Source of the DNA: Alphaproteobacteria bacterium
GTDB lineage: Bacteria > Pseudomonadota > Alphaproteobacteria > Thalassobaculales > Thalassobaculaceae
Length of the DNA stretch: 64,000 nt
Direction: 5' to 3'
Assembly: GCA_024742605.1 (NCBI GenBank)
Contig: JANSYC010000001.1
Location: 1-64,000 of the forward strand
The translations under genes were made by a program, and so were the position numbers. Each line of letters begins with the position of its first letter. Position 1 is the first letter of the stretch. Of this stretch, positions 1 to 64,000 are shown piece after piece. Below the pieces are notes generated by a model. It was not told where the DNA came from. It did no database searches and saw only the letters and a list, made by a program, of their open reading frames with translations.

Positions 1-142
1 GATCGAGACCGCGCACATGATCCGAAAGGGCCAACTCCCCGGTAGAGGACAATCCGCCTTTCAGCAATTCAAGGCGCTCGCTGGATAAGTGTGTCCAGAG
101 AACAGCAGTGTTCAATCGTCAGAAAAGTTTGCGACAGAACCC
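1..142 (+). mobile_element. Right end of an IS6-family-like insertion sequence (partial)
   Basis: The first 88 bases encode a transposase C-terminus. Read on the minus strand, the element edge is GGTTCTGTCGCAAAC at about 128-142, which resembles the short terminal inverted repeats of IS6-family elements (GG..CTGTTGCAAA type). Coding sequence of a permease on the minus strand stops making sense exactly at this edge. The left part of the element lies outside the window, so the target duplication cannot be checked. The family call rests on the transposase tail and the repeat together. Confidence 0.7.
2..88 (+). CDS. IS6-family-like transposase, C-terminal end (partial)
   Basis: The reading frame is open from base 2 to the TAA at 86-88 and gives 28 residues beginning IETAHMIRKGQL and ending FQQFKALAG. 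This pattern (I-E-x-x-H-M-I-R-K-G-Q, then F-x-Q-F-x-x-L-A-G) is the usual C-terminus of DDE transposases of IS6-type elements in alphaproteobacteria. The catalytic residues lie upstream, outside the window, so whether the enzyme is intact is unknown. The frame ends about 54 bases before the inferred inverted repeat edge, a normal spacing for a compact IS. Confidence 0.6.
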   Translation: METAHMIRKGQLPGRGQSAFQQFKALAG

Positions 143-825
143 TCCTCCGGCACGATAAGCTCGGTCAGGTAGCCCTCGATCTCAAACGGTGTGTCCGTGG
201 CCCCTTGGTCTGGCCGGATTCGCGGCAACAGACGCCAGCCGATCAAGGTGACAAAGGCGACCCCAGCCGCGGCAAGCGGCAGTCCGACCCAGGCGAAATC
301 GAACAATCCGAACGGCTCCCCCAGCGCGTCGCGGCGATAGGTCGAGACCAGCAGGTTCGGCGGCGTGCCGATCAGCGTGATCAGCCCTCCCAGAATGGTC
401 GCAAAGGCAAGCGGCATCAAGATCATGGCGGCCGGATACCCGGTCTTCCGGGAAACGGACAGGGCCACCGGCATCAACAGCGCGAGCGCCCCCACATTAT
501 TGATGAACCCGGACAAGACGCCACCCAGCGCCGACAGGGTCACCATCTGGCCGGTGCGGCCCGAGGCGATACGACCGATGCGACTCGCGATCAGATCGAT
601 GGCGCCTGAACGGGCCAGCGCACTCGACAATCCGAGCACAGCTACCACCGTGATCACGGCCGGATGACCGAAGCCCGCGAAAGCCTCCTCCCCCGGCACC
701 AGCCCGAGGATCACGCAGACGAGCAGCGCCAGAACAGCCACCACATCGACTCTCAGAATGCCCCAAATGAACAGACCGATTGTCGCGCCGAGAATCAGGA
801 TCGCAAGCAAAGCAGGGTCGAGCAT
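112..825 (-). pseudogene. SLC13/CitT-type permease truncated by an insertion sequence
   Basis: The reading frame gives a hydrophobic protein starting MLDPALLAILILG (ATG at 825; a GTG at 864 in the same frame is possible). It has several membrane helices, a GTPPNLLVST motif and a SLC13-like helix pattern. Family members are about 580-600 residues with two TrkA-C domains in the middle. This one reaches only the start of the first TrkA-C domain (FEIEGYLTELIVPEE, near residue 225). The last residues before the stop (GSVANFSDD) are encoded by the insertion sequence, not by the permease. The gene is therefore very likely inactive; its C-terminal half should lie beyond the element. Confidence 0.75.
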
Positions 826-1312
826 GGCCGAGACCGTCGCGGTTGAAACAGATACTGAAAGCACGTGGAGGGAAATGGTCTATCGACCAGACCGGAACCA
901 CGTCGTCGAATTTAGAAGGGTCCTAGCAGCTTTCGTCGCAGGTTCACCTGCTTCAGTGCAAGTCTGCCCAGATTGGATAGCCTGACGGATCTGATCTTCT
1001 CCGTTTTTTGAGAGGACTTCTATGCCCACCCAAACATTTGGCGATCCCGACGGCGATCTTCGCAATCGGGCCGGCGAACCGTAACCATCTGTGGATCGAA
1101 GCAGGATCTTCGCGCTTCGAAAGATGAACAACCCCTATGGGCCGCCACTGGGGCAACCGCAAAATGTTGACCTCCGAGGGCGAATCGCTTCCGATGGGAT
1201 CAAAGGTGCATTCTTCGGAACCAGGATCCTAAGATCAACGTGTTGCCCCTGCACCGCCCTATTCTCACGCTAGGCCGTGTGACGACCACGAAGTGCAAGG
1301 CGGAATTGCGGA
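826..1312. other. Intergenic stretch without a recognisable gene
   Basis: About 490 bases between the disrupted permease and the MraY-like gene. Frames on both strands are short and show no protein-like composition. A 20-codon frame at 1021-1083 has a GAGAGGAC sequence in front but nothing else supports it. I see no tRNA, terminator or clear promoter. Confidence 0.5.
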
Positions 1313-2359
1313 ATGCTTGATTATTTCGGACAGGCGATTGGCGAGGTCTGGGGGCCGGCGCGCTTGTTCTCGTCCTTCTTTTTCCTTGCGGCCTGCGGCG
1401 CCACCGCCAGCGTTGCGGCCACCATGTATTTTCTGCCGAAACTCTGGAGCATCCTGCCCCGCGACCGGGGACGTGCGTTCGCGGTCGATGCGGACAAGAG
1501 TGTGGGAAAGCCGGTCAGCGCCGGCATCCTCATGATCGGCATCTTCACGGCGATGGCGCTGCTGTTCGTGCCTTTCACCCCGGAATTCCTGTGGATGCTG
1601 CCGGTCATCATCTTCTCCTCGATCATCGGATTCATCGACGACCGGTCCACCGGATTGAGCGAACTGGCGCTCGGAAGCGCCGATCTGCTGGCGTCTCTTG
1701 CCGCGGCCCTGATCATCTTCGGGCTTGAGCCGATGGTCGTCTGGTTCCCCTTCGTGTCCGGCAGTTGGATGCTGCCGGCCTGGATCGGCATTCCAATGGC
1801 CACAACGGTGATCTGGGTCGCGATCAACGCCATGAACTGCAATGACGGGGTCGACGGACTGTCCGGCGGTCTGGCGTCCATCTGTTTCGCCTTTCTCGGA
1901 ATCCTGCTCTACACGGTGGTCGGAAATGTGGAGATTTCGAAATATCTGCTGATCCCGCACAACCCGGAAGGGGCCACCTGGGCGCTCGCCTCGGCCCTGA
2001 TGATCGGCTGTATCTTCGGCTACCTCTGGTACAACGTGCCGCCCAGTTCGGTTCTGATGGGTGACAGCGGATCCCGGCCGATCGGCCTGATGCTTGGGGT
2101 GCTGGTTTCCGTCGGCCTGAACCCGTTCCTGCTGGTGGTCTGCGGCTTCATCATCCTGGCCAATGGGGCCACCGGCCTCGTGAAGCTGGCCTTGCTTCGC
2201 GTTTTCAAGGTCGGGATCTTCCGCGACATCAGCTTTCCGCTGCACGACCATTGCCGCAAGGTGCTGGGTTGGACCGGCAGCCAGGTGCTGTTGCGCTTCC
2301 TGCTGATTCACATCGCGGTGTCGGCGCTGATGATCGCCCTATTGCTGAAGGTGCGGTGA
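1313..2359 (+). CDS. MraY/WecA-like prenyl-phosphate glycosyl-1-phosphate transferase (glycosyltransferase family 4)
   Basis: 348-residue polytopic inner-membrane protein. It carries the family's active-site signatures: a DD pair at residues 109-110 (GFIDDRSTG), NAMNCNDGVDGLSGG near 175, MGDSGSRPIGL near 250, and a late PLHDHCRKVLGW element matching the PLHHHFELKGW block of MraY with one His replaced by Asp. Such enzymes transfer a sugar-1-phosphate (MurNAc-pentapeptide or GlcNAc) from a UDP-sugar to undecaprenyl phosphate. The late block is more MraY-like than WecA-like. The gene lies outside a cell-wall (dcw) cluster, so it is probably a paralogue with a different acceptor or donor. An AAGGCGGA sequence precedes the ATG. 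Confidence 0.8.
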   Translation: MLDYFGQAIGEVWGPARLFSSFFFLAACGATASVAATMYFLPKLWSILPRDRGRAFAVDADKSVGKPVSAGILMIGIFTAMALLFVPFTPEFLWMLPVIIFSSIIGFIDDRSTGLSELALGSADLLASLAAALIIFGLEPMVVWFPFVSGSWMLPAWIGIPMATTVIWVAINAMNCNDGVDGLSGGLASICFAFLGILLYTVVGNVEISKYLLIPHNPEGATWALASALMIGCIFGYLWYNVPPSSVLMGDSGSRPIGLMLGVLVSVGLNPFLLVVCGFIILANGATGLVKLALLRVFKVGIFRDISFPLHDHCRKVLGWTGSQVLLRFLLIHIAVSALMIALLLKVR

Positions 2360-2378
2360 GGCCAGGTCCCGCTCCCCT

Positions 2379-3452
2379 CTAGATCCGTCGCCCGCTCTCC
2401 GCGTCGAACAGATGAAGATCATGCGGCGCGAATTCGACGGGCTGTCCGCTCTCGAACATGTGGTGCCCCGATAGGCGGACCGTCATCATTTCGGTGGAGG
2501 CCGGGCTTTCACCGTGCACCAGTGTATCCGCGCCCAGATGCTCCACCAGATCCACAGCAAGCTTGACCCCCGGGCGACCGTCGGATGGGGCAAGATGTTC
2601 CGGCCGCAGGCCAATGGTCAGTGGACGGTTTGGTTCCAGCCCACCCGCATAGCCATTGACCAAGGGAAAGATCGTTCCGTCGGTGAGGGAAACGGCCTTG
2701 CCGTCCGCCGCGATCCGTCCCTCCAGCATGTTCATCGCAGGGGAGCCGATGAAGCTTGCGACAAACGTGCTCGCGGGTTTGTCGTAGACATCGATCGGGG
2801 TGCCGATCTGCTCCGCCACGCCCTTGTTCATGACCACCAGACGGTCAGCCATGGTCATGGCCTCAACCTGATCATGCGTGACGTAGACGCTGGTGGTGCC
2901 TAGCTGCTTCTGAAGCTTCTTGATCTCAACCCGCATCTGGACCCGCAGCTTGGCGTCCAGGTTTGAGAGCGGCTCGTCGAACAGGAAAACGGCCGGTTCC
3001 CGGACAATCGCACGGCCCATGGCGACCCTCTGGCGCTGGCCGCCGGACAGTTGACGGGGACGACGCTCCAGCAGTTCATCGAGTTGGAGAATGCCTGCGG
3101 CCTTGCGGACACGCTGCTCGATCTCGGCCTTGTTCATGCCCCGATTCTTCAGACCGTAGGCCATATTCCCGTGGACGGTCATATGCGGATACAGCGCGTA
3201 ATTCTGGAACACCATGGCGATGTCGCGGTCCGCCGGCTCCAGCTCGTTCACCACCCGGTCGCCGATCCGGACATCGCCGCCGGTCACGCTTTCCAGTCCT
3301 GCGATCATCCGCAGAAGCGTGGACTTTCCGCAACCCGATGGGCCAACCAATACGATGAACTCGCCATCGTCGATCTCGATGTCGACCCCGTGGATCGCCT
3401 TGAAACCGTTCGGATAGGTCTTTTCGACCTTGTTCAGGTGGACTTGCGCCAT
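2379..3452 (-). CDS. ugpC: Glycerol-3-phosphate ABC transporter ATP-binding protein
   Basis: 357-residue cytoplasmic ABC ATPase. It has Walker [12 protein letters not shown] (about residues 38-48), Q-loop [11 protein letters not shown], signature [14 protein letters not shown], Walker [13 protein letters not shown] and the switch His in [13 protein letters not shown]-terminal MalK/UgpC-type regulatory TOBE domain follows from about residue 235 ([12 protein letters not shown]). It would power the UgpA-UgpE permease. It is the last gene of the ugpB-A-E-C order on the minus strand, 20 bases after ugpE. MalK-type ATPases can serve several importers, but the gene order supports UgpC. Confidence 0.9.
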
Positions 3453-3472
3453 TTCATTGTTCCTTGCTGGGT

Positions 3473-4318
3473 CTATTTCTCGGTTTCGACCAGACCCTTG
3501 ACGAACCAGCGCTGCAGCAAGACCACGACCAGAACCGGCGGCAACAGGGCCAGAACCGCAAGCGCCAAGGCTTTGTTGTATTCCGGGAGATTGTTGCCCT
3601 CGAGTTCGTTCAGGATGTTCTTGATGCCCATGACGATCGTGTAATAGCCCTCGTCCGTGGTCATCAGAATCGGCCAGAGATACTGGTTCCAGCCGACCAC
3701 GAACATGATGATGAAGATCGCGGCGATCATGGTGGTCGACAGAGGCATCAGGATGTCGACGAAAAAGCGGTACGGTCCGGCGCCGTCGATGCGGGCCGAT
3801 TCCAAAAGCTCCTCCGGCACCGATTTGTAGAATTGGCGGAAGAAGAAGGTCGCGGTCGCCGATGCGATCAGCGGCAGGATCAAACCTGTATAGCTGTTCA
3901 GAAGCCCCATCTGCGCCACCACCTCGTAGGACGGGATGATGCGCACCTCCAGGGGCAACAGCAGGGACGAAAAGATGATCCAGAAGATCACCCCGCCCGC
4001 CGGAAACCGGAAATACACGATGGCATAGGCCGCGATGGTTGAGATCAGGATCTTTCCGATCGAGAACCCAAGGCCGAGGATCATCGAATTGCCCAGCATC
4101 AGCAGGGCGTTCACCTTGCCGGTGAAGCCGGTGCCATCGAACAGCACGGCGCTGTAGGTCTCCCAGAAGTAGTCCCCGAACCAGAACTGCAGACCCTGAC
4201 CCAGGATCACCTCGGGGCGGTGGGTGGAACTCGCGAAGGCGATCCAGACCGGCAGCAGCAGAAACAGCACGCCGGATATCAGAATGATATGGTCCAGGAT
4301 CTGATTTTTCTTTTTCAC
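3473..4318 (-). CDS. ugpE: Glycerol-3-phosphate ABC transporter permease UgpE
   Basis: 281-residue inner-membrane permease of the MalG/UgpE class. The N-terminus [24 protein letters not shown] is typical of UgpE. Six membrane helices are visible, and the EAA loop lies near residues 185-200 ([17 protein letters not shown]), which contacts the ATPase. It ends [10 protein letters not shown]-like (VKGLVETEK), as UgpE proteins do. It starts 10 bases after ugpA. Together with UgpA it forms the channel that takes up sn-glycerol-3-phosphate or its diesters delivered by UgpB. Confidence 0.9.
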
Positions 4319-4328
4319 GACCGATCCC

Positions 4329-5207
4329 TCAGTACTGGATTTTACGTTCGAGGAAGCGGAACTGAACGGCCGTCAGGACCAGTACCAGGATCATCAGAAT
4401 CACCGACTGGGCCGACGACCCCCCCAGGTCGAGCCCGAGAAACCCGTCCTGATAGACCTTGTAGACCAGCGTGCTGGTCCCGCCCGCCGGGGCCCCTCGG
4501 GTCATGGTGTCGATCACCCCGAACGTGTCGAAGAACGCATAGGTCACGTTGATCACCAGGACGAAGAAGCCGGTCGGCGCGAGCAGCGGGAGTGTGATGG
4601 TCCAGAACCGGCGAAATTCCGATTTGCAGTCGATCTTAGCGGCTTCCCGCACAGCAACGGGAATGCTCTGAAGACCGGCCAGAAAGTAGATGAAATTCAC
4701 ACTGACCTGCTTCCAGACCGACACCAGAATCACAGTGAAGGACGCATCAAACACGTTGACCTGTGGATTGAAGGTCCAACCGGTCGAGACCAGCAGGTTG
4801 TAAAGCGGACCGAGATTTCGGGTGAACAGAAAGGTTCCGACGATGCCGGCCACCGCAGGCGCCACCGCATAGACCCAGGTCAGCAGAACCTTGTAGGCAC
4901 TCTCTCCGTGGAGAATCCCATCGGCCTTGACTGCGAGCAGCAAGGCGATGGTCATTGAGGAGACCGCCACCAAGGTCGAAAAAACGATCGTGAAGACAAA
5001 GGACACCACGTACTGGCGGTCGTCGAAGACCGAGGCGTAGTTGTCGAACCACACGAACTCGCCGATTCCCATCAGCGGGTCTTCCAGACGGAACGACTGA
5101 TAGACCGCCTGGGCTGCCGGCCAGACGAAGAACACCAGGATGATCGCCAACTGCGGCGCCACCAGAAGGTAGGGCAGATAGGGATGTTGAAACTGTTGAC
5201 GCTTCAT
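4329..5207 (-). CDS. ugpA: Glycerol-3-phosphate ABC transporter permease UgpA
   Basis: 292-residue MalF/UgpA-class permease. It begins MKRQQFQHPYLPYLLVAPQL, with a first membrane helix at about residues 13-33, and carries the EAA loop VREAAKIDCKSEFRRFWTITLPLL near residue 180. The product ends VQFRFLERKIQY, a typical UgpA C-terminus. The gene lies 109 bases downstream of ugpB with a strong hairpin in the gap, and 10 bases before ugpE. It is the partner of UgpE in the inner membrane. Confidence 0.9.
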   Translation of the reverse strand: MKRQQFQHPYLPYLLVAPQLAIILVFFVWPAAQAVYQSFRLEDPLMGIGEFVWFDNYASVFDDRQYVVSFVFTIVFSTLVAVSSMTIALLLAVKADGILHGESAYKVLLTWVYAVAPAVAGIVGTFLFTRNLGPLYNLLVSTGWTFNPQVNVFDASFTVILVSVWKQVSVNFIYFLAGLQSIPVAVREAAKIDCKSEFRRFWTITLPLLAPTGFFVLVINVTYAFFDTFGVIDTMTRGAPAGGTSTLVYKVYQDGFLGLDLGGSSAQSVILMILVLVLTAVQFRFLERKIQY

Positions 5208-5268
5208 CGGGTGGTGACCGGCGGAAAAGGATCAAAAGGAATGCAGCGACGCCGCTCCGGAACGCATT

Positions 5269-5297
5269 CGGACGAGAGGGATAGCCCCTCCCGTCCG
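5269..5297 (-). terminator. Intercistronic hairpin between ugpB and ugpA
   Basis: CGGACG and CGTCCG form the base of a stem with a further GAGG/CCTC pairing inside. It has no T-tract. In binding-protein operons such hairpins often protect the 3' end of the binding-protein mRNA or cause partial termination, so that UgpB is made in excess over the permeases. That role is inferred. Confidence 0.45.
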
Positions 5298-5316
5298 AGC
5301 CTTGATGCGTTCGTGG

Positions 5317-6618
5317 TCAGTTCACGGTTTTGGCGAACCGCTCCAGAAGCTTGTCGCTGTCTTCCTTGATCGCCTTGAAGGCGTCCGGAACCGAGGTGGC
5401 GCCGGAGAAGATCTTGTCATATTCGCGCTGCATCACGTCCCGGATCTGAACGTAGTAGCCAAGGCGGTACCCCTTGGTCCACTCACCGCCGTCCAATGAC
5501 AGCTGTTGGATGCCAACTTCCGCGTCCGGATTGGCCGTATAGTAGCCGTCGGACTTGGCGAGTTCATAGGCCGCTTCGGTGATCGGCACGTAGCCGGTCT
5601 CGCGGTGCCAGAAATACTGGGTCTCCGGCTTGGTCAGATATTCGAAGAACTGGGCGGTCGCCTTGTACTCCGCATCGGTCTTGCCGGACATGGCGAACAG
5701 GGCGGCGCCACCGATGAAGGTCCGCTGACCTTCGCTGACGACCGACTTCCAATACGGCAGATAGGTGGTGCCGAAATCGAACTTGGCGGAGGCCTTCAGA
5801 CCGCCGAAGGATCCCGACGAGCCCAGCCACATTGCGACTTCCTCATCGATGAACGGCTTCTGATTGTCGCCCCATTTGGTGCCGTAGTAGCCGTACAGCC
5901 CATCGTCCAGCCAGCTCTTCAGCTTGGTGAACATCATGATCATGTCCGGATTGTCGTACATGATTTCCGTCGCGACACCGTCAAAGCCGTTGGCGTCGTC
6001 CGCCATCTGCAGATTGTGCCGGCTGTGGAAGTTCTCCGACAGGATCCACGGCGTATGGGACTGCGACAGCGGCACGAAGCCGGCGGCCTTCAGCTTCGGG
6101 GCCGCAACCTCGAACTCTTCCCAGGTCTTCGGCGCCTGGACACCGGCCTTCTCGAGCGCGGCCTTGTTGTAATACAGAACCGGGGTGGACGAGTTGAACG
6201 GCATGCCGATCATCTGGCCGTCGTTATCAGCGTAGAAATACCGAACACCGGCGATGTAGTCCTCGGCATTGAACTTGGCGCCGAACTCGTTCAGCAGACC
6301 GGCGACCGGCTTAACTGCGCCCTTCGCATTGATGATGGTGGCTGCGCCGGCATCAAAGATCTGGATGATGTTCGGGGCCTCGCCGGCACGGAACGCGGCG
6401 ATACCGGCCGTCATGGTCTCCTCATAGGAGCCCTTGTAGACCGGGGTCAGGACGACATCGCTCTGGGAGGCGTTGAATTCCTTGGCGATGGTGTTGACCG
6501 TCTCGCCCAACTGGCCGCCCATGGCGTGCCAGAAGGTGATTTCGGTCGCTGCGTGGACAGGGCCGGAAACGGCGAAAAGCCCGGCCGCGGCAACGGCGAG
6601 CGTGCGAAGCGACTTCAT
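5317..6618 (-). CDS. ugpB: Glycerol-3-phosphate ABC transporter periplasmic binding protein
   Basis: 433 residues from the ATG at 6618, chosen because an AGGAGG sits 8 bases upstream. The Sec signal peptide MKSLRTLAVAAAGLFAVSGPVHA is followed by mature protein starting ATEITFWHAMGGQLGE, which is typical of UgpB. The hallmark blocks NIIQIFDAGAATI, VPLSQSHTPW and FIGGAALFAMSGK are present. It binds sn-glycerol-3-phosphate in the periplasm and feeds UgpAE-C. First gene of the operon. The 226-base gap to the divergent ada gene should hold its promoter. Confidence 0.9.
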   Translation of the reverse strand: MKSLRTLAVAAAGLFAVSGPVHAATEITFWHAMGGQLGETVNTIAKEFNASQSDVVLTPVYKGSYEETMTAGIAAFRAGEAPNIIQIFDAGAATIINAKGAVKPVAGLLNEFGAKFNAEDYIAGVRYFYADNDGQMIGMPFNSSTPVLYYNKAALEKAGVQAPKTWEEFEVAAPKLKAAGFVPLSQSHTPWILSENFHSRHNLQMADDANGFDGVATEIMYDNPDMIMMFTKLKSWLDDGLYGYYGTKWGDNQKPFIDEEVAMWLGSSGSFGGLKASAKFDFGTTYLPYWKSVVSEGQRTFIGGAALFAMSGKTDAEYKATAQFFEYLTKPETQYFWHRETGYVPITEAAYELAKSDGYYTANPDAEVGIQQLSLDGGEWTKGYRLGYYVQIRDVMQREYDKIFSGATSVPDAFKAIKEDSDKLLERFAKTVN

Positions 6619-6702
6619 GTGTGAGCCTCCTAGAAGGGCTGGTTCAAAGTGATCGCACCGTACGCAGAGGCGATTTCTCATTCATGACCAGAATGTGATG
6701 TT

Positions 6703-6720
6703 TTCATTAATACAAATGAA
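6703..6720. promoter_or_regulatory. Inverted repeat, possible operator for ugpB
   Basis: TTCATT-N6-AATGAA is a perfect two-armed inverted repeat in an AT-rich patch, 85 bases upstream of the ugpB start and about 125 bases before ada. It is the only clear palindrome in the ugpB/ada divergent region. It could bind a DeoR/GlpR-like or other repressor; no clear Pho box was found. The role is inference only. Confidence 0.3.
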
Positions 6721-6844
6721 CGATTTTGTGTCAGCCGCCTCACGGTTCAAACCGCCGATCCTGACCGCAAGACCCGGATGGCAGGCCTTCTCCGATTGCG
6801 GGACGATCGCTTAACCTCGACACTCAGAGATCGGACTGCGGACG

Positions 6845-7921
6845 ATGAGAACCATGATCAGACCTCAGATTTTCCAGGATGACACGGCACGGTATCGCGC
6901 CCTGGAAAACCGCGACCGGACTGCGGACGGTGCCTTTATCGTCGCGGTGAAGACGACCGGGATCTACTGCCGGCCGGTGTGCCCGTCTCGGACACCGAAG
7001 CGCCAGAACGTGATGTTCTTCAAGCTTCCGGAAGAGGCTCGGGCGGCCGGGTTCCGCGCCTGCAAACGCTGTCACCCGGACGACGCCGCCCCGCGCGATC
7101 CGGGCCTGGACGCGGTCCGTGCGGCCTGTCGCCTGATCGAGGCGGCGGAAGATGAAGCGCCGACGCTCGATGCCTTGGGACGGACGGCGGGACTCAGCCC
7201 ATTTCATCTGCAGCGCACCTTCAAATCGGTGATGGGCATTACCCCCCGCCAGTACTGGGACGCACGGCGCCTGAAGCGCCTCAAACACAATCTGCGATCC
7301 GGCGAGGACGTGACCTCGGCGCTGTACGGCGCCGGTTACGGGTCGTCCAGCCGCCTCTATGAAAAAGCAGGAGCACAATTGGGCATGACGCCAGCAAGCT
7401 ACGGAAAGGGCGGGGCGGGGGCGGTGATCGCCTATGCTTTCGCGGACACGGCCTTGGGTCTGGTGATCGTCGGCGCGACGACCGCCGGCATCTGTTTCGT
7501 CGGCATTGGCGATACCGAGGCGGATCTGCTGAAAGAACTCCGCAACGATTATCCCGCCGCCACATTCGCGGCGGACCCGAGCGGTCTCGGTGAGACGGTT
7601 TCCGAGGTGGCAGCCACGCTTGACGGGCGGGAGCCGCATCGCAGTCTGCCGCTCGACATTCGGGGCACCGCGTTCCAGCGTCAGGTCTGGGAGGCTCTGC
7701 AGGCAATCCCGATGGGCGAGACCCGCACCTATGCCGAACTGGCCGCCGGGATCGGCCGGCCCAAGGCCATCCGTGCGGTCGGCTCTGCCTGCGCCAACAA
7801 TCCGGTATCGCTGCTGATCCCCTGCCACCGGGCGGTCGGAACCGACGGCACCCTCAGAGGATACCGGTGGGGACTCTCCCGGAAGAAGACGCTGATCGAG
7901 ACGGAGCGGGACGCGGTCTAG
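6845..7921 (+). CDS. ada: Bifunctional Ada: transcriptional regulator and O6-methylguanine-DNA methyltransferase
   Basis: 358 residues with the full Ada architecture. The N-terminal zinc domain has the four Cys of the methylphosphotriester acceptor (TTGIYCRPVCPS and FRACKRCHPD, about residues 43-77). An AraC-type helix-turn-helix follows (LGRTAGLSPFHLQRTFKSVMGITP, about residues 115-140). The C-terminal methyltransferase carries the acceptor Cys in IPCHRAVG (about residue 325) and the RAVGSACANNP block. It repairs O6-methylguanine and methylphosphotriesters and activates its own regulon when methylated. It ends with a 4-base convergent overlap with the TAXI gene. Confidence 0.93.
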   Translation: MRTMIRPQIFQDDTARYRALENRDRTADGAFIVAVKTTGIYCRPVCPSRTPKRQNVMFFKLPEEARAAGFRACKRCHPDDAAPRDPGLDAVRAACRLIEAAEDEAPTLDALGRTAGLSPFHLQRTFKSVMGITPRQYWDARRLKRLKHNLRSGEDVTSALYGAGYGSSSRLYEKAGAQLGMTPASYGKGGAGAVIAYAFADTALGLVIVGATTAGICFVGIGDTEADLLKELRNDYPAATFAADPSGLGETVSEVAATLDGREPHRSLPLDIRGTAFQRQVWEALQAIPMGETRTYAELAAGIGRPKAIRAVGSACANNPVSLLIPCHRAVGTDGTLRGYRWGLSRKKTLIETERDAV

Positions 7922-9006
7922 TTGGGTGCGACAGGAGCGGGCGTTGCCGATATCGCCTCAAACACGCCCAACTCCCGGTAACAGGCCTCGGCCCCGGGAT
8001 GCAGCGGGATCGCAACGCCGTCCAGGGCACGGTCCAATTGAATTTGGCGACCGGTCGGATGCCCTCCGTCAAGCAGCGTCCGTGTCGCATCATTCCAGAG
8101 CGCCAGACAGACCGCCTTGACCAGGTCCTCAGGCACATCGGCGGAAATCACCCACTGGGCGACCACGCCGAGCGTCGAGATCTCCTCGGGCTGGCCCCTG
8201 TAGGTCTCGGCAGGAATTGGGGCCTCGGCCAGGAACTGGAATCGGCCCAGCAGATCGTCGACGGCGAGGCCTTCAAGCGGGACAATCCGTGCTTCTCCTC
8301 CATCGACGAGTTCTTCGACCGCTGCTGTCGGCACCCCGGCCACGATGAAGAAAGCGTCCAGCTCATTGCGAAGGATCTTGCTGGCCGCCGGCCCGGGCTT
8401 CAAATACTCGACGACCAAGTCCCCCTCGGCGAGCTCGTTTGCCGCCAGAATATCGCGGGCGATGAGCAGAGTTCCCGATCCCGGCTCATCGATCGAAACC
8501 CGATGACCCTTCAGATCGGCCACGCTTTGAATATCGCTGTCCTTGCGGACGACCAGCTGCAGGCGTTCGGCATAGAGGCTCGCGACCGCGCGGAGCTTGT
8601 CCGCAGGGCCGAAATTGGTGAAGGCACCCGTCCCGTGATAGGCGTCGAAGACCACGTCGGCCTGCGCGAAGCCGCTTTGAATCGCGCCCATTTGGATATT
8701 GCGGACATTGGCCACCGACCCGTCCGATGACACCGCCACCGCGATCAGATTCGGCACGCCACAGGAGCCGCCGCTTTCGCAGGACCGGGAGCCCGGCGGA
8801 CTGGAGATCGCGTTCGCGATGATCCCCCCCATCGGATAGTAGGTCCCGTTGACCCCGCCGGTGGCGATCCTGAGGAAGGTCGGCGCCCCGCTCGGGGTCT
8901 GAGCCTGCACCGCGCTCGGTCCTGCCAATCCGCCGGTTAAACCCGCCGCGCACATTGCGAAGGTCAACGAGACCAGGGCGGAGCGGAACCAGCGGCAGGC
9001 GATCAT
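7918..9006 (-). CDS. TAXI-family TRAP transporter solute-binding protein
   Basis: 362 residues with a signal peptide (about residues 1-36, ending AVQAQ). The TAXI signature follows: FLRIATGGVNGTYYPMGGIIANAIS, then SDGSVANVRNIQMGAIQSGFAQADVV and SIDEPGSGTLLIARDIL. TAXI proteins are periplasmic receptors for TRAP-type secondary transporters and often take glutamate-like or other carboxylates. No fused DctQM permease lies nearby, so this is an orphan receptor or works with a permease elsewhere. It follows the tlpA-like gene by 4 bases on the same strand, so the two are probably co-transcribed. Confidence 0.85.
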   Translation of the reverse strand: MIACRWFRSALVSLTFAMCAAGLTGGLAGPSAVQAQTPSGAPTFLRIATGGVNGTYYPMGGIIANAISSPPGSRSCESGGSCGVPNLIAVAVSSDGSVANVRNIQMGAIQSGFAQADVVFDAYHGTGAFTNFGPADKLRAVASLYAERLQLVVRKDSDIQSVADLKGHRVSIDEPGSGTLLIARDILAANELAEGDLVVEYLKPGPAASKILRNELDAFFIVAGVPTAAVEELVDGGEARIVPLEGLAVDDLLGRFQFLAEAPIPAETYRGQPEEISTLGVVAQWVISADVPEDLVKAVCLALWNDATRTLLDGGHPTGRQIQLDRALDGVAIPLHPGAEACYRELGVFEAISATPAPVAPN

Positions 9007-9010
9007 CGGC

Positions 9011-9619
9011 TCATCCTTCTTGCAGGTAGTGGCGGATCAGATCCTTGGCAGCTTCGGAGTCCCAGGCGGCATCGCCCTGCAGCCGGCCCCGCACCCGGCC
9101 CTCCCGGTCCAGCAGGAAGGTCGTGGGCAGGCCTCCAGCGCCGAATGCACGGACAAGGTCACTTTTCGCGTCGATTGCGGTCTTAAGATGACCGAGTTTC
9201 AGGTTTTCGAGAAAAGGATCCGCCACCGCCGCCCCCTTGCGGTCGACGGAAACCAGCAGCACCGTGAAATCGGCGTCGCCCAAATCGGCCTGCAAACTGT
9301 CAAGCGCCGGCAGCTCCTTCACGCAAGGCGCACACCATGTGGCCCAGAAATTCAGCAGCACGATCCGCCCGTGGAATGCGTCGAGCTTGATGGTGTCGCC
9401 GTTCGCGTCTAGGAAAGCGACATCCGGCGCCGGTGCCGGGTCCTCGGCGGGCTCGTAATTTCCGAACGCGCCTCTGAACGGAGGGGGATCGTCGGCGATG
9501 GCCGCCACATCCCGGCCGCCCATCGACAGGACCGCACCGGCCACGACCACGCCGAGAATGGCCGCCACGGCGACCAGACGGAGCCAATTTCGACGCCCAA
9601 GGGGCAAGGACTGGATCAT
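9011..9619 (-). CDS. TlpA-like membrane-anchored thiol-disulfide oxidoreductase
   Basis: 202 residues from the ATG at 9619. An N-terminal anchor (about residues 12-33, [19 protein letters not shown]) is followed by a periplasmic thioredoxin fold with the active site [14 protein letters not shown] (WCAPC near residue 100) and the cis-Pro region [12 protein letters not shown]. TlpA/ResA proteins reduce disulfides for cytochrome maturation or similar tasks. The start shares the palindrome CATG with the argH start on the other strand, and its ribosome site (GGAG about 10 bases upstream) lies inside argH. A longer frame upstream exists but overlaps argH heavily and is rejected. Confidence 0.85.
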
Positions 9620-11063
9620 GACCAACCACTCTCCGAACACCGGCTCCGAAACAGAAACCACCGCGTCGGAAGCCAAAGCTGCCAACACCATGTGGGGCGG
9701 CCGGTTCGCCAGCGGGCCGGCCGAGGCCATGGAGCGGATCAACCCGTCCATTGATTTCGACCGCCGGTTCTGGCGAGAGGACATCCTGGGCTCGAAAGCG
9801 CATGCCGAAATGCTGGTCGCCCAGGGAATCCTCACAGCCGCGGACGGAGCCGCGATATCAAAGGGTCTAGACGAGATTTGGGGCGAAATCGAGTCCGGTA
9901 CGTTCACCTTTTCGCGCGCGCTCGAGGATATTCACCTGAACGTCGAAAACCGCCTGCGGGAAAAGATCGGCGACGCCGCCGGCCGGCTGCATACCGGACG
10001 GTCTCGTAACGATCAGGTCGCAACCGACATGAAGCTGTGGGCCCGCGGTGCGACAGACGCTCTGGATGCCGAATTGAAGGCCCTGCAGAAGGCCCTCATC
10101 GATCAGGCCGAAGCCAATGTCGCCACCATCATGCCCGGCTTCACGCATTTGCAGGTCGCCCAGCCGATCACATTCGGCCATCACCTGCTGGCCTATGCCG
10201 AAATGATGGGGCGCGACCGGAGTCGGCTGGCCGATTGCCGCAAACGTCTGAACGAAAGCCCGTTGGGTGCCGCGGCCCTGGCCGGCACGCCCTACCCGAT
10301 CGATCGGGACCGGACGGCGGCGTCTCTCGGCTTCGACCGGCCTGCGGCAAACTCGCTGGACGCGGTCTCCGACCGGGATTTCGCGATGGAACTGGCAGCC
10401 GCAGCCGGGATCTGTGCCGTCCACCTGTCCCGCCTGGCTGAGGAATTGGTGATCTGGACCAGCCAGCAGTTCCGCTTCGTCAAACTGTCCGATGCCTTCA
10501 CCACCGGATCCTCGATCATGCCGCAGAAGAAGAATGCCGATGCGGCGGAACTGGTTCGGGGCAAGACCGGACGTGTACTCGGCGCCTTTACCGCGCTGAC
10601 AGTTGTTATGAAGGGCCTGCCGATGGCCTACGGGAAGGACATGCAGGAAGACAAGGAGCCGCTGTTCGACGCGGTCGATACGCTGGGTCTCTGCATTCAG
10701 GCGACCACCGGAATGATCGCAGATCTGGAATCCAATCCTGAAGCGATGCGGTCTGCCGTCGAGCGGGGATTTCCCACGGCGACGGATCTGGCCGATTGGC
10801 TGGTCAGCGCGCTCGGGATGCCGTTCCGGGACGCCCATCACGTGACGGGCAGGATTGTGAAATTGGCAGAGGAGAGGGGCTGCGGCTTGGCGGACCTGGA
10901 CCTTGATGACATGAAAGCGGTACATCAAGGCATCGACAGGCGCGTCTATGACGTGCTGTCGGTCGAGGCATCGGTGCGCGCCCGCACCAGCTACGGCGGA
11001 ACGGCGCCGGACCGGGTGGCAGAGCAGGTCGCGGCGGCACGTGCCCGATTTCTGACACCCTGA
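9618..11063 (+). CDS. argH: Argininosuccinate lyase
   Basis: 481 residues. Cleaves argininosuccinate to arginine and fumarate, the last step of arginine synthesis. It shows [22 protein letters not shown] at the N-terminus, the catalytic [13 protein letters not shown] block, [18 protein letters not shown], and the superfamily signature [16 protein letters not shown] near residue 300. The ATG at 9618 follows AAGGA with 8-base spacing. The upstream frame to 9498 lies inside the divergent tlpA-like gene and is not used. Family length is about 460-470; the small excess is a Ser/Thr/Ala-rich N-terminal extension. Confidence 0.95.
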
Positions 11064-11083
11064 TCCGGCGCGGGGAGGACAGG

Positions 11084-11221
11084 ATGCGAAGACTGTTGGT
11101 GATCGCCGCCGTGTTCACGGCTCTGGCTCTGGCGGGTCCGATGGGATGCGGCAAACGCGGACCGCTGAAACCGCCGGAAGACGGACCTGCCAAGTATCCG
11201 CGCACCTATCCCTCGACCTAG
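11084..11221 (+). CDS. lptM: LptM/YifL-like small lipoprotein
   Basis: 45 residues: a short hydrophobic N-terminal segment (RRLLVIAAVFTALALAG), then CGKRGPLKPPED. The C-G-x-x-G-P-L-x-x-P element is the mark of LptM (YifL) lipoproteins, which help mature the LPS translocon LptD. A GGGGAGGAC site precedes the ATG. The lipobox is unusual: the residues before Cys are P-M-G instead of L-A/S-G/A. The position between argH and lysA is where alphaproteobacteria commonly carry this gene. The gene is too short for most gene finders. Confidence 0.75.
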   Translation: MRRLLVIAAVFTALALAGPMGCGKRGPLKPPEDGPAKYPRTYPST

Positions 11222-11250
11222 GTCGTGTTCGAGCCTGAAAGAGATCACAA

Positions 11251-12510
11251 ATGACACATTTTCATCGGCGCTCCGACGTCCTGCACGTCGAGGATGTGGC
11301 GCTGCCCGTGCTCGCCGATCAGGTTGGAACCCCGGCCTACGTCTATTCGGCCGCCGCCATCCGCAGCCGATACACGGCCTTGTCGGAGGCTCTGGCTGAT
11401 CTCGACGTGTCGATCCACTACGCGGTCAAGGCGAACTCCAATCAAGCCGTGATCAAGTTGCTGGGCGGTATGGGTGCGGGTGCGGATGTGGTCTCGGCCG
11501 GTGAGCTGGCGCGCGCCCTTGCGGCCGGCATTCCGGCCGATCAGATCGTGTTTGCCGGGGTCGGCAAGACCAAGGATGAAATCCGGCAGGCGATCGACGC
11601 CGATATCCATCTGTTCAGCGTCGAATCCCAGCCCGAGCTGGAGGCGATTTCCCAGGTCGCCGCATCGGTCGGAAAGTCCGCACGGGTCGCGCTTCGGGTC
11701 AACCCGGACGTCGACGCCAAGACCCACGCCAAGATCACGACCGGCAAGGCCGAGAACAAATTCGGTGTCGAGATTGGGTTCGCCGCTGACTTCTTCACCC
11801 GCGCCGCCGCGTTGCCTGCGGTTCGGGCCGTCGGTCTCTCGATGCATATCGGCTCTCAATTGTTGGACCTCCTCCCCTACGAAGCTGCCTACACGCGCAT
11901 GGCGGACCTGGCCCGGGACCTGATGCGCAAGGGTCATGCCCTGGAGTTGCTGGACCTGGGCGGCGGGCTCGGAATCGAATACGGCGCGGATAAGGCGCCG
12001 ACGCCGAAAGACTATGCCGACGTGGTGCGCCGGACGGTCGGCGGGCTGGGACTGAAGCTGGCGATCGAGCCCGGTCGCTGGATGGTCGGCGCCGCCGGCC
12101 TGCTTCTGACCCGCGTTGTTTACGTCAAGGAAGGGTCGGCCAAGCGTTTCGTGATCGTGGACGGTGCGATGAATGACCTGATCCGACCCACGCTCTACGA
12201 AGCGGAACATCGTGTCGAACTGGTGTCTGGAGCCTCCGAGACAGCGCAACGGCCTGCGGATCTGGTCGGCCCGATCTGCGAAACCGGCGACTATCTGGCG
12301 CGGAACAGGGATCTGCCGCTGGTCAATGCCGGAGATTTGATCGCGTTTCTGGATGCTGGCGCCTACGGTGCCGTCATGTCCTCGACCTACAACAGCCGGC
12401 CGCTTGTCCCGGAAATCCTGGTCGACGGGGCCAAATGGGCGGTCATCCGCGAGCGAGAGACGGTCGCGCACCTGATCGCCCGCGACACCGTCCCCGAGTG
12501 GCTGGTCTAA
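11251..12510 (+). CDS. lysA: Diaminopimelate decarboxylase
   Basis: 419 residues. PLP-dependent decarboxylase that turns meso-diaminopimelate into lysine. Seen: the PLP lysine motif IHYAVKANSNQAVIKLL (about residue 52), the glycine-rich LLDLGGGLGIEY phosphate-binding loop, EPGRWMVGAAG, and the catalytic Cys in VGPICETGDYLA (about residue 340), as well as GAYGAVMSSTYNSRPL near the C-terminus. It follows argH and lptM on the same strand within 30 bases, so the three are probably one transcript. Confidence 0.95.
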   Translation: MTHFHRRSDVLHVEDVALPVLADQVGTPAYVYSAAAIRSRYTALSEALADLDVSIHYAVKANSNQAVIKLLGGMGAGADVVSAGELARALAAGIPADQIVFAGVGKTKDEIRQAIDADIHLFSVESQPELEAISQVAASVGKSARVALRVNPDVDAKTHAKITTGKAENKFGVEIGFAADFFTRAAALPAVRAVGLSMHIGSQLLDLLPYEAAYTRMADLARDLMRKGHALELLDLGGGLGIEYGADKAPTPKDYADVVRRTVGGLGLKLAIEPGRWMVGAAGLLLTRVVYVKEGSAKRFVIVDGAMNDLIRPTLYEAEHRVELVSGASETAQRPADLVGPICETGDYLARNRDLPLVNAGDLIAFLDAGAYGAVMSSTYNSRPLVPEILVDGAKWAVIRERETVAHLIARDTVPEWLV

Positions 12511-12516
12511 ACCGCT

Positions 12517-12536
12517 GCTCCGCCCTTGACCGGAGC
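12517..12536 (+). terminator. Possible weak hairpin after lysA
   Basis: GCTCCG and CGGAGC form a 6-bp stem with an 8-base loop, just after the lysA stop. No T-tract follows. It may mark the end of the argH-lptM-lysA transcript, but the signal is weak. Confidence 0.3.
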
Positions 12537-12676
12537 GCACAGCGCTTCAAACTCTATTGCTTGAGGATCATCGGTCCCCGGTCGGGGCGGAGAGTCGCGT
12601 GTCGGTCGGGGGAAGGGACGATGCGCGGAAGAATCGGCCGGAGCCGAAGGTCGCCCTTTAGCGTCGGAGATCGTGT

Positions 12677-15472
12677 GTGAACTCGAACCCGGACCGGAAC
12701 ACCCCCTCCCCGCCGGAGACCTCGACCCTGCGGCGGTCCGAGGATATCAACCCGACCCTTCAGCGCGCCTTCTCCCGTGCGCGGCTGGTTCTCTGGTGGG
12801 AAAGCGTCTGGCCGGTGATCTGGCCACCGCTTGCCGTGGCTCTGGCCTTTCTCGCCCTCGCCCTGCTGGGCGCACCGACCTGGATCGGGGCGCTTACCGG
12901 CGGCTGGGGCCAGCTTGCACTGCTGATCCTGTTCGCGGGCGGGTTCCTACTGGCGATTAGACATGGATTGATCGCCTGGGCTCCGAAAGACCAGGACGGA
13001 GTGATCCGGCGGGTCGAACGGGACAGCGCGGTCGGACACCGTCCGGTCAGCGGCTTGCTCGACAGACCCGCCGGGGCCCCCGATCCGACCACGAAGGCGA
13101 TCTGGACCGCCCATCGCCTGCGACTCCTGTCCCAGATCTCCAGGCTTCGGGTCGCGCCGCCGGATCCGGCAATGGTCCGGATGGACCCTTGGGGTCTGCG
13201 GGTCGTTGTCGGTCTGCTGCTGGTGAGCGGGCTCCTGGTGTCGTCCGGGGACCGGTTCGGACGGATCGCCAACGCGTTCGAAGTGACCCTCGCCCCGTTG
13301 TCGGCCAGCCCACCACCGACCCTGGATGTCTGGATCAACCCACCGAGCTACACCGGTGAGGCGCCGCTGCTCCTGGCCCGCGCCACCGGTGACGCGACTC
13401 CTATTCAACCGGTATCGGACGCCGATGCGGCCGGGCCGACGCGTATCGAGGTACCGATCGGCTCATCTCTGATCGCCAAGGTCAATGGCGGTGACGGCGC
13501 CGTCTCACTCGCTCTCTCCGGCACCGATACGAGCAGCGGCGAGACCGTCATCCCGTTCGAGTCGATCGGCCTGCAGGCCCATCAGCTTGAGACCGAGATC
13601 CAAGAGGGCAGCGCTCTGGCGATCCGCCAGGGAGATGGCGACGGGGAGACTCTTGCGGCCTGGGTGCTGACGGTGATTCCGGATCTCAAGCCGAGCGTCG
13701 CTTTTACGGAAGACCCGGCTCGGACCGAACGCGGCGCGCTGAGCGTGCACTTCAACGCGTCGGACGATTACGGGGTGGCCGAGGTCAAGGTCCGGATCGT
13801 TCGGTTGAATTCACAGGGTGAGGCCACCGATGACGCCCCCACGATTCTGCCGATGACCTTGCCACGGATCGGCCTTGAGGTTGTCGACGCCAAGGACTTT
13901 CACGATCTCACCCCGCACCCCTGGGCCGGACAGCCGGTCGGGCTGGAACTGATCGCGGTCGACGAGGCCGGACAGGAGGGGATCTCCAAACGCATCCGAA
14001 TGATTCTGCCGGAACGGGTCTTCACCCATCCGGTCGCCCGCGCGGTGATCGAACAGCGCAAGCGTCTGCTGACCGAGCCGCACGAGTATACCGATATTTC
14101 CCAGATCCTGTTGGGGCTCGCATCGCGGCCGGGTCGTTACTACGACGATCCGGTCACCTTCCTGGGCCTCAAGGTGGCTGCCACCCGTCTGGTGCTGAAC
14201 GGTCCCAACCTGGGCGACAGCGACGCCGAGACCATTCCGGCGGTCCAGTCCCTGCTCTGGGATCTGGCGTTGCGGATCGAGGATGGCGAGCTGTCCTTGG
14301 CCGATCGAGAGCTGCGCGAGCTCGAACGCAAGATCATGGACATGCTGGCCCAGGAGAATGTCGACGAGCAGGCGCTGGAGGAGGCGCTGGACGAACTCAA
14401 GGCCGCGATCGACAAGATGTTGCAAGCGATGATGGAGCAGATGCAGCAGGAGATGCAGAACCAGGACGGTGGCGAGTCCCAGGAACAGATGCAGGAGGTC
14501 GACCCCAACCGGCTGGTTGAGCGTCAGGATCTGATGGACATGATCGACCGGGCGCGCGAGCTGATGAAATCGGGCGCCAAGGACGCTGCCCGCGAGATGC
14601 TGAGCAAGCTGCGCGAGATGATGGAGAACCTCCAGGCCGGCCGGCCGCAACCCATGTCGCCACAGCAGCAGGCGGCCCAGGAGATGATGCGCCAGCTGCA
14701 GGACTTGGCGGAAAAGCAGCGCCAGCTGATGGACGACACCTACAAGTCCCATCAGGACGGCTCCCAGCGCGACGGCCGCCAGGGGGAGAGTCAGATGAAT
14801 CAGAGGCCCGGCCAGCAGGGCATGCCGCAATCTCTGGCCGAACAGCTCCGTCAGCAGCTGGAACAGCAGTTCGGACGCCGTCCGGGCGAGCAGGGCCAGC
14901 AGGGTCAACGGGGCCAGCGCGGCCAACAGGGACAGGGGCAGCAGCAGGGTCAGGGGCAGCAGGGGCAGCCGATGAGCTCTGAAGAACTGGCTCAGATGCA
15001 AGAGCAGCTCCGCCGCCAGCTCGGCGAGTTCATGCGCAAGCTGGCCGAGGGCATGGGTCAGATCCCGGATCCTCTGGGAAAGGCCGAACGCTCGATGAAG
15101 GATGCGGGCGAGGCCCTGGGCCAGCAGCAACCGGGCGAAGCCGTCGGCCCGCAGGGCGACGCCATGGAAGCGCTGCAACAGGGTGCGGATGCCATCCGGC
15201 AACAGATGCAGCAGATGCAACAGGCCAATGGCGGCACCACCCCCGACCCCAACGCGCGTGGTCAGGCCGGTGGTGAGGACCAACCCGATCCGCTGAACCG
15301 GGACGGCAACAATCAAGGCTTTGCAAATGACGACGGACGGATCGGCGTTCCTGAGGAAAGCGACCTGCAACGCGCCCGCCGGATCTTCGACGAGCTTCGC
15401 CGCCGATCCGGGGATCAGTCCCGTCCGGAACTGGAGTTGGACTACATCGAGCGGCTCCTGAAAAGGTTCTAA
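12677..15472 (+). CDS. TIGR02302 (DUF4175) family low-complexity membrane protein
   Basis: 931 residues from a GTG start preceded by CGGAGA. It has two or three membrane helices near the N-terminus (about residues 33-85 and 170-190), a large periplasmic-like region, then a long Gln/Met/Glu-rich coiled-coil and low-complexity segment (about residues 560-860, with many MMEQMQQ and GQQGQ-type units), and a conserved C-terminus (RARRIFDELRRRSGD...LDYIERLLKRF). It matches the alphaproteobacterial family that TIGR02302 calls a low-complexity protein. It sits after lysA, as in many relatives. The molecular role is unknown; a cell-envelope role is plausible. Confidence 0.8.
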   Translation: MNSNPDRNTPSPPETSTLRRSEDINPTLQRAFSRARLVLWWESVWPVIWPPLAVALAFLALALLGAPTWIGALTGGWGQLALLILFAGGFLLAIRHGLIAWAPKDQDGVIRRVERDSAVGHRPVSGLLDRPAGAPDPTTKAIWTAHRLRLLSQISRLRVAPPDPAMVRMDPWGLRVVVGLLLVSGLLVSSGDRFGRIANAFEVTLAPLSASPPPTLDVWINPPSYTGEAPLLLARATGDATPIQPVSDADAAGPTRIEVPIGSSLIAKVNGGDGAVSLALSGTDTSSGETVIPFESIGLQAHQLETEIQEGSALAIRQGDGDGETLAAWVLTVIPDLKPSVAFTEDPARTERGALSVHFNASDDYGVAEVKVRIVRLNSQGEATDDAPTILPMTLPRIGLEVVDAKDFHDLTPHPWAGQPVGLELIAVDEAGQEGISKRIRMILPERVFTHPVARAVIEQRKRLLTEPHEYTDISQILLGLASRPGRYYDDPVTFLGLKVAATRLVLNGPNLGDSDAETIPAVQSLLWDLALRIEDGELSLADRELRELERKIMDMLAQENVDEQALEEALDELKAAIDKMLQAMMEQMQQEMQNQDGGESQEQMQEVDPNRLVERQDLMDMIDRARELMKSGAKDAAREMLSKLREMMENLQAGRPQPMSPQQQAAQEMMRQLQDLAEKQRQLMDDTYKSHQDGSQRDGRQGESQMNQRPGQQGMPQSLAEQLRQQLEQQFGRRPGEQGQQGQRGQRGQQGQGQQQGQGQQGQPMSSEELAQMQEQLRRQLGEFMRKLAEGMGQIPDPLGKAERSMKDAGEALGQQQPGEAVGPQGDAMEALQQGADAIRQQMQQMQQANGGTTPDPNARGQAGGEDQPDPLNRDGNNQGFANDDGRIGVPEESDLQRARRIFDELRRRSGDQSRPELELDYIERLLKRF
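14893..14975 (+). repeat. Gln/Gly-rich low-complexity repeat inside the TIGR02302 gene
   Basis: Tandem imperfect units of the form CAGGGGCAGCAG encode a run of G-Q-Q/R-G-Q triplets. This is the densest part of a Gln-rich region reaching from about 14420 to 15230. Such repeats vary in length by slippage. Confidence 0.7.
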
Positions 15473-15482
15473 GACCCGTTCA

Positions 15483-15506
15483 GCCGGGTCGGAACGCCGA
15501 CCCGGC
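15483..15506. terminator. Perfect 10-bp hairpin between convergent genes
   Basis: GCCGGGTCGG, loop AACG, CCGACCCGGC, just after the TIGR02302 stop and before the convergent monooxygenase gene. There is no T-tract on either side. Stem strength and place suggest a two-way transcription end or RNA 3' end. Confidence 0.55.
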
Positions 15507-15538
15507 ACACTCTCGCGCCCGACATCTGGGACGTGCTG

Positions 15539-15823
15539 TCAGGCGATTCCGTCGCCGGTCGCCAGAACCCGGTTCAGGACCAACGGTCCGGAAAACTCCC
15601 GAAAATCGGCCATGAAATCGGCGTTCTTGTGCTCCTCGAACGCGTCGGCGTCCTTGTAGACTTCCCAGAGATGATATGAGCCGGCAGCATCATGGTCGCG
15701 ACTTACCGAGAAGGCGTGGCATCCGGATTGGGTCAGGCTGTTCTTCGCGTGCAGCTTCAGACGCTCCTCGAACTTGGCAGCGTTCTCGGGGGCGACAACC
15801 AGATTGACGGCGACGACGTACAT
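15539..15823 (-). CDS. Antibiotic biosynthesis monooxygenase (ABM) domain protein
   Basis: 94 residues from the ATG at 15823, which has GGAGG upstream. The single ABM dimeric alpha-beta barrel shows the usual order: MYVVAVNLVVAPENAAKFEERL, then GCHAFSVSRDHDAAGSYHLWEVYKDADAFEEHKNA. Homologues are cofactor-free quinol monooxygenases (YgiN-like), heme-degrading enzymes or dimer proteins of unknown substrate. It lies 22 bases after the methyltransferase gene on the same strand. Confidence 0.75.
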   Translation of the reverse strand: MYVVAVNLVVAPENAAKFEERLKLHAKNSLTQSGCHAFSVSRDHDAAGSYHLWEVYKDADAFEEHKNADFMADFREFSGPLVLNRVLATGDGIA

Positions 15824-15845
15824 GGGGGGTCCTCCGTTGGATTGA

Positions 15846-16607
15846 TTAGGTTCTTCTGCCCTTATGGATCTCGAGTGGGCTCGGCACCGGTGCGGGCGAC
15901 GGTCTCGGCAGGAAGGCCTTGGCGCGGGCCAGAACACGGTGACGGGTTGGTTTCGGTTTGGCGTAGAGCTGCTTCTGTGCCTCGATCATGACCACCCCGG
16001 AGAAGGTTGTGAACCACCTTGCCCCGATCTGCTCGGCGGCGGGAGCAGACCGCAACACAAGACCGCTTGCATAGGGCGGCGGGAACAGCGCCCGAGCCGT
16101 TCGGACCGGGGCGAAATCGTGCTCCCTCAGCAAACGGGACAACTGGGACGCGGTAAAAGGCTGGCCGTGGCCGAAAGGAGTATGATCGAACCGCGCCCAC
16201 AACCCGCGACGGTTCGGCACCACTGCCAACAGTCGGCCGTTCCCGGCCAACACCCGCCAGGCCTCCGCAAGCATGTCGCGGCGGTGCTCGCTCAACTCCA
16301 GCGCATGCACCATGAGGATCCGGTCGACCGAGGCATCCTCCAGAGGCAGCGCATCGTCATGCACCAAGGCCGCCAGCCCCGGCCCTTCAACCGGCCAATG
16401 CAGGACTCCTTGCTGGGCCGGCATCAGGGCCAGAACCCGCTCCGCCTCGCCCAGGAAAGGGGCCAGATAGGGAGGCGTGTACCCGAGCCCCAACAGCGAA
16501 CGCCCGCGCAGATCCGGCCAAAGCCCACGAATCCGCGTCCGGATCATCCGCCGTGCCAACAGGCCCAGCTGACCGCCATAGAAATCCCGAAGATCCACCA
16601 CATCCAA
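15846..16607 (-). CDS. Class I SAM-dependent methyltransferase
   Basis: 253 residues. It begins DVVDLRDFYGGQLGLLARRMI, a start seen in alphaproteobacterial methyltransferases located next to gloB. The Rossmann glycine region is LLGLGYTPPYLAPF, with an acidic loop DDALPLEDASVDRILMVHALEL and a late strand RLLAVVPNRRGLWARFDHTPFGHGQPF. Substrate unknown. The start is uncertain: TTG at 16607 or GTG at 16601, with an in-frame stop a few codons upstream. No strong ribosome site is seen. Confidence 0.7.
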   Translation of the reverse strand: MDVVDLRDFYGGQLGLLARRMIRTRIRGLWPDLRGRSLLGLGYTPPYLAPFLGEAERVLALMPAQQGVLHWPVEGPGLAALVHDDALPLEDASVDRILMVHALELSEHRRDMLAEAWRVLAGNGRLLAVVPNRRGLWARFDHTPFGHGQPFTASQLSRLLREHDFAPVRTARALFPPPYASGLVLRSAPAAEQIGARWFTTFSGVVMIEAQKQLYAKPKPTRHRVLARAKAFLPRPSPAPVPSPLEIHKGRRT

Positions 16608-16665
16608 ATACAGGACCGCAGCTTAGCAGAGGGTTGACGGCAGACCACTCCCCGGCGACCGGTCT

Positions 16666-17772
16666 CTATTTGACGGCGAACTCCTTGATCACCGCCGCAT
16701 CCGGCTCGACCCCCAGACCGGGGCCATCGGGCACCCTGAACGCCCCGTCGATCGGATCGAACCAACCGGGATAGAGCTCACCTTCCATCTTGATGAAGAA
16801 GCGCTCGATCAGGCCCGGACTGGGTAGGCTGGCCGCGAGATGCAGGGTCGCCAGAAAACCCGGACCGAAATACGGGGAGTGCGCCATCACCTGCACGCCA
16901 TGGCTTTCACAGATGGCCGCCGCCTTCCTGAACTCGGTGATGCCGCCGACCTTGGTGACGCTCGGCTGTGCGAAATCGATCGCTCCGGCCTGACAGGCAT
17001 GGGCGAAGGCCCAGCTGGTGCACCAGTTCTCGCCCGCCGCCAGCGGAACCCCGGTCTCCCGGCGCAACCGGGCAAGCGCATGGTAATCCTCCGGCGGGAA
17101 TATCGGCTCCTCCAGCCAGTACAGATCGAACTCGTCCAGGATCAGCGCGTTGCGGCGCGCCTCCTCCGGGGTCCAGGGACAGTTCACATCGACCATGATC
17201 GGAATGTCGTCTCCCGCGGTCATGCGTGCAGCCCCCACTTCGGCGGCCCCGATCTCGTGTAGCTTGATGTAGTCGTAGCCCTGGGCCTTAGCCTGGGTCA
17301 CATCCTCGACCACCGCATCCACATTGCGCAGGATGAACAGCGATGCATAGGCTGGCAGGGTCTTCCGCACCCCGCCCAGCAGAGCCGAGAGCGACAGGCC
17401 CGAGGCCTTGCCCGCGATATCCCAGAGCGCGATGTCCAACCCGGACAGCGCGAAGGTGGTGTGGCCGTGCCGTCCGAACAGGTGGAACTTCTGTTGCAGC
17501 CGATGGCTCAAACCGGTGATGTCCGAGGCGTCCTGCCCGAGGACGTTGGGGCGGATCATATGCTCCACCACCGCCGTGATCGGTTCCAGACAGTGATAGG
17601 CGAAGGCATCCCCCCAGCCCACCAGGCCGGTGTCGGTAGTGACTTTCACCAGGCAGATATCAAGCGTGTTCCAGTCCAACCCCGGAAAGCTCGACCCCCG
17701 ATCACCGGTATAGGTGAACGGGATGCGAAGAGGGATAGCGTCGACGCTGGCGATGGTTCCGACTTTGGTCAT
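16666..17772 (-). CDS. Mandelate racemase/muconate lactonizing enzyme family protein
   Basis: 368 residues from the ATG at 17772 with GGAGGAG upstream. Enolase-superfamily member. It has the N-terminal capping domain (MTKVGTIASVDAIPLRIPF), catalytic Lys in YDYIKLHE (near 160), metal ligands in IMVDVNCPW, YWLEEPIFP and AAGENWCTS, and a C-terminal AHSPYFGPG with a His-type base. These enzymes abstract a proton next to a carboxylate, as sugar acid dehydratases or racemases. I cannot name the substrate. It stands alone, divergent from gloB. Confidence 0.8.
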   Translation of the reverse strand: MTKVGTIASVDAIPLRIPFTYTGDRGSSFPGLDWNTLDICLVKVTTDTGLVGWGDAFAYHCLEPITAVVEHMIRPNVLGQDASDITGLSHRLQQKFHLFGRHGHTTFALSGLDIALWDIAGKASGLSLSALLGGVRKTLPAYASLFILRNVDAVVEDVTQAKAQGYDYIKLHEIGAAEVGAARMTAGDDIPIMVDVNCPWTPEEARRNALILDEFDLYWLEEPIFPPEDYHALARLRRETGVPLAAGENWCTSWAFAHACQAGAIDFAQPSVTKVGGITEFRKAAAICESHGVQVMAHSPYFGPGFLATLHLAASLPSPGLIERFFIKMEGELYPGWFDPIDGAFRVPDGPGLGVEPDAAVIKEFAVK

Positions 17773-17931
17773 CGGTTTCTCCTCCCGAAATCGTTTCTTG
17801 TCGGGCGTCAATCAGAGCCTAGGTTCTGTGGCACACGCCCGGTGGTGGTGATAGGTTGCGGGCGATTTGACGTTCCCGTCCACCCCGGACCGCGGAATGA
17901 GAGAGACGCCGAGACTGAAGGAGAGATCCAT

Positions 17932-18702
17932 ATGGCAGCCCTCGAGATCGTGCTGGTACCAGCCCTGTCCGACAATTACGTCTACCTGCTGCACGATGCC
18001 GATACCGGCACCACCGCGGTTGTCGATCCGGGTGAGGTCGCGCCGGTCGAAGCGGCGCTGTCCGAGCGTGGCTGGACACTGACCCACATCCTGAACACCC
18101 ACCATCATGCCGATCACATCGACGGCAACGAGGTGCTTAAGGAAAAATACGGCGTTCCACTGATTGGCCCGAAGGCCGAAGCGAACCGCATTCCGGACAT
18201 GGACGTGATGTTGAGCGAGGGCGACACCTACGACCTGAACGGCCATACCGCCCAGGTGTTCGAGACACCGGGGCATACGACCGGCCACATCTGCCTGTAT
18301 TTCGCTGACGACAAGGCCCTGTTCGCGGGTGACACCCTGTTCGCGCTCGGCTGCGGGCGGATGTTCGAGGGCACGCCGTCGCAGTTCTGGACCTCCCTGT
18401 CCAAGCTCAAAGGGCTGCCGGCCGACACGCGGATCTATTGCGGCCACGAGTACACGATGAGCAATCTGAAATTCGCGCTCTCGATCGACGGCGACAACGC
18501 CAAGCTTCAGGCGCGCGCTCGCATCATCGAGGGGCTGCGGGCCGAGAACCTGCCGACCGTGCCGTCGCTGATGGGAGAGGAGCTGGAGACCAACCCGTTC
18601 CTGCGCTGTGACGACCCGTCGATCGCGGCCGCCGTGGGCAAGTCTGGCGCCGACCCGGTTGAGGTCTTCGCCGCCGTCCGCTCCGGCAAGGATAATTTCT
18701 AA
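17932..18702 (+). CDS. gloB: Hydroxyacylglutathione hydrolase (glyoxalase II)
   Basis: 256 residues from the ATG at 17932, preceded by GAAGGAGAG. Metallo-beta-lactamase fold with the di-metal motif ILNTHHHADHIDGN (about residue 55), GHTTGHICLYF, LFAGDTLFALGCGRMFEG and YCGHEYTMSNLKFAL. It ends with the HAGH C-terminal domain, including ETNPFLRCDDP and glutathione-binding basic residues. It hydrolyses S-lactoylglutathione to lactate and glutathione, completing methylglyoxal detoxification. It heads an apparent operon with a glutathione S-transferase and a cupin. Confidence 0.93.
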   Translation: MAALEIVLVPALSDNYVYLLHDADTGTTAVVDPGEVAPVEAALSERGWTLTHILNTHHHADHIDGNEVLKEKYGVPLIGPKAEANRIPDMDVMLSEGDTYDLNGHTAQVFETPGHTTGHICLYFADDKALFAGDTLFALGCGRMFEGTPSQFWTSLSKLKGLPADTRIYCGHEYTMSNLKFALSIDGDNAKLQARARIIEGLRAENLPTVPSLMGEELETNPFLRCDDPSIAAAVGKSGADPVEVFAAVRSGKDNF

Positions 18703-18729
18703 AACACGACCCGATAAGGAAACGCCCAG

Positions 18730-19341
18730 ATGAAGCTCTACTACGCCAAGGCCTCCCCCTTCGTCCGCAAATGCATGGTGCTGGCCCACGAGGCCGGGAT
18801 CGTCGACAAGATCGATCTGGCCGAGGTCGGCACCACGCCGGTCAACCCGCATCCCGATGTGGCCAAGGCCAATCCGGTCAAGAAAATCCCGGCGCTGGAC
18901 ACCGATGACGGGATGTCCCTGTTCGACAGCCCGGTGATCTGCGAATACCTGGACAGTCAGCATTCCGGCACCAAGATGTTCCCCGCACCCGGCAAGGCCC
19001 GCTGGGAAGCGCTCCGTCTCCAGGCACTCGGCGACGGCTTGATGGACGCCGCGATCCTGTGGATCTACGAGGGCCGCATCCGTCCGGCGGAACTTCGGTA
19101 TGAGCCCTGGGTCGATGCCCAGATGGCCAAAATCGACGGCGCCCTCGACGACCTGGAGGCCCGCGCGGATACCTTGGGCGACCGGGTCGACATCGGCACC
19201 ATCACCATCGGCTGCGCGCTCGGCTATCTCGGCTTCCGCTATCCGGACAAGGACTGGAGCACGGCCCGTCCGAAGCTGGCCAAGTGGTACGAGACGTTCT
19301 CCGCCCGTCCGTCGATGACCGCCACCGCGCCGTCTGCCTGA
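18730..19341 (+). CDS. Glutathione S-transferase family protein
   Basis: 203 residues. The N-terminal thioredoxin-like domain begins MKLYYAKASPFVRKCMVLAHEAG (Ser/Cys active-site region at S8-P9) and holds the cis-Pro stretch NPVKKIPAL and DSPVICEYLD for glutathione contact. The helical C-terminal domain has WVDAQMAKIDGALDDLE and TIGCALGYLGFRYP (N-cap box). The gene is 27 bases after gloB and overlaps the cupin start by one base, pointing to a shared transcript. Substrate unknown. Confidence 0.88.
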   Translation: MKLYYAKASPFVRKCMVLAHEAGIVDKIDLAEVGTTPVNPHPDVAKANPVKKIPALDTDDGMSLFDSPVICEYLDSQHSGTKMFPAPGKARWEALRLQALGDGLMDAAILWIYEGRIRPAELRYEPWVDAQMAKIDGALDDLEARADTLGDRVDIGTITIGCALGYLGFRYPDKDWSTARPKLAKWYETFSARPSMTATAPSA

Positions 19342-19790
19342 TGTCATCCGAAGAAGCGAAGAAAATCGTCAAGACCCTCGGGATGCTGCCGCATCCCGAG
19401 GGTGGATGGTATGTGGAGACCTGGCGGGACACGCCCGAGGACGGGTCGCGCGGAGCCATGACCCAGATCTTCTATTTGCTGGAAGCCGGAGATCTCTCGG
19501 CCTGGCACAGGGTGACCGACGCCACCGAGATCTGGCACTGGCACGCGGGCGCGCCACTTGCCCTCACCCTGTCGCCGGACGGCCATGACGCGGAAGCCCA
19601 TACGATGGGCGGCGACCTACTGGCGGGGCAGAAACCGCATGTGGTGGTGCCGGCCAACTGGTGGCAAACGGCAGAGAGCCTTGGCCATTGGACCCTGGTC
19701 GGCTGCACCGTCGCCCCAGCGTTCGAATTTTCCGGCTTCGAGATGGCACCGCCGGATTGGCGTCCGACGCCCAGACCCGGCGGCCGCTGA
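19341..19790 (+). CDS. Cupin family protein (DUF985)
   Basis: 149 residues from the ATG at 19341, which overlaps the GST stop (TGATG). Single cupin of the DUF985/YML079-like group: LGMLPHPEGGWYVETWRD at the start, IFYLLEAGDLSAWHRVTDATEIWHWHAG in the middle, then VVVPANWWQTAESLGHWTLVGCTVAPAFEFSGFEM. The residues HPEGG, H-x-H (WHWHAG) and the final GF-E-M form the family signature. Members have a metal-free or metal-binding pocket and unknown substrate. Convergent with the EamA gene, with a 9-base gap. Confidence 0.85.
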   Translation: MSSEEAKKIVKTLGMLPHPEGGWYVETWRDTPEDGSRGAMTQIFYLLEAGDLSAWHRVTDATEIWHWHAGAPLALTLSPDGHDAEAHTMGGDLLAGQKPHVVVPANWWQTAESLGHWTLVGCTVAPAFEFSGFEMAPPDWRPTPRPGGR

Positions 19791-19799
19791 CCCGAGCGG

Positions 19800-20720
19800 C
19801 TACCGCCTCGCGATCATATCCTTTGCGGCCAGACAGGCCCCACCGACGATCAGCAGACAGGCCGCCGCCACGCTCCAGCTCAGCGGGGACAGCCCGAAGC
19901 CGATCAGGACCAGCGTGGACAGAAGCGGAGCGGCGTAGGAACTGGCGCCCAGCAATTGGATATCGCCGTGTTTCACCCCGATATCCCAGGTGAAGAACGC
20001 GCCGCCCACCGGCCCGAGGCCCAGGGCGAGAACCGCCAGCCACTCGACGGTGTCGGCCGGCCAAACCGTGGCCTCGAAGGCGAAATGGCAGGGGACCGCC
20101 AGAACAGCGGCGGCGGCGCAGAACCCGCCCACGGCCTCGGTCGGCACGTCCCCGAACCTGCGCGACGCGACCGAGTAGCTGGACCAGGTGAGCGCACAGA
20201 CGATCGCGGCCAGATAGCCGGTTGTATAACGGGCGTCGAACGCCAGGCTCTGACCTTTCGTCACCAACAGCCCCGCGCCGAGCAATCCAAGGACCGCGCC
20301 CGCGACATGGAACCAGCGCAGCCGCTCGCCGGGCAGCAGCGCCGAGAACACCACGATCAGCAACGGCCAGAGATAGGCGATCAGCCCCGCCTCCACCGGT
20401 GGCGCGTTGCGGAGCGCGACGAAATAGAAAAGGTGATAGCCGAAAAGTCCGCCGACCCCGAGCAGCCACACGATCGGGCGCTGACGATAGTGCCCGAACG
20501 GCCGGGCGCCCCTCAGGATCGGAACCAGCACGCCGATCACCGCCGCCACACCGAACGTCATGGCCAGAAGCTGAAACGGCGGCACCGCGCCGGATAGGGC
20601 CGTGAACAGCGCCAACGTCGCCCACATCAGGACGGCGGTGAAACCGATCAGGGTGGCGCGGGTTCGGGCCTTGCCATGCTGCGGGTCCGTAAGACTCCTC
20701 GTCGCGCTAGACTCCGACAT
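19800..20720 (-). CDS. EamA/DMT-family transporter
   Basis: 306 residues with about ten membrane helices and two EamA repeats. The first begins TLIGFTAVLMWATLALFTALSG; the second begins TTGYLAAIVCALTWSSYSVASRRFG near residue 165. Members export amino acids, nucleobases or metabolites. It follows nrdJ by 9 bases on the same strand. The substrate cannot be told from sequence; the arrangement resembles YdcZ/RhtA-like exporters and is not specific. Confidence 0.85.
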   Translation of the reverse strand: MSESSATRSLTDPQHGKARTRATLIGFTAVLMWATLALFTALSGAVPPFQLLAMTFGVAAVIGVLVPILRGARPFGHYRQRPIVWLLGVGGLFGYHLFYFVALRNAPPVEAGLIAYLWPLLIVVFSALLPGERLRWFHVAGAVLGLLGAGLLVTKGQSLAFDARYTTGYLAAIVCALTWSSYSVASRRFGDVPTEAVGGFCAAAAVLAVPCHFAFEATVWPADTVEWLAVLALGLGPVGGAFFTWDIGVKHGDIQLLGASSYAAPLLSTLVLIGFGLSPLSWSVAAACLLIVGGACLAAKDMIARR

Positions 20721-20729
20721 CTGCCGGGA

Positions 20730-23063
20730 TCATCCGCACTTCGAATAGCCGCAGGCCGTGCACAGGTCGCAGCCTTCCTGTTTCACGATCGCAACCGAGC
20801 CGCAGCTCGGACACTGGCCCGGTGCCCGGCCGATATTGACCACCTGTTTCGGCTTGGCCAGATCCAGTTCCAGATTGTCCCGGCCCTTCAGGAAGCCGAT
20901 TTCCAGCATATGGGTCTCGATCACCTCTCCGATCGCAGCCAGGAGCGAGGGCACGAACCTGCCGTTCACCCAATTGCCGCCGCGCGGGTCGAACACGGCT
21001 TTCAACTCGTCGACCACAAAGGACACATCGCCGCCGCGCCGGAACACCGCGCTGATCATCCGGGTCAGCGCCACCGTCCAGGCGAAGTGCTCCATGTTCT
21101 TGGAATTGATGAACACCTCGAAGGGACGCCGGCGTCCGCCCTGCTCGATATCGTTGACGGTGATGTAGATGGCGTGATCGCTGTCCGGCCATTTGATCTT
21201 GTAGGTCTTGCCTGGCAAATCGGACGGTCGGCCGAGAGGTTCGGTCAGATGCACCACCTCGTGCGGGCCTTCGGACGCACTCTTCGGAACCTCCGCTACG
21301 ACAGGTGTCTCCGGCTCCTCCCGCTTGGTGGCCAGGACCGATCCGGTGATATCGTTCGGCCGGTAGGTCGTGCAGCCCTTGCACCCACTTTCGTAGGCCT
21401 GCAGGTACACGTCCTTGAAGGCCTGAAAATCGATGTCCTCAGGGCAGTTGATGGTTTTCGAGATCGAGCTGTCGACGTATCTCTGAACCGCCGCCTGCAT
21501 CACCACATGATCCCGCGGGGCCAGACTCTGCGCATCCACGAAGGCCGGAGTCAGATCGGCATGCTCTCCCTTCAGGCGCCGGAACAGGCGGTAGGCGAAA
21601 TCGCTCACCTCTTCGGTCTTCTTGCTGCCGTCCGGCTGGATCACCGTCCGGTCGTAGGTGAAGCTGAACACCGGCTCCAGCCCGGACGATACATTGTCGG
21701 CGAACAGCGAGATCGTGCCGGTCGGGGCGATCGATGTCAGCAGAGCATTCCGAATACCGTGCGCGACAATGGCGGCCCGCACATCGTCATCCAGATCGGC
21801 AGTGCCCTCGCCTGCCAGATAGGCGTCCGCGTCAAACAGCGGGAACGCGCCTTTCTCCCTCGCAAGCTCCACCGAGGCCAGATACGCGTGCCGGCGGATC
21901 AGCGCCATCCAACGCTCCGTCACCGCGACCGCCTCGGGTGACGCGTAGGTCAGTCCGCAGAGGATCAGGGCATCGGCCAACCCGGTCACGCCGAGCCCGA
22001 TCCGGCGTTTCGCCCGTGCCTCCTGTGCCTGCTGCTCGAGCGGGAAGCGCGAGACGTCGACCACATTGTCCATCATGCGCACGGCGACCGGCACCAGCTC
22101 CGCGAGCGCCGCCTCGTCCAGTTCCGCGTCGGACTCGAAGGGCCGTTTGACCAGCGTCGCCAGATTGATCGACCCCAGGAGACAGGCCCCATAGGGCGGC
22201 AGGGGCTGCTCCCCGCACGGGTTTGTCGCCGCGATGGTCTCGCAGTAATTCAGATTGTTCAGGCGGTTGATCCGGTCGATGAAAATCACGCCGGGCTCAG
22301 CCGCAGCATAGGTCGCCGCCATGATCCGGTCCCAAAGATCGCGGGCGCGGATGGTCCGGTAGACCTCGCCGTCGAACACCAAATCCCAGGACCCGTCGGC
22401 TTTCACCGCGTCCATGAACGGATCGGTGACCAGCACCGAGAGATTGAACATCCGCAGGCGTACCGGGTCGCGCTTCACCTCGATGAACTGTTCGATGTCC
22501 GGATGATCGCAGCGCAGGGTCGCCATCATCGCGCCCCGACGGGATCCGGCGCTCATGATGGTCCGGCACATGGCATCCCAGACATCCATAAAGGACAGCG
22601 GACCGGAGGCATCCGCGCCCACGCCCTTCACCGGCGCGCCCTTCGGCCGGATGGTCGAGAAATCGTAGCCGATACCGCCGCCCTGCTGCATGGTGAGAGC
22701 GGCTTCCTTCAGCATGTCAAAGATGCCGCCCATGCTGTCCGGCACAGTCCCCATGACGAAGCAGTTGAACAGGGTCACCGACCGCTCGGTCCCGGCGCCG
22801 GCCAGGATTCGGCCCGCCGGAAGATAGCGGAATCCCTCAAGGGCTCTGTAGAACCGGTCCGCCCATTGCTCCCGTACCGCAGGGGCCTCGACCTCGGCGA
22901 GCGCGGTGGCCACCCGGCGCCAGGAGTGCTCGATGCTCCGGTCGACGATCTCCGGCGTCCGCTCTTGTCCGGCAACCGCATCTGCAGCAGGCCGCTTGAA
23001 GCGGTATTTCATATCCCAGATCTGTTGGCTGATCGGTGCCAAATCCTGCATGGCGCGGTCCAT
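20730..23063 (-). CDS. nrdJ: Adenosylcobalamin-dependent (class II) ribonucleotide reductase
   Basis: 777 residues from the ATG at 23063, chosen for an AGGAC site 8-10 bases upstream; a longer GTG start at 23114 would lie across a regulatory-looking palindrome. Seen: NCFVMGTVPDSMGGIFDMLKEAALTMQQGGGIGYDFS, SAGSRRGAMMATLRCDHPDIEQFI, the catalytic NPCGEQPLPPYGACLLGSINL with its Cys and Glu, and SIAPTGTISLFADNVSSGLEP. The C-terminus carries CPSCG...CDLCTACGYSKCG, a Cys-rich tail for re-reduction or zinc. It makes deoxyribonucleotides without oxygen dependence but needs vitamin B12. Confidence 0.92.
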   Translation of the reverse strand: MDRAMQDLAPISQQIWDMKYRFKRPAADAVAGQERTPEIVDRSIEHSWRRVATALAEVEAPAVREQWADRFYRALEGFRYLPAGRILAGAGTERSVTLFNCFVMGTVPDSMGGIFDMLKEAALTMQQGGGIGYDFSTIRPKGAPVKGVGADASGPLSFMDVWDAMCRTIMSAGSRRGAMMATLRCDHPDIEQFIEVKRDPVRLRMFNLSVLVTDPFMDAVKADGSWDLVFDGEVYRTIRARDLWDRIMAATYAAAEPGVIFIDRINRLNNLNYCETIAATNPCGEQPLPPYGACLLGSINLATLVKRPFESDAELDEAALAELVPVAVRMMDNVVDVSRFPLEQQAQEARAKRRIGLGVTGLADALILCGLTYASPEAVAVTERWMALIRRHAYLASVELAREKGAFPLFDADAYLAGEGTADLDDDVRAAIVAHGIRNALLTSIAPTGTISLFADNVSSGLEPVFSFTYDRTVIQPDGSKKTEEVSDFAYRLFRRLKGEHADLTPAFVDAQSLAPRDHVVMQAAVQRYVDSSISKTINCPEDIDFQAFKDVYLQAYESGCKGCTTYRPNDITGSVLATKREEPETPVVAEVPKSASEGPHEVVHLTEPLGRPSDLPGKTYKIKWPDSDHAIYITVNDIEQGGRRRPFEVFINSKNMEHFAWTVALTRMISAVFRRGGDVSFVVDELKAVFDPRGGNWVNGRFVPSLLAAIGEVIETHMLEIGFLKGRDNLELDLAKPKQVVNIGRAPGQCPSCGSVAIVKQEGCDLCTACGYSKCG

Positions 23064-23087
23064 TATGCTGTCCTGTAGCCCGTGAGT

Positions 23088-23102
23088 GTACACTATTTGT
23101 TC
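23088..23102 (-). promoter_or_regulatory. LexA-box-like site upstream of nrdJ
   Basis: On the minus strand the site reads GAACAAATAGTGTAC: GAAC-N7-GTAC, one base off the alphaproteobacterial SOS box GAAC-N7-GTTC. It is 25-39 bases upstream of the chosen nrdJ start. A 10-bp perfect palindrome AGTGTACACT (23085-23094) overlaps it. It is not a clear NrdR box. LexA control is a guess from pattern only. Confidence 0.35.
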
Positions 23103-23154
23103 ATGCGCAGCCACGCCCTCAAGACCGCGCTACCCGCATGAAAACCGTGTAGAG

Positions 23155-23856
23155 TTATGGCTTGACGAGCATGTCGTGCAACATCATCCGCACCTTGGCG
23201 AAGAGATATTTTGACCACTCGGCAGCCAGCAGCGCGAAACTGCCCGGATACCGCCAGTAATCGTCAATCCGCACCTCGGTCGCCGACACGGCTACCAGCT
23301 CAAACCGAACGTCCGGCATCGCATGGCGAAACTCTAGCAGAGTCCGCGGCAGGTGATATCCGCTGGTCACCAGGATAAGAGAGCCAAAGCCGTTCTCTGC
23401 CATCCAGTCCGTGACCTCCCGTGCATTGCCGACTGTATCCCGTGCGCCGTAGCCGAGTGCGACGCAACAGTCGATGACTTCAGTGCTCAGGCCTGCGGGG
23501 GGCGGCGCAATGAGTTCGCGGATCCGATCACGTGCCACCGTGGGGTCCACGCCGGAGATGAAGAGAGTCGGCGCCCGCTCCGCCTTCAACAGCTCAATTC
23601 CGGTCGCCAATCGACCGCTCCCGCCGGTTGCGACCACAATGGCGTCCGCCGCCGTCACGGCGTAAGAGGCCGAGGGCTCCAGCCCGTACTCCGCCTGTAG
23701 GCTGCGGATATCATTCACATATCCGACCAGACCCCACAGCCAGACCAAACCCGCAAGTCCCAGACAGGAGATGATCAGCCAGCGACGCCACGGAGTCCGC
23801 CGCGCAATCCGACCGTCGGCATCTCTGCGTTGGAAACGTCGGCGACGGACAGCCAT
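23155..23856 (-). CDS. YdcF family (DUF218) membrane-anchored protein
   Basis: 233 residues from the ATG at 23856, one base after the ftsX stop. A basic N-terminus (MAVRRRRFQRRD) leads into one membrane helix (about residues 27-47). The DUF218 domain follows: TAADAIVVATGGSGRLATGIELL, APTLFISGVD, then NAREVTDWMAENGFGSLILVTSGYHLPRTLLEFRHAMPD. YdcF-like proteins bind nucleotide-type ligands and include ElyC, which affects cell-envelope precursor use. It is translationally coupled to ftsX, which supports an envelope or division role. Confidence 0.82.
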   Translation of the reverse strand: MAVRRRRFQRRDADGRIARRTPWRRWLIISCLGLAGLVWLWGLVGYVNDIRSLQAEYGLEPSASYAVTAADAIVVATGGSGRLATGIELLKAERAPTLFISGVDPTVARDRIRELIAPPPAGLSTEVIDCCVALGYGARDTVGNAREVTDWMAENGFGSLILVTSGYHLPRTLLEFRHAMPDVRFELVAVSATEVRIDDYWRYPGSFALLAAEWSKYLFAKVRMMLHDMLVKP

Positions 23857-23857
23857 A

Positions 23858-24826
23858 TCACTGAGACCGTGCAAGGGCCCGGTGCACCGATACGCGTGCC
23901 GCAAGGATCGCGATCCCGGTGGCGAACAGCGGGACGACGATCAGCACCACGAGGTCGACCGGATCCGGTAGGACCCGAACGCTCCAGCTCCAGAGGTTCC
24001 GCCATAGACCAGGCGCTCCTTCGTCCGGCGAAAACGCGCCGACCAGACTCGAGAAACCGGCATCTCCGCCGACGATCTGGATCCCGATCAGGGTCGCCGC
24101 CGCCAGCAGTGCCCCGACACCGCCGCCCACCACGGCGGAACGGGCGGCCTGCCCCTCGAATTGGCGCGCGATATAACGATCCGGAGCACCGATCAAGGTC
24201 AAGATCTGGATCTCGCCCCGGTGGATCGCGACCCCCGTCCGCACTGCAAACAGAACCGCCAGCACCGTTGCACCGCTCACCACCACCAGCACCATGACCG
24301 AGGCAATGGCGATCGACGCCGCGAGCGAGCGGGCGTCGGACACCCAACGATCGTGATCGTCCAGAATCGTTCCCGGCGCCGCGTTCTCGAGGCGTGTCCG
24401 CAGGGTCCCGAGATCCAAGGGTTGGCCGGGGTCCAGCCAGACGTCGATCAGAACCGGCAGCGGCAAGCGGTCCAACAGTTCGTCGCCCAGCCAGGGCTGA
24501 ACCAGCGCCCGCGCCTCCGCTTCGGGCACCGGTTCTGCCGCTCGAACGCCCGGCGTAACCCCCAACAGCCGGAGCACCGCGTCCCGGCGCTCATTCAAGC
24601 CGGGCGTTGTCGTACCCTCGGATACCTCGCCGATCAGTGGGGGAACCTGAACCGTGACGCGATCGGTCAGGGCCGCCGACCAGTCGCCCGCAAAAGAATG
24701 CGCCGACAGGGCCCCGATGGCGGCGAGCGCCGCCAGGAACACCATCACCGCCAGCAACCCCGTCAGAAAGCGGCTTGAGGGGTCCCGGGCCAGGGCCAGA
24801 TCGTTGGATCTCCAAAGCCCCATCAT
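23858..24826 (-). CDS. ftsX: Cell division protein FtsX
   Basis: 322-residue inner-membrane protein with four helices: one near residues 24-44, then three in the C-terminal half (about 172-194, 225-245, 285-310). The periplasmic domain lies between helices 1 and 2. With FtsE it forms the ABC-like complex that activates peptidoglycan hydrolases at the division site. The start overlaps the ftsE stop by 4 bases (ATGA), and ydcF follows by one base. Sequence identity in FtsX is low, so the call leans on topology and on ftsE. Confidence 0.88.
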   Translation of the reverse strand: MMGLWRSNDLALARDPSSRFLTGLLAVMVFLAALAAIGALSAHSFAGDWSAALTDRVTVQVPPLIGEVSEGTTTPGLNERRDAVLRLLGVTPGVRAAEPVPEAEARALVQPWLGDELLDRLPLPVLIDVWLDPGQPLDLGTLRTRLENAAPGTILDDHDRWVSDARSLAASIAIASVMVLVVVSGATVLAVLFAVRTGVAIHRGEIQILTLIGAPDRYIARQFEGQAARSAVVGGGVGALLAAATLIGIQIVGGDAGFSSLVGAFSPDEGAPGLWRNLWSWSVRVLPDPVDLVVLIVVPLFATGIAILAARVSVHRALARSQ

Positions 24827-25545
24827 GCTCCCTCTCCCGACCTCGGCCGGCGAGGCGAAATCGGCGCGGAAACCGGTCTGGCACCGGCCGCAACCGGCGT
24901 GATCTTCGCATCCTCCAGATGCAGGCGCGGATGATTGAACTGGCTGACCAAGGCTTCATTATGGGTCGCGATCACGATGGTGGTGCCCATTTTGTGCAGT
25001 TCTTCGAACAGATAGAGCAATCGGACAGCGATTTTGTCATCGACATTCCCGGTCGGCTCGTCCGCGAGCAGCAGATTGGGCCGGGCAATGACCGCGCGAG
25101 CGATCGCGATCCGCTGCTGCTGACCTCCCGACAATGTGGCGGGACGGGCGTCAAGATGGCCGGACAGTCCGACCCAGGCCAACAGTTCCGGCACATGCTC
25201 GCGGATCAGACTCTCCTTGGTGCCTGCGATCCGCAGCGGCAGGGCAACGTTGTCCAAGGCGGAGAGATGCGGGATGAGCCGGAAGTCCTGAAAAACCACA
25301 CCGATTTTCCGACGCAGCTCCGGACGCGCACGCCGGGGCAACCTGGTCACGTCCTGGCCGAAGACCGACACCCGGCCCGAAACCGGCTGAGCCCCGAGAT
25401 ACATCAACCGCAGCAAGGTCGACTTCCCGGCCCCGCTCGGCCCGGTCAGGAAGTGGAAACTGCCCTCTTCCAGGCCGAAGGAAACGTCGCGCAGAACCAC
25501 TGGTCCGGCGTCGTACCGCATATAGACGTTCTCGAAACGAACCAC
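24823..25545 (-). CDS. ftsE: Cell division ATP-binding protein FtsE
   Basis: 240 residues from a GTG at 25545. I chose it because the product then begins VVRFENVYMRYDAGP, as FtsE proteins do, with GGAG 8 bases upstream; the upstream extension is composition-poor. Walker A GPSGAGKSTLLRLMYL, Q-loop VFQDFRLIPHLSALDNVALPL, signature LSGGQQQRIAIARA, Walker B LLLADEPTGNVD and switch His ATHNEALV are all present. Cytoplasmic ATPase that drives FtsX. Divergent from the zinc-ribbon gene, as is common in alphaproteobacteria. Confidence 0.92.
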   Translation of the reverse strand: MVRFENVYMRYDAGPVVLRDVSFGLEEGSFHFLTGPSGAGKSTLLRLMYLGAQPVSGRVSVFGQDVTRLPRRARPELRRKIGVVFQDFRLIPHLSALDNVALPLRIAGTKESLIREHVPELLAWVGLSGHLDARPATLSGGQQQRIAIARAVIARPNLLLADEPTGNVDDKIAVRLLYLFEELHKMGTTIVIATHNEALVSQFNHPRLHLEDAKITPVAAGARPVSAPISPRRPRSGEGA

Positions 25546-25740
25546 GTGGGCGGCTCCATGCTCGGCGCGGTTGGTCGGGCCCCTTGCCGTCAGGGCCGAA
25601 TCAACCCGAATGGTGGACGATGCGCGGGGCGAAAGAAAGGCACGGACAGCTAAGTCCCCACCATCGGCGCTGGTCACACGGGCGCGCGCGGTTATACTTC
25701 CGCCCGATATTGCCCTTGCGCCTTTCTAGGAGAACTTTTG

Positions 25741-26562
25741 ATGCGGGTCACGTGCCCGAATTGCGGCTCTAAGTTCAAGGTTCCGGACAAAGCGCTCGGA
25801 ACCACCGGTCGGAAGCTGAAATGCGGGAAGTGCGAACATCAGTGGTTCCAGCAACCGGAGGCCGACGCGCCGGCCGCCGCAACCGAGAAACCCAAGGCAA
25901 AGGCAAAGGCAAAGTCCAAGGCGAAGGCAGAGCCGAAGCCGCCGCCCGAACCTGAAGCGACGGAGCCGGATGTGCTTGATTCGGGGGATGCCGGCGACCC
26001 GGCTGACCCCTCCGACGCGCCGGACCCTGCCTTCGAGGAAGAGGTTTTCTCCGCGCCACCGCTGGGAGATGTCAGCCGGTTTCGTCCACGTGGCAAGGCC
26101 GATCAAAAACCGAAACCCATCGCACTCTATCTGCTGTTGGCGATCATCGTACTGATTCCAACGGTCCTGCTGCTGGGCCGGTCCACACTGGTGGAATCCT
26201 GGCCGCCGATTGCCCTGCTTTACGACAAGATCGGCATGCACGTCGCCGTGGATGGGGAGGGACTGGAACTTCGGAACGTGTTCGCACAAAGGCGGCAGGA
26301 AGGGACGATCACGGTTCTGGTTGTGGCCGGTGAAATCCGCAATCCGTCAGATCAACTCATGAGTTTGCCGGCTCTGCGGGGCTCGGTCCTCGATGCGCAT
26401 GGCGACGAATTGCAGACGTGGCTGTTCACGCCGGACAGCCAGATCCTGCCGCCCGGAGAAGTGATCACCTTCACCTCCGAATTCCCGGCTCCCTCCGAGA
26501 GCGCCAATCAAGTTCATGTGGCCTTCACCCATGAACGACCTTCGGCGGGTCTGGGCTACTGA
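25741..26562 (+). CDS. MJ0042-type zinc-ribbon membrane protein
   Basis: 273 residues from the ATG at 25741 with AGGAGA upstream. The N-terminal zinc ribbon has two Cys pairs (CPNCGSKFKVP and LKCGKCEHQW, about residues 4-38). Next comes a Lys/Ala/Pro-rich linker (about 40-70, KAKAKAKSKAKAEPKPPPEP-like), an acidic stretch, one membrane helix (about 123-143), and a C-terminal DUF3426-like region (VLVVAGEIRNPSDQLMSLPALRGSVLDA). The zinc end should be cytoplasmic. Function unknown; its position opposite ftsE is conserved in many alphaproteobacteria. Confidence 0.85.
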   Translation: MRVTCPNCGSKFKVPDKALGTTGRKLKCGKCEHQWFQQPEADAPAAATEKPKAKAKAKSKAKAEPKPPPEPEATEPDVLDSGDAGDPADPSDAPDPAFEEEVFSAPPLGDVSRFRPRGKADQKPKPIALYLLLAIIVLIPTVLLLGRSTLVESWPPIALLYDKIGMHVAVDGEGLELRNVFAQRRQEGTITVLVVAGEIRNPSDQLMSLPALRGSVLDAHGDELQTWLFTPDSQILPPGEVITFTSEFPAPSESANQVHVAFTHERPSAGLGY

Positions 26563-26647
26563 TCCGGGCGTAACTCCGCGGCAAAAAGGACGACCGGCGA
26601 TGGTGGCGCAGCCCAACCTCATCTGAACCAGCCAACAGCGGACACTC

Positions 26648-27442
26648 ATGGACCTATCCAATTTCATCACGTCCGCCGGACGCTTTCTGCATGGAACGTC
26701 CTCGGGGCAGCCGCACAATGACGCCGTCCTGATCCTGATGTTTTTTCTGGGCGCGCTCGCGCTGGCTCACCTTGCATTCTGGCGGTTCATGAAGGGACAC
26801 CGCTGGTTTTGGCAGTCGATAGACTACGTTTGGTATGCCGGTACATTCCTGTCCCTGCTGCTCGGCTCCTATCAGTTCGAACGCGACGCGGAAATGGCGC
26901 GCTTGAACGGTTTGACGCAGATATCCGAAATCGAACTTCAGCGCCAAAACCTGATCACGATGAGTCTGGTGAGCGAATGCGGCCGCATGCTGGCCTTGTA
27001 TGAGAGCGGCGAGCCCCTGAGGTTCGCCCCCTTCGGCCTGGAACAATGCAAAGCGGCGAAGCCGATCTTGAGGGAAGCCCGGCTCTATGTGTTCGAACAC
27101 CTGAGCGGCGTCGACCCGCTGTTCAACCTCCAATCAAAACTGGCTCGGATGTCGAGGATTTGTGGGCACCTGGAGGAGATCATTCAAGAACACCTGTCAA
27201 CGCATGAAAGCGATGCCCCAAATCCGCCGCAAGACGTCTACTACGCTCTGTACTGCGATGATGCGAAACGGATGCGGACGCAACTCGATGAACGGCTGAT
27301 GGGCCCCCAGAATGGCGGCGGTTCGCTGGCGGTTGCGTTCAACGACATCGCACACCTTTGGCCGCTGCTCCTGGCGCTGCTGGTGGCGATACGGCTGACC
27401 AAGGTGACCGCGGAACTGCTTCAAAGCCGCAGCCGAGGCTAG
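26648..27442 (+). CDS. Uncharacterised membrane protein
   Basis: 264 residues. Hydrophobic segments lie at about 26-46 (VLILMFFLGALALAHLAFW), 60-77 (DYVWYAGTFLSLLLGSYQF) and 240-258 (LWPLLLALLVAIRLTKVTAEL). The middle is soluble and charged, with Cys at about 116, 138, 175 and 203. I do not recognise the family. The layout (two N-terminal helices, a roughly 150-residue domain, one C-terminal helix) is like a sensor or channel-associated protein, but nothing proves it. It ends 14 bases from the convergent cysE stop. A real coding gene by codon use and length. Confidence 0.6.
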   Translation: MDLSNFITSAGRFLHGTSSGQPHNDAVLILMFFLGALALAHLAFWRFMKGHRWFWQSIDYVWYAGTFLSLLLGSYQFERDAEMARLNGLTQISEIELQRQNLITMSLVSECGRMLALYESGEPLRFAPFGLEQCKAAKPILREARLYVFEHLSGVDPLFNLQSKLARMSRICGHLEEIIQEHLSTHESDAPNPPQDVYYALYCDDAKRMRTQLDERLMGPQNGGGSLAVAFNDIAHLWPLLLALLVAIRLTKVTAELLQSRSRG

Positions 27443-27456
27443 CGGGCGGAACCGGC

Positions 27457-28275
27457 CTAGGCCAGCGGGTCCTTCCAGAACTGCTGGTTCATGCTGAGCG
27501 ACGGATGCTCGCATCCCGCATCGCCGACGACCACCGCGGGAACCCCTGCCACGGTCTTGCAGGGCGGGACATCCTTCAGGACCACCGAGCCGGCACCAAC
27601 CCGGCTGTCCTCGCCGATCTCGATATTGCCCAGGATAATGGCGCTGGCGCCGATCAATGCCCCACGCCTGACCTTCGGGTGGCGATCTCCGCCGTGTTTG
27701 CCCGTCCCGCCGAGCGTGACGGACTGCATGATCGAAACTTCGTCCTCGATCACCGCGGTCTCGCCGACCACGATTCCGGTGGCATGGTCCATCAGGATCC
27801 CGCGTCCGATCTGCGCGGCCGGATGGATGTCGACGGACAGGACATCGCTGGTGCGCGACTGCACGAACAGCGCGAGCGCCTTGCGGTCCTGCCCCCAGAG
27901 CCAGTGCGCGATCCGATAAGCCTGAAGGGCCGCGAAGCCTTTGAAATACAGAAAGGGCTCAAGGTAACTCGTGCAGGCCGGGTCGCGATCAAGGATGGCC
28001 GACAGATCCGCACGGACCGCCGCCGCGATCTCCGGTTCCGACGCCAGAGCCCGGTCCACCGTTTCGCGCAGGGAAAGACCTGTGATCAGATCGGGGGCGA
28101 GTTTCTGACCCAGCTTAAAGGACAAAGCCGCTTCAAACGTGTCATGCGACAGGACCGCTGAATGCAGGAAGCTCGCCAGAGCCGGCTCGGCCTCCGCCGC
28201 CGCTTCCGCGTCTGCCTTGAGAGACGACCAGATCGGGTCGATATCCCGGCGAACCCTGGGTTCCACATCAAGCAT
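27457..28275 (-). CDS. cysE: Serine O-acetyltransferase
   Basis: 272 residues. N-terminal helical SATase domain (DPIWSSLKADAEAAAEAEPALASFLHSAVLSHDTFEAAL), then the hexapeptide left-handed beta-helix with GFAALQAYRIAHWLW, DIHPAAQIGRGILMDHATGIVVGETAVIEDEVSIMQSVTLGGTGK and the catalytic His residues, as well as GAGSVVLKDVPPCKTVAGVPAVVVG. It makes O-acetylserine from serine and acetyl-CoA for cysteine synthesis. The C-terminal tail after the helix is short (about 25 residues). Confidence 0.93.
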   Translation of the reverse strand: MLDVEPRVRRDIDPIWSSLKADAEAAAEAEPALASFLHSAVLSHDTFEAALSFKLGQKLAPDLITGLSLRETVDRALASEPEIAAAVRADLSAILDRDPACTSYLEPFLYFKGFAALQAYRIAHWLWGQDRKALALFVQSRTSDVLSVDIHPAAQIGRGILMDHATGIVVGETAVIEDEVSIMQSVTLGGTGKHGGDRHPKVRRGALIGASAIILGNIEIGEDSRVGAGSVVLKDVPPCKTVAGVPAVVVGDAGCEHPSLSMNQQFWKDPLA

Positions 28276-28472
28276 CGTTCCGCCCCATTCCGTTGTCGTC
28301 TCGTCCCATCACCGGCCCGATTCCGCGTTCGGAACGACCATCCCGAGGCGCTGTTCAGACTCCATACCTAACGTCGATGATACCGTATTCAACTGGCAAC
28401 CGGGAGTGACCAACTGGAACGACACAAGCGCGTGACCAGAAATTCGGTTTCAGGCGTGAGGCACCCGTTCTC

Positions 28473-28508
28473 TTGGCAACCGTTGTCATGGCAACTATAA
28501 CCATGCCT
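28473..28508 (+). promoter_or_regulatory. marR promoter with operator between -35 and -10
   Basis: TTGGCA (28473-28478), a 17-base spacer and TATAAC (28496-28501) form a good sigma-70-type promoter. The spacer holds GTTGTCATGGCAAC (28482-28495), a near-perfect palindrome in the style of MarR-family operators. The expected transcription start is at about 28508-28509, which is the ATG of marR. The gene would then be leaderless and autorepressed. Confidence 0.55.
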
Positions 28509-28994
28509 ATGGAACGGTCCGACCTTCACCGCAATGTTGGCTTTATCGTGCACGACGTGGCACGCCTGATGCGCGTGGCCTTCGACCGGCGCGGCAAAGA
28601 GCTTGGATTGACGCGCTCCCAGTGGTGGGTTTTGACCGCGCTGTATGCCAAGGAAGGCATCACCCAATCCGAGCTTGCCGATTTCATGGATCTGGAGAAA
28701 GCGACCCTGGGTCGTCTGCTGGATCGCCTCGAGGAAAAAGCCTGGGTCGAACGCCGCGCCGATCCGATCGACCGACGGATCAAACGGGTATTCCTCACCG
28801 AGACCGTCCAAAGCCTGATGCGTCAGCTCCGCGAGATCGCCGCCGACATCCGTCGGGACGCGGTGGAGGGCCTGACGGGCGAGGAGCAGGAACACCTCTT
28901 CGACCTGCTGCAGCGCGTGAAGGGCAATCTGCAAAGTATCGATCCCGTGAAGGCGTCCGGCACGGCAGGACAATCGATGGCCGCCGATGACTGA
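28509..28994 (+). CDS. MarR-family transcriptional regulator
   Basis: 161 residues from the ATG at 28509, chosen because a promoter places the transcript start there; 28503 is another ATG in frame. Winged-helix protein: NVGFIVHDVARLMRVAFDRRGKELGLTRSQWWVLTALYAKEGITQSELADFMDLEKATLGRLLDRLEEKAWVERRADPIDRR with the DPxDRR wing typical of MarR. It overlaps the start of the hlyD-type gene by 8 bases. It likely represses the two-gene operon until an aromatic or toxic ligand binds. Confidence 0.9.
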   Translation: MERSDLHRNVGFIVHDVARLMRVAFDRRGKELGLTRSQWWVLTALYAKEGITQSELADFMDLEKATLGRLLDRLEEKAWVERRADPIDRRIKRVFLTETVQSLMRQLREIAADIRRDAVEGLTGEEQEHLFDLLQRVKGNLQSIDPVKASGTAGQSMAADD

Positions 28995-30216
28995 CACCCC
29001 AGAAAACGATCGCTCCGGCCCGCCGGCCGGGAGCGGTCCGGCAAAATCCGAGGGCAAGGCCCTGACGGCGGCTGGGCAGCCGGGTACGGACGTCGGCACC
29101 CCTGCGGTCGCTTCTCGCCGACGTTTTCGGCGGCTGAAGCGCCTGACGCTCCTGGTGGCGATCCCGATCCTGATGCTGGTCGGCGCCTCCTGGTGGTACA
29201 GTTCCACCGGACGGTATGTCTCGACCGAAAACGCCTATGTCAAAGCGCATGTGATCGCGATCTCGACGGATCTGGACGGCCGGGTGATCGACGTGAAGAT
29301 CCGCAACAATCAGCGGGTCCAAAAAGGCGACCTGCTGTTCCGGCTCGACCCCGACCCCCATTGGCTGGAATTGCAGTTGTCGCAGGCGCGGGTCGAGACC
29401 GTGCGCAATGAGATCATGGCCAAACACGCTGAATTCCATCAGGCGCAATCGGAAATCGACGAGGCGCAGGAGCGGGTGGACTATTTCAAGCGGGAGGCTG
29501 CGCGGCAGAGGGACCTGGCCGGGCGGGGAATCGCGACACGCAGCCAGTTGGACGAGGTTGAATTCGAACTGGCCGCCGCCAACCAACGAGTCAACGGATT
29601 GCGCCAGAAGCTGGCGCGGGTTCTCGCGGAACTGGGCGGAGATCCGGAACGGGCGACCGAATTGGACCCCAATTTCATGGCGGCCCAGGCCCAGGCCGAA
29701 ATGGCCGAACTGAATCTGGCCAAGACAGAAATCCGCGCGCCATCGGGGGGCATCGTCACCCAGGTGCACCTGGAGCCCGGCGAATGGCTGGAGGAAGGCG
29801 AGCCGGTCTTTGGACTGATCGAGGTGGACGACACCTGGGTGATTGCCAATCTCAAGGAAACCCAGCTCACCCATATTCAGGAGGGGCAGGAGGTCGAGGT
29901 TCAGGTCGACGCCTACCCGGATCTGACCTGGAAAGCCCGTCTGACAAGCATCGCCCCCGCCACCGGCGCGGAATTCGCGGTTCTGCCGCCCCAGAACGCG
30001 TCCGGAAACTGGGTGAAGGTCGTCCAGCGGGTCCCGGTCCGCATCGACCTGGAGCCGACCGAAGGCAGACCGCCCTTGCGGGCCGGGATGACGGCGAGCA
30101 TCAGCATAGATACCAAACGCCAGCGCCAGTTGCTGTCGACGGCGCGCGAAGCGATCGCCGCCTTGGTGCAGCCCGACCCGAAAGCCGGTCAGCAGGACGC
30201 ACCGGCCACCGAGTGA
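28987..30216 (+). CDS. HlyD/EmrA-family membrane fusion protein
   Basis: 409 residues with a Ser/Pro-rich cytoplasmic start, one membrane helix at about 55-73 (LTLLVAIPILMLVGASWWY), a lipoyl half-domain (STENAYVKAHVIAISTDLDGRVIDVKIRNNQRVQKGDLLFRLD), a coiled-coil hairpin (about 135-245) and the second lipoyl and beta-barrel part (IRAPSGGIVTQVHLEPGEWLEEGEPVFGLIEVDDTWVIANLKETQL). This is the EmrA layout, linking an inner-membrane exporter to the outer membrane. The usual EmrB-type MFS partner gene is absent downstream. Confidence 0.88.
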   Translation: MTDTPENDRSGPPAGSGPAKSEGKALTAAGQPGTDVGTPAVASRRRFRRLKRLTLLVAIPILMLVGASWWYSSTGRYVSTENAYVKAHVIAISTDLDGRVIDVKIRNNQRVQKGDLLFRLDPDPHWLELQLSQARVETVRNEIMAKHAEFHQAQSEIDEAQERVDYFKREAARQRDLAGRGIATRSQLDEVEFELAAANQRVNGLRQKLARVLAELGGDPERATELDPNFMAAQAQAEMAELNLAKTEIRAPSGGIVTQVHLEPGEWLEEGEPVFGLIEVDDTWVIANLKETQLTHIQEGQEVEVQVDAYPDLTWKARLTSIAPATGAEFAVLPPQNASGNWVKVVQRVPVRIDLEPTEGRPPLRAGMTASISIDTKRQRQLLSTAREAIAALVQPDPKAGQQDAPATE

Positions 30217-30312
30217 TGCCGGTCGGGAACTGCCACGGAACCGTCACTTCCCCTCCGTCACGCCACGTCATAGCTTGGGGCCGGGCGACATGGCGGCGGA
30301 AGAAGGTGCGGG

Positions 30313-31842
30313 ATGACTCATCATTCGTTTACCAACGGAAAAGTGCTGATCGTCGTCTTTGACGGCCTCCGCCCGGACCGGGTGACGGCGGATGCCATGC
30401 CCCATCTTCACCGGTTCCTTGGCACCGGCGCGCGTTTCACCCACACCGCCTCCGCCTTTCCCAGCGAGACCCGTGTCCAAGTGTCCACCGTGATGAGCGG
30501 GCACCCACCGGCCAGCCGTCTGCTCGGTCACGGCATCATGGGAAATGCGTTTTACGATCCCGCCCTCGGCTTCGACGGGCCGATGGACACCTCGGATGAT
30601 ACCCGGATGCGGGCGGCGGAGCAGCACTACGGCCGGCTCTTCGGGGCGGCACATCTCTCGGAGATACTCGCGGCCGCCGGCAAACGCTATGCCGCCGTCA
30701 CCACCGGCAAGATCGGCAATGCGCGGCTCCTGGCCGGGCGGGCGGCAGAGCTCGGTCAGCCGGTTCTGTCGATCCACGGCGACGCGGTATCGACGCCGGC
30801 GGCGGACTTCCAGGCCGTCACGGCCCGCTTCGGCCCCTGCCCGGAAATGGCCTTTCCCAATACCGGCGTGACCGCTTGGGCCACCCGTGCCCTGCTCGAC
30901 CACATGATCCCGGTTCACGACCCCGATTTGGCGGTCCTGTGGCTCAACGAACCGGACCTGTCCTACCATTACCGTGGCATCACCAGCCCGGAAGCGGCCG
31001 AGACCCTGGCCGCGGCCGACGCCGCCTTCGGCAGCATCCACGACTGGTGGGAAGCGGAGGGTCGCGCAAAAGGTTTCCGGCTGCTCACCATGTCCGACCA
31101 CGGCCATATCACCGTCGAGGGACAGATCGACGTCAAGGCGGAGCTGGCCAAGGCCGGACTTCGGATCGGATCGGCGATCGGACCCGATACGGATTATGCG
31201 ATCAAGCCGGGGTATTCCGGACATATCGCGGTCCGGGATGGTCGGTACGCGCTGGTCGCGCGGCTCCTGGAGACCCTGACGGACACCGACTGGTGCGGCC
31301 CGCTCTTCACGAAGGACCGCCATATCGCATCCGGCGCGGACGCTCTCGGCGCCCTGCCGATGGCGCGGATCAATTACGCGCATCCAAGGGCAGCCGACCT
31401 CGCCTTCACCTTGCGCACGCGGGCTGCCGACTGGACCGACCCGGATGGAAATTCAAGCACGGGGGTCTGTCTGGCGGACAACCCTGACATTCCGATCGGC
31501 GGCGGCCTCCACGGCGGATTGCATCCAGGTGAGCTCACCCATCTTCTGGCGTTCGGGGGCGACGGCATTTCCGCCGGGCTCTACGAGACCCCCAGCGGCA
31601 ATGTGGATGTCGGGCCGACCGCGCTCGCGCTCCTGGGACTGCCACCCCATCCGCTGATGGCCGGCCGGGCGCTGGCGGAGGCGTTCGAGGGCGAGACCGT
31701 ACGACCGGAGGTCACCTTCGAACGGCTGTCCGCCGGGACCGCCAACGGCTATGCGCAGACGCTCCAGCTCGCCGCTGTCCTAGACGCGGGCGAAAAGTAT
31801 AACAGTTGCTGGTATCTGCGGGACGGGTTTCGCGTCGACTGA
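30313..31842 (+). CDS. Alkaline phosphatase-like phosphodiesterase/nucleotide pyrophosphatase family protein
   Basis: 509 residues. The alkaline phosphatase superfamily fold is visible: metal-binding D in VLIVVFDGLRPDRV (about residue 16), the nucleophile region ASAFPSETRVQVSTVMSG, DPDLAVLWLNEPDLSYH, LTMSDHGHITVEG with the D-H metal pair, and GYSGHIAV. The nucleophile could be Ser or Thr of PSET. No signal peptide is evident, so it may be cytoplasmic. It resembles NPP/type I phosphodiesterases; substrate unknown (nucleotide, phosphonate ester or similar). Confidence 0.75.
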   Translation: MTHHSFTNGKVLIVVFDGLRPDRVTADAMPHLHRFLGTGARFTHTASAFPSETRVQVSTVMSGHPPASRLLGHGIMGNAFYDPALGFDGPMDTSDDTRMRAAEQHYGRLFGAAHLSEILAAAGKRYAAVTTGKIGNARLLAGRAAELGQPVLSIHGDAVSTPAADFQAVTARFGPCPEMAFPNTGVTAWATRALLDHMIPVHDPDLAVLWLNEPDLSYHYRGITSPEAAETLAAADAAFGSIHDWWEAEGRAKGFRLLTMSDHGHITVEGQIDVKAELAKAGLRIGSAIGPDTDYAIKPGYSGHIAVRDGRYALVARLLETLTDTDWCGPLFTKDRHIASGADALGALPMARINYAHPRAADLAFTLRTRAADWTDPDGNSSTGVCLADNPDIPIGGGLHGGLHPGELTHLLAFGGDGISAGLYETPSGNVDVGPTALALLGLPPHPLMAGRALAEAFEGETVRPEVTFERLSAGTANGYAQTLQLAAVLDAGEKYNSCWYLRDGFRVD

Positions 31843-31852
31843 GACGGGATCT

Positions 31853-32272
31853 TCAGACCTTTGAGGAACTCTCGGCCAGCACGACCTTCAGATGCGCAAG
31901 ATCCAGCGGCTTGGTCATGCCGCCGATCACGTTCAGCCCGGAGGCCCTCGCCAGCTGGACCGCCTGCGGGATCATGTCGCGGGCCGAGGCACTGACAATT
32001 AAGAGGCGACCGGAATAGGCGCGCTCCCGCAGCAGTCGGATGGCCTCGAACCCGTCGGAATTCCTCAGAATGAGATCGAGGATCACCAAGGCCCGGTCGC
32101 CGCCGGGCAGGTCGCGGATTTCCGTCACATCGGTCACGACCGAGATGTCGCGCACGCCGTAAGCCCGCAACGCCCCCGACAACAGATCACTGTCCAGCTC
32201 GGAATCTTCCAGCACCAATGCGTGTTTGATCTGGTCGTCTGCCGGTCCGCCACTGTCGTCGGATTCAGCCAT
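31853..32272 (-). CDS. Stand-alone CheY-like response regulator
   Basis: 139 residues from the ATG at 32272. A single REC domain: acidic pair in VLEDSELDSDLLSGALRAYG, phospho-acceptor Asp in ALVILDLILRNSDGFEAIRLL, switch Ser/Thr in LLIVSASARDM and the invariant Lys in GMTKPLDLAHLK. No output domain. It may act by protein contacts, as in motility or EAL-linked signalling. No kinase gene lies nearby. Convergent with the phosphodiesterase gene. Confidence 0.85.
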   Translation of the reverse strand: MAESDDSGGPADDQIKHALVLEDSELDSDLLSGALRAYGVRDISVVTDVTEIRDLPGGDRALVILDLILRNSDGFEAIRLLRERAYSGRLLIVSASARDMIPQAVQLARASGLNVIGGMTKPLDLAHLKVVLAESSSKV

Positions 32273-32683
32273 CTTTCTAAACCTCAGCATCCAAATTTGC
32301 ATCTAAAGCACTAAAAACGGACATTAGATCAAATCCAGAATTTTTGTAAGGGAATCGCGGAAATTTTTAGGAAAAAGTCACGCCAAACATAAAGCAAAAC
32401 GAGTCTGAGGGATCGCTCTTGCCGGTTCAAATCCGGGTTTGCCACGAAATGAGTAACCGCGTACCGATTTGACCGCAAGAACGCAAAGAGTACTTGCCCA
32501 TCCCGCGACACGACGAAAGCTCGTCGAGGCAAGCCGAAACCAGGCCTTGCAATCACCGGGGCATTCCCTTAAGAACCGCGCTCCCCCGGACGAAATGCCT
32601 GTCCGTGCGTGGAACGTTGTGTCTGGGCCTGAAGGGCATGCCCAGCCGACGGTGGATCGAACCTCGTTTCGAAGGAGAGAAAA
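32273..32683 (+). promoter_or_regulatory. Leader region of rpmI-rplT with a candidate promoter
   Basis: About 410 bases with no gene. A candidate promoter is TTGCAA (32547-32552), 17 bases, TAAGAA (32570-32575), leaving about 100 bases of leader before rpmI. A stretch at about 32420-32443 (CCGGTTCAAATCCGG) looks like a tRNA T-arm but no full tRNA fits around it. L20-family leaders often mediate autoregulation, but I cannot draw a convincing fold. The usual upstream gene infC is not here. Confidence 0.4.
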
Positions 32684-32881
32684 ATGCCCAAGATGAAGAC
32701 CAAAAGCAGCATGAAGGGCCGCTTCCGGGTGACCGGCACCGGCAAGATCAAAGGCAACTTTGCCTTCAAGCGCCACCAGCTCAGCAGCAAGTCCACCAAA
32801 ATGAAGCGGCACGCTCGCGGTTCGTTCATCCTTTCGGATGCGGACACGAAGATCGCCCGCAAGTTTATGCCGTACGGCTGA
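32684..32881 (+). CDS. rpmI: 50S ribosomal protein L35
   Basis: 65 residues, normal for L35. It begins MPKMKTKSSMKGRFRVTGTGKIK and ends DTKIARKFMPYG, the typical basic profile, with KRHARGSFILSDAD in the middle. AAGGAGAG lies 5-6 bases before the ATG. Part of the large ribosomal subunit. It heads the rpmI-rplT pair, which shares a transcript and a terminator. Confidence 0.97.
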   Translation: MPKMKTKSSMKGRFRVTGTGKIKGNFAFKRHQLSSKSTKMKRHARGSFILSDADTKIARKFMPYG

Positions 32882-32893
32882 GGAGACTGAGAG

Positions 32894-33256
32894 ATGGCAC
32901 GCGTCAAACGGGGCGTCACCGCGCACGCCCGTCACAAGAAAGTCGTCGACAAAGCCAAGGGCTATTACGGCCGTCGGAAGAATGTTTTCCGGGTCGCCGT
33001 CCAGGCTGTCGAGAAGGCCGAGCAGTATGCCTATCGGGATCGCCGCAACAAGAAGCGGGATTTCCGGGCGCTTTGGATCCAGCGGATCAACGCCGGTGTG
33101 CGGCAGCACGGCATGACCTATTCGGTGTTCATCAACGGCCTGAAGCTCGCCGGCATCGATCTGGACCGCAAGGTCCTGGCAGATCTCGCCGTGCGCGAGC
33201 CGGATGCCTTTGCGAGCATCGTGGAACAAGCCAAGGCGGCCCTTCCGGCCAACTGA
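32894..33256 (+). CDS. rplT: 50S ribosomal protein L20
   Basis: 120 residues, typical for L20. [77 protein letters not shown] is the conserved core; the N-terminal basic extension reaches into 23S rRNA. It follows rpmI by 12 bases with AGGAGA upstream. L20 is the usual translational repressor of this operon. A strong intrinsic terminator lies about 30 bases after the stop. Confidence 0.97.
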
Positions 33257-33283
33257 CCGCCTACCGCATGACATGAGAGAACG

Positions 33284-33315
33284 AAGGGCCGGCCCGCGAG
33301 GATCGGCCCTTTTTC
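33284..33315 (+). terminator. Intrinsic terminator after rplT
   Basis: Stem AAGGGCCG / CGGCCCTT with a 12-base loop and a following run of five T (33310-33314). This is the clearest Rho-independent terminator in the window and separates the ribosomal genes from pheST. Confidence 0.85.
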
Positions 33316-33446
33316 ATTGTGGCGGTATGTCGTGATGTCGAGGGATGCCGTGGGGCTCGCAAAATGCCGATTGACCGGCTAGAAGATCGGTCCGATTTGA
33401 CGGCTCGATGGCAGATGTGGAACGGGCGACGACCCGGGGGATGACG

Positions 33447-34517
33447 ATGGATACAGTCGATAGCTTGCGCGACGAACTTCTGGGCGCGGTGTCCGCCGCC
33501 GATGGGCTTGACGCGCTCGACCAGGTGCGGATCACCGCCCTGGGCAAGAAGGGCCGGATCACGGAGCAGATGAAGGGACTGGGCGCCCTCGACCCCGAGG
33601 CGCGGCGCGAGGCCGGCCAGATGCTGAATGCCCTGAAGGACGAGGTCGCGGCGGCGCTCGAGGCCCGCAAGGCGGATCTGGCAAGCGGTGCTCTCGATGC
33701 GAAACTGGCATCCGAGACCCTGGACGTCACCCTGCCGGCCCGGTTCGAGGCGCGCGGCCGAATCCATCCGATCACCCAGACCATCGACGAGCTGACCGCG
33801 ATCTTCACCGAGATGGGCTTCACCGTCGCCGACGGCCCGAACATCGAAAGCGACTACTATAACTTCGAGGCGCTGAACTTTCCGCCGGACCACCCGGCCC
33901 GGCAGGAGCACGATACCTTCTACATGGCCCCCGACGCGGACGGCGAACGCAAGGTTCTGCGCACCCATACAAGCCCCGTGCAGGTCCGCCATATGGAAAA
34001 GAACACCCCGCCGATCCGGATCATCATTCCAGGCCGCACCTACCGGTCCGACCACGACGCCACCCATTCGCCCATGTTCCATCAGGTCGAGGGGCTGGTG
34101 ATCGATAAGAAGACCCATATGGGCCACCTGAAGGGCTGTCTGACCGATTTCTGCCGCGCCTTCTTCAAGGTCGACGACCTGCCGCTGCGCTTCCGGCCCT
34201 CCTACTTCCCGTTCACCGAGCCCTCGGCCGAGGTCGATATCGGCTGCTCCCGCAAGGGTGGCGGGCTGACCATCGGCGCCGGCGGTGACTGGCTGGAGAT
34301 CCTGGGCTCCGGCATGGTGCATCCGAACGTCCTGCGCCATGCGGGGATCGATCCGACCGAGTATCAGGGCTTCGCCTTCGGCATGGGGATCGAGCGGATC
34401 GCCATGCTGAAATACGGCATCCCGGATCTGCGGCCGTTCTATGACAGCGACGTGCGGTGGATGCGCCATTACGGCTTCGTGCCGATCGCGCAACCGAATG
34501 TGGCGGGAGGGCTCTGA
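33447..34517 (+). CDS. pheS: Phenylalanyl-tRNA synthetase alpha subunit
   Basis: 356 residues from the ATG at 33447, which has GGGGG about 8 bases upstream; 33441 and 33408 are other starts. N-terminal coiled coil (about 1-90), then the class II catalytic core: motif 1 region [19 protein letters not shown], motif 2 [13 protein letters not shown]...[24 protein letters not shown], and motif 3 [10 protein letters not shown]. It charges tRNA-Phe as an alpha2-beta2 enzyme with PheT. Confidence 0.96.
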
Positions 34518-34520
34518 GCC

Positions 34521-36923
34521 ATGAAGATCACCCTTGGCTGGCTGAAACAGCACCTGGACACCGACGCCACCCTGGAGCAGGTGACCGACCAGTTGACCGC
34601 CCTCGGCCTTGAGGTCGAAGGGGTCGAGGACCGGGCGGCATCGCTCAAGGATTTCCGCATCGCCCATGTGGAAGAGGCGGTCCAGCACCCGAATGCCGAC
34701 CGGCTGCGGGTCTGCCGCGTCAACACCGGCGACGAGACCGTCCAGGTGGTCTGCGGGGCGCCGAATGCGCGCACCGGCATGAAGGGCGTGTTCGCCCCGC
34801 CGGGCAGTCATGTCCCCGGCACCGATCTGCTGCTCAAGAAGGGCAAGATCCGGGGCGAGGACTCCAACGGCATGCTCCTGAGCGAGCGCGAGCTCGGTCT
34901 CAGCGACGATCACGACGGCATCATCGAAGTCCCGGACGACGCCCCGGTCGGCACACCCTACGCGGTCTGGGCCGGACTGGACGATCCGGTGATCGACATC
35001 GGCATCACCCCGAACCGGGGCGACTGTTTGGGCGTGCGCGGCATCGCCCGCGACCTGGCCGCCGCCGGTCTCGGGACCCTCAAGCCGCTGGATCTCACAC
35101 CGGTCAAGGGCAGCTTCAAGAGCCCGATGACCTGGACTGTGGATCTGCCGGCGGACAAGCGGCATCTGGCGCCGATCATCGCCGGTCGCTATTTCCGCGG
35201 CGTGACCAACGGCCCCAGCCCGGACTGGATGCAGGAGCGGCTGCGCGCGGTCGGCCTGCGCCCGATCTCGGCTCTGGTGGACATCACCAACTACGTGATG
35301 ATGGATCTGGGCCGCCCGCTGCACGCCTATGACGCCGAGAAGGTCGAGGGCGGCATCACCGTCCGGCTGGCGAAGTCGGGCGAAAGGTATCTGGCCCTGA
35401 ACGGCAGGGAGTACACATTCGACGACAGCATGCTGGTGCTGGCCGACGCGCATGGGCCGGACGACATGGCCGGCATCATGGGCGGTGAGAAGACCGGCTG
35501 TTCGGAGACGACGACCGAGATGTTCCTCGAGATCGCGATCTTCGATCCGGTCAGCGTCGCCGCCACCGGCCGCAAGCTGACGGTGAACTCCGACGCCCGC
35601 TATCGGTTCGAGCGCGGGCTGGACCAGACCGGACCGTTCTGGGGTAACGAGATCGCAACCCGCATGATCCTGGAGATCTGCGGCGGCGAGGCGAGCGAGC
35701 CCGTGGTGGTCGGCTCGGAGCCGGATTGGCGCCGTCAGGTTCCCCTGCGGTATTCCCGGATCAAGCAGCTCTGCGGCGTCGACGTGCCGGAAGAGGAGGC
35801 CACACGCATTCTCGGCACCCTCGGCTTCGAGGTCGAAGGGGTGGGCGAGACCATGTCGGTCACCCCGCCGCCCTGGCGCAACGACATCGACGGCGAAGCC
35901 GATCTTGTCGAGGACGTCGTGCGCGTCTTCGGCTTCGACAAGATTCCCTCGGTCGCCATGGACCGCCTGGGCGTGGTGCCGCAACCGGCCCTGACCGCCC
36001 TGCAGAACCGGCATCGTCTGGCCCGACGGGCGCTGACCGCGCGCGGCATGCTGGAAGCGGTGACCTTCTCGTTCCTGCCGCATCGCGAGGCCGATCTGTT
36101 CGGCGGGGCCAAGCCCGAGCTGATGGTCGCCAACCCGATCTCGGCGGAGCTGGACGCCATGCGGCCCGCGATCCTGCCGAACCTGCTGTCGGCGGCGGCG
36201 CGCAATGCCAATCAGGGCTTCCACGATCTGGCGATCTTCGAGGTCGGTCCCGAATTCAAGGGAGACCGGCCCGAGGATCAGATCACGGTGGCGAGCGGTC
36301 TGCGGCACGGCCGCACCGGTCCGCGCGACTGGCGCCAATCCGACCGTCCGGTCGATCTCTACGATGCCAAGGCCGATGTGCTGGAACTGCTGGACATGCT
36401 GGAAGCACCGACCGGCAATCTCCAGACCTTCACCGACGATCTGCCGTCCTGGTACCACCCGGGACGGGCCGGAACCCTCAAGCTGGGTCCCAAGGTGATG
36501 GCGCGCTTCGGCGAACTGCACCCCAGCATCGTGGCGTTCTACGACCTGCGCGGCCCGGCGGTCGGGTTCGAGGTCTATCTGGACGACGTGCCGCTGCCGA
36601 AATCCAAGGGCACCTCGCGCCCGCTGCTGGAGCTGATTCCGTTCCAGCCGGTGACGCGCGACTTCGCCTTCCTGGTCGCCTCCGACGTGCCGGCCGAGAA
36701 GATCGCGCGGGCGGCAGCCGGGGCCGACAAGGCGCTGGTCGATCAGGTCCACGTGTTCGACGAGTACACCGGCAAGGGCGTGCCCGAAGGCCGGAAATCG
36801 ATCGCCATCGAGGTCCGCCTGCAGCCCCGCGACGCCACCCTGACCGAAGAGCAACTCGAAGCCGCCTCGGCCAAGATCGTGGCCGCGGTCGAGAAGCAGA
36901 CCAGCGGGGTATTGCGGGGGTAG
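34521..36923 (+). CDS. pheT: Phenylalanyl-tRNA synthetase beta subunit
   Basis: 800 residues, the normal length. Domains in order: N-terminal region and tRNA-binding OB fold (FRIAHVEEAVQHPNADRLRVCRVNTG...VVCGAPNARTGMKG, residues about 40-150), B3/B4 editing domain (GLRPISALVDITNYVMMDLGRPLHAYDAEKV), B5 domain, synthetase core-like domain, and the C-terminal ferredoxin-fold anticodon-binding domain (FQPVTRDFAFLVASDVPAEKIARA). It starts 3 bases after pheS. Partner of PheS. Confidence 0.96.
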   Translation: MKITLGWLKQHLDTDATLEQVTDQLTALGLEVEGVEDRAASLKDFRIAHVEEAVQHPNADRLRVCRVNTGDETVQVVCGAPNARTGMKGVFAPPGSHVPGTDLLLKKGKIRGEDSNGMLLSERELGLSDDHDGIIEVPDDAPVGTPYAVWAGLDDPVIDIGITPNRGDCLGVRGIARDLAAAGLGTLKPLDLTPVKGSFKSPMTWTVDLPADKRHLAPIIAGRYFRGVTNGPSPDWMQERLRAVGLRPISALVDITNYVMMDLGRPLHAYDAEKVEGGITVRLAKSGERYLALNGREYTFDDSMLVLADAHGPDDMAGIMGGEKTGCSETTTEMFLEIAIFDPVSVAATGRKLTVNSDARYRFERGLDQTGPFWGNEIATRMILEICGGEASEPVVVGSEPDWRRQVPLRYSRIKQLCGVDVPEEEATRILGTLGFEVEGVGETMSVTPPPWRNDIDGEADLVEDVVRVFGFDKIPSVAMDRLGVVPQPALTALQNRHRLARRALTARGMLEAVTFSFLPHREADLFGGAKPELMVANPISAELDAMRPAILPNLLSAAARNANQGFHDLAIFEVGPEFKGDRPEDQITVASGLRHGRTGPRDWRQSDRPVDLYDAKADVLELLDMLEAPTGNLQTFTDDLPSWYHPGRAGTLKLGPKVMARFGELHPSIVAFYDLRGPAVGFEVYLDDVPLPKSKGTSRPLLELIPFQPVTRDFAFLVASDVPAEKIARAAAGADKALVDQVHVFDEYTGKGVPEGRKSIAIEVRLQPRDATLTEEQLEAASAKIVAAVEKQTSGVLRG

Positions 36924-36930
36924 CGTCTCA

Positions 36931-36965
36931 GGTGTGCCACGCGGGGCGGTCTCGCGTGGCATACC
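36931..36965 (+). terminator. Hairpin after pheT
   Basis: An 8-bp perfect stem TGCCACGC / GCGTGGCA, extended by GGTG/TACC pairing to about 12 bp, with an 11-base loop. No T-tract follows. It lies 8 bases after the pheT stop and probably marks the end of the pheST message. Confidence 0.6.
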
Positions 36966-37145
36966 CTCTGACTGCCCATCGTGGCCCAACAGACGGCCGT
37001 CGCACATAGAACATTCGATTTTCCAAACACGACATCGACTGCAAATCTAGGTGATAAAACGCTTTTTCACCGACGATCCCGCTTGCCCGCGCGCCGAACT
37101 CGGCCTTACGGTTTTCCAACGCAGATCGAGCGGAGGAGGATCGCC

Positions 37146-38324
37146 ATGGTGCCATTGGCGCGGACCGCCGGAGCGGCAGGTATGACCTGCCGGTTCAATC
37201 CCACCACCGGCTGTCTGATCCTGAGCGGTGCGACCGGCTCGGTCCAGCTGCCGCCGCTCTGGCTGCGGGAGCGGAGCGAGGCGCCGGACCAGCTCGATCA
37301 CGCCAGCCACCAGCGCTATTTCGATCCGACCCGGCTGCCGCCCGATCTCGCGATCACCGACGCGCAGCCGTCCGCAGAGGGGGTCGCGCTCAGTTTTTCA
37401 GACGGGCATTTCTGGAGCTTCGACCCGACCCTGCTGGGGATCGAAGCCGGGCTGCTGCCGGATCCACTGGCGCTGCCGATGCCGGAGGCCTGGACGGCGG
37501 CAAATATGGAGCTGCCGATCGCCGACTGGCAGGCGCTGGACGATCCGGCAGAGATGCGGGCGCTTCTGGCCGGGTTCTTCCGCACCGGGGTGGTGGTGCT
37601 GCGCGGCACGCCGGTCACGGAAGACAGCCTGCTGGACATCGCCCGACGGTTCGGGCCGATCCGGGAGACCAATTGGGGCCGGCTGTTCAATGTCCGGACC
37701 GAGGTGGCGGCCTCCGATCTGGCCTATACCGGCAGGGCGCTGACCGCCCATACCGACAATCCCTACCGGCGTTCGGTTCCGGGCATCCAGTTCCTGCACT
37801 GTCTGATGAACGAGGCGACCGGCGGGGAGAGCACGGTGGTCGACGGCTTGGCGATCGCCGAGGCCCTGCGGGCGGAGTCGCCGGAGCTGTTCCGGGTCGC
37901 AACCACCCTGCCGATCTCCTACCGCTATCGCTCGGACAGCGTCGACGACCGGATGGACGCGCCGATGCTTGAGATCGCGCCGGACGGGCGGCTGAAGCAT
38001 ATCCGGCTGTCGACCCGGCTCGATTTCCCGCCGGCGGCCGACCCGGAGACCCTGGCCGCGTTCTTCGAGGCCCGGCGGCGGCTGGCCGGGCTGGCTGCCG
38101 ATCCGGCCTTCGAGGTGGCCTTCAAGATGCGGCCGGGCGACTGTCTGATGATGGACAATCACCGGACCCTGCACGGGCGCGGCGCCTTCGCCGAGGACGG
38201 GCGCCGGTTCCTGCAGGGCTGCTATATCGACCATGACGGCCCGGAATGCCTCTATCGGGTCACCACAAGGCGCCTGTTCGAGACAGGTGGTTCGGGCGTG
38301 ACGGCCGGGGCCGAGTCGTCGTAG
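37146..38324 (+). CDS. tmpA: TmpA-like Fe(II)/2-oxoglutarate-dependent dioxygenase (2-trimethylaminoethylphosphonate hydroxylase)
   Basis: 392 residues from the ATG at 37146, which follows GGAGGAGG. TauD/TfdA-fold enzyme with the N-terminal DUF971-like domain of gamma-butyrobetaine hydroxylases (PPLWLRERSE near residue 40). Iron ligands fit H202-x-D204 (TAHTDNPYRRS) and H343 (DNHRTLHGRGAF), with Arg345 for 2-oxoglutarate. On its own it could be a betaine or trimethyllysine hydroxylase. The immediate partner is a PhnZ-like HD oxygenase, the pairing known for TmpA/TmpB, which hydroxylates 2-(trimethylamino)ethylphosphonate before C-P cleavage. Function is inferred from the pair. Confidence 0.7.
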   Translation: MVPLARTAGAAGMTCRFNPTTGCLILSGATGSVQLPPLWLRERSEAPDQLDHASHQRYFDPTRLPPDLAITDAQPSAEGVALSFSDGHFWSFDPTLLGIEAGLLPDPLALPMPEAWTAANMELPIADWQALDDPAEMRALLAGFFRTGVVVLRGTPVTEDSLLDIARRFGPIRETNWGRLFNVRTEVAASDLAYTGRALTAHTDNPYRRSVPGIQFLHCLMNEATGGESTVVDGLAIAEALRAESPELFRVATTLPISYRYRSDSVDDRMDAPMLEIAPDGRLKHIRLSTRLDFPPAADPETLAAFFEARRRLAGLAADPAFEVAFKMRPGDCLMMDNHRTLHGRGAFAEDGRRFLQGCYIDHDGPECLYRVTTRRLFETGGSGVTAGAESS

Positions 38325-38355
38325 GCTGACCTGGACGAGTCAGCGGAGGTTGGGC

Positions 38356-38964
38356 ATGGACACGGTTTCCTTCACCAGGATGAGCGACGGCACCAAGGCC
38401 GATTACGACCTGCTGCACGCCCGCGAGCAGCAGTTCATCGCCGCTCTGCCCGAGCGGATCATGACCCATCTGAAACTGCTGGAGGACTCCACCAGCGGCT
38501 ATCAGATCAGTCGGCTCGACCACTCGCTGCAGACCGCCACACGGGCGGTGAAGGACGGCGCGGATGTGGACTGGATCGTGACGGCCCTGGTGCACGATAT
38601 CGGCGACATGCTGGCCCCGGTGAACCACGACACCGTGGCGGCCGCGATCCTGGCCCCCTATGTGCGGGCCGAATGCACCTGGGTGCTGCGCCACCACGGG
38701 ATGTTCCAGCTGAAGTATTACGGCGCCCATACCGGACAGAATCCGGACACTCGTGAGCGGTTCAAGGATCACCCGAACTACGCGGCCTGCGTGGCGTTCT
38801 GCGAGCTCTGGGACCAGACCAGCTTCGACCCCGCCTACCCGACCTGGACGCTGGAGCAGTTCGAACCGCATGTCCGGGAGGTGTTCACCCGGGAGGCCTG
38901 GGACCCCGCCGTGATCCGCGAGGGGGTGCAGGTGCCGCTGGTCACCGCCCAGGCGGCGGAATAG
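38356..38964 (+). CDS. tmpB: TmpB/PhnZ-like HD-domain mixed-valence diiron oxygenase
   Basis: 202 residues from the ATG at 38356 with GGAGG upstream. HD-domain oxygenase: LDHSLQTATRAVKDGADVDWIVTALVHDIGDMLAPVNHDTVAAAILAPYV, with H56, H80-D81 and H91, then RHHGMFQLKYYGAHTG and CELWDQTSFDP carrying later His and Asp ligands. This order is that of PhnZ, which cleaves C-P bonds oxidatively. TmpB acts on 1-hydroxy-2-(trimethylamino)ethylphosphonate and releases glycine betaine and phosphate. It follows the dioxygenase gene by 31 bases. Phosphonate transport genes are not adjacent. Confidence 0.7.
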   Translation: MDTVSFTRMSDGTKADYDLLHAREQQFIAALPERIMTHLKLLEDSTSGYQISRLDHSLQTATRAVKDGADVDWIVTALVHDIGDMLAPVNHDTVAAAILAPYVRAECTWVLRHHGMFQLKYYGAHTGQNPDTRERFKDHPNYAACVAFCELWDQTSFDPAYPTWTLEQFEPHVREVFTREAWDPAVIREGVQVPLVTAQAAE

Positions 38965-39101
38965 AACGCGCCGGAACAATCGCCCTGACCGCTTGCCAGA
39001 ACCGTCCTCGGTCGATAGATCTTGGCGGTCCTCTGCAATGTCGATAGACAGGCGCGTCGGACGCTGAGCACAGACCCACGGATCGGACCCGGACGAGTTT
39101 C

Positions 39102-39860
39102 ATGGCGGATGTCGCCCCTTCGCTGGACCAGTTGCGCGCGGAGATCGATCAGATCGACGACGGTCTGGTGCGTCTGCTCGGCCAGCGGGTCGAGATCGGA
39201 CGGCGGGTCGCGGCGGCCAAGGGCGACGCCACCGGACCGTTCCTGCGCCCCGGCCGGGAAGCGGCGATCCTGCGGCGGCTGATCGACAAGGGCCTGGGAC
39301 AGGTCCCGCCGATGGTGATCGAACGGATCTGGCGGGAAATCCTGGCCGCCAATCTGGCGCGTCAGGTCGATCCGGTCACCGCCGTCTGGGATCCGTCCGG
39401 CACCGGGTCGGTTCTGGAACAGGCACGGGACCGGGGCGGTATTTCGACGCGGGTCGAATTGGTTTCCAGCGCCGAGGCGGCTCTGGACGCGGTCGCCTCC
39501 GGACGCGCGACGCTTGCGGTTCTGCCGGCCCTGCGCGACGCCGAATGGCGCTGGTGGCCGTTGCTGCTTGCCGACCGGTCCCCCAAGCCGCGCGTCATCG
39601 CGCGGCTTCCGTTTTTCGGGGCCGGCGAGGACTCCGTCGGCGTGGCGGCCCAGGATCCGGACAGTTCCGGCGACGATATCTCGTATTTCGCCGCTCCGGG
39701 GGAGCTGGACGGCGCGCTCGACACCGCGACCGGTCCGGACGGCGGGACCTGGTCCCTGCTGAGCGTTGACGGTTTCGTGGGTCAGGACGGCGCACATCAC
39801 GGGCATATTCCGGTCGGCGCGTATCCGCTTGGAGCACACGCCCGGCCCTATTCCCCCTGA
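39102..39860 (+). CDS. Chorismate mutase (AroQ type) with C-terminal extra domain
   Basis: 252 residues. The N-terminal AroQ chorismate mutase (about 1-90) shows LDQLRAEIDQIDDGLVRLLGQRVEIGRRVAAAKGD and the catalytic Arg/Lys/Glu positions of the helical bundle. The C-terminal region (about 100-250) resembles the prephenate dehydratase-like part of alphaproteobacterial two-domain chorismate mutases, but lacks a clear catalytic TRF motif. It converts chorismate to prephenate. Forms a probable operon with hisC and tyrA downstream. Confidence 0.83.
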   Translation: MADVAPSLDQLRAEIDQIDDGLVRLLGQRVEIGRRVAAAKGDATGPFLRPGREAAILRRLIDKGLGQVPPMVIERIWREILAANLARQVDPVTAVWDPSGTGSVLEQARDRGGISTRVELVSSAEAALDAVASGRATLAVLPALRDAEWRWWPLLLADRSPKPRVIARLPFFGAGEDSVGVAAQDPDSSGDDISYFAAPGELDGALDTATGPDGGTWSLLSVDGFVGQDGAHHGHIPVGAYPLGAHARPYSP

Positions 39861-39899
39861 TCCACCCTTTTCCGTCACTGCTGTATCCGGGAGACTCCG

Positions 39900-41018
39900 A
39901 TGCAACAAAGCGTCGCTCCGAACTCGCCCATCCGTCCCAAGTCCTCGATCGCCGACATGGTCCGCTACAAGCCGGCTGTCGGCGGGCCGGGCAACCGCCG
40001 GATGATCCGGCTGTCCGTCAACGAAGGCGCGCTGGGCCCCTCGCCCGCCGCCGTCGCGGCCCTGGCGGACTGCGCCGCCGACATCCACCGCTACCCTCAG
40101 GTCGATGCCTCCGGCCTGGTCCAGACCATCGGGACCCATTTCGGGGTCGATCCGCAACGGGTGGTGCTGGGCTGCGGCTCCGACCAGCTGATCCAGTATC
40201 TGTGCCTGGCCTTCGTCGAGCCGGGCGATGAGGTGATCTACACCCAGTACGGCTTCCTGCTGTTCCCGATGGCCGCCAAGATCGCCAACGGGATTCCGGT
40301 GCGGGCCGACGATGACGGCTTCACCGCCAGCGTCGACGCGATCCTGGGCAAGGTGACACCGCGCACGCGGGTGGTGTTCCTGGCCAATCCGAACAACCCG
40401 ACCGGCACCATGATTCCGGATTCCGAGGTTCGCCGCCTGCGGGCCGGCCTGCCGGACAGGGTGCTGCTGGTGCTGGACGCCGCCTATGCGGAATACGTGA
40501 CCCGGCCGGACTACACCGCCGGCATCGAGCTGGTCGAGGAGACCCAGAACACGGTCATGCTGCGGACCTTCTCCAAGATGTTCGGTATGGCCGGCCTGCG
40601 ATTGGGCTGGGGCTACTGTCCGAAGGAGATCGCCGACACGATGTATTCGGTCAACCCGCCCTACGGCCTGAACAGCTCGGCCCTGGCCGCCGGTGTCGCG
40701 GCCCTGAACGATGTGGACTTCCAGCAGCGGTCGGTGGCCCATAACGACAGGATGATGCCCTGGGTGCAGGACGAGCTGACCAGACTGGGCCTGGAGCCGT
40801 TCCCCACCGTGGCCAATTTCTGCATCGTGCGGTTCCCGACCGATCCGACCAAGAACGCCGAGAAGGTGAAGGCGTTCCTGGCGGGCCGGGACATTCTGGT
40901 GCGGGACATGGTCGGCTACGGCGAGCCGGAGTTCATCCGGATGTCGGTCGGCACCGAGGAGGAGATGCGCATCACCATCGACGCGATCTCCGACTTCCTG
41001 GCGGGAGCGAACGCGTGA
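39900..41018 (+). CDS. hisC: Histidinol-phosphate/aromatic aminotransferase
   Basis: 372 residues. PLP-dependent fold-type I aminotransferase: NEGALGPSPAAVAALADCAADIHRYPQVDASGL, VVLGCGSDQLIQYLCLAFVEPGDEV, FLANPNNPTGTMIPDSEV, LLVLDAAYAEYV, and the Schiff-base Lys in TFSKMFGMAGLRLGWGYC. HisC-type enzymes in this gene context (chorismate mutase, tyrA) often transaminate both imidazole acetol phosphate and aromatic keto acids. It overlaps tyrA by 4 bases. Confidence 0.9.
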   Translation: MQQSVAPNSPIRPKSSIADMVRYKPAVGGPGNRRMIRLSVNEGALGPSPAAVAALADCAADIHRYPQVDASGLVQTIGTHFGVDPQRVVLGCGSDQLIQYLCLAFVEPGDEVIYTQYGFLLFPMAAKIANGIPVRADDDGFTASVDAILGKVTPRTRVVFLANPNNPTGTMIPDSEVRRLRAGLPDRVLLVLDAAYAEYVTRPDYTAGIELVEETQNTVMLRTFSKMFGMAGLRLGWGYCPKEIADTMYSVNPPYGLNSSALAAGVAALNDVDFQQRSVAHNDRMMPWVQDELTRLGLEPFPTVANFCIVRFPTDPTKNAEKVKAFLAGRDILVRDMVGYGEPEFIRMSVGTEEEMRITIDAISDFLAGANA

Positions 41019-41941
41019 CCCCTGTCGAGCAAGGCCCGGTTCTGTTCGAACACGCCGCGATCATCGGGTTCGGCAACCTGGGATCGTCGGTGGCGCGCGC
41101 CTTGCGAAAATCCGCAGCGGTCGGGAGCCTCACGGCCTCCGACCTGTCGGCGGACGTGCTGTCCCGGGCAAAAACCCTGGACCTGGCGGAGCGCTACGAG
41201 ACGGACCCGGCGACGGCGGTCCAGGGCGCCGATCTGGTGGTCATCTGCTCGCCGATCAGCAGCTATGCGGCCATTCTGGACGCGATCGGCCCGACCCTGA
41301 CCGAGGGCGCGATCGTCACCGACATCGGCTCGGTCAAACGGGTGGTGGCTGACATCGCCGAGGGCCGGATACCGGAGGGTGTCCGGTTCGTGCCCGGCCA
41401 TCCGATCGCCGGCTCCGAGAAGTCGGGGCCGGAATTCGGCCATGAGGATCTGTTCGACGGGCGCTACTGGATTCTGACGCCGGGGGAGACGACCGACCGC
41501 GACGCGGTGGAGCGCCTGACCGTGCTGTGGGGCCGCTGCGGGGCGATCGTCGAGGAAATGGCGGTCGACTATCACGACAAGGTGCTGGCCATGACCTCGC
41601 ACCTGCCGCACCTGATCGCCTACAGTATCGTGGGCACCGCCTTCGACCTGCAGTCGAGCGAACAGCGCGACGTGATCCGCTTTTCCGCCGGCGGCTTCCG
41701 GGACTTCACCCGGCTCGCCGGCTCCGACCCGATCATGTGGCGGGACGTGTTCCTGAACAACAAGGAAGCCGTTCTGGAAATGCTCCAGCGCTTCGGCGAG
41801 GATTTGAGCCTGTTGCAGCGGGCGATCCGCTGGGACGACGGCGACACGCTGGAGAAGTTCTTCCGCGAGACCCGCGAAGTGCGGCGCGGCGTGGTCGAGG
41901 CCAAACAGGACAAGCCCTATCCGGGTGCGGACGGGGACTGA
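41015..41941 (+). CDS. tyrA: Prephenate/arogenate dehydrogenase family protein
   Basis: 308 residues from a GTG start that overlaps the hisC stop. NAD(P)-binding Rossmann start FEHAAIIGFGNLGSSVARALRKS, then VVICSPISSYAAILDAIGPTL, TDIGSVKRVV, the catalytic block FVPGHPIAGSEKSGPEF with its His, and MTSHLPHLIAYSIVGTA, FRDFTRLAGSDPIMWRDVFLNNKE. It makes 4-hydroxyphenylpyruvate (or tyrosine from arogenate). Together with chorismate mutase and HisC it forms the tyrosine branch. Confidence 0.92.
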   Translation: MTPVEQGPVLFEHAAIIGFGNLGSSVARALRKSAAVGSLTASDLSADVLSRAKTLDLAERYETDPATAVQGADLVVICSPISSYAAILDAIGPTLTEGAIVTDIGSVKRVVADIAEGRIPEGVRFVPGHPIAGSEKSGPEFGHEDLFDGRYWILTPGETTDRDAVERLTVLWGRCGAIVEEMAVDYHDKVLAMTSHLPHLIAYSIVGTAFDLQSSEQRDVIRFSAGGFRDFTRLAGSDPIMWRDVFLNNKEAVLEMLQRFGEDLSLLQRAIRWDDGDTLEKFFRETREVRRGVVEAKQDKPYPGADGD

Positions 41942-41953
41942 AGACCACCGTGC

Positions 41954-42796
41954 CTAGCCGTGTCCGACCTCGAAATCGTTCTTGCCACACAGATCCCGGC
42001 CGCGCATCAGCCACAGGGCCCGGGTGGTGAAATCGACCTGGTTGCCGCCGCGCGCCTGAAGCTGGCTGCCGTAGCCGTGGTCGAAATGGGAACTGGTCGG
42101 CATGTAGCGGCAGACATAGCCGGCGCGCCGCTTGTCGGACCGGTTCGGCTCCGAGCCGTGCACCAGATAGACGTCATGCAATGAGAGCTGTCCGGCCTTG
42201 AGCACGATGTCGTGGGCCTCGGCCTCGTCGAATTCGGACGGGTCCAGTTCCTGATTCAGGACCAGATCCGCGCTGTCATTCTGATTGTGCGCCCGCAATC
42301 TCTGGCTCTTGTGGGAGCCGGGAATCACCCGCAGACAGCCGTTCTCCGGTGTCGCATCATCGAGCGCGATCCAGGCCGAACAGGTGGCCAGCGGCTTGAT
42401 CGGCCAATACTCGCCATCCTGATGCCAGGGCACGCGCTTGCCGGTCCCGGCCGGCTTGCCGAACACGGTCGTGCCCCACAACAGAAAGTCGGGGCCGATC
42501 ACCTGGCCGACCATGTCGAGGATTTCGGGAATCCGCGCGAAGTCGAGCCAGCGATTGTCGCCCTTCAGGCCCTGGGTGCCGCCGGCGACGATGTGCGGAC
42601 AGAACATGCTGTCCCGGCTGACCCCGTCATTGCCCGACAGCAGGGTATCGAGCGCCGTGCGCATCTCGACGAGCAGATGGTCCGGCAAGCGCCACTCGGG
42701 CGTGACGTAACCGTGTTCTTCGTAATGGGCGATCTCGGCGGGTGACAGAAGATGGGATGCCCCGGTCCGGTCCGGGTCCCGAAGTTGCGTGGTCAT
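41954..42796 (-). CDS. Phytanoyl-CoA dioxygenase (PhyH) family protein
   Basis: 280 residues from the ATG at 42796, with GGGAGGA upstream. PhyH-type Fe(II)/2-oxoglutarate oxygenase: EIAHYEEHGYVTPEWRLPDHLLVEM start, HxD ligands in RVPWHQDGEYWPI, WIALDDATPENGCLRVIPGSHK, and the last His and Arg in LHDVYLVHGSEPNRSDKRRAGYVCRYMP. These enzymes hydroxylate small molecules such as ectoine, alkaloids or phytanic CoA derivatives. Substrate unknown. A short gene for a small membrane protein lies upstream on the same strand. Confidence 0.85.
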   Translation of the reverse strand: MTTQLRDPDRTGASHLLSPAEIAHYEEHGYVTPEWRLPDHLLVEMRTALDTLLSGNDGVSRDSMFCPHIVAGGTQGLKGDNRWLDFARIPEILDMVGQVIGPDFLLWGTTVFGKPAGTGKRVPWHQDGEYWPIKPLATCSAWIALDDATPENGCLRVIPGSHKSQRLRAHNQNDSADLVLNQELDPSEFDEAEAHDIVLKAGQLSLHDVYLVHGSEPNRSDKRRAGYVCRYMPTSSHFDHGYGSQLQARGGNQVDFTTRALWLMRGRDLCGKNDFEVGHG

Positions 42797-42867
42797 GGCA
42801 ATCCTCCCTCCCGCTTCGATCGCGGGTTGACGGTATGCTAGGCCACGATCGGTCGCAGGGGAACAGC

Positions 42868-43047
42868 CTAAACCCGGATCGCCATCAGCACCCAGGCAAA
42901 GGCTGCAACTGCGCTTGCCATCAGGATCCCAACCCGCATGGTCTCGCACAGATCGACACCGGAGACCCGGGCCGTCAGATAGCTCCGTCGGAAGTGAACG
43001 GTCGGCCTTGCTTCGGGGGACCGGTGGCTCGGTTGCACATGTCTCAT
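42868..43047 (-). CDS. Small single-pass membrane protein (59 aa)
   Basis: 59 residues from the ATG at 43047, which has GAGGAG at the ideal distance. A basic, His/Arg-rich N-terminal half (MRHVQPSHRSPEARPTVHF) is followed by one C-terminal membrane helix (about 38-58, RVGILMASAVAAFAWVLMAIRV). I do not recognise it. The strong ribosome site and clean helix argue for a real gene. It lies 71 bases upstream of the PhyH gene on the same strand. Confidence 0.5.
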   Translation of the reverse strand: MRHVQPSHRSPEARPTVHFRRSYLTARVSGVDLCETMRVGILMASAVAAFAWVLMAIRV

Positions 43048-43186
43048 CGGATATCTCCTCGCAGCATCTCCGGATCGCGCGCTCAAACTGAACGTTTCCC
43101 CGAAGAGGAACTCCCAGTATGCTTAAGGTGGGTGTGCAAGATCAGATTCTTCGAGCATTAGTCCATACCCGAATTGGGGCCAAATC

Positions 43187-44116
43187 ATGACCGCATTCCG
43201 CCAATTGCCGCAAAAGGGAGAAATTTTCCTCGACCATCTCGGCCATTTCGTGCCGGACATGGACGCGGCCCATCGGGATCTGGCGCGCCTCGGCTTCCTG
43301 CAGACCCCCTATACCCTGCACCGCACCACCCCGGCCGAGGGTCAGGCACCGACACCCTCCGGCACGGCGAACCATTGCTGCATGCTGCGCGAAGGGTATC
43401 TGGAGGTCCTCTGCGTCTCCGATGCCTCCACCCCCACCGGCGCGCGCACCCAGCGCCAGGTGGACCGCTATACCGGCGTTCACATCGTCGCCCTCTCCAC
43501 GGATGACGCGCTGACCCGCAGTGCGCGGCTGGCCGAACAGGGATTCGAGCCACAGCCACCGGTCAACCTGCGACGCCCGGTTCCCACCGAGGACGGCGGC
43601 GAGGGCATGGCCGCGTTCACCGTCTGCCGGACGCCGGAAAGCACCATGCCGGAAGGGCGGGTGCAGTACCTGACCCATCTGACCGAGGACCTGGTCTGGC
43701 AACCGCGCTGGCTCGACCACGACAATGGGCTGATCGGCCTGCGGGACGTGGTGATCGTGCCGACGGATCGGGACGAGGCGGTCGCGCGCTATGCCCGGTT
43801 CCTCGATCGCGAGCCGGCCGGGATCCGTCCGGGCGTGAGCCGGATTGCGCTCGACCGTGGCGGGGTGATCCTGGCGACCGTCGAGGCCATGACGGAGATG
43901 GTGCCCGGGCTGGCGGTCCCGACCTCGCCCTATATCGGCCTCTACGGTCTGTTGAGCGAGGATCTCGCCGCCACCCGGGTGTTCCTGGAGGGGCGCGGCT
44001 TCGCGCCCCGCCATGCGGGTGACGGGCTGCTGGCGCTGACGCTGCCGTCTTCCCTGGGCGGGACCTGGTTGCTGGCGGAGGACGAGGCCGCCTTTCCCTG
44101 GTCGCAGCGTCCCTAG
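43187..44116 (+). CDS. VOC/glyoxalase-like superfamily protein
   Basis: 309 residues with two vicinal-oxygen-chelate halves. The N-terminal half starts GEIFLDHLGHFVPDMDAAHRDLARLGF and is of the Glyoxalase_3 (PF13468) kind; the second half starts about residue 180 (GLIGLRDVVIVPTDRDEAVARYARFLDREP). Metal ligands cannot be placed with certainty. Function unknown; related proteins include dioxygenases, isomerases and resistance proteins. Divergent from the small membrane protein gene. Confidence 0.75.
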   Translation: MTAFRQLPQKGEIFLDHLGHFVPDMDAAHRDLARLGFLQTPYTLHRTTPAEGQAPTPSGTANHCCMLREGYLEVLCVSDASTPTGARTQRQVDRYTGVHIVALSTDDALTRSARLAEQGFEPQPPVNLRRPVPTEDGGEGMAAFTVCRTPESTMPEGRVQYLTHLTEDLVWQPRWLDHDNGLIGLRDVVIVPTDRDEAVARYARFLDREPAGIRPGVSRIALDRGGVILATVEAMTEMVPGLAVPTSPYIGLYGLLSEDLAATRVFLEGRGFAPRHAGDGLLALTLPSSLGGTWLLAEDEAAFPWSQRP

Positions 44117-44202
44117 CCATGGCCGACTGTGGCGGCGCGGCCCATCATCGATCTGTCACGCAACGGTGCTAGGAAGAGACCTCACCCTTCCTGGAGGATG
44201 CA

Positions 44203-44493
44203 ATGGCAGATCGCGTGACCCTGACCGCCACCATGATGAGCGCCGATCGTGGGACCGAGGCGAAGTACGATTTCGACGCCGAGGCCGATATCTTCGAGAA
44301 ACGGACCCCGGTGCAGATCGTCAAGGCCTTCGCCGAACATGTCGACCAGGTGATCTTTCCCGACGAAATGGTCGATTTCGAGATCAACGGCGCCTTCAAG
44401 AACAGGGAGCTCGGCGTGGTGACCGCAATCGGCAACCTGATCATGCCGAACGGCCAGCTCCCCTTCATGGTCTGGATCTCCAAGAAGCCCTAA
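44203..44493 (+). CDS. Small hypothetical protein
   Basis: 96 residues from the ATG at 44203, preceded by GGAGG. The product (MADRVTLTATMMSADRGTEAKYDFD...FEINGAFKNRELGVVTAIGNLIMPNG) is soluble, acidic at the start and without Cys. I do not recognise the family. Clear ribosome site and codon use suggest a real gene. It ends 7 bases from the convergent CDF gene. Confidence 0.6.
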   Translation: MADRVTLTATMMSADRGTEAKYDFDAEADIFEKRTPVQIVKAFAEHVDQVIFPDEMVDFEINGAFKNRELGVVTAIGNLIMPNGQLPFMVWISKKP

Positions 44494-44500
44494 CACGCAC

Positions 44501-45400
44501 TCAGGCGTGCGGCCGCCTCTCGCGAAGCTCGGGGTGCTCGATCTGGATCGTGGTCTTCTGAATCCCGAAACTGTCGCGCAACAGGTCGTGGGCCGCCTGA
44601 AGAATCTCCCGGAACCGGCTCTCGTCGGTGATCACCAGATGACCGCTCATCGCGTCCAGGCCCGATGTGATGGTCCAGACGTGCAGGTCGTGCGCCGCCT
44701 CGACCCCCTCGATCTCGAGAAGCTTGCTCTCCAGCAGCTTGAGGTCGACCTCGGGCGGCGTGCCCTCCATCAGGATATGCACGGCGCTCTTCAACAGGAT
44801 CCAGGTGCGCGGCACGATGAACAGGCCGATCCCGGCCCCGATGATCGCGTCGGCCTGCGACCACCCCGTCCACATCACCACGCCCGCCGCCACGATGACG
44901 CCGAGCGAACCCAGCATGTCGCCCATCACCTCCAGATAGGCGCCCTTCATGTTCAGGCTTTCCTCGGCCCCGGCCATCAGCAGCCGCATGCTGATCAGGT
45001 TGACGAGCAGCCCGAGCACCGCCACCACAAGCATCGGCGTGCCCAGGATCTCGGGCGGGTTGGTGAACCGGTCATAGGCCTCGATCAGGATGTAGACCGC
45101 CACCACGAGCAGCACCACCGCGTTGGTCAGCGCGGCCAGCACTTCGAACCGGGCGTAGCCGAAGGTTTTCTCCGGGGTCGCCGGCCGTTCGGCGAAATTG
45201 ATCGCGATGAGGGCCAGGGCCAGCCCTCCCGCATCCGTCAGCATATGCGCGGCATCGGCCAGCAGCGCCAGGCTGCCGGTCCACAGGCCGCCGACCACCT
45301 CGACCAGCATGAAGGACGTGGTCAGGCCGAGCGCCAGCGCCAGCCGGCCCTTGTGCTTGCCGCCGGCCGTCTTCGGCACGTGGGAATGTCCTGCGCCCAT
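44501..45400 (-). CDS. Cation diffusion facilitator (CDF) metal efflux protein
   Basis: 299 residues from the ATG at 45400. A short His start (MGAGHSHVPKTAGGKHKG), six membrane helices and a cytoplasmic ferredoxin-like C-terminal domain (EVDLKLLESKLLEIEGVEAAHDLHVWTITSG). Helix 2 has the metal site LLADAAHMLTDAGG (HxxxD). Helix 5 has YLEVMGDMLGSLGV, where the first ligand is Glu (ExxxD) rather than His. It would export Zn, Cd, Co or Mn by proton antiport. The Glu may shift specificity. Confidence 0.88.
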   Translation of the reverse strand: MGAGHSHVPKTAGGKHKGRLALALGLTTSFMLVEVVGGLWTGSLALLADAAHMLTDAGGLALALIAINFAERPATPEKTFGYARFEVLAALTNAVVLLVVAVYILIEAYDRFTNPPEILGTPMLVVAVLGLLVNLISMRLLMAGAEESLNMKGAYLEVMGDMLGSLGVIVAAGVVMWTGWSQADAIIGAGIGLFIVPRTWILLKSAVHILMEGTPPEVDLKLLESKLLEIEGVEAAHDLHVWTITSGLDAMSGHLVITDESRFREILQAAHDLLRDSFGIQKTTIQIEHPELRERRPHA

Positions 45401-45521
45401 TGACCCTACCGCTCCCTGTTTCGCGATGCACCATGGCACAGAACCGAAGACGGCGGGAAGGCTTGCGGCGCCCGCGCGCGCCGGGCCATGCTCGGCCGAC
45501 ATGTAGAGAGCGGAGCCGCCG

Positions 45522-46550
45522 ATGAAATACGTGCATGACGACCGCCACCGCCTGCATTTCCCCCAGGGCGAGCTGTTCGGCGGAGAGCTGGTCACGCCGT
45601 TCGAGCGGCCGTCGCGGGTCGAGTTCATCCTGCGCCGGATGCGGGAGACCGGGTTCGGAGAGCTGGTGGCGCCGGGCGCGCTCGACCGGGGACCGGTGGG
45701 CGCGATCCATGCTCCCGACTATCTCGATTTCCTGGCGACCGCTTGGGACGAGTGGGTCGCAGAAGGGTTTCATGGGGAGGTCATCGCCGCCTCCTACCCG
45801 GCCCGCGGCATGCGCCAGATTCCGCCGCGCAATATCGACGGCAAGGTCGGCTACTACGCGCTCGCCTCCGAAACCGCGCTCACCGCCGGAACCCTGGCCG
45901 CCGCCGAGGCCTCCTGCGCCATCGCCCAGACCGCCCAGCGTCTGGTGGCGGGTGGCGAGCGGGCGGCCTTCGGGCTGTGCCGGCCGCCCGGGCACCACGC
46001 CTCACGGGATCAGTTCGGCGGCTACTGCTTCCTGAACAATGCCGCCATCGCGGCCGGAATGTTCCGGGCCGACGGGGTCGGGCGGGTCGCGGTGCTGGAC
46101 ATCGACTTCCACCATGGCAACGGCACCCAGGCGATCTTCTACGACCGCAGCGACGTGCTGTTCCTGTCGCTGCACGGCCAGCCCGAGGACGCGTTTCCCT
46201 ATTTTCTCGGCTATGCGGACGAAACCGGAGCGGGCGCGGGCGCCGGCGCGACCGTGAACTACCCGATGCCGCCGGGCACCCCGTTCGAGGTCTGGGGGGC
46301 GGCGCTGGACGACGCGATCGGCCGGATCCGGGAGTCGGGCGCGGAGGCGGTGGTGGTGTCCCTTGGCGTGGACGCGTTCAAGGAGGATCCGATCAGCTTC
46401 TTCAAACTGGGCTCGGAGGATTTCCGGGAGGCGGGCAAGCGGATCGCGGGGCCTGGTCTTCCGACGGTCTTCCTGCTGGAAGGCGGCGACGCGATCGACG
46501 CGGTCGGGATCAACGTGGTCAACGTGCTGCAGGGCTTCGAGGCGGGGTAG
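45522..46550 (+). CDS. Acetylpolyamine amidohydrolase/histone deacetylase family protein, catalytic Tyr position altered
   Basis: 342 residues. Class II HDAC-like fold: LCRPPGHHASRDQFGGYCFLNNAAIAA with the His-His pair, VAVLDIDFHHGNGTQAIFYDRSDVLFLSLHG with D-x-H zinc ligands, and SLGVDAFKEDP with the third zinc Asp. The C-terminus EGGDAIDAVGINVVNVLQGFEAG matches acetylpolyamine amidohydrolases, in which the motif is EGGY-like. Residue 323 is Asp (GAC, 46488-46490) where Tyr is expected. Next to a polyamine ABC operon, a polyamine role is likely, but activity may be low. Confidence 0.85.
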   Translation: MKYVHDDRHRLHFPQGELFGGELVTPFERPSRVEFILRRMRETGFGELVAPGALDRGPVGAIHAPDYLDFLATAWDEWVAEGFHGEVIAASYPARGMRQIPPRNIDGKVGYYALASETALTAGTLAAAEASCAIAQTAQRLVAGGERAAFGLCRPPGHHASRDQFGGYCFLNNAAIAAGMFRADGVGRVAVLDIDFHHGNGTQAIFYDRSDVLFLSLHGQPEDAFPYFLGYADETGAGAGAGATVNYPMPPGTPFEVWGAALDDAIGRIRESGAEAVVVSLGVDAFKEDPISFFKLGSEDFREAGKRIAGPGLPTVFLLEGGDAIDAVGINVVNVLQGFEAG

Positions 46551-46552
46551 GC

Positions 46553-46578
46553 CCGGGCCGACGCGCACGCCGGCCCGG
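46553..46578. terminator. Hairpin between convergent HDAC-like and polyamine-binding genes
   Basis: Stem CCGGGCCG / CGGCCCGG with a 10-base loop, in the 40-base gap between two convergent genes. No T-tract. A likely bidirectional end of transcription. Confidence 0.5.
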
Positions 46579-46590
46579 ACCCGGTCGGCG

Positions 46591-47625
46591 TTACTTCCGC
46601 AGTTCGGTCCAGATCGCGGTGTAGAGATCCTGGGCCGCTTTCGGGCAGGTCGGCAGGAAGGTGCCGGCCGCCTTGAACTCCGCGGGAACCACGATCTCAG
46701 GCGCGGTCTTCATCTCTTCCGGCATGAAGGCCTCCGATCCCGAGATGCCGTTCGCATAGCGCGCGAAGGCCGAGATCAGCGCCGCGTTCTCCGGCTCCAT
46801 GATGAAATTCATGAACAGCTTGGCGTTCTCGACGTTGTTGGCGTCCTTCAGGATCGCCACGCTGTCCATCCAGATCGGATAGCCTTCCTTGGGATAGCCG
46901 TAGACCACCGTCGGATTGTTCGCCCGCACCCGGAAGGTGGAGCCGTTCCAGTTGACCGAGGCCATCACGTCGCCGTTCGACATCTTGTCGGTCATGCCGT
47001 AGTCCATCGACATCCATTTCGGCTTGGCCGCCATCAGGGAATCGCGGACCTTCTTCAGGAGCGCCTTGTCCTCGGTGCAGGGACGGCCGCCCTCGTACAT
47101 GATCGCAAGCGCCAGGACGTCGGCCATCTCCGGCACCACGTTGACCTTGCCGACCAGTTCTTCCGGCGGATTCATGAAGATCGCGGAGGTGTTCACGTCG
47201 CCCTTGTAGGCTTCGGTGTTCACGGCCACGCCGGTCGTGCCCCACTGCCACGGCACAGTGTAGTGACGGCCCGGATCCCACGGCACGTCGACCCATTTCG
47301 GGTCGACATTCTTGAAATTCGACATCTGATCCGGTCGCGCCTCGAGCAGCAGGCCTTCCTTGACGAAGATCGGTACGTAGTTGGCGGACGGCACAACGAT
47401 ATCGAACCCATGGCCGCCGGCCTTCACCTTGGTCAGCGCCGTCGAGTTCGAATCGTAGTCGGTCACCGTCACCTTGACGCCGTGAGCCTCCTCGAACTTC
47501 TTGATCAGGTCGGGGTTGGTGTAGTTGCCCCAGTTGTAGATGTTCAGTTCGCCCTCGGCAGCGGCGCCGCCGGCGCTTGCCAGCAGGGCGACGCCCGCGA
47601 CAGCACTCGTGAATTTCCAGGTCAT
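46591..47625 (-). CDS. potF: Polyamine (putrescine/spermidine) ABC transporter binding protein
   Basis: 344 residues with a Sec signal peptide (MTWKFTSAVAGVALLASAGGAAA). Mature protein starts EGELNIYNWGNYTNPDLIKKFEEAHGVKVTVTDYDSN, the PotD/PotF pattern. Later YVPIFVKEGLLLEARPDQMSNFKNVDPKWVDVPWDPGRHYTVPWQWGTTGVAVN carries the conserved pocket region, and NYMNFIMEPENAALIS-like sequence (LFMNFIMEPENAALISAF) the C-lobe. It binds polyamine in the periplasm. I use the name PotF, but PotD is possible. Last gene of the operon, 92 bases after the second permease. Confidence 0.85.
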   Translation of the reverse strand: MTWKFTSAVAGVALLASAGGAAAEGELNIYNWGNYTNPDLIKKFEEAHGVKVTVTDYDSNSTALTKVKAGGHGFDIVVPSANYVPIFVKEGLLLEARPDQMSNFKNVDPKWVDVPWDPGRHYTVPWQWGTTGVAVNTEAYKGDVNTSAIFMNPPEELVGKVNVVPEMADVLALAIMYEGGRPCTEDKALLKKVRDSLMAAKPKWMSMDYGMTDKMSNGDVMASVNWNGSTFRVRANNPTVVYGYPKEGYPIWMDSVAILKDANNVENAKLFMNFIMEPENAALISAFARYANGISGSEAFMPEEMKTAPEIVVPAEFKAAGTFLPTCPKAAQDLYTAIWTELRK

Positions 47626-47717
47626 AGCTCAGCTCCCTGTTTTTGATTGGTATGCACGTCTAGAACACGCCCCGCCCGCGCCTGATCCCGCAGGCCAGGG
47701 TGCCGGGCACTCCGGCT

Positions 47718-48548
47718 CTAACCCCGCTTGCGCGTCAGCGCGAAGAACACGGTCAGCAGCAGCACGGTCAGCGCGAGCAAGGCCGTCGAAATGGCGTTCA
47801 CCTCGGGCGTCACCATGCGCCGCAGCTGCCCCAGCATATAGGTCGGCAGGGTATCCTGCCCGGCCGACTTGACGAACTCGGTGATCACCACGTCGTCCAA
47901 TGAGATTACGAAGGCCAGCATGGCGCCGGCCACGATCCCCGGGGTCATCAGCGGCAGGGTAACATATCGGAACGTCCGCCATGGCGTGGCGTACAGATCG
48001 GCGGCGGCGGTCTCGTAGGACAGATCCATGCCCTCCAGCCGGGCCCGGATCGGCAGATAGGCGAACGGCACGCAGAAGGCCGCATGGGCCAACACCAGAT
48101 AGGCCAGCCCGGTATAGCCGGTGGCGATCTTGATCATCGCGAAGAAGATCAGCAGAGCCACGGCGGTCACGATCTCCGGCACCATCAGCGGCTGATTGAT
48201 CAGCGCGTAGATCACCATACGGCCCGGAAACGGCCCGGTGCGCGTGGTGCCCAGGGCCGCCATGGTGGCGAGCGCCGTCGCGATCCCGGACGCCAGAACC
48301 GCGACCACCAGGGAGCGGACGGTCGCTTCCTGCACGGCTTCATTGGCCCAGGCGCTCACATACCAGCGCAGCGAGAACCCTTCCCACAGAGCGATCGATT
48401 CCCCGCCGTTGAAGGAATAGGTGACCAGCGTGACGATCGGGGCGTACAGCATCACGAAACAGGCCGCGGCAACGAGGGTAAATCCAGGCAGATGCCGGAC
48501 CGAGAACGGACGGCCGGACCGGCGTCGGGTGGAGCTGGGTTCGGCCAT
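47718..48548 (-). CDS. potI: Polyamine ABC transporter permease (PotI/PotC type)
   Basis: 276 residues, six membrane helices, permease of the PotC/PotI class. It shows FTLVAAACFVMLYAPIVTLVTYSFNGGESIALWEGFSLRWYVSAW at the start and the EAA loop (YETAAADLYATPWRTFRYVTLPLMTPGIVAG, about 185-215). It starts one base after the potH-type gene. It forms the inner-membrane channel with the PotH-type subunit. Could equally be named potC. Confidence 0.87.
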   Translation of the reverse strand: MAEPSSTRRRSGRPFSVRHLPGFTLVAAACFVMLYAPIVTLVTYSFNGGESIALWEGFSLRWYVSAWANEAVQEATVRSLVVAVLASGIATALATMAALGTTRTGPFPGRMVIYALINQPLMVPEIVTAVALLIFFAMIKIATGYTGLAYLVLAHAAFCVPFAYLPIRARLEGMDLSYETAAADLYATPWRTFRYVTLPLMTPGIVAGAMLAFVISLDDVVITEFVKSAGQDTLPTYMLGQLRRMVTPEVNAISTALLALTVLLLTVFFALTRKRG

Positions 48549-48549
48549 C

Positions 48550-49470
48550 CTAGCGCTCCGCCTGTTCGTTGCGGACGTAGAACACCAGGGCCGCCATCAC
48601 CGTGACCAGCAGCCCGATGGACAGGGCGGCGCCCAGGGGCCAGTTCCGCCCTTCGCCGAACTGAAGCTCGATCAGATTGCCGATCATCATGTTCTTGCCG
48701 CCGCCCAGCACGCGCGGCGTCACATAGGCGCCGAGCGAGGGAATGAAGACCAGAATCGACCCCGCTATGATTCCCGGTTTCACCAGCGGCACGATCACCC
48801 GGCGCAGCACCTGGAAACGGGTGGCATAGAGGTCGTAACCCGCTTCGACCAACCTGAAATCCAGACGCTCCATGGCGGCGTAGAGCGGCAGAACCATAAG
48901 CGGCAGGTAAACGTAGACCATGCCGATCAGCACCGCGGTGTCGGTGTAGAGAATCTGCAGCGGCGCGCCGATCAGACCAAGCGACATCAGGCTGGAGTTC
49001 AGAATGCCCTCGTTCCGGATCACCTCCATGATCGCATAGGTGCGGATCAGCAGGTTGGTCCAGAATGGGATGGTGATCAGAAACAGCCAGTACTGCCGAT
49101 GGGTCTTCGGTCGGGTGGCGATGAAGTAGGCGGTCGGAAACCCTATGGCCAGCGTCAGCAGGGTGGTCAGGACGGACAATTTGGCGGACCGCCAGAAGAT
49201 CGTCATATGGGCGTCGGCAAGACTGATCGTGTCGTCGAAAATGTCCCTGTTCAGGATCACCTTGAACCAGCCTTCGCCGGAGAGACTCCAGACCACACCG
49301 CTGTATTCCGCCGGTTCCAGAAACGAATAGGCCAGCACGATCAGCAAGGGCCCGGAGGCGGCGAACACCAAAAGCACCAGGGCCGGCAGGCACAGCAGCC
49401 AGTAGCGGCGAACGATGGTCCGGCGGGCCGTGATCTCTCCCGAAGAGAGGGCGGAGGTCGGACGCACCAT
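48550..49470 (-). CDS. potH: Polyamine ABC transporter permease (PotH/PotB type)
   Basis: 306 residues. Six helices; first helix about 24-45 (LLCLPALVLLVFAASGPLLIVLAYSF). Conserved PotB/H blocks: FPTAYFIATRPKTHRQYWLFLITIPFWTNLLIRTYAIMEVIRNEGILN, and the EAA loop LVEAGYDLYATRFQVLRRVIVPLVKPGI near 205. It follows the ATPase gene by one base, and the next permease follows by one base, so all are one transcript. The motif TNLLIRTYA is typical of PotB/PotH. Confidence 0.88.
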   Translation of the reverse strand: MVRPTSALSSGEITARRTIVRRYWLLCLPALVLLVFAASGPLLIVLAYSFLEPAEYSGVVWSLSGEGWFKVILNRDIFDDTISLADAHMTIFWRSAKLSVLTTLLTLAIGFPTAYFIATRPKTHRQYWLFLITIPFWTNLLIRTYAIMEVIRNEGILNSSLMSLGLIGAPLQILYTDTAVLIGMVYVYLPLMVLPLYAAMERLDFRLVEAGYDLYATRFQVLRRVIVPLVKPGIIAGSILVFIPSLGAYVTPRVLGGGKNMMIGNLIELQFGEGRNWPLGAALSIGLLVTVMAALVFYVRNEQAER

Positions 49471-49471
49471 T

Positions 49472-50575
49472 TCAGTCCCTCAACAGGCGGGCGGCCGACG
49501 GGGCGAAGGCCACCCCGATGGCGGCGCCGATCTCGACCCGCTCCGGCGCCCCCGCCGCGTTCTGCCGCCGGGCGATCGGATGCTGCCCGCTGGCGAGTTC
49601 GAGGTGATAGTGGGTGTCGGTGCCGAAATAGACCGCATTGGTCAACGTCGCGGACAGGGTGTCCGGCGCGCCCCGTTCGCGAAGGACGATATGCTCGGGG
49701 CGCACCACCACGGTCAGGTCGCCCTTCGGATCCACACCGTCGGGCAGATCCGTCTCGACCGACACCGTGTCCCCGATCCTGATGCGAATCCCGCCGTCGA
49801 CGATACCTTCGGAGGTCGCGGACAGGAAATTGGTCTCACCGATGAAACTGGCCACGAACCGGTTGGCGGGCTGGTCGTAGATCTCACGCGGGGCGCCGAT
49901 CTGCAGGACATGCCCGTCCCGCATCACCGCGATCCGGTCCGACATGGTCAGGGCTTCTTCCTGATCGTGGGTCACGAAGATGAAGGTGATGCCGGTCTCA
50001 TGCTGCAGGCGCTTGAGCTCGATCTGCATTTCCTTGCGCAGCTTCAGATCCAGGGCCGACAGCGGCTCGTCCAGCAGCAGCACCTTCGGTGCGGGCGCGA
50101 GCGCACGGGCCAGGGCCACCCGCTGCTGCTGGCCGCCTGAAATCTGCGAGGTCAGCCGATTGCGCATCGGCTCCATCTTGACGAGTTTCAGCATCCGGTC
50201 GACGGTCTGGTCGACCTCTGCGTTCGGGCGGCCCAGCATGCGCAGGCCGAACGCGATGTTCTCCGCCACCGAGAGATGCGGGAACAGGGCGTAGCTCTGA
50301 AAAACCGTGTTCACCTGACGGCGATAGGGCGGCAGATCGGAGATGTCCTCGCCATGCAGCAGCAGTTGTCCGGCGCTGGGATGCTCGAACCCCGCGATCA
50401 TCCGCAGCAGGGTCGTCTTGCCGCAACCCGACGGGCCCAGCAGGGTGAAGAACTCTCCCTCCGCGATACTGACGGAAACGCTGTCGAGCGCATGGAAATC
50501 CCCCTCCGGACCGCGGAAAATCTTGGAGACGCCGCGCGCCTCCATGGCGACGGCAGGCTGGGATTGGGCTTCCAT
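49472..50575 (-). CDS. potG: Polyamine ABC transporter ATP-binding protein (PotG/PotA type)
   Basis: 367 residues. ABC ATPase with Walker [25 protein letters not shown]-loop [25 protein letters not shown], signature [17 protein letters not shown], Walker [13 protein letters not shown] and [17 protein letters not shown]. The C-terminal TOBE domain ([26 protein letters not shown]...[10 protein letters not shown]) is of the PotA/G kind. First gene of the potGHIF order; it powers polyamine import. Confidence 0.88.
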
Positions 50576-50677
50576 GGGACCGATGGTCGTCCTTGTTGAT
50601 CAGGATCTCTCAGAGGCATGCTGCGCTGCGATAGTCTTGACCGAGGCCGCCGGGAGGTCAAATCGGCGGTTGAGGAG

Positions 50678-51661
50678 TCATCCTCCCGGGGCGCCCTGAG
50701 TGTTCACGTAGAGCGCGTAGAGGGACTGGCTGGAGGCCATGAACAGCCGGTTGCGCTTGGCGCCTCCGAAACAGACATTCGCGCACCGTTCCGGCAGGCG
50801 GATTCGACCGATCGGCGTTGCGTCCGGGGCGAACACCAGTACCCCGTCCAGGTCCGGCGTGCCCATGCCCCAGCCGCACCAGAGATTGCCGTCCAGATCG
50901 CACCGCATACCGTCCGGCGTGCCCCCGGGGCCGGCATCGATCAGCACCCGTTTGCCCGAGATGGCCTTGCCGCAGGGGCTGACGTCATAGGCCAGGATCT
51001 TGCGGTTCGGCACGCCACGGGACTCGACCACGTAGAGCAGCTTCTCATCCGGCGAAAAGCACAGACCGTTCGGCCCCAAGACGTCATCCGCCACGATGTG
51101 CGGCTCACCCGTCTCCCCGTCGATCCGGTACACCGCCTGCGGAAGTTCGGAGATGGCCTTGTGGCCTTCATAATGCCCCGCGATTCCGAAGGGCGGGTCG
51201 GTGAACCAGATCGAGCCGTCGGATTTCACCACCACGTCATTCGGCGAGTTCAGCCGCTTGCCCTGGAAACCGTCCATCAGAACGGTGACGCTGCCATCGT
51301 ATTCGGTCCGGGTGACCCGCCGGCCGCCATGCTCGCAGGTCACCAGCCGGCCCTGCCGGTCGCGGGTGTTGCCGTTGCCGAAGTCAGACGGCTGACGCCA
51401 ATTGCTGACCGTGCCGGTCTCCTCGTCCCATTTCAGAATCCGGTTGTTCGGGATGTCGCTCCACAGCAGATAGCGCCCGTCGCCGAACCAGACCGGGCCT
51501 TCCGCCCAACGGCACCCGGTGTAGAGACGTTCGACGGCGGCACTGAACACCACGTATTTGGCGAACCGGTCGTCGAGGGTCTCGATCAGCGGATCGGGGT
51601 ATCGCGGCGGCTCCCGCCAACCGCCTGAGAGCGGGATATCGGTGGGCAGGGTTCCGGTCAT
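50678..51661 (-). CDS. SMP-30/gluconolactonase family lactonase
   Basis: 327 residues. Six-bladed beta-propeller of the SMP-30/regucalcin family: LYTGCRWAEGPVWFGDGRYLLWSDIPNNRILKWDEETG with the metal Glu, LTCEHGGRRVTRTEYDGSVTVLMDGFQGKRLNSPNDVVVKSDGSIWFTDPPFGI with Asn-Asp metal ligands, and LGPNGLCFSPDEKLLYVVESRG. Members hydrolyse sugar lactones such as gluconolactone. It follows the arsenite transporter gene by 68 bases on the same strand; a functional link is not clear. Confidence 0.87.
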   Translation of the reverse strand: MTGTLPTDIPLSGGWREPPRYPDPLIETLDDRFAKYVVFSAAVERLYTGCRWAEGPVWFGDGRYLLWSDIPNNRILKWDEETGTVSNWRQPSDFGNGNTRDRQGRLVTCEHGGRRVTRTEYDGSVTVLMDGFQGKRLNSPNDVVVKSDGSIWFTDPPFGIAGHYEGHKAISELPQAVYRIDGETGEPHIVADDVLGPNGLCFSPDEKLLYVVESRGVPNRKILAYDVSPCGKAISGKRVLIDAGPGGTPDGMRCDLDGNLWCGWGMGTPDLDGVLVFAPDATPIGRIRLPERCANVCFGGAKRNRLFMASSQSLYALYVNTQGAPGG

Positions 51662-51729
51662 CTGAGTGTTTCCATCGGAAAGGGTTCGGGAAGTCTAGGA
51701 CAACCGAAGGACGCGCGCCATCGTCCGCT

Positions 51730-52803
51730 TCAGGCCCGGAACGCCCCTTTCGTCCGGTTCGCGAACGCCACCAGGGACAGCATGACCGGCACCTCCACCA
51801 GGACACCCACCACCGTCGCCAGGGCCGCGCCGGAGTTCAACCCGAACAGGCTGATCGCCACCGCGACCGCCAGCTCGAAGAAATTCGAGGTGGCGATCAT
51901 GGCGCAGGGGGCCGCGACCGAGAACGGCACCCGCCAGGCCCAGGCCGCCGTGTAGGCGACCGCGAAAATCCCGTAGGTCTGGACCAGCAGCGGCACCGCG
52001 ATCAGGACGATGACCAGGGGCTGGTCCAGAATCGTCTGTCCCTGGAACCCGAACAGCAGCACCACGGTCGCCAGCAGCCCGATGATCGATAGCGGCTTCA
52101 CGGTTCCGGTGAACCGCGCGACCGCTGCCGCTTCGTCCTGGCCCGCGCGGCCGGCGGAGCGGGTCAGGGCGCGCCGGGTCAGAACCCCGGCGACCAAGGG
52201 GATCACCACGTAGAGCACCACCGAGAGGACCAGGGTCTCCCAGGGCACCACGATGTCCGTCACGCCCAGCAGCAGGGCCACGATCGGCGCGAAGGCGAAC
52301 ACCATTATCAGATCGTTCACCGAGACCTGGACCAGGGTGTAGTTCGCGTCCCCGTTCGTAAGCTGCGACCAGACGAAGACCATCGCGGTGCACGGGGCGG
52401 CCCCCAGGATGATCAGCCCGGCCACGTATTCGAGCGCGGCCTCGGCCGGGATCAGGTCGGCGAAGATCCACTGGAAGAACAGCACCGCCAGCGCCGCCAT
52501 GGTGAACGGCTTGATCACCCAGTTGACGACCAGGGTGATCACAAGCCCCTTCGGCCGCTCGGCGATCTGTCCCAGGCTGGAGAAATCGACGCTCACCATC
52601 ATCGGGTAGACCATCGCCCAGATCAGGATCGCCACCACCAGATTGACATGGGCGATCTCGAACCCCGCGAGCATCTGGAACAGTTCCGGGGTCAGGGTCC
52701 CCAGCAGCAGCCCCGCCCCGATGCTCAACCCGACCCAGAGCGAAAGCCATCGCTCGAAGACTCCGATTCCGTCGCCGCCCGGACGGCGTTCCATGTCACT
52801 CAA
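51730..52803 (-). CDS. arsB: ACR3-family arsenite efflux transporter
   Basis: 357 residues, ten helices. It matches the ACR3 (Acr3p) family: [104 protein letters not shown] (with the catalytic Cys of GAAPCTAMV) and [19 protein letters not shown]. The TTG at 52803 has GAGGAG about 6 bases upstream. It exports arsenite with the proton gradient. It lies downstream of the broken arsC. Confidence 0.9.
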
Positions 52804-52865
52804 TTCAGCTCCTCACGATCTGGTCCGGGCGTCCCCGAATGCGGTTCGGTCGGGTGGTCACCGGT

Positions 52866-53378
52866 TCAGGCGATTTCGTGCGACTTGGTCCCGATGTCCG
52901 ACAACCGCTGGCGCAAGGCAAGATCGTCGATCGTGCGCAGCGGCAGATTGACGAAGATCGAGATCCGCGTGTTCAGCTGCCGGAAGGCCTCGGCGAAGGC
53001 GAACCGCTTTTCGGCCTCGGTCCCCGGAACGGAAACCGGATCGACGATCGGCCAGTGGGCGGCGATCGGCGAGCCCGGCCAGACCGGACAGGTCTCCTTG
53101 GCCGTATCGTCGCAGACCGTGAAGACGAAATCCATCCTGGGTGCTTCAGGTCCTGTGAACTCGTCCCAGCTTTTCGAGCGCAGGCCGTCCACCACGAAGT
53201 TCTGCTGCCGCAGCAGATCGACGGCGTAGGGGTGGAGCGTGCCGGACGGGGCGTTGCCGGCGCTGTGGGCTTTGAACCGGCCTTGGCCGAGACGCTGCAG
53301 GATACATTACGCCATGATGCTGCGGGCGGAGTTGGCGTGACAGAGGAACAGGACGTTGTGCGTGCGATCATGTGTCAT
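52866..53378 (-). pseudogene. arsC: ArsC-type arsenate reductase (LMW-PTP family) interrupted by an in-frame stop
   Basis: From the ATG at 53378 the frame reads MTHDRTHNVLFLCHANSARS, then IMA, then TAA (minus-strand codon at 53307-53309), then CILQRLGQGRFKAHSAGNAPSG and on to TKSHEIA, all in the same frame. The family has Glu (GAA or GAG) at this place (MAE-x-IL), so one G-to-T change explains the stop. The catalytic Cys and Arg of the P-loop (CHANSAR) lie before the stop, the fold after it. Reading through gives 170 codons, a normal length. Arsenate reductase would be lost unless the sequence has an error or the stop is bypassed. Confidence 0.85.
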
Positions 53379-53464
53379 GCTTCGATCCCTCCACGGAAAC
53401 GAGGTCGCGTGTCGCTCCCGCGCGAGGACGCGGGCCGTGCGACTATTCCCCAAGCACTTTTACT

Positions 53465-53482
53465 ATTCAAGTATATTTGAAT
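53465..53482. promoter_or_regulatory. ArsR/SmtB-type operator upstream of the ars genes
   Basis: ATTCAA-GTATAT-TTGAAT is a perfect 6-6-6 inverted repeat in an AT-rich patch, 87 bases upstream of the arsC start. ArsR-family repressors bind imperfect repeats of the ATCAAATAATTTGAT kind, and the site resembles these. No arsR gene is seen in this window, so the regulator must be encoded elsewhere. Confidence 0.55.
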
Positions 53483-53506
53483 TGTTACACTTTGAGGAAG
53501 CGCTCA

Positions 53507-53523
53507 CGCCCAAATTTTAGGCG
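53507..53523. promoter_or_regulatory. 17-bp inverted repeat, possible enhancer site
   Basis: CGCC-CAAATTTTA-GGCG, about 120-134 bases upstream of the sigma-54 promoter, in the zone where enhancer-binding proteins usually bind. The 17-bp length matches NtrC sites, but the arms (CGCC/GGCG) differ from NtrC's GCAC/GTGC. Weak evidence; listed because a sigma-54 promoter needs such a site. Confidence 0.2.
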
Positions 53524-53640
53524 ATTGCCTCCCGGCGGACAGCGGCGCGGGCCCGCGCTCCCGCGCCCCAGAGCGGTTCACCTACGCCATCCACGAGATT
53601 CGCCGGGAAGATCAGCGCACTATCCAAAACCTCCGGGCGC

Positions 53641-53655
53641 TGGCACGGGGCTTGC
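53641..53655 (+). promoter_or_regulatory. Sigma-54 (RpoN) promoter of the guanidine operon
   Basis: TGGCACG-GGGC-TTGC matches the sigma-54 -24/-12 consensus (TGGCACG-N4-TTGC) at every fixed base. The GG at 53642-53643 and GC at 53654-53655 have the required spacing. The predicted transcription start, about 12 bases after the GC, is near 53667. That is the first base of the riboswitch P1 stem. Confidence 0.75.
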
Positions 53656-53667
53656 GGGTCCAGCCCG

Positions 53668-53799
53668 GTGCAGCGCGTCTAGGGTTCCGGCCATGCTCGT
53701 TCATGGTGCTGGTCCGAGAGACGCAATTCGGCCGCAAGCCAGGAACATGGCGACAGGGCCGGAAACACGGCGGGCCAAAATCCCGGGAGGTCACTGCAC
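53668..53799 (+). promoter_or_regulatory. Guanidine-I (ykkC) riboswitch aptamer
   Basis: The three invariant blocks of the guanidine-I aptamer are present in order: CTAGGGTTCCGG (53679-53690), CTGGTCCGAGAGACGCA (53709-53725), and ACACGGCGGG...AAAA..CCCGGGAGG (53765-53790). A perfect P1 closing stem GTGCAG (53668-53673) with CTGCAC (53794-53799) frames them. The class senses free guanidinium and switches on export or degradation genes. It lies about 120 bases before the transporter start. The off/on mechanism is not clear: there is no T-tract terminator, so control may be at translation. Confidence 0.92.
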
Positions 53800-53864
53800 A
53801 GGTTTGCCGAGCGCAAATCCCTCCCTTGGGCCGTGCTCTGCAACCATGACCACGACGTGAGATG

Positions 53865-53887
53865 CGGCGCCCGCAGGCGAGGCGCCG
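53865..53887 (+). promoter_or_regulatory. Hairpin between riboswitch and ABC operon (possible expression platform)
   Basis: Stem CGGCGCC / GGCGCCG with a 9-base loop, between the riboswitch and the ribosome site AAGGAGAG (53903-53910). A stretch CTCCCTT at 53821-53827 could pair with that ribosome site, allowing a translational switch. Both are inferences from base pairing alone. Confidence 0.3.
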
Positions 53888-53916
53888 GTGGCAGTTGCAG
53901 CTAAGGAGAGACGTCC

Positions 53917-54978
53917 ATGATCCGCTCCCTCATCGCCGGTTTGGCAATCGCGTTCGCGCTGACCGCGGCCGCCCCGTCCCAGGCCCAGACCAAAGACAGC
54001 TTCAAAGTGTGCTGGTCGATCTATGTCGGCTGGATGCCCTGGGGCGAGATCCAGTCCTCGGGCCTGATGAAGAAATGGGCCGACAAATACGGCATCTCGG
54101 TCGAGATCACGCAGATCAACGACTACATCGAGTCGATCAACCAATACACGGCCGGCGAATATGACGGCTGCTCCATGACCAATATGGATGCGCTGTCGAT
54201 CCCGTCCGGCGGCGGGGTCGACACCACGGCGCTGATCGTCGGTGACTACTCCGACGGCAATGACGGGATTATCCTGAAGGACAAAACGACGCTGGCCGAC
54301 ATCAAAGGCCAGACGGTCAATCTGGTCGAGTTGTCGGTCTCCCACTACCTGCTGGTCCGGGCGCTCGATTCGGTCGGTCTGACCGAACAGGACATCACCG
54401 TGGTCAACACCTCGGACGCGGATATGGTCGCCGCCTACAGCACGGCGGACGTGACCGCCGTTGTCACCTGGAACCCGCTGCTCAGCGAGATCTCCGCCAT
54501 GTCGAACGCCAATCCGGTCTTCGATTCCAGCCAGACCCCGGGCGAGATCATCGACATCATGATGGTCAACACCGAGACCCTGGCCGCCAATCCGAAGTTC
54601 GGCATGGCCCTGACCGGAGCCTGGTACGAGATGATGTCGATCATGTCGAAGACCGATGCTGCGGGTGCCGCCGCACGGACCGCGATGGCGGAAGCCTCCG
54701 GCACCGATCTGGCCGGTTACGACGCCCAGCTGGCCTCGACCGAGATGTTCTACAGCCCGTCCGACGCGGTCGCCTTCACCAAGGACCCGCTGCTGATGAA
54801 GACCATGGACTTCGTGCGCAGCTTCTTGTTCGCCAAGGGCATTCTGGGGACCAGCGCGGACAGCGTCGACTTCGTCGGCATCGCATTTCCGGACGGCCAG
54901 ATCCTGGGCAACACCGACAACGTCAAACTTCGGTTCGACACCACCTATATGCAGATGGCGGCGGACGGAAAGCTCTAG
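53917..54978 (+). CDS. Guanidine-associated ABC transporter substrate-binding protein (NitT/TauT family)
   Basis: 353 residues with signal peptide MIRSLIAGLAIAFALTAAAPSQA. The mature protein begins QTKDSFKVCWSIYVGWMPWGEI and continues GLMKKWADKYGISVEITQINDYIESINQYTAGEYDGCSMTNMDAL, the NMT1/NrtA-type fold. Family members linked to urea or guanidine genes have this W-rich start. The riboswitch upstream implies that free guanidine (or a guanidino compound) is the ligand. First gene of the operon; AAGGAGAG lies 7-8 bases before the ATG. Confidence 0.82.
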   Translation: MIRSLIAGLAIAFALTAAAPSQAQTKDSFKVCWSIYVGWMPWGEIQSSGLMKKWADKYGISVEITQINDYIESINQYTAGEYDGCSMTNMDALSIPSGGGVDTTALIVGDYSDGNDGIILKDKTTLADIKGQTVNLVELSVSHYLLVRALDSVGLTEQDITVVNTSDADMVAAYSTADVTAVVTWNPLLSEISAMSNANPVFDSSQTPGEIIDIMMVNTETLAANPKFGMALTGAWYEMMSIMSKTDAAGAAARTAMAEASGTDLAGYDAQLASTEMFYSPSDAVAFTKDPLLMKTMDFVRSFLFAKGILGTSADSVDFVGIAFPDGQILGNTDNVKLRFDTTYMQMAADGKL

Positions 54979-55005
54979 GCCGACCGTCGGTCGAGCGGAC
55001 GGGCG

Positions 55006-55839
55006 ATGCGCCTGATCAACCAAAAGATCTCGCGGCCGGCGCATGTCGCGCTGGCCGCGCTGCCTTTCGTGCTCGCCATCATCGCCTACACGGTGGCAAG
55101 CGACCTGCGGCTGCAAGCAAATCCGGCCGACAAGCTGCTGCCGTCCTTCGCGTCCATGGCGGACGCCTTCTGGCGGATGGCGGCCGAACCGGACCGGCGG
55201 TCGGGCGACATTCTGCTCTGGGGTGATACCGCAGCCAGCTTGGCGCGGCTCTGCATCGGGGTGGGGATCTCCACCGGCTTGGCCGTGGTGCTCGGCATTC
55301 CGATCGGGCTGATACCGGTGGCACGCTCCAGCCTGTCCTCCTTCGTCTCGACCCTCTCGCTGATCCCCCCCATCACGGTCCTGCCGGTCCTGTTCATCAT
55401 GGTCGGCCTTGGAGAGCTGTCGAAGATCTCGCTGATCGTGTTCGGAACCGCCCCGGTGATGATCCGGACCATCGCCCTCGCCGTCGCGGAGCTGCCGAAG
55501 GAACTGTTGATCAAGGCCCAGACATTGGGGGCCTCCACCTGGCAGATCATTCTCCGGGTTGTCCTGCCGCAGATCCTGCCTCGGGTGGTGGTGGCGATCC
55601 GGCTGGGTCTGGTGCCGGCCTGGATTTTCCTGATCTCTGCCGAGGCCATCGCTTCGACCGAGGGCCTGGGCTACCGCATCTTCCTGGTGCGCCGCTATCT
55701 GGCGATGGACATCATCCTGCCCTATGTCGCCTGGATCACCGTCATCGCGGTGGTGCTCGACCGAGGACTGCTGATGCTCTCACGCAAGAGCTTCCGGTGG
55801 GCCCATCTGGGAGACGACGCCGAGGGGGGCCGGCTATGA
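55006..55839 (+). CDS. ABC transporter permease (TauC/SsuC type) of the guanidine operon
   Basis: 277 residues with six membrane helices (for example about 13-32 and 78-102). The EAA loop is ELPKELLIKAQTLGASTWQIILRVVLPQILPRVV (about 160-195), followed by RLGLVPAWIFLISAEAIASTEGLGYRIFLVRRYLAMDIILPYVAWI, typical of NitT/TauT permeases. It starts 28 bases after the binding-protein gene and overlaps the ATPase start by 4 bases (ATGA). Confidence 0.9.
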   Translation: MRLINQKISRPAHVALAALPFVLAIIAYTVASDLRLQANPADKLLPSFASMADAFWRMAAEPDRRSGDILLWGDTAASLARLCIGVGISTGLAVVLGIPIGLIPVARSSLSSFVSTLSLIPPITVLPVLFIMVGLGELSKISLIVFGTAPVMIRTIALAVAELPKELLIKAQTLGASTWQIILRVVLPQILPRVVVAIRLGLVPAWIFLISAEAIASTEGLGYRIFLVRRYLAMDIILPYVAWITVIAVVLDRGLLMLSRKSFRWAHLGDDAEGGRL

Positions 55840-56639
55840 CGGCGTCCGGCATCTCGGTGCGCGACCTCTCGATGTCCTATGATGGGGTCCCGATCCTGGA
55901 ACGGGTCTCGATCGATATCGCGTTCGGCACCTTCTGTACCATCGTGGGTGCCTCCGGTTGCGGCAAGTCGACCTTCCTTCGCTTGCTTCTGGGCCAGGAG
56001 CGTCCGTCAGGTGGTATGATCCTGCTCGACGACGCGCCGATCCCGCATGAGCCGACACCGGAGCGCGGCATCGTGTTCCAGCGCTATTCGATCTTCCCGC
56101 ATCTTACGGTGCGAGAGAACCTCCTAATGGCGGCGGATTTCCAGGGCTCGCCGTTTCTGGGGCGTATCTTCGGGGCCCGACGCCGGGCGGCACGGGAGGC
56201 GGCGGACGCCCTGTTGGAGAAGGTCGGCCTGACCGCTGCCGCCGACCGCTATCCCGCCCAGCTTTCGGGCGGCATGCAGCAGCGGGTAGCGATCGCCCAG
56301 GCACTGACGATGAAGCCGAAAGTGCTGCTGATGGACGAGCCCTTCGGCGCGCTGGACCCCGGCGTCCGCGCCGACATGCAGAGCTTGATCCTGGAGATCT
56401 GGCGCGAGCAGGATATGACGGTATTCATGGTCACCCATGATCTGCAGGAGGCCTTCAGACTGGGAACGCGACTGATCGCCTTCGACAAGGTTCGGGTCGA
56501 TCCGCAGTTCCCGAATGCCTATGGCGCCAGGATCACCTACGATCTGCCGATCGACGATGTCACCGAGCCTCCAATGGATCCGGATGCCGGATTAGCCTTA
56601 CCCGACAATAGGGCCGAAGGAGCCGAAATCGCATGCTGA
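55836..56639 (+). CDS. ABC transporter ATP-binding protein (TauB/SsuB type) of the guanidine operon
   Basis: 267 residues from the ATG at 55836. Walker A GASGCGKSTFLRLLLG, Q-loop VFQRYSIFPHLTVRENLLMA, signature LSGGMQQRVAIAQALTM, Walker B VLLMDEPFGALD, switch His VTHDLQEAFRLG. A C-terminal extension (about 45 residues, ending DNRAEGAEIAC) is acidic. Its stop lies inside the start of the ureohydrolase gene (7-base overlap), so the import and hydrolase genes are translationally linked. Confidence 0.92.
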   Translation: MTASGISVRDLSMSYDGVPILERVSIDIAFGTFCTIVGASGCGKSTFLRLLLGQERPSGGMILLDDAPIPHEPTPERGIVFQRYSIFPHLTVRENLLMAADFQGSPFLGRIFGARRRAAREAADALLEKVGLTAAADRYPAQLSGGMQQRVAIAQALTMKPKVLLMDEPFGALDPGVRADMQSLILEIWREQDMTVFMVTHDLQEAFRLGTRLIAFDKVRVDPQFPNAYGARITYDLPIDDVTEPPMDPDAGLALPDNRAEGAEIAC

Positions 56640-57865
56640 ACGACCGCCTGTCCCGCCGCACCACCTCCCGCGCCGGCGCGCCGCTTGATCGCTCCCGGAT
56701 CGGACGGCCCCAATTCGGCCGCCGGTTCCATCATCCGGACTTCAATGCCCGGGAGACCCAGGGGTGGAAATCCGTCCAGGCCGAGGGACGTCTGCCCGAG
56801 GACGGCTGGCGCCAGGAGCAGCAATGGGCGCTCGACATGGGCCTGCCGGGGTCCGACAGCCTGACCGACAAGACCATCCCGACCTTCGCGCGGGGGGAGC
56901 TGCCGCATTTCGCCGGCATCAACACCTTCCTCAAGGCGCCCTATGTTGAGAATGTGCGGGATGTGGGCAAATTCGATGCTGCGGTGCTGGGAATCCCATT
57001 CGACAGCGGCACCACCTACCGACCCGGCACCCGCTTCGGCCCGCAGGGCATGCGCCGCATCTCCGCCCTCTACACCCCCTACAATTACGAGATGGGGGTA
57101 GATCTGCGGGAACAGATGACCCTGTGCGATGCCGGCGACGTGTTCACGATCCCGGCGAATCTGGAGAAGAGCTTCGACCAGATCACCAAGGGCGTCAGCC
57201 ACGTGTTCTCGTCCGGCGCGCTGCCGATCATGCTGGGCGGCGACCACTCGATCGGCTTCCCCTGCGTGCGTGGCATCGCGCAATGCACCAGCAAACGGAT
57301 CGGCATCATCCATTTCGACCGCCATATCGATATCCAGGAGAAGGACCTGGACGAGCGGATGCACACCACGCCCTGGTACTGGGCGACCGAGATGGACAAT
57401 GTACCCGCCACCAATTTGGTGCAGCTCGGCATCGGCGGCTGGCAGGTGCCCCGTGCCGGGGTCCAGGAAGCCCGCAAGCGCGAGACCAATGTGCTGACCA
57501 TCGACGATATCGAACGGCTCGGCCTGGAGAAGACCGCCGAGATCGCGTTGGAACTGGCCTGGAAGGATGCCGACGCGGTCTATATCTCCTTCGACGTGGA
57601 TTCGGTCGATTGCGGCTTCGTGCCGGGAACCGGCTGGCCAGAGCCCGGCGGATTCCTGCCGCGTGAGGTGCTGAAACTGCTGGGTCTGGTCTCCGCCCCA
57701 GGCATCTGCGGGCTGGAAGTGGTCGAGGTCAGCCCGCCCTACGACACCTCCGACATCACAGCATTGCTCGGGGTCCGGGTGGCGGTCGAGGTGATGGGAT
57801 CGCTGGTCGCCCACGGCAAGATGGGCTCCCACAAGGGCATCATCGACAAGCCGGTCAGCTTCTAG
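56633..57865 (+). CDS. gdmH: Guanidine hydrolase GdmH-like (agmatinase-family ureohydrolase)
   Basis: 410 residues, much longer than agmatinase (about 310), with a roughly 95-residue N-terminal extension (NDRLSRRTTSRAG...PQFGRRFHHPDF). Metal ligands fit H205 (GGDHSIGFP), D229-R-H231-I-D233 and D321-V-D323. The usual DAHxD is DRHID here (R230), and PGTGWPEPGG carries W334. The arginase fold hydrolyses guanidino compounds to urea; GdmH of cyanobacteria cleaves free guanidine to urea and ammonia with nickel. The riboswitch and N-terminal length support GdmH over agmatinase. No urease genes are in the window. Confidence 0.8.
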   Translation: MLNDRLSRRTTSRAGAPLDRSRIGRPQFGRRFHHPDFNARETQGWKSVQAEGRLPEDGWRQEQQWALDMGLPGSDSLTDKTIPTFARGELPHFAGINTFLKAPYVENVRDVGKFDAAVLGIPFDSGTTYRPGTRFGPQGMRRISALYTPYNYEMGVDLREQMTLCDAGDVFTIPANLEKSFDQITKGVSHVFSSGALPIMLGGDHSIGFPCVRGIAQCTSKRIGIIHFDRHIDIQEKDLDERMHTTPWYWATEMDNVPATNLVQLGIGGWQVPRAGVQEARKRETNVLTIDDIERLGLEKTAEIALELAWKDADAVYISFDVDSVDCGFVPGTGWPEPGGFLPREVLKLLGLVSAPGICGLEVVEVSPPYDTSDITALLGVRVAVEVMGSLVAHGKMGSHKGIIDKPVSF

Positions 57866-57879
57866 GGGGAGAGCCGCAC

Positions 57880-58365
57880 ATGCACAGCCCCAACCCCCAC
57901 CCGCATTCGCACGGCCATTCCCACGGGCATTCCCACGAGCCGGGCCATAACGCCCACGATCATGCGCCGACACAGTGGCAGACCCCGCACCTGCCGGAGG
58001 GCGCGGTGGAATCTGCACCCGAACCGGACAGCCGCAAAGATCTGGATTTGGTCGAGAAAGCCTTTGTCGACGGCTTCGCGGTCACCCAGGACGCGACCAG
58101 CTTCCTGCGGCTGGCCTGCATTCCGTTTTCCGCCATAAAGCCCGACGGCACCCGGCTCAAACTGTTGCGGGTCGAGCAGGCGGCACGGGTCGATGTCGGC
58201 TCGGTAACGCCGCACATCGGCGGCGACAGCTTCCGGTACGACCCGCTGCCGGCGGCCATGACCTCGCGCCGGGACGATCTGCGCTTCATCTATTTCGACG
58301 GCACCGGCACGGTGGGTCTCAGTCTGGGCGAGGTCCGGGATCTGAAGGACGATACCGAGACCTGA
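57880..58365 (+). CDS. His-rich protein next to guanidine hydrolase, unknown family
   Basis: 161 residues. The N-terminus is a His/Gly/Pro/Ser stretch (about 2-32, HSPNPHPHSHGHSHGHSH then EPGHNAHDHAP) with about 11 His. The rest is a compact soluble domain (DLDLVEKAFVDGFAVTQDATSFLRLACIPFSAIKPDGTRLKLLRVEQAARVDVGSVTP...) with one Cys and no CxxC. I do not recognise the domain. His tails of this kind store or deliver nickel in HypB- and UreE-like proteins. It follows gdmH by 14 bases, so nickel or metal loading of GdmH is a reasonable guess. It does not look like HypA or HypB. Confidence 0.6.
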   Translation: MHSPNPHPHSHGHSHGHSHEPGHNAHDHAPTQWQTPHLPEGAVESAPEPDSRKDLDLVEKAFVDGFAVTQDATSFLRLACIPFSAIKPDGTRLKLLRVEQAARVDVGSVTPHIGGDSFRYDPLPAAMTSRRDDLRFIYFDGTGTVGLSLGEVRDLKDDTET

Positions 58366-58373
58366 ACGGGGTC

Positions 58374-59234
58374 CTAAGCAAGATCCGCCGGCTCCGCTTC
58401 AAGAGCAGCGCGGAGGGCACCTTGACCGACCGACCGGTCGCTGAAGATTTTCCAGGCATCGACGCCCTGATGGAAAAACAGCTCGTAGCCGGACAGGGTT
58501 CTCAGCCCGGCCTCCGCCGCATCTTCCAGGAACTGGGTCTCGATCGGGGTGTAGACCGCATCGAACGCCCAGGCGGCGTCGGCCATATGCGGTTTGGGCA
58601 ACGGCGTACCCTCATAGCCGACCATGCCGACCGGGGTGCAGTTGATCAGGCCCTTGGCCCCCGCCACCGCCTGCGCCGGATCGTCGGTCACCAACGTACG
58701 CAATCCCGGCTGCGCGTCGCATAGGGCCTCGGCCAACGCTTCCGCCTTGTCCAGATCCCGCTCGACGATCCGGATGTCCTGCAATCCGAGCGCGATCAGC
58801 CCGAAGGCGACCGCCTTGCCGACCCCACCGGCGCCGGCCATGCAGACCGGCCCCGGCGCCGTCTGGTCGCCCATCTCGGCGCGGTAGGCCGCGACGAACC
58901 CAGAATAGTCCGTATTGAACCCCTTTGGCCCATCCGAACCGAACACCACCGTGTTGACCGCCCCGATTGCCGCTACCAAGGGATCCTGGATGGTGACTTT
59001 TCCGGCCGCGCGCTCCTTGTAGGGGTAGGTGACGTTGATCCCACGGTAGCCGCTCTCGGTGCAGTGGGCGAAAACCCCGTCGAAATCGAGCTCCATCCGC
59101 GCCGGGATCAGACGGTCATATCGAACCTCGAGCCCACTGAGCCGCCCCGCCAGCCGGTGCAGGACCGGCGCCCGGGACGCCACGATATTGTCGCCGATCA
59201 GGCCGAGCAGAAGATCCGGGGGCGTGTCGGACAT
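58374..59234 (-). CDS. Shikimate dehydrogenase-like protein with altered substrate motif
   Basis: 286 residues. The AroE fold is clear: NVTYPYKERAAG with the catalytic Lys, GAVNTVVFGSDGPKGFNTDYSGF with the Asn and Asp, and the GAGGVGKAVAFGLIALG nucleotide loop. The N-terminal substrate motif, normally G-x-P-I-x-H-S-x-S-P, reads GDNIVASRAPVLHRLAG. The SxS pair that binds the shikimate carboxylate is changed. It may act on quinate or another cyclic acid. It convergently faces the guanidine operon and precedes hyuA-hyuB on the same strand. Confidence 0.75.
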   Translation of the reverse strand: MSDTPPDLLLGLIGDNIVASRAPVLHRLAGRLSGLEVRYDRLIPARMELDFDGVFAHCTESGYRGINVTYPYKERAAGKVTIQDPLVAAIGAVNTVVFGSDGPKGFNTDYSGFVAAYRAEMGDQTAPGPVCMAGAGGVGKAVAFGLIALGLQDIRIVERDLDKAEALAEALCDAQPGLRTLVTDDPAQAVAGAKGLINCTPVGMVGYEGTPLPKPHMADAAWAFDAVYTPIETQFLEDAAEAGLRTLSGYELFFHQGVDAWKIFSDRSVGQGALRAALEAEPADLA

Positions 59235-59293
59235 TTGCTGTCTCCTTACCCAGGATTTGGGCCGCGAAACCGCACGCGGTCAAGCACAGGCCC

Positions 59294-60937
59294 TCACGGC
59301 TTCACATACCCCTCGGTCCGGTCCCAGGCGCGCGCGGCCTCAGGTCTTTCCGACACGGGGCCGTAGCCGCCCCCGCCGGCGGTGCACAGCCGGATCAGAT
59401 CGCCTTTTGCCACCGCCAGCCCCGCCACCTTCGACGGCAGCTCCTCGGTCTCTCCGGTCGTCGCTCTGGTGATGCTCAGAGATCCCGGCCGACCCGGCTC
59501 GCCGCCCTCGAGGCCATAGGGTCGGAACTTGAACCGCTCCAGGTTCGAGGCGAACACGCCTGCCGGCGCTTCCAGCCGGAACGCCCGCGTCAGGCCGAGC
59601 CCACCCCGCGTCCGGCCGTCGCCGCCGGAGCCCGGAATCAGACCGTATTCCTCGAACCGGATCGGAAGATCGTTCTCCAGCATTTCCACGGGCGCGTTGG
59701 CGATGTTGTGCAGGCCGCAGGAGAACCCGCTGGCGCCGTCCTCGCTCGGATGCGCGCCCCAGCCGCCGCATTCCAGGTCGAAGTACACCCGCCGCGTCCC
59801 GTCTTCGAGGAAACAGTTGAGCGCGTAGGCATAGCTGACCCCGTAATAGGCGGCCGGGACCGAACCCGGCATGGCCTTGTGGAACGCCCCCATCACCGTC
59901 GTGACGACCCGGTGCCCGGTCGCCATCCGGTTCGCCACCGGGGCGGGCGACAGGCAGTTCACCACGGTCCCCTCGGGGGCGGTTACGGTGACCGGACGAT
60001 AACAACCGGCATTGGCCGGGATCTCCTGCCCCAGCGCCATCATGACACCGCACATCACCCCCGAATGAGACATGGCGAGCGTGCAGTTCACCGGTCCCCG
60101 CGCCTGCGGGCTCGACCCGGCCAGGTCGATCGTGATGCCGTCCCCGGCAACGGTCAGCGTGACCGCAACCTTCAGCGGGATATCACGGTCGATCCCGTCA
60201 TCATCGACGAAATCCTCGAACCGATAGGTGCCATCTGGAATCTTGACGATCATCGCCCGCATCGCCGCCTCGGACTGATCCTGAATCCGGGCCATCGCGG
60301 CGGACAGCAGCTCGGGGCCGTAGCGTCGCCCGACCCGCTGCAGATTGGCGCTGCCGGTCTCCAGCGCCGCCAGTTGCGACGCGAAATCGCCGCCCACATT
60401 CGCCGGCTCCCGGGTGTTCCGCAGGAACAGCTTGATCACCTGCTCGTTGCGCTTGCCCCCTTCGGCCAGCTTGAGCGGCGGAAACCGGAAGCCTTCCTGG
60501 TAGATCTCGGTGGCGCTGGGATCGTAGGACCCGGCAGCCCCGCCCCCGACATCGAGATGATGGACCAGGATCCCGGCGATCGCGATCCGAACTCCGTCCA
60601 GGAACACCGGCTTGAAGGTCTGGATGTCCGAGAGGTGCTGGCCGCCGGCATAAGGGTCGTTGCAGATGATGATGTCTCCCTCGTGCCAGTCGTCGATCGG
60701 AATATGATTGGCCAGGATCTCCTCGAGACAGGAGGGCATCGAGTTCAGGTGCACCGGAATCGCGGTCGACTGGGCGACCGGTTTGCCCTCCGCATCGAAC
60801 ACGCAGGTCGAATAGTCGAGAATATCCCGCACCACCGACGACCGGCTGGTCCGCCAGATCGTCACGCTCATCTCCTCGGCTGCCGCAACCAGCGCGTTGC
60901 GGATGATCTCCACCTGGATCGGATCGAGCGTTCTCAT
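59294..60937 (-). CDS. hyuB: Hydantoinase/oxoprolinase B subunit (HyuB)
   Basis: 547 residues. HyuB family start LDPIQVEIIRNALVAAAEEMSVTIWRTSRSSVVRDILDYSTCVFDAEGKPVAQ, then DIIICNDPYAGGQHLSDIQTFKPVFLDG, GLTRAFRLEAPAGVFASNLERFKF and PGSGGDGRTRGGLGL. With HyuA it forms an ATP-dependent hydantoinase or 5-oxoprolinase-like enzyme that opens cyclic amides. Its start overlaps the hyuA stop by 4 bases (ATGA). Substrate unknown. Confidence 0.9.
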   Translation of the reverse strand: MRTLDPIQVEIIRNALVAAAEEMSVTIWRTSRSSVVRDILDYSTCVFDAEGKPVAQSTAIPVHLNSMPSCLEEILANHIPIDDWHEGDIIICNDPYAGGQHLSDIQTFKPVFLDGVRIAIAGILVHHLDVGGGAAGSYDPSATEIYQEGFRFPPLKLAEGGKRNEQVIKLFLRNTREPANVGGDFASQLAALETGSANLQRVGRRYGPELLSAAMARIQDQSEAAMRAMIVKIPDGTYRFEDFVDDDGIDRDIPLKVAVTLTVAGDGITIDLAGSSPQARGPVNCTLAMSHSGVMCGVMMALGQEIPANAGCYRPVTVTAPEGTVVNCLSPAPVANRMATGHRVVTTVMGAFHKAMPGSVPAAYYGVSYAYALNCFLEDGTRRVYFDLECGGWGAHPSEDGASGFSCGLHNIANAPVEMLENDLPIRFEEYGLIPGSGGDGRTRGGLGLTRAFRLEAPAGVFASNLERFKFRPYGLEGGEPGRPGSLSITRATTGETEELPSKVAGLAVAKGDLIRLCTAGGGGYGPVSERPEAARAWDRTEGYVKP

Positions 60938-62976
60938 GCTGTGGCTCCTTCGGGATGCTGATCGGCGATCAGCGCGCCGGTCGGATGAACGGTGAGGGAC
61001 CAGCCAAGCGGGACCAGCAGGGTGGAGTGCGCCTCCTCGACGATCAGCGGACCTGAGACATTTTCCCCGGGGGCAAGGCTGTCACGGGTCAGGATCGCCA
61101 CATCATGAAGGCGTCCACCGATCCGGACCGGGCGGGCGGGTCTGACCTGAGACGAGGCCGAGGGCGCGAACGGACGCTTCCCCGGTTTCGACAGGCGCCC
61201 CGTCGCCGCCAGCCGCACGGTCACGACATCCGGGGTGACGTGGCGCTCGGCATGGGCATATTGCCGCTCGTGGGCGTCGTGGTAGGCGGCAACGGTGGCC
61301 GCCAGGTCGCCGTCGTATGCTGCGCCGATCTCGTAGGCCTGACCGGGATACCGCAGGTCGAGGGTGACCGGGTAGGAACGGTCCGCGGCCGGAATGCCGT
61401 CGCGTGCCAACAGGGTCTCCCCCTCAATCCGCATCTCGGAGATCAGCGCTTCGATCGTCGGAAGCGTGGCCGCGCTCGCCTGCATCAGGCGGGACCGGGC
61501 GATGTCGTGGACCACATCCCCGAAAAGCATCCCCCAAGCGCTCAACGTGCCGGGATCCCGCGGAAACACCACCCGGCGGGCGCCGATTTCGGCGGCGGTG
61601 TCACAGGCGTGCAGCCCGCCGGCGCCGCCGAACGAGATCAGGGCAAAATCCTGCGGATCCAGGCCCTTCTCGAACAGCGACAACCGGATCGCCGACGCCA
61701 TGTGGGTGGTGGCGATGGCGACGATGCCGTCTGCCGCCGTCCCCTCGTCCATACCGAGCGGCGTGGCGACCCTCTCGGCGATCGCGGCCGCCGCCCCCGC
61801 CCGATCCAGATCCATGGCGCCGCCCAGGAAGAACGCCGGATCGATCCGGCCCAGGGCCGCATTGGCATCCGTTACCGTCGGCTCGACCCCGCCGCGCCCG
61901 TAGCAGACCGGCCCAGGCCGCGCCCCGGCGCTTTCCGGCCCGACCAACAGCCGTCCGGTCCCGTCGGCCCGCGCGATCGAGCCGCCGCCGGCCCCGATCG
62001 TCCGGATCTCGATCATCGGCAGCCGCACCGGCAGCCCGTCCACTTTGCCTTCCGTCACCAGCCGGATCGCACCGCCGTCGACCACGGAGACGTCGTAGGA
62101 GGTCCCCCCCATGTCCACCGCAACCAGGTTCGGCATATCGAGATCCGCCGACAGCACCTCCGCCGCACGCGCGCCACCCGCCGGCCCCGACAGAAGCAGA
62201 CGCGCGGGCTGTTCCCCCGCGATCTGCGGAGTGGTGACCCCGCCATTGGATTGCACCAGATAGACCGGCGTCCCGATCCCGGCCTCCTCGAGCCGCCCGT
62301 TGAGGCGGTCGAGATAGGTCTTCACCACCGGCATCAGCAGGGCGTTCAGGACGGCGGTCGAGGTGCGCTCGAATTCGCGGATCTCCGGGCTGACAGCATG
62401 GCTGCAGGACACGTAAACACCCGGGGCGATCTCGGAGACGATCTCCGCGACCCGCCGCTCGTGCGCCGGGTTGGCATAGGAATGCAGCAGCGCGACCGCC
62501 ACGGTCTCGGCCCCGGCCGCAACCGCCGCCCGCACGGCGACCCGCACGCTCTCCTCATCGAGCGCCGTCACCACCGACCCGTCGGCCCGCAGCCGTTCAA
62601 CCACCCCGAACCGGCGGGACCGCGGCACCAGCAAGGGGCGGTCCTCGGCTTTGTTGGCGTAGACCACCTGGCGGAAATGCCGCCCGATCTCCAGAACATC
62701 GGTAAAGCCCTGGGTGGTCAGCACCGCGCCCTTCGGCAGCTTCCGTTCCAGCACCGCGTTGGTCGCGATCGTGGTGCCGTGCATGATCGCGCGGATGTCC
62801 GACAGCCGAAAATCAAACAGCTCGGCCGCCTGAACGATACCCGCGATCAATCCCTCCGAAGGGTCGGCGGGCGTGCTCGGCACCTTGTGGGCGTGGGTCT
62901 CACCGGACGCTTCGTCCAGAATCTGCACATCGGTGAAGGTCCCACCGATATCAATGGCGACGCGTATCGCGGGCAT
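60934..62976 (-). CDS. hyuA: Hydantoinase/oxoprolinase A subunit (HyuA)
   Basis: 680 residues from the ATG at 62976. Actin-like ATPase fold with VAIDIGGTFTDVQILDEASG, then GTTIATNAVLERKLPKGAVLTTQGFTDVLEIGRHFR, the second glycine region AVDMGGTSYDVSVV, and GAGGGSIARADGTGRLLVGPESAGARPGPVCYGRGG. Length and order match the A subunit of N-methylhydantoinase/5-oxoprolinase. It precedes hyuB with a 4-base overlap. AAGG lies about 8 bases before the start. The native substrate cannot be given. Confidence 0.9.
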   Translation of the reverse strand: MPAIRVAIDIGGTFTDVQILDEASGETHAHKVPSTPADPSEGLIAGIVQAAELFDFRLSDIRAIMHGTTIATNAVLERKLPKGAVLTTQGFTDVLEIGRHFRQVVYANKAEDRPLLVPRSRRFGVVERLRADGSVVTALDEESVRVAVRAAVAAGAETVAVALLHSYANPAHERRVAEIVSEIAPGVYVSCSHAVSPEIREFERTSTAVLNALLMPVVKTYLDRLNGRLEEAGIGTPVYLVQSNGGVTTPQIAGEQPARLLLSGPAGGARAAEVLSADLDMPNLVAVDMGGTSYDVSVVDGGAIRLVTEGKVDGLPVRLPMIEIRTIGAGGGSIARADGTGRLLVGPESAGARPGPVCYGRGGVEPTVTDANAALGRIDPAFFLGGAMDLDRAGAAAAIAERVATPLGMDEGTAADGIVAIATTHMASAIRLSLFEKGLDPQDFALISFGGAGGLHACDTAAEIGARRVVFPRDPGTLSAWGMLFGDVVHDIARSRLMQASAATLPTIEALISEMRIEGETLLARDGIPAADRSYPVTLDLRYPGQAYEIGAAYDGDLAATVAAYHDAHERQYAHAERHVTPDVVTVRLAATGRLSKPGKRPFAPSASSQVRPARPVRIGGRLHDVAILTRDSLAPGENVSGPLIVEEAHSTLLVPLGWSLTVHPTGALIADQHPEGATA

Positions 62977-63078
62977 GAGGAAAACCTTGAGACGGTGTCG
63001 GAAACTGGAACCGGGCGGATCCAGAGAGCATGACAAAGCCTTGGCTCGAGTTCGTCAATGCTCTTCAATCTCGAACAA

Positions 63079-63099
63079 ATGTTGCAGTGCGATGTTGCA
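63079..63099. repeat. Direct repeat ATGTTGCA-N5-ATGTTGCA
   Basis: Two identical 8-mers with a 13-base period lie in the gap between hyuA and the RND adaptor gene, about 130 bases before the latter. Such repeats can be tandem operator half-sites. No regulator gene is adjacent. Function unknown. Confidence 0.35.
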
Positions 63100-63231
63100 T
63101 TGCGGTTGGAATCGGGCCACGACCTCCCAAGTGTTTGCGGTCGGTCGGAGATTTCGACGCCCTTCGTGCCCATGCAGTGCCCAGACCTGCGACCTCTGCT
63201 CGACCCAGCGAGCCCTATCGGGAGATTCCCC

Positions 63232-64000
63232 ATGCGAGCCTGGATACTAGCCATCACAGCCCTCGGTCTTCTCGCGGCATGTGACCAGCCCGATGGCGGC
63301 GGCGGAGCGGGGGGGGGCGGAAACCAGCCGCCGCCGACCGTGACAGTGGCAAAACCGGTGACCAAGAAAATCGTCGAAGACGACGAATTCGTCGGGCGGT
63401 TTGAAGCGGTGGACTCGGTCGACCTGCGGGCTCGGATCGGGGGCTATCTGGATACCATCAATTTCGTCGACGGCACCAAGGTGGAACGGGGCGATCTGCT
63501 GTTCACCATTGACCAGCGGCCCTTTCTCACATCCCTGCGCCAGGCCGAGTCCAGCCTGCAGGCGGACGAGGCGAGTTTCAATTTCGCCAAGCAGCAGCTG
63601 GAGCGGGCGGAGCAGCTTTTGAACCGCGGCAACATCTCACGCAGCGTCGTGGACCAGCGGAGGGAGAGTTTTCTGTCGGCCCAAAGTGCGATTGAGGGAT
63701 CACGCGCCGCGCTGGAACGGGCTCGGCTGGACCTGGAGTATACCGAAATACGGGCACCGATCTCCGGCCGGATCGGCCGTCATCTGATCTCGGCGGGCAA
63801 TCTGATCGAGGCGAACGCCAGCGTTCTCACCTCGATCGTGTCGATCAACCCGATCTACTTCTATTTCGACATCAACGAGCGTTATTTCCTGTCCTACAGC
63901 CGAGACGCACAGGCGCGCGGCGCATCCCTTCAGGAAGGCGGCGGCGGGCTCAAGGTCTCGGTGACCCTGGGGGCCGGTCAGAACGAAGAGGTCCGCACCG
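63232..64000 (+). CDS. RND efflux periplasmic adaptor lipoprotein (AcrA/MexE-like), partial
   Basis: First 256 residues; the gene runs off the window. GGGAGA precedes the ATG at 63232. Lipoprotein signal MRAWILAITALGLLAAC with the acceptor Cys at 17, a Gly-rich spacer (about 20-35), the lipoyl half-motif DEFVGRFEAVDSVDLRARIGGYLDTINFVDGTKVERGDLLFTIDQRPF, the helical hairpin (about 100-160) and YTEIRAPISGRIGRHLISAGNLIEANASVLTSIVSINPIYFYFDI, which starts the beta-barrel. An RND pump gene should follow. Divergent from hyuA with a 255-base gap. Confidence 0.85.
   Translation, partial: MRAWILAITALGLLAACDQPDGGGGAGGGGNQPPPTVTVAKPVTKKIVEDDEFVGRFEAVDSVDLRARIGGYLDTINFVDGTKVERGDLLFTIDQRPFLTSLRQAESSLQADEASFNFAKQQLERAEQLLNRGNISRSVVDQRRESFLSAQSAIEGSRAALERARLDLEYTEIRAPISGRIGRHLISAGNLIEANASVLTSIVSINPIYFYFDINERYFLSYSRDAQARGASLQEGGGGLKVSVTLGAGQNEEVRT

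Follow-up and report, generated by a model that had tools for sequence, protein, structure and literature searches.

The closest described relative of the gene pair examined here is the TmpA/TmpB system, in which TmpA hydroxylates the substrate and TmpB then cuts the C-P bond, giving phosphate and glycine betaine (PMC10574752). TmpA is described as gripping the phosphonate through N187, N287 and R288, and BBOX as binding a phosphinate analogue through N191 and N293 (PMC9296572). For trimethyllysine dioxygenase (TMLH), a review relates specificity to Asp231, which is thought to bind the alpha-ammonium and is homologous to BBOX Asn191 (PMC7764450). Most HD proteins are presented in one account as phosphohydrolases; according to the same source, PhnZ and TmpB use a YxxE loop for substrate binding, and MIOX, which is without YxxE, cleaves a C-C bond (PMC8177086).

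The window, that is, the whole stretch of 64,000 nucleotides that was analysed, carries two neighbouring genes on the + strand. P0001 (37146..38324; 392 aa, ATG start at 37146) encodes a 2-oxoglutarate/Fe(II) dioxygenase of the TmpA/BBOX family, and P0002 (38356..38964; 202 aa, ATG start at 38356) an HD-domain diiron oxygenase-like protein. The two are 31 bases apart, and sequence reading places a likely ribosome-binding site six bases 5' of each ATG, also on the + strand (GCGGAGGAGG at 37130..37139 for P0001, GCGGAGG at 38343..38349 for P0002). The initial annotation had reported a dioxygenase followed by a PhnZ-type HD protein next to pheST, and this arrangement was confirmed: pheST lies upstream of the pair, and chorismate-mutase-type, hisC-type and tyrA-type genes lie downstream, all of them named by sequence reading. 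Its further suggestion that the pair may have arrived recently finds no support in the third-position GC of the two genes (0.868 for P0001 and 0.892 for P0002), which is like that of pheT (0.881) and tyrA (0.883), or in the presence of the same locus in the sister species G001. Loci were also drawn around the chorismate-mutase-type gene, 16 with the window's own locus counted; none of them (0/16) showed pheT, because the flank of only about 1.5 kb is shorter than the distance of 2.2 kb in the own locus. The C-P lyase gene phnJ of the same genome lies on a different contig (C19), and no gene for carnitine, choline or betaine breakdown adjoins the pair in the window.

P0001 matched the TauD family (PF02668) with 177.8 bits. 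Judged from model scores, its nearest characterised enzyme is TmpA and its second-nearest family is BBOX. On the NCBI TmpA model NF049936 it reached 344.2 bits, under the 400-bit equivalog cut-off, compared with 437 to 558 bits for five TmpA-signature enzymes from other genomes, all of which (5/5) were over it. Scores were likewise under the cut-off on the butyrobetaine dioxygenase model TIGR02409 (252 bits, cut-off 414.75) and on the TMLH model TIGR02410 (160.2 bits, cut-off 268.3); P0001 is thus nearer to TmpA than to TMLH (344 versus 160 bits). Among PDB entries, TmpA (6npb) gave 215.6 bits and BBOX (4bg1) 104.9 bits. In a 71-row tree, the 43 D-type rows, P0001 included, formed one clade (support 100/100), sister to a 14-row TmpA clade (97/95) that includes the Leisingera caerulea TmpA, and 14 BBOX-like rows formed a third, separate group (100/99). 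The residue at the place of P0001 position 191, by which rows had been labelled as D-type or TmpA prior to tree building, is Asp in 43/43 D rows and Asn in 14/14 TmpA rows. The alignment used for reading the P0001 residues skipped 11 tblastn rows (duplicates or stops), and the tree omits further duplicates of typed loci, such as L143. As resolved by this tree, the clade of P0001 is sister to the TmpA clade and not within it.

The substrate pocket was compared by alignment. The iron ligands are H202, D204 and H343, and W177, F181, Y194 and Y360 make up an aromatic cage, so that the trimethylammonium cage is kept; P0001 is predicted to act on a trimethylammonium (or like onium) compound held there. 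At the phosphonate contacts of TmpA, two of three residues are changed (N187 to D191, N287 to T290), and R288 is retained as R291; TmpA numbering relies on an offset of 6 between PDB chain and paper, derived from the alignments. The retained arginine would still be usable by a phosphonate. D191 and R291 are invariant in 24/24 aligned enzymes, namely P0001 and 23 from loci with an HD gene. All 43 rows of the D clade (43/43) have Asp at the place of TMLH Asp231, and the P0001 counterpart of TMLH N334 is S289 or T290. The initial annotation had read P0001 as a TmpA; its position outside the TmpA clade, its score below the TmpA cut-off and the Asp and Thr that replace the phosphonate-binding Asn187 and Asn287 speak against that identity.

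P0002 scored 30.4 bits on the HD family model (cut-off 22) and marginally on the MIOX family PF05153 (26.6 bits, cut-off 25, 58 residues covered). Its scores were weak on the TmpB model NF049941 (24.0 bits, cut-off 300), the HMP-PhnZ model (24.2, cut-off 300) and the Phn-HD model (32.2, cut-off 214.6). The five TmpB-type controls, which are the HD neighbours of the five TmpA-signature enzymes, span 169 to 365 bits on the TmpB model, where two pass (332.8 and 364.7 bits) and three lie at 169 to 222; on the Phn-HD model they reach 196 to 215 bits. The metal ligands H56, H80-D81, H91, H114 and D153, in the order that had been claimed for them, are each invariant in 52/52 aligned sequences. A structure model built from 52 sequences (mean pLDDT 95.4) superposed on PhnZ with Z 16.9 (rmsd 3.3 over 153 residues), on TmpB with Z 16.0 (rmsd 3.0 over 154 residues) and on MIOX with Z 11.3 (rmsd 3.2 over 139 residues). 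The seven best structural rows are all PhnZ, TmpB or MIOX (Z 16.9 to 10.5), and the rest are at or below 8.2. The PhnZ-type fold and ligand set proposed for the HD protein are thus borne out, and the modelled structure suggests that P0002 is a diiron oxygenase of the PhnZ/TmpB fold.

The substrate-binding features are of another kind. The YxxE loop (Y30 and E33 in TmpB) is missing: throughout the alignment (52/52), the residue ten places before the first His is never Tyr and the one seven places before it is never Glu; a fixed Tyr49 stands at the place of the Glu. In the TmpB-type controls the motif reads YLGE in 4/5 and Y-GE in 1/5. All of these proteins (5/5) have a Lys four residues after the fourth His and an Arg three residues before the last metal ligand, and P0002 has Q118 at the former place (52/52 in the alignment) and E150 at the latter (at least 90% of HD alignment A2, which used 51 of 75 HD references). 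Five HD rows whose extended stretch contained stops were left out. P0002 also lacks a loop of about 19 residues that the five TmpB-type proteins possess. We take the phosphonate contacts of PhnZ to be K108, S126, Q129 and R158, and the Lys, the Arg and the loop of the TmpB-type proteins presumably correspond to PhnZ residues that hold the phosphonate. With 24 to 32 bits on the TmpB, HMP-PhnZ and Phn-HD models (cut-offs 215 to 300) and no YxxE, P0002 does not qualify as the TmpB that it had been taken for.

Dioxygenases and HD proteins are paired by type. P0002-type HD genes lie beside 28/42 D-type enzymes, more than half of these 42 rows having been reached via the HD gene, and TmpB-type genes beside 0/42. 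TmpA-signature enzymes have a TmpB-type HD neighbour in 12/13 cases and a P0002-type one in none, and BBOX-like genes have neither (0/13). Among the 17 D-type loci reached via the dioxygenase itself, 6 had an adjacent P0002-type HD gene and 0 a TmpB-type one. A scan of the GTDB collection gave relatives of the HD protein in at least 593 of 597 candidate stretches, of which 80 loci were kept. Among the matches listed, 23/80 of these loci bear a homologous dioxygenase, and in 22/23 it lies directly upstream (about -4 to 106 bases), which argues against a chance adjacency of P0001 and P0002. These dioxygenase-bearing loci, again among the matches listed, belong to Alphaproteobacteria, Comamonadaceae, Halomonas and an actinobacterium; a Pseudomonas aeruginosa plasmid also bears a D-type pair, with the signature FFDYNSPRD. 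Culturable bearers of the pair include Hellea balneolensis DSM 19091, Marivibrio halodurans and Halomonas smyrnensis (loci L083, L072 and L100). No D-type gene was found near 57/80 HD loci among the matches listed, and the HD protein is therefore not dependent on the dioxygenase as a partner.

Within 387 genomes of the class, the HD family was detected in 111 (threshold 1e-30) and a dioxygenase match in 52 (1e-50). The HD family occurred in 17/18 D-type genomes, 9/12 TmpA-type genomes and 94/369 genomes outside the D set, where the typing of genomes covers just the loci returned by the dioxygenase search. Among the relatives first read, the dioxygenase stands beside the HD gene only in the own genome, G001, G003 and G010, so the pair is not universal; both genes are present without being adjacent in G344 and G406. 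D-type genes are also present in small, AT-rich genomes (1.2-1.6 Mb; the stretches that were read have a GC of 0.28-0.36), with the HD gene adjacent in G240 and G308; G051 has a D-type gene, followed by an enolase-superfamily gene, and no HD match at 1e-30. In G244 and G311, a D-type pair coexists with a TmpA-like gene (34% identity), which appears to resemble that of L164, given the same genus and near-equal scores; these look like separate systems within one genome. In the open-access literature, we found no description of the D clade, of the P0002-type HD family or of a trimethyllysine-cleaving pair.

We then examined the genes near the pair, or near the HD gene, at other loci. Neighbour counts refer to blast clusters, of which one member each was checked or named by eye; neighbours that were not run against a library, such as LysR and some thioesterases, were likewise named by eye. 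In Hellea and others, among the matches listed, a BCCT transporter was found at 6 loci, an MttB-like methyltransferase at 6, sarcosine-oxidase-type subunits at 8 and 7, and a dehydrogenase/GcvT-type protein at 4. At four Burkholderiales loci among the matches listed, genes for L-carnitine dehydrogenase (620 bits in L095, cut-off 414), a BKACE-type protein and a thioesterase are divergent from the MFS transporter, D-type and HD genes. A similar set, consisting of a thioesterase (by eye), a BKACE-type gene and a carnitine-dehydrogenase-like gene (343.8 bits, under the cut-off), lies beside the HD gene in G160, and in G158 the D-clade gene is divergent from BKACE (336.5 bits) and dehydrogenase (367.8 bits, under the cut-off) genes. 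On the Pseudomonas plasmid pF045_1, the record annotates a choline-binding protein, a choline dehydrogenase and an aldehyde dehydrogenase directly downstream of the pair. No single product would account for the choline, carnitine and glycine betaine genes together. Carnitine dehydrogenase occurs in 13/18 D-type genomes and 64/369 non-D genomes, a co-occurrence that is not specific to the D-type, since it reaches 11/12 in TmpA genomes.

In the small, AT-rich G308, G240 and G051, RidA-type genes lie beside the D-type gene, and MFS and DMSP-demethylase-type genes were also found. The DMSP-demethylase-family gene near the pair in G308, the one genome in which the family was checked, scored 483 bits (cut-off 410), and a sulfonium substrate would agree with it too; in L066, the pair has a homocysteine S-methyltransferase-family gene nearby. 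Where the HD gene has no dioxygenase, a PhyH-type gene stands directly upstream in 7/57 loci among the matches listed, PhyH having been checked for one of the seven (L139), with which the other six cluster. In L075, the HD gene is directly preceded by the gene of a Rieske oxygenase nearest to GbcA. In L068, the gene upstream was considered as an oxygenase and rejected, as it encodes an AlkZ-like DNA glycosylase. No phosphonate genes were seen beside the pairs read, most neighbours being named by eye. On the whole, the neighbours elsewhere point to quaternary ammonium compounds rather than to phosphorus.

The explanation that we favour, with a probability of about one in two, is that the pair constitutes a two-step oxidative catabolic unit that runs parallel to TmpA/TmpB on another substrate. 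As its family and active site suggest, P0001 would cage the trimethylammonium (or like onium) group and hydroxylate the chain with O2 and 2-oxoglutarate. P0002, judging from its fold and ligands, would then, with O2 at a mixed-valent diiron site, oxidise the hydroxyl-bearing carbon to a carboxylate and cut the adjacent bond, as PhnZ and TmpB do on C-P and MIOX on C-C. The substrate is probably no phosphonate, and the bond cut by P0002 is probably C-C, because both enzymes carry substitutions at positions that serve phosphonate binding. Neighbouring genes in other lineages suggest that the product would feed into the breakdown of betaine or carnitine. RidA proteins hydrolyse imines. The substrate may carry an alpha-amino acid end, which is plausible because acidic residues replace the phosphonate-type ones in both proteins and because of this activity of RidA; the Asp of P0001 would match the TMLH Asp thought to hold the trimethyllysine alpha-ammonium.

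Trimethyllysine is our leading, weakly held, substrate candidate. It would be hydroxylated at C3 and then cut between C2 and C3, giving gamma-butyrobetaine and a glyoxylate imine, which would decay to glyoxylate and ammonia; RidA-type proteins would hydrolyse the imine in some genomes. A bacterial trimethyllysine route of this precise form, with P0001 making 3-hydroxy-trimethyllysine and P0002 cutting its C2-C3 bond, is in our estimation unlikely. The gamma-butyrobetaine produced would need another hydroxylase.

Several other readings were weighed against this two-step unit. The one closest to the initial annotation, a divergent TmpA/TmpB pair that turns 2-(trimethylamino)ethylphosphonate into glycine betaine and phosphate, can draw on TmpA as the closest characterised enzyme, on the retained R288, on the shared gene order and on the PhnZ/TmpB fold of the partner, and its glycine betaine product would suit several of the contexts. 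We nevertheless consider it very unlikely: N187 and N287 are replaced, with Asp at the 191 place across the whole D clade; P0002 stays at 24 bits against a cut-off of 300 and its YxxE is gone; G244 and G311 apparently hold a TmpA-like gene of the L164 kind in addition to the D-type pair; and phosphonate genes were not seen beside the pairs read, whose neighbours were mostly named by eye. What stands of the original TmpA/TmpB reading is the architecture of a hydroxylase followed by an HD oxygenase and, as a prediction, the trimethylammonium-type substrate; TmpA/TmpB identity and a phosphonate substrate found no support. There is also little chance that P0002 is a hydrolase (phosphatase) that came to lie beside the dioxygenase fortuitously. 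Phosphohydrolases do make up most HD proteins (PMC8177086), and the HD gene is without a D-type dioxygenase at 57/80 loci among the matches listed, but the oxygenase ligand set H...HD...H...H...D is fully conserved, PhnZ, TmpB and MIOX take the top seven places in the structural comparison (Z 16.9 to 10.5, others at most 8.2), and other oxygenases are found directly upstream elsewhere (PhyH type in 7/57 among the matches listed, Rieske in L075).

Other substrates can be imagined for an oxidative pair. An amino-less trimethylammonium carboxylate (gamma-butyrobetaine or beta-alanine betaine), yielding glycine betaine together with glycolate or CO2, would agree with the carnitine-to-betaine genes that several lineages have next to a D-type or HD gene, with the glycine-betaine breakdown genes of the Hellea loci and with BBOX as the family second-nearest to P0001. 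This substrate class is doubtful, however, as the Asp at the place of BBOX Asn191 should disfavour a carboxylate and as separate BBOX-like genes exist in several of the same genomes (for example G000, G308 and G160). A sulfonium amino acid such as S-methylmethionine, converted into dimethylsulfonioacetate, has an onium group, two carbons and an alpha-amino acid end that fit the cage, D191 and R291, and the DMSP-demethylase-family gene of G308 and the homocysteine S-methyltransferase-family gene of L066, each near a pair, are in keeping with it; yet most contexts indicate trimethylammonium compounds (choline, carnitine, betaine), and we hold a sulfonium substrate to be improbable.

Environmental surveys are reported to use the genes of TmpA/TmpB and PhnY*/PhnZ as markers for the degradation of phosphonates (PMC10574752). 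Such annotation can go astray where a large sister family shares the gene order but probably has another substrate, and a route by which quaternary ammonium compounds are catabolised would thereby stay hidden. Should the bond cut by P0002 be C-C, MIOX would be joined by another family of C-C-cleaving HD oxygenases, one with a choline-like or amino-acid substrate. If the trimethyllysine route were true, an HD diiron enzyme would replace the aldolase and the aldehyde dehydrogenase of the animal carnitine pathway, and tiny AT-rich alphaproteobacterial genomes would have the route too.

Comparison with the known systems can be made enzyme by enzyme. With MIOX, which gives a precedent for C-C cleavage, P0002 shares the HD diiron oxygenase fold (Z 11.3) and the absence of YxxE, but it is shorter and its PF05153 match is marginal. 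With PhnY*/PhnZ, which acts on 2-aminoethylphosphonate, the likeness lies in the PhnZ fold of P0002 (Z 16.9) and in the ligand order. The PhnY-type partner is a PhyH-family enzyme, and a P0002-type HD gene does stand behind a PhyH-type gene at 7 other loci among the matches listed; P0001, in contrast, is of the TauD family; identity to the PhnY*/PhnZ system is 18-21%, and P0002 lacks YxxE. P0001 shares family, aromatic cage and iron ligands with BBOX, from which it differs by Asp for N191, Phe for W181, Asn for Y205 and Ser/Thr for N292/N293; BBOX-like rows also form a group of their own in the tree, and none has an HD neighbour (0/13). Like TMLH, P0001 has an Asp at the place of BBOX residue 191, where TMLH is believed to bind the alpha-ammonium, whereas the score of 160 bits on the TMLH model (cut-off 268.3), the missing counterpart of N334 and the adjacent HD oxygenase, which is no part of the known TMLH pathway, set the two apart. 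The most extensive likeness is with TmpA/TmpB of L. caerulea (6npb, 6npa): gene order, enzyme classes, the HTDNPY motif, the cage residues F181, Y194 and Y360, R288, and the metal ligands and fold of the HD protein are held in common. P0001 differs from TmpA by its place in a sister clade and by the changes of N187 to D191 and N287 to T290, P0002 differs from TmpB by the lack of YxxE, of the TmpB-type Lys and Arg and of the loop of about 19 residues, and the pair of the window falls below both NCBI equivalog cut-offs. As read from alignments and tree, the D-type dioxygenase/HD pair is an uncharacterised sister group to TmpA/TmpB in which the substrate pocket has been rebuilt.

A gene for a GcvA-like LysR regulator, recognized by eye, was repeatedly found divergent from the dioxygenase gene or from a PhyH gene (loci L064, L107, L139, L062, L063, L100, L200 and L211). 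This recurrent arrangement suggests that the dioxygenase units and the PhyH units have one common regulator, of the GcvA-like LysR kind. The minus strand of the window carries a gene for a PhyH-family dioxygenase at 41954-42853, 3 kb downstream of the pair. The ortholog of this gene in the sister species groups with the PhyH genes of seven other loci, each of which is directly upstream of an HD gene of the P0002 type. In two relatives, such an HD gene is adjoined by a radical-SAM protein gene (L027, 8839-10023; L028, 7270-8406). The 1248-codon open frame opposite pheST (33261-37007, minus strand) looks like a GC-rich antisense artefact.

Among the D-type dioxygenases, the clade of P0001, the aromatic cage (W177, F181, Y194 and Y360 in P0001) is altered in a small branch comprising L236 (genome G158), L237 (G301) and L007 (G003), where the residues read W-A-D-M/Q or W-E-D-L. 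One member of this branch is still divergent from a cluster of BKACE and carnitine-dehydrogenase-like genes. In the small AT-rich genome G051 (L208, 7251-9513), the D-type dioxygenase gene is followed by an enolase-superfamily gene; no HD gene was found in this genome at 1e-30, and RidA and MFS genes are retained.

A D-type pair is also carried by plasmid pF045_1 (L198) of a Pseudomonas aeruginosa isolate from a cystic-fibrosis lung. On this plasmid, genes for choline uptake and oxidation form one block with the pair.

Follow-up and report, generated by a model that had tools for sequence, protein, structure and literature searches.

A predicted sigma-54 promoter whose start would coincide with the first base used by a Guanidine-I riboswitch in an alphaproteobacterium

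In the 64,000-nucleotide stretch of alphaproteobacterial DNA that was analyzed here (the window), we strongly predict a sigma-54 promoter, most likely driven by NtrC, whose transcript would begin with the first base that a Guanidine-I (ykkC) riboswitch uses. The evidence is computational. It consists of the elements themselves (Table 1), their conservation, spacing, and helical phasing in relatives, the covariation of a helix that closes the aptamer, and the presence of both RpoN and NtrC in the genome. We consider it very probable that this combination works as a two-input AND switch, in which nitrogen limitation and guanidine would jointly control an operon for the uptake and hydrolysis of guanidine.

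Table 1. Features of the promoter, riboswitch, and operon, in window coordinates.
Feature	Position	Strand	Basis
NtrC-like enhancer dyad TCACGCCCAAATTTTAGGCGATT	53504-53526	.	de novo dyad in alphaproteobacterial loci
-24 element TGGCACG	53641-53647	+	read from sequence; position-conserved, 36/46 alphaproteobacterial loci
-12 element TTGC	53652-53655	+	read from sequence; GG-N10-GC spacing; conserved
Predicted transcription start (+1)	53667	+	12 nt past GC of -12 element; pairing of closing helix fades there in relatives
Guanidine-I riboswitch aptamer (RF00442)	53668-53791	+	cmscan 74.7 bits, E 1.9e-11
Closing helix P0, 5′ strand GUGCAG	53668-53673	+	pairs with 53794-53799
Closing helix P0, 3′ strand CUGCAC	53794-53799	+	directly behind aptamer
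Competing stem: aptamer 3′ GGGAGG (53785-53790) with CCUCCC (53820-53825)	53785-53825	+	MFE fold
ABC transporter substrate-binding protein, TIGR03427 family	53917-54978	+	545.5 bits, cut-off 333.9
ABC transporter permease (TauC/SsuC-like)	55006-55839	+	below curated cut-offs, family-level only
ABC transporter ATPase (NrtD-like)	55797-56639	+	below curated cut-offs, family-level only
Guanidine hydrolase (GdmH-like, arginase/agmatinase superfamily)	56633-57865	+	7esr/7oi1, 9fek; PF00491
161-aa protein, His-rich N-terminus	57880-58365	+	sequence read

The promoter, the aptamer, and the helix that closes it

The + strand reads TGGCACG-GGGC-TTGC at 53641-53655. A first, sequence-only reading of this DNA had described a match to the sigma-54 consensus at all fixed bases, and this we confirm: TGGCACG-N4-TTGC stands at the -24/-12 spacing, with the GG at 53642-43 and the GC at 53654-55 lying 10 nt apart, and the sole mismatch to a longer sigma-54 consensus is a G in place of A or T directly after TTGC. 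Given that spacing, the predicted start falls near 53667, as had also been proposed. The genome encodes RpoN (PF04552, E 6.4e-70). Taken alone, the motif counts for little: the 4.47-Mb genome holds 6 exact copies of the pattern and 1 of its reverse, and the weight comes from its position.

That position is immediately ahead of the only Guanidine-I match in the genome, which covers the full model (positions 1-107) and exceeds the gathering score of 63. The first reading had placed the beginning of helix P1 at 53668, which is not exact: it is the Rfam match that begins there, model positions 1-6 are unpaired, and the local P1 begins at about 53674. Its further remark, that the arrangement leaves almost no spare RNA, holds up well, because the first transcribed bases form part of a conserved helix. 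At many alphaproteobacterial loci with guanidinase-type operons, these bases are complementary to a stretch just behind the aptamer, and in the window they form the helix P0, which lies outside the Rfam Guanidine-I model.

How well supported is this closing helix? When each locus was paired with its own partner and with swapped ones, the own partner paired better in 5000 of 5000 permutations, in a test that ignores relatedness. When 34 loci are aligned, 98.3% of the P0 cells are paired, compared with 9-60% for slid versions of the helix, and two pairs covary, with few independent events. For the 43 loci that have the helix, and taking the predicted start as position 0, the paired fraction is 0.95-1.0 at positions 2-6, 0.88 at position 1, 0.74 at position 0, and 0.42 just upstream; positions 0-6 are paired partly by selection of these loci, which does not, however, impose the fall in pairing at the predicted start. 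The closing helix, whose pairing fades there, lends independent support to this start.

One can go further and suppose that the aptamer needs the 5′ end fixed by sigma-54 in order to close, such that only nitrogen-controlled transcripts would form a working guanidine switch, and read-through from other promoters would be unregulated. We regard this as tentative and rather doubtful. If true, promoter and aptamer would constitute a single co-evolved module across Pseudomonadota.

Conservation of the promoter at Guanidine-I riboswitches

We gathered Guanidine-I loci from the class and the phylum and analyzed each of them together with its flanks, 700 bases on the upstream side and 7 kb on the downstream side. 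The sample comprises 86 pseudomonadotal loci, 46 from alphaproteobacteria and 40 others. Sites were scored by a simple count over 11 fixed bases, searching up to 115 nt upstream and requiring a score of at least 9. Such a site is present at 36 of the 46 alphaproteobacterial loci, spanning 16 families, compared with 2.1% of control windows, and at 36 of the 40 other loci, compared with 2.3%. Upstream of TPP riboswitches in the same genomes, none of 27 regions has a site at this threshold; in comparison with TPP, the sigma-54 pairing is specific to the Guanidine-I riboswitch. A chance match is ruled out by the conserved position, the control windows, and the comparison with TPP.

The position is also constrained. 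At 34 of the 36 alphaproteobacterial loci with a site, 10-16 nt separate the predicted start from the invariant TAGGG core that follows it, and the spacing of the motif is fixed across the 16 families while the flanking sequence drifts. Across the named loci the distance is 11-15 nt in 50 of 72, and in beta- and gammaproteobacteria it is mostly 35-85 nt. The downstream genes vary among relatives between a hydrolase operon and a guanidine carboxylase operon (urea-carboxylase family, with UAAP proteins). The promoter occurs with both, at 12 of 16 hydrolase and 17 of 22 carboxylase operons in alphaproteobacteria, and at 27 of 31 carboxylase operons in beta- and gammaproteobacteria.

The sequence-only reading had called the combination of sigma-54 and a riboswitch seldom described. 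The rarity that this suggests is not borne out: most of the sampled pseudomonadotal Guanidine-I loci carry a sigma-54 site, and the pairing is the rule, not an oddity, in the alpha-, beta-, and gammaproteobacteria sampled. The same reading had proposed that RpoN is coupled to a guanidine sensor, and this proposal is strengthened by a site and a spacing that are conserved across the class, by the phased NtrC-like dyad upstream that is common to glnK-amtB promoters, by the presence of RpoN and of an NtrC bearing GAFTGA in the genome, and by the loss of the site in genomes without RpoN (two loci examined).

Regarding that loss, three genomes of one family (f23; G628, G722, and G599) have a Guanidine-I match and no RpoN match. 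The two loci examined from such genomes, L226 and L233, keep the riboswitch and seem to retain the alphaproteobacterial type of dyad, and the sigma-54 site is absent. According to published work (PMC10274813), in Rhodobacterales and Caulobacter NtrC has no GAFTGA loop and works with sigma-70; a dyad without a sigma-54 site in L226 and L233, a small sample, fits that picture. Guanidine-I loci of Sinorhizobium/Ensifer and Ancylobacter have no sigma-54 site either, and by eye show a sigma-70-like sequence where the site would be. Nor is there a site in some lineages that do bear RpoN, namely genus g54 of family f43, and families f124 and f171.

Individual loci show other arrangements. At L087, L094, L099, L101, L117, and similar loci of Ancylobacter and its relatives, the riboswitch stands directly before the hydrolase gene and not before a transporter, and the sigma-54 site is absent. 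Three loci from one f43 genus in which RpoN is present and the site absent (L159, L165, and L171) have TTGTATACAGAG or TTGCATACAGAG directly before the aptamer, possibly a GntR-type operator. One genome (G708, contig C3 20710-21394) has a divergent pair of Guanidine-I riboswitches, L227 and L231, separated by about 440 bp and with a sigma-54-like site at each. And between the sigma-54 start and the aptamer, L182-L201 and other beta- and gammaproteobacterial loci have a conserved leader element 35-85 nt long, ...CACAAT...AATRG..., which pairs better with its own downstream region than with swapped ones, relatedness being ignored.

The upstream dyad, its probable activator NtrC, and the alternatives

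The enteric NtrC site GCAC-N7-GTGC is enriched at the beta- and gammaproteobacterial loci, but it is not enriched at the alphaproteobacterial ones and is absent from the window, so that, having been tested, it was discarded as the activator site in alphaproteobacteria. Because of that result we performed an unbiased search over gapped dyads. In beta- and gammaproteobacteria the top dyad is GCAC-N7-GTGC, that is, the known NtrC site. In alphaproteobacteria it is TGCC-N9-GGCA, found in 13 of 65 non-redundant loci compared with 0.9 expected, and similar but not identical to the enteric consensus. NtrC sites in Rhodobacter capsulatus are of the type CGCC-N9-GGC.

Refinement gives the motif TGCC-YAAnnnTTR-GGCA, which occurs at most alphaproteobacterial loci between -74 and -152, with positions phased at 10.8 bp (R=0.74, compared with a null maximum of 0.42 for jittered positions). 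For 68 of 86 loci the dyad score exceeds the control 95% level, which leaves about a fifth of the alphaproteobacterial loci within background. The copy in the window, CGCCCAAATTTTAGGCG, has the core CGCC-N9-GGCG at 53507-53523 and is centered 152 bp before the predicted start (-152). It is among the best copies, with a leave-family-out score of 19.5 that none of 300 shuffles reached.

The dyad, trained on guanidine loci only, also scores above the shuffled 99% level at 21 of 25 glnK-amtB sigma-54 promoters in the same genomes, and there its phased distances are similar to those at the guanidine loci. At the amtB promoter of the genome under study, the sigma-54-like site (CGGCATACTTCTTGA) and the dyad are both weak. 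Since guanidine loci and glnK-amtB promoters share the dyad, NtrC is the likely activator of the guanidine promoter. The genome encodes an NtrC (TIGR01818, 702 bits) with GAFTGA present.

Could the sigma-54 promoter be real, and yet respond in alphaproteobacteria to an enhancer-binding protein other than NtrC, such that the second input would not be nitrogen limitation? The alphaproteobacterial dyad does differ from the enteric NtrC sites, and NtrC is one of four clear sigma-54 activators in the genome, so there are three other proteins to choose from, one of them containing a PAS domain. We nevertheless consider this unlikely, given the recurrence of the guanidine-trained dyad at glnK-amtB promoters at the same phased distances, and the classic NtrC site at the orthologous beta- and gammaproteobacterial loci. 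And none of the four activators is encoded on this contig, which rules out a local activator gene beside the operon.

An NtrC-driven sigma-54 promoter must also be weighed against a main promoter of the sigma-70 type elsewhere upstream, with TGGCACG-N4-TTGC minor or unused. The sigma-70-like sequence seen by eye at the same spot in Sinorhizobium and Ancylobacter indicates that a promoter of another kind can serve the riboswitch. For the window this explanation is very improbable: there is no sigma-70-like site in 53372-53940, the motif keeps its spacing in 16 alphaproteobacterial families amid drifting surroundings, and the conserved closing helix fades at the start predicted for sigma-54.

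Finally, the TGGCACG/TTGC block could be no promoter, but an extended piece of riboswitch RNA structure or a chance match, as any single one of six exact copies in a genome might be; this can be safely dismissed, given that in beta- and gammaproteobacteria 35-85 nt, and not 10-16, separate the block from the core, as fits a promoter and not a fixed RNA part, that it follows sigma-54 column preferences, that it is lost in RpoN-less genomes, and that phased enhancer dyads accompany it.

The operon, the proposed switch, and known systems

The hydrolase of the operon has 7esr/7oi1 (E 1.2e-161) and 9fek as its best solved relatives, scoring 541 bits against 7esr and 517 against 9fek, with the next best at 177; solved guanidine hydrolases are thus closer to it than any agmatinase, arginase, or guanidinobutyrase. 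The structure 7oi1 is that of Synechocystis Sll1077. These closest structures correspond to the GdmH enzymes of Synechocystis and comammox Nitrospira. In Synechocystis, GdmH is accompanied by the nickel chaperones HypA/HypB, whereas here the neighbors are the ABC transporter and the His-rich protein, with no recognizable HypA/HypB. HypA or HypB as the gene after gdmH is thus unsupported. The 161-aa protein has no Pfam or NCBIfam match and clusters with ORFs found at the same place in relatives. It is a possible candidate for supplying metal to the hydrolase.

Between aptamer and operon, the competing stem encloses an inner hairpin, GGUUUGC/GCAAAUC. Across 34 relatives, its outer (sixth) pair covaries, being A-U in 20, G-C in 10, and G-U in 1. 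The fold of the window leader is no more stable than that of shuffled sequences (z +0.30 and -0.20). A canonical U-tract terminator was rejected for the window leader, where none was found; plausible ones occur only in some relatives. In view of this, expression is probably stopped in a Rho-dependent or translational manner.

From these elements we infer how the switch might operate, including the actual start, the binding of NtrC, the response to guanidine, and the mode of arrest. Under nitrogen limitation, phosphorylated NtrC would bind the dyad and loop to the sigma-54 RNA polymerase waiting at the -24/-12 element, and transcription would start at about 53667. The RNA would fold while emerging, and its first bases, GUGCAG, would later close the helix with CUGCAC behind the aptamer. 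With guanidine bound, aptamer and closing helix would hold the 3′ GGGAGG, and the RNA would run on into the transporter and hydrolase genes. Without guanidine, GGGAGG would pair with the downstream CCUCCC, and expression would be stopped. The genes would then be on only when a shortage of nitrogen coincides with the presence of guanidine.

Much of this has known counterparts. The full-length RF00442 match above the gathering score, located upstream of guanidine uptake and degradation genes, is as in Guanidine-I operons already described (PMC12186494, PMC11410670). The promoter has the same -24/-12 element and helically phased upstream dyad as the NtrC/sigma-54 promoters of glnK-amtB and glnA, but here the RNA serves, right from its 5′ end, as a metabolite sensor, which adds a second, substrate-specific input. 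Among predicted regulons (PMC5343134, PMC12316311), as given in the main texts, atzF in Rhizobiales is assigned to NtrC, as is speB in betaproteobacteria, and COG3665 genes annotated as urea carboxylase are assigned to sigma-54. Probably these operons are in part the same as the guanidine operons considered here, although those main texts make no link to the guanidine riboswitch, to its position, or to guanidine as a substrate. The open-license literature on guanidine riboswitches that we searched deals with the RNA alone and names neither sigma-54 (RpoN) nor NtrC as a regulator; an earlier description may exist elsewhere. The parts are of known kinds, and what appears to be new is their conserved union and the closing helix anchored at the start.

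Whether guanidine is physiologically a toxin or a nutrient is still unsettled according to a 2025 review (PMC12186494). A conserved nitrogen-limitation promoter at Guanidine-I riboswitches points to a role of these operons in nitrogen nutrition in Pseudomonadota. It also predicts that guanidine alone may not suffice to induce them in rich media. As proposed, the arrangement would be a natural AND gate, an enhancer-dependent promoter joined to a riboswitch such that the 5′ end is the first RNA element.

Two minor observations concern the sequence on the other side of the dyad. On the - strand, 52868-53378 holds a divergent frame that by eye resembles a low-molecular-weight phosphatase or arsenate reductase (MTHDRTHNVLFLCHANSARSIMA). 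Its codon 23 is followed by an in-frame TAA (53307-53309); judging by eye, it is a pseudogene or an assembly error. Between this gene and the NtrC-like dyad, at 53465-53482, lies the palindrome ATTCAAGTATATTTGAAT, which resembles an ArsR-type operator.
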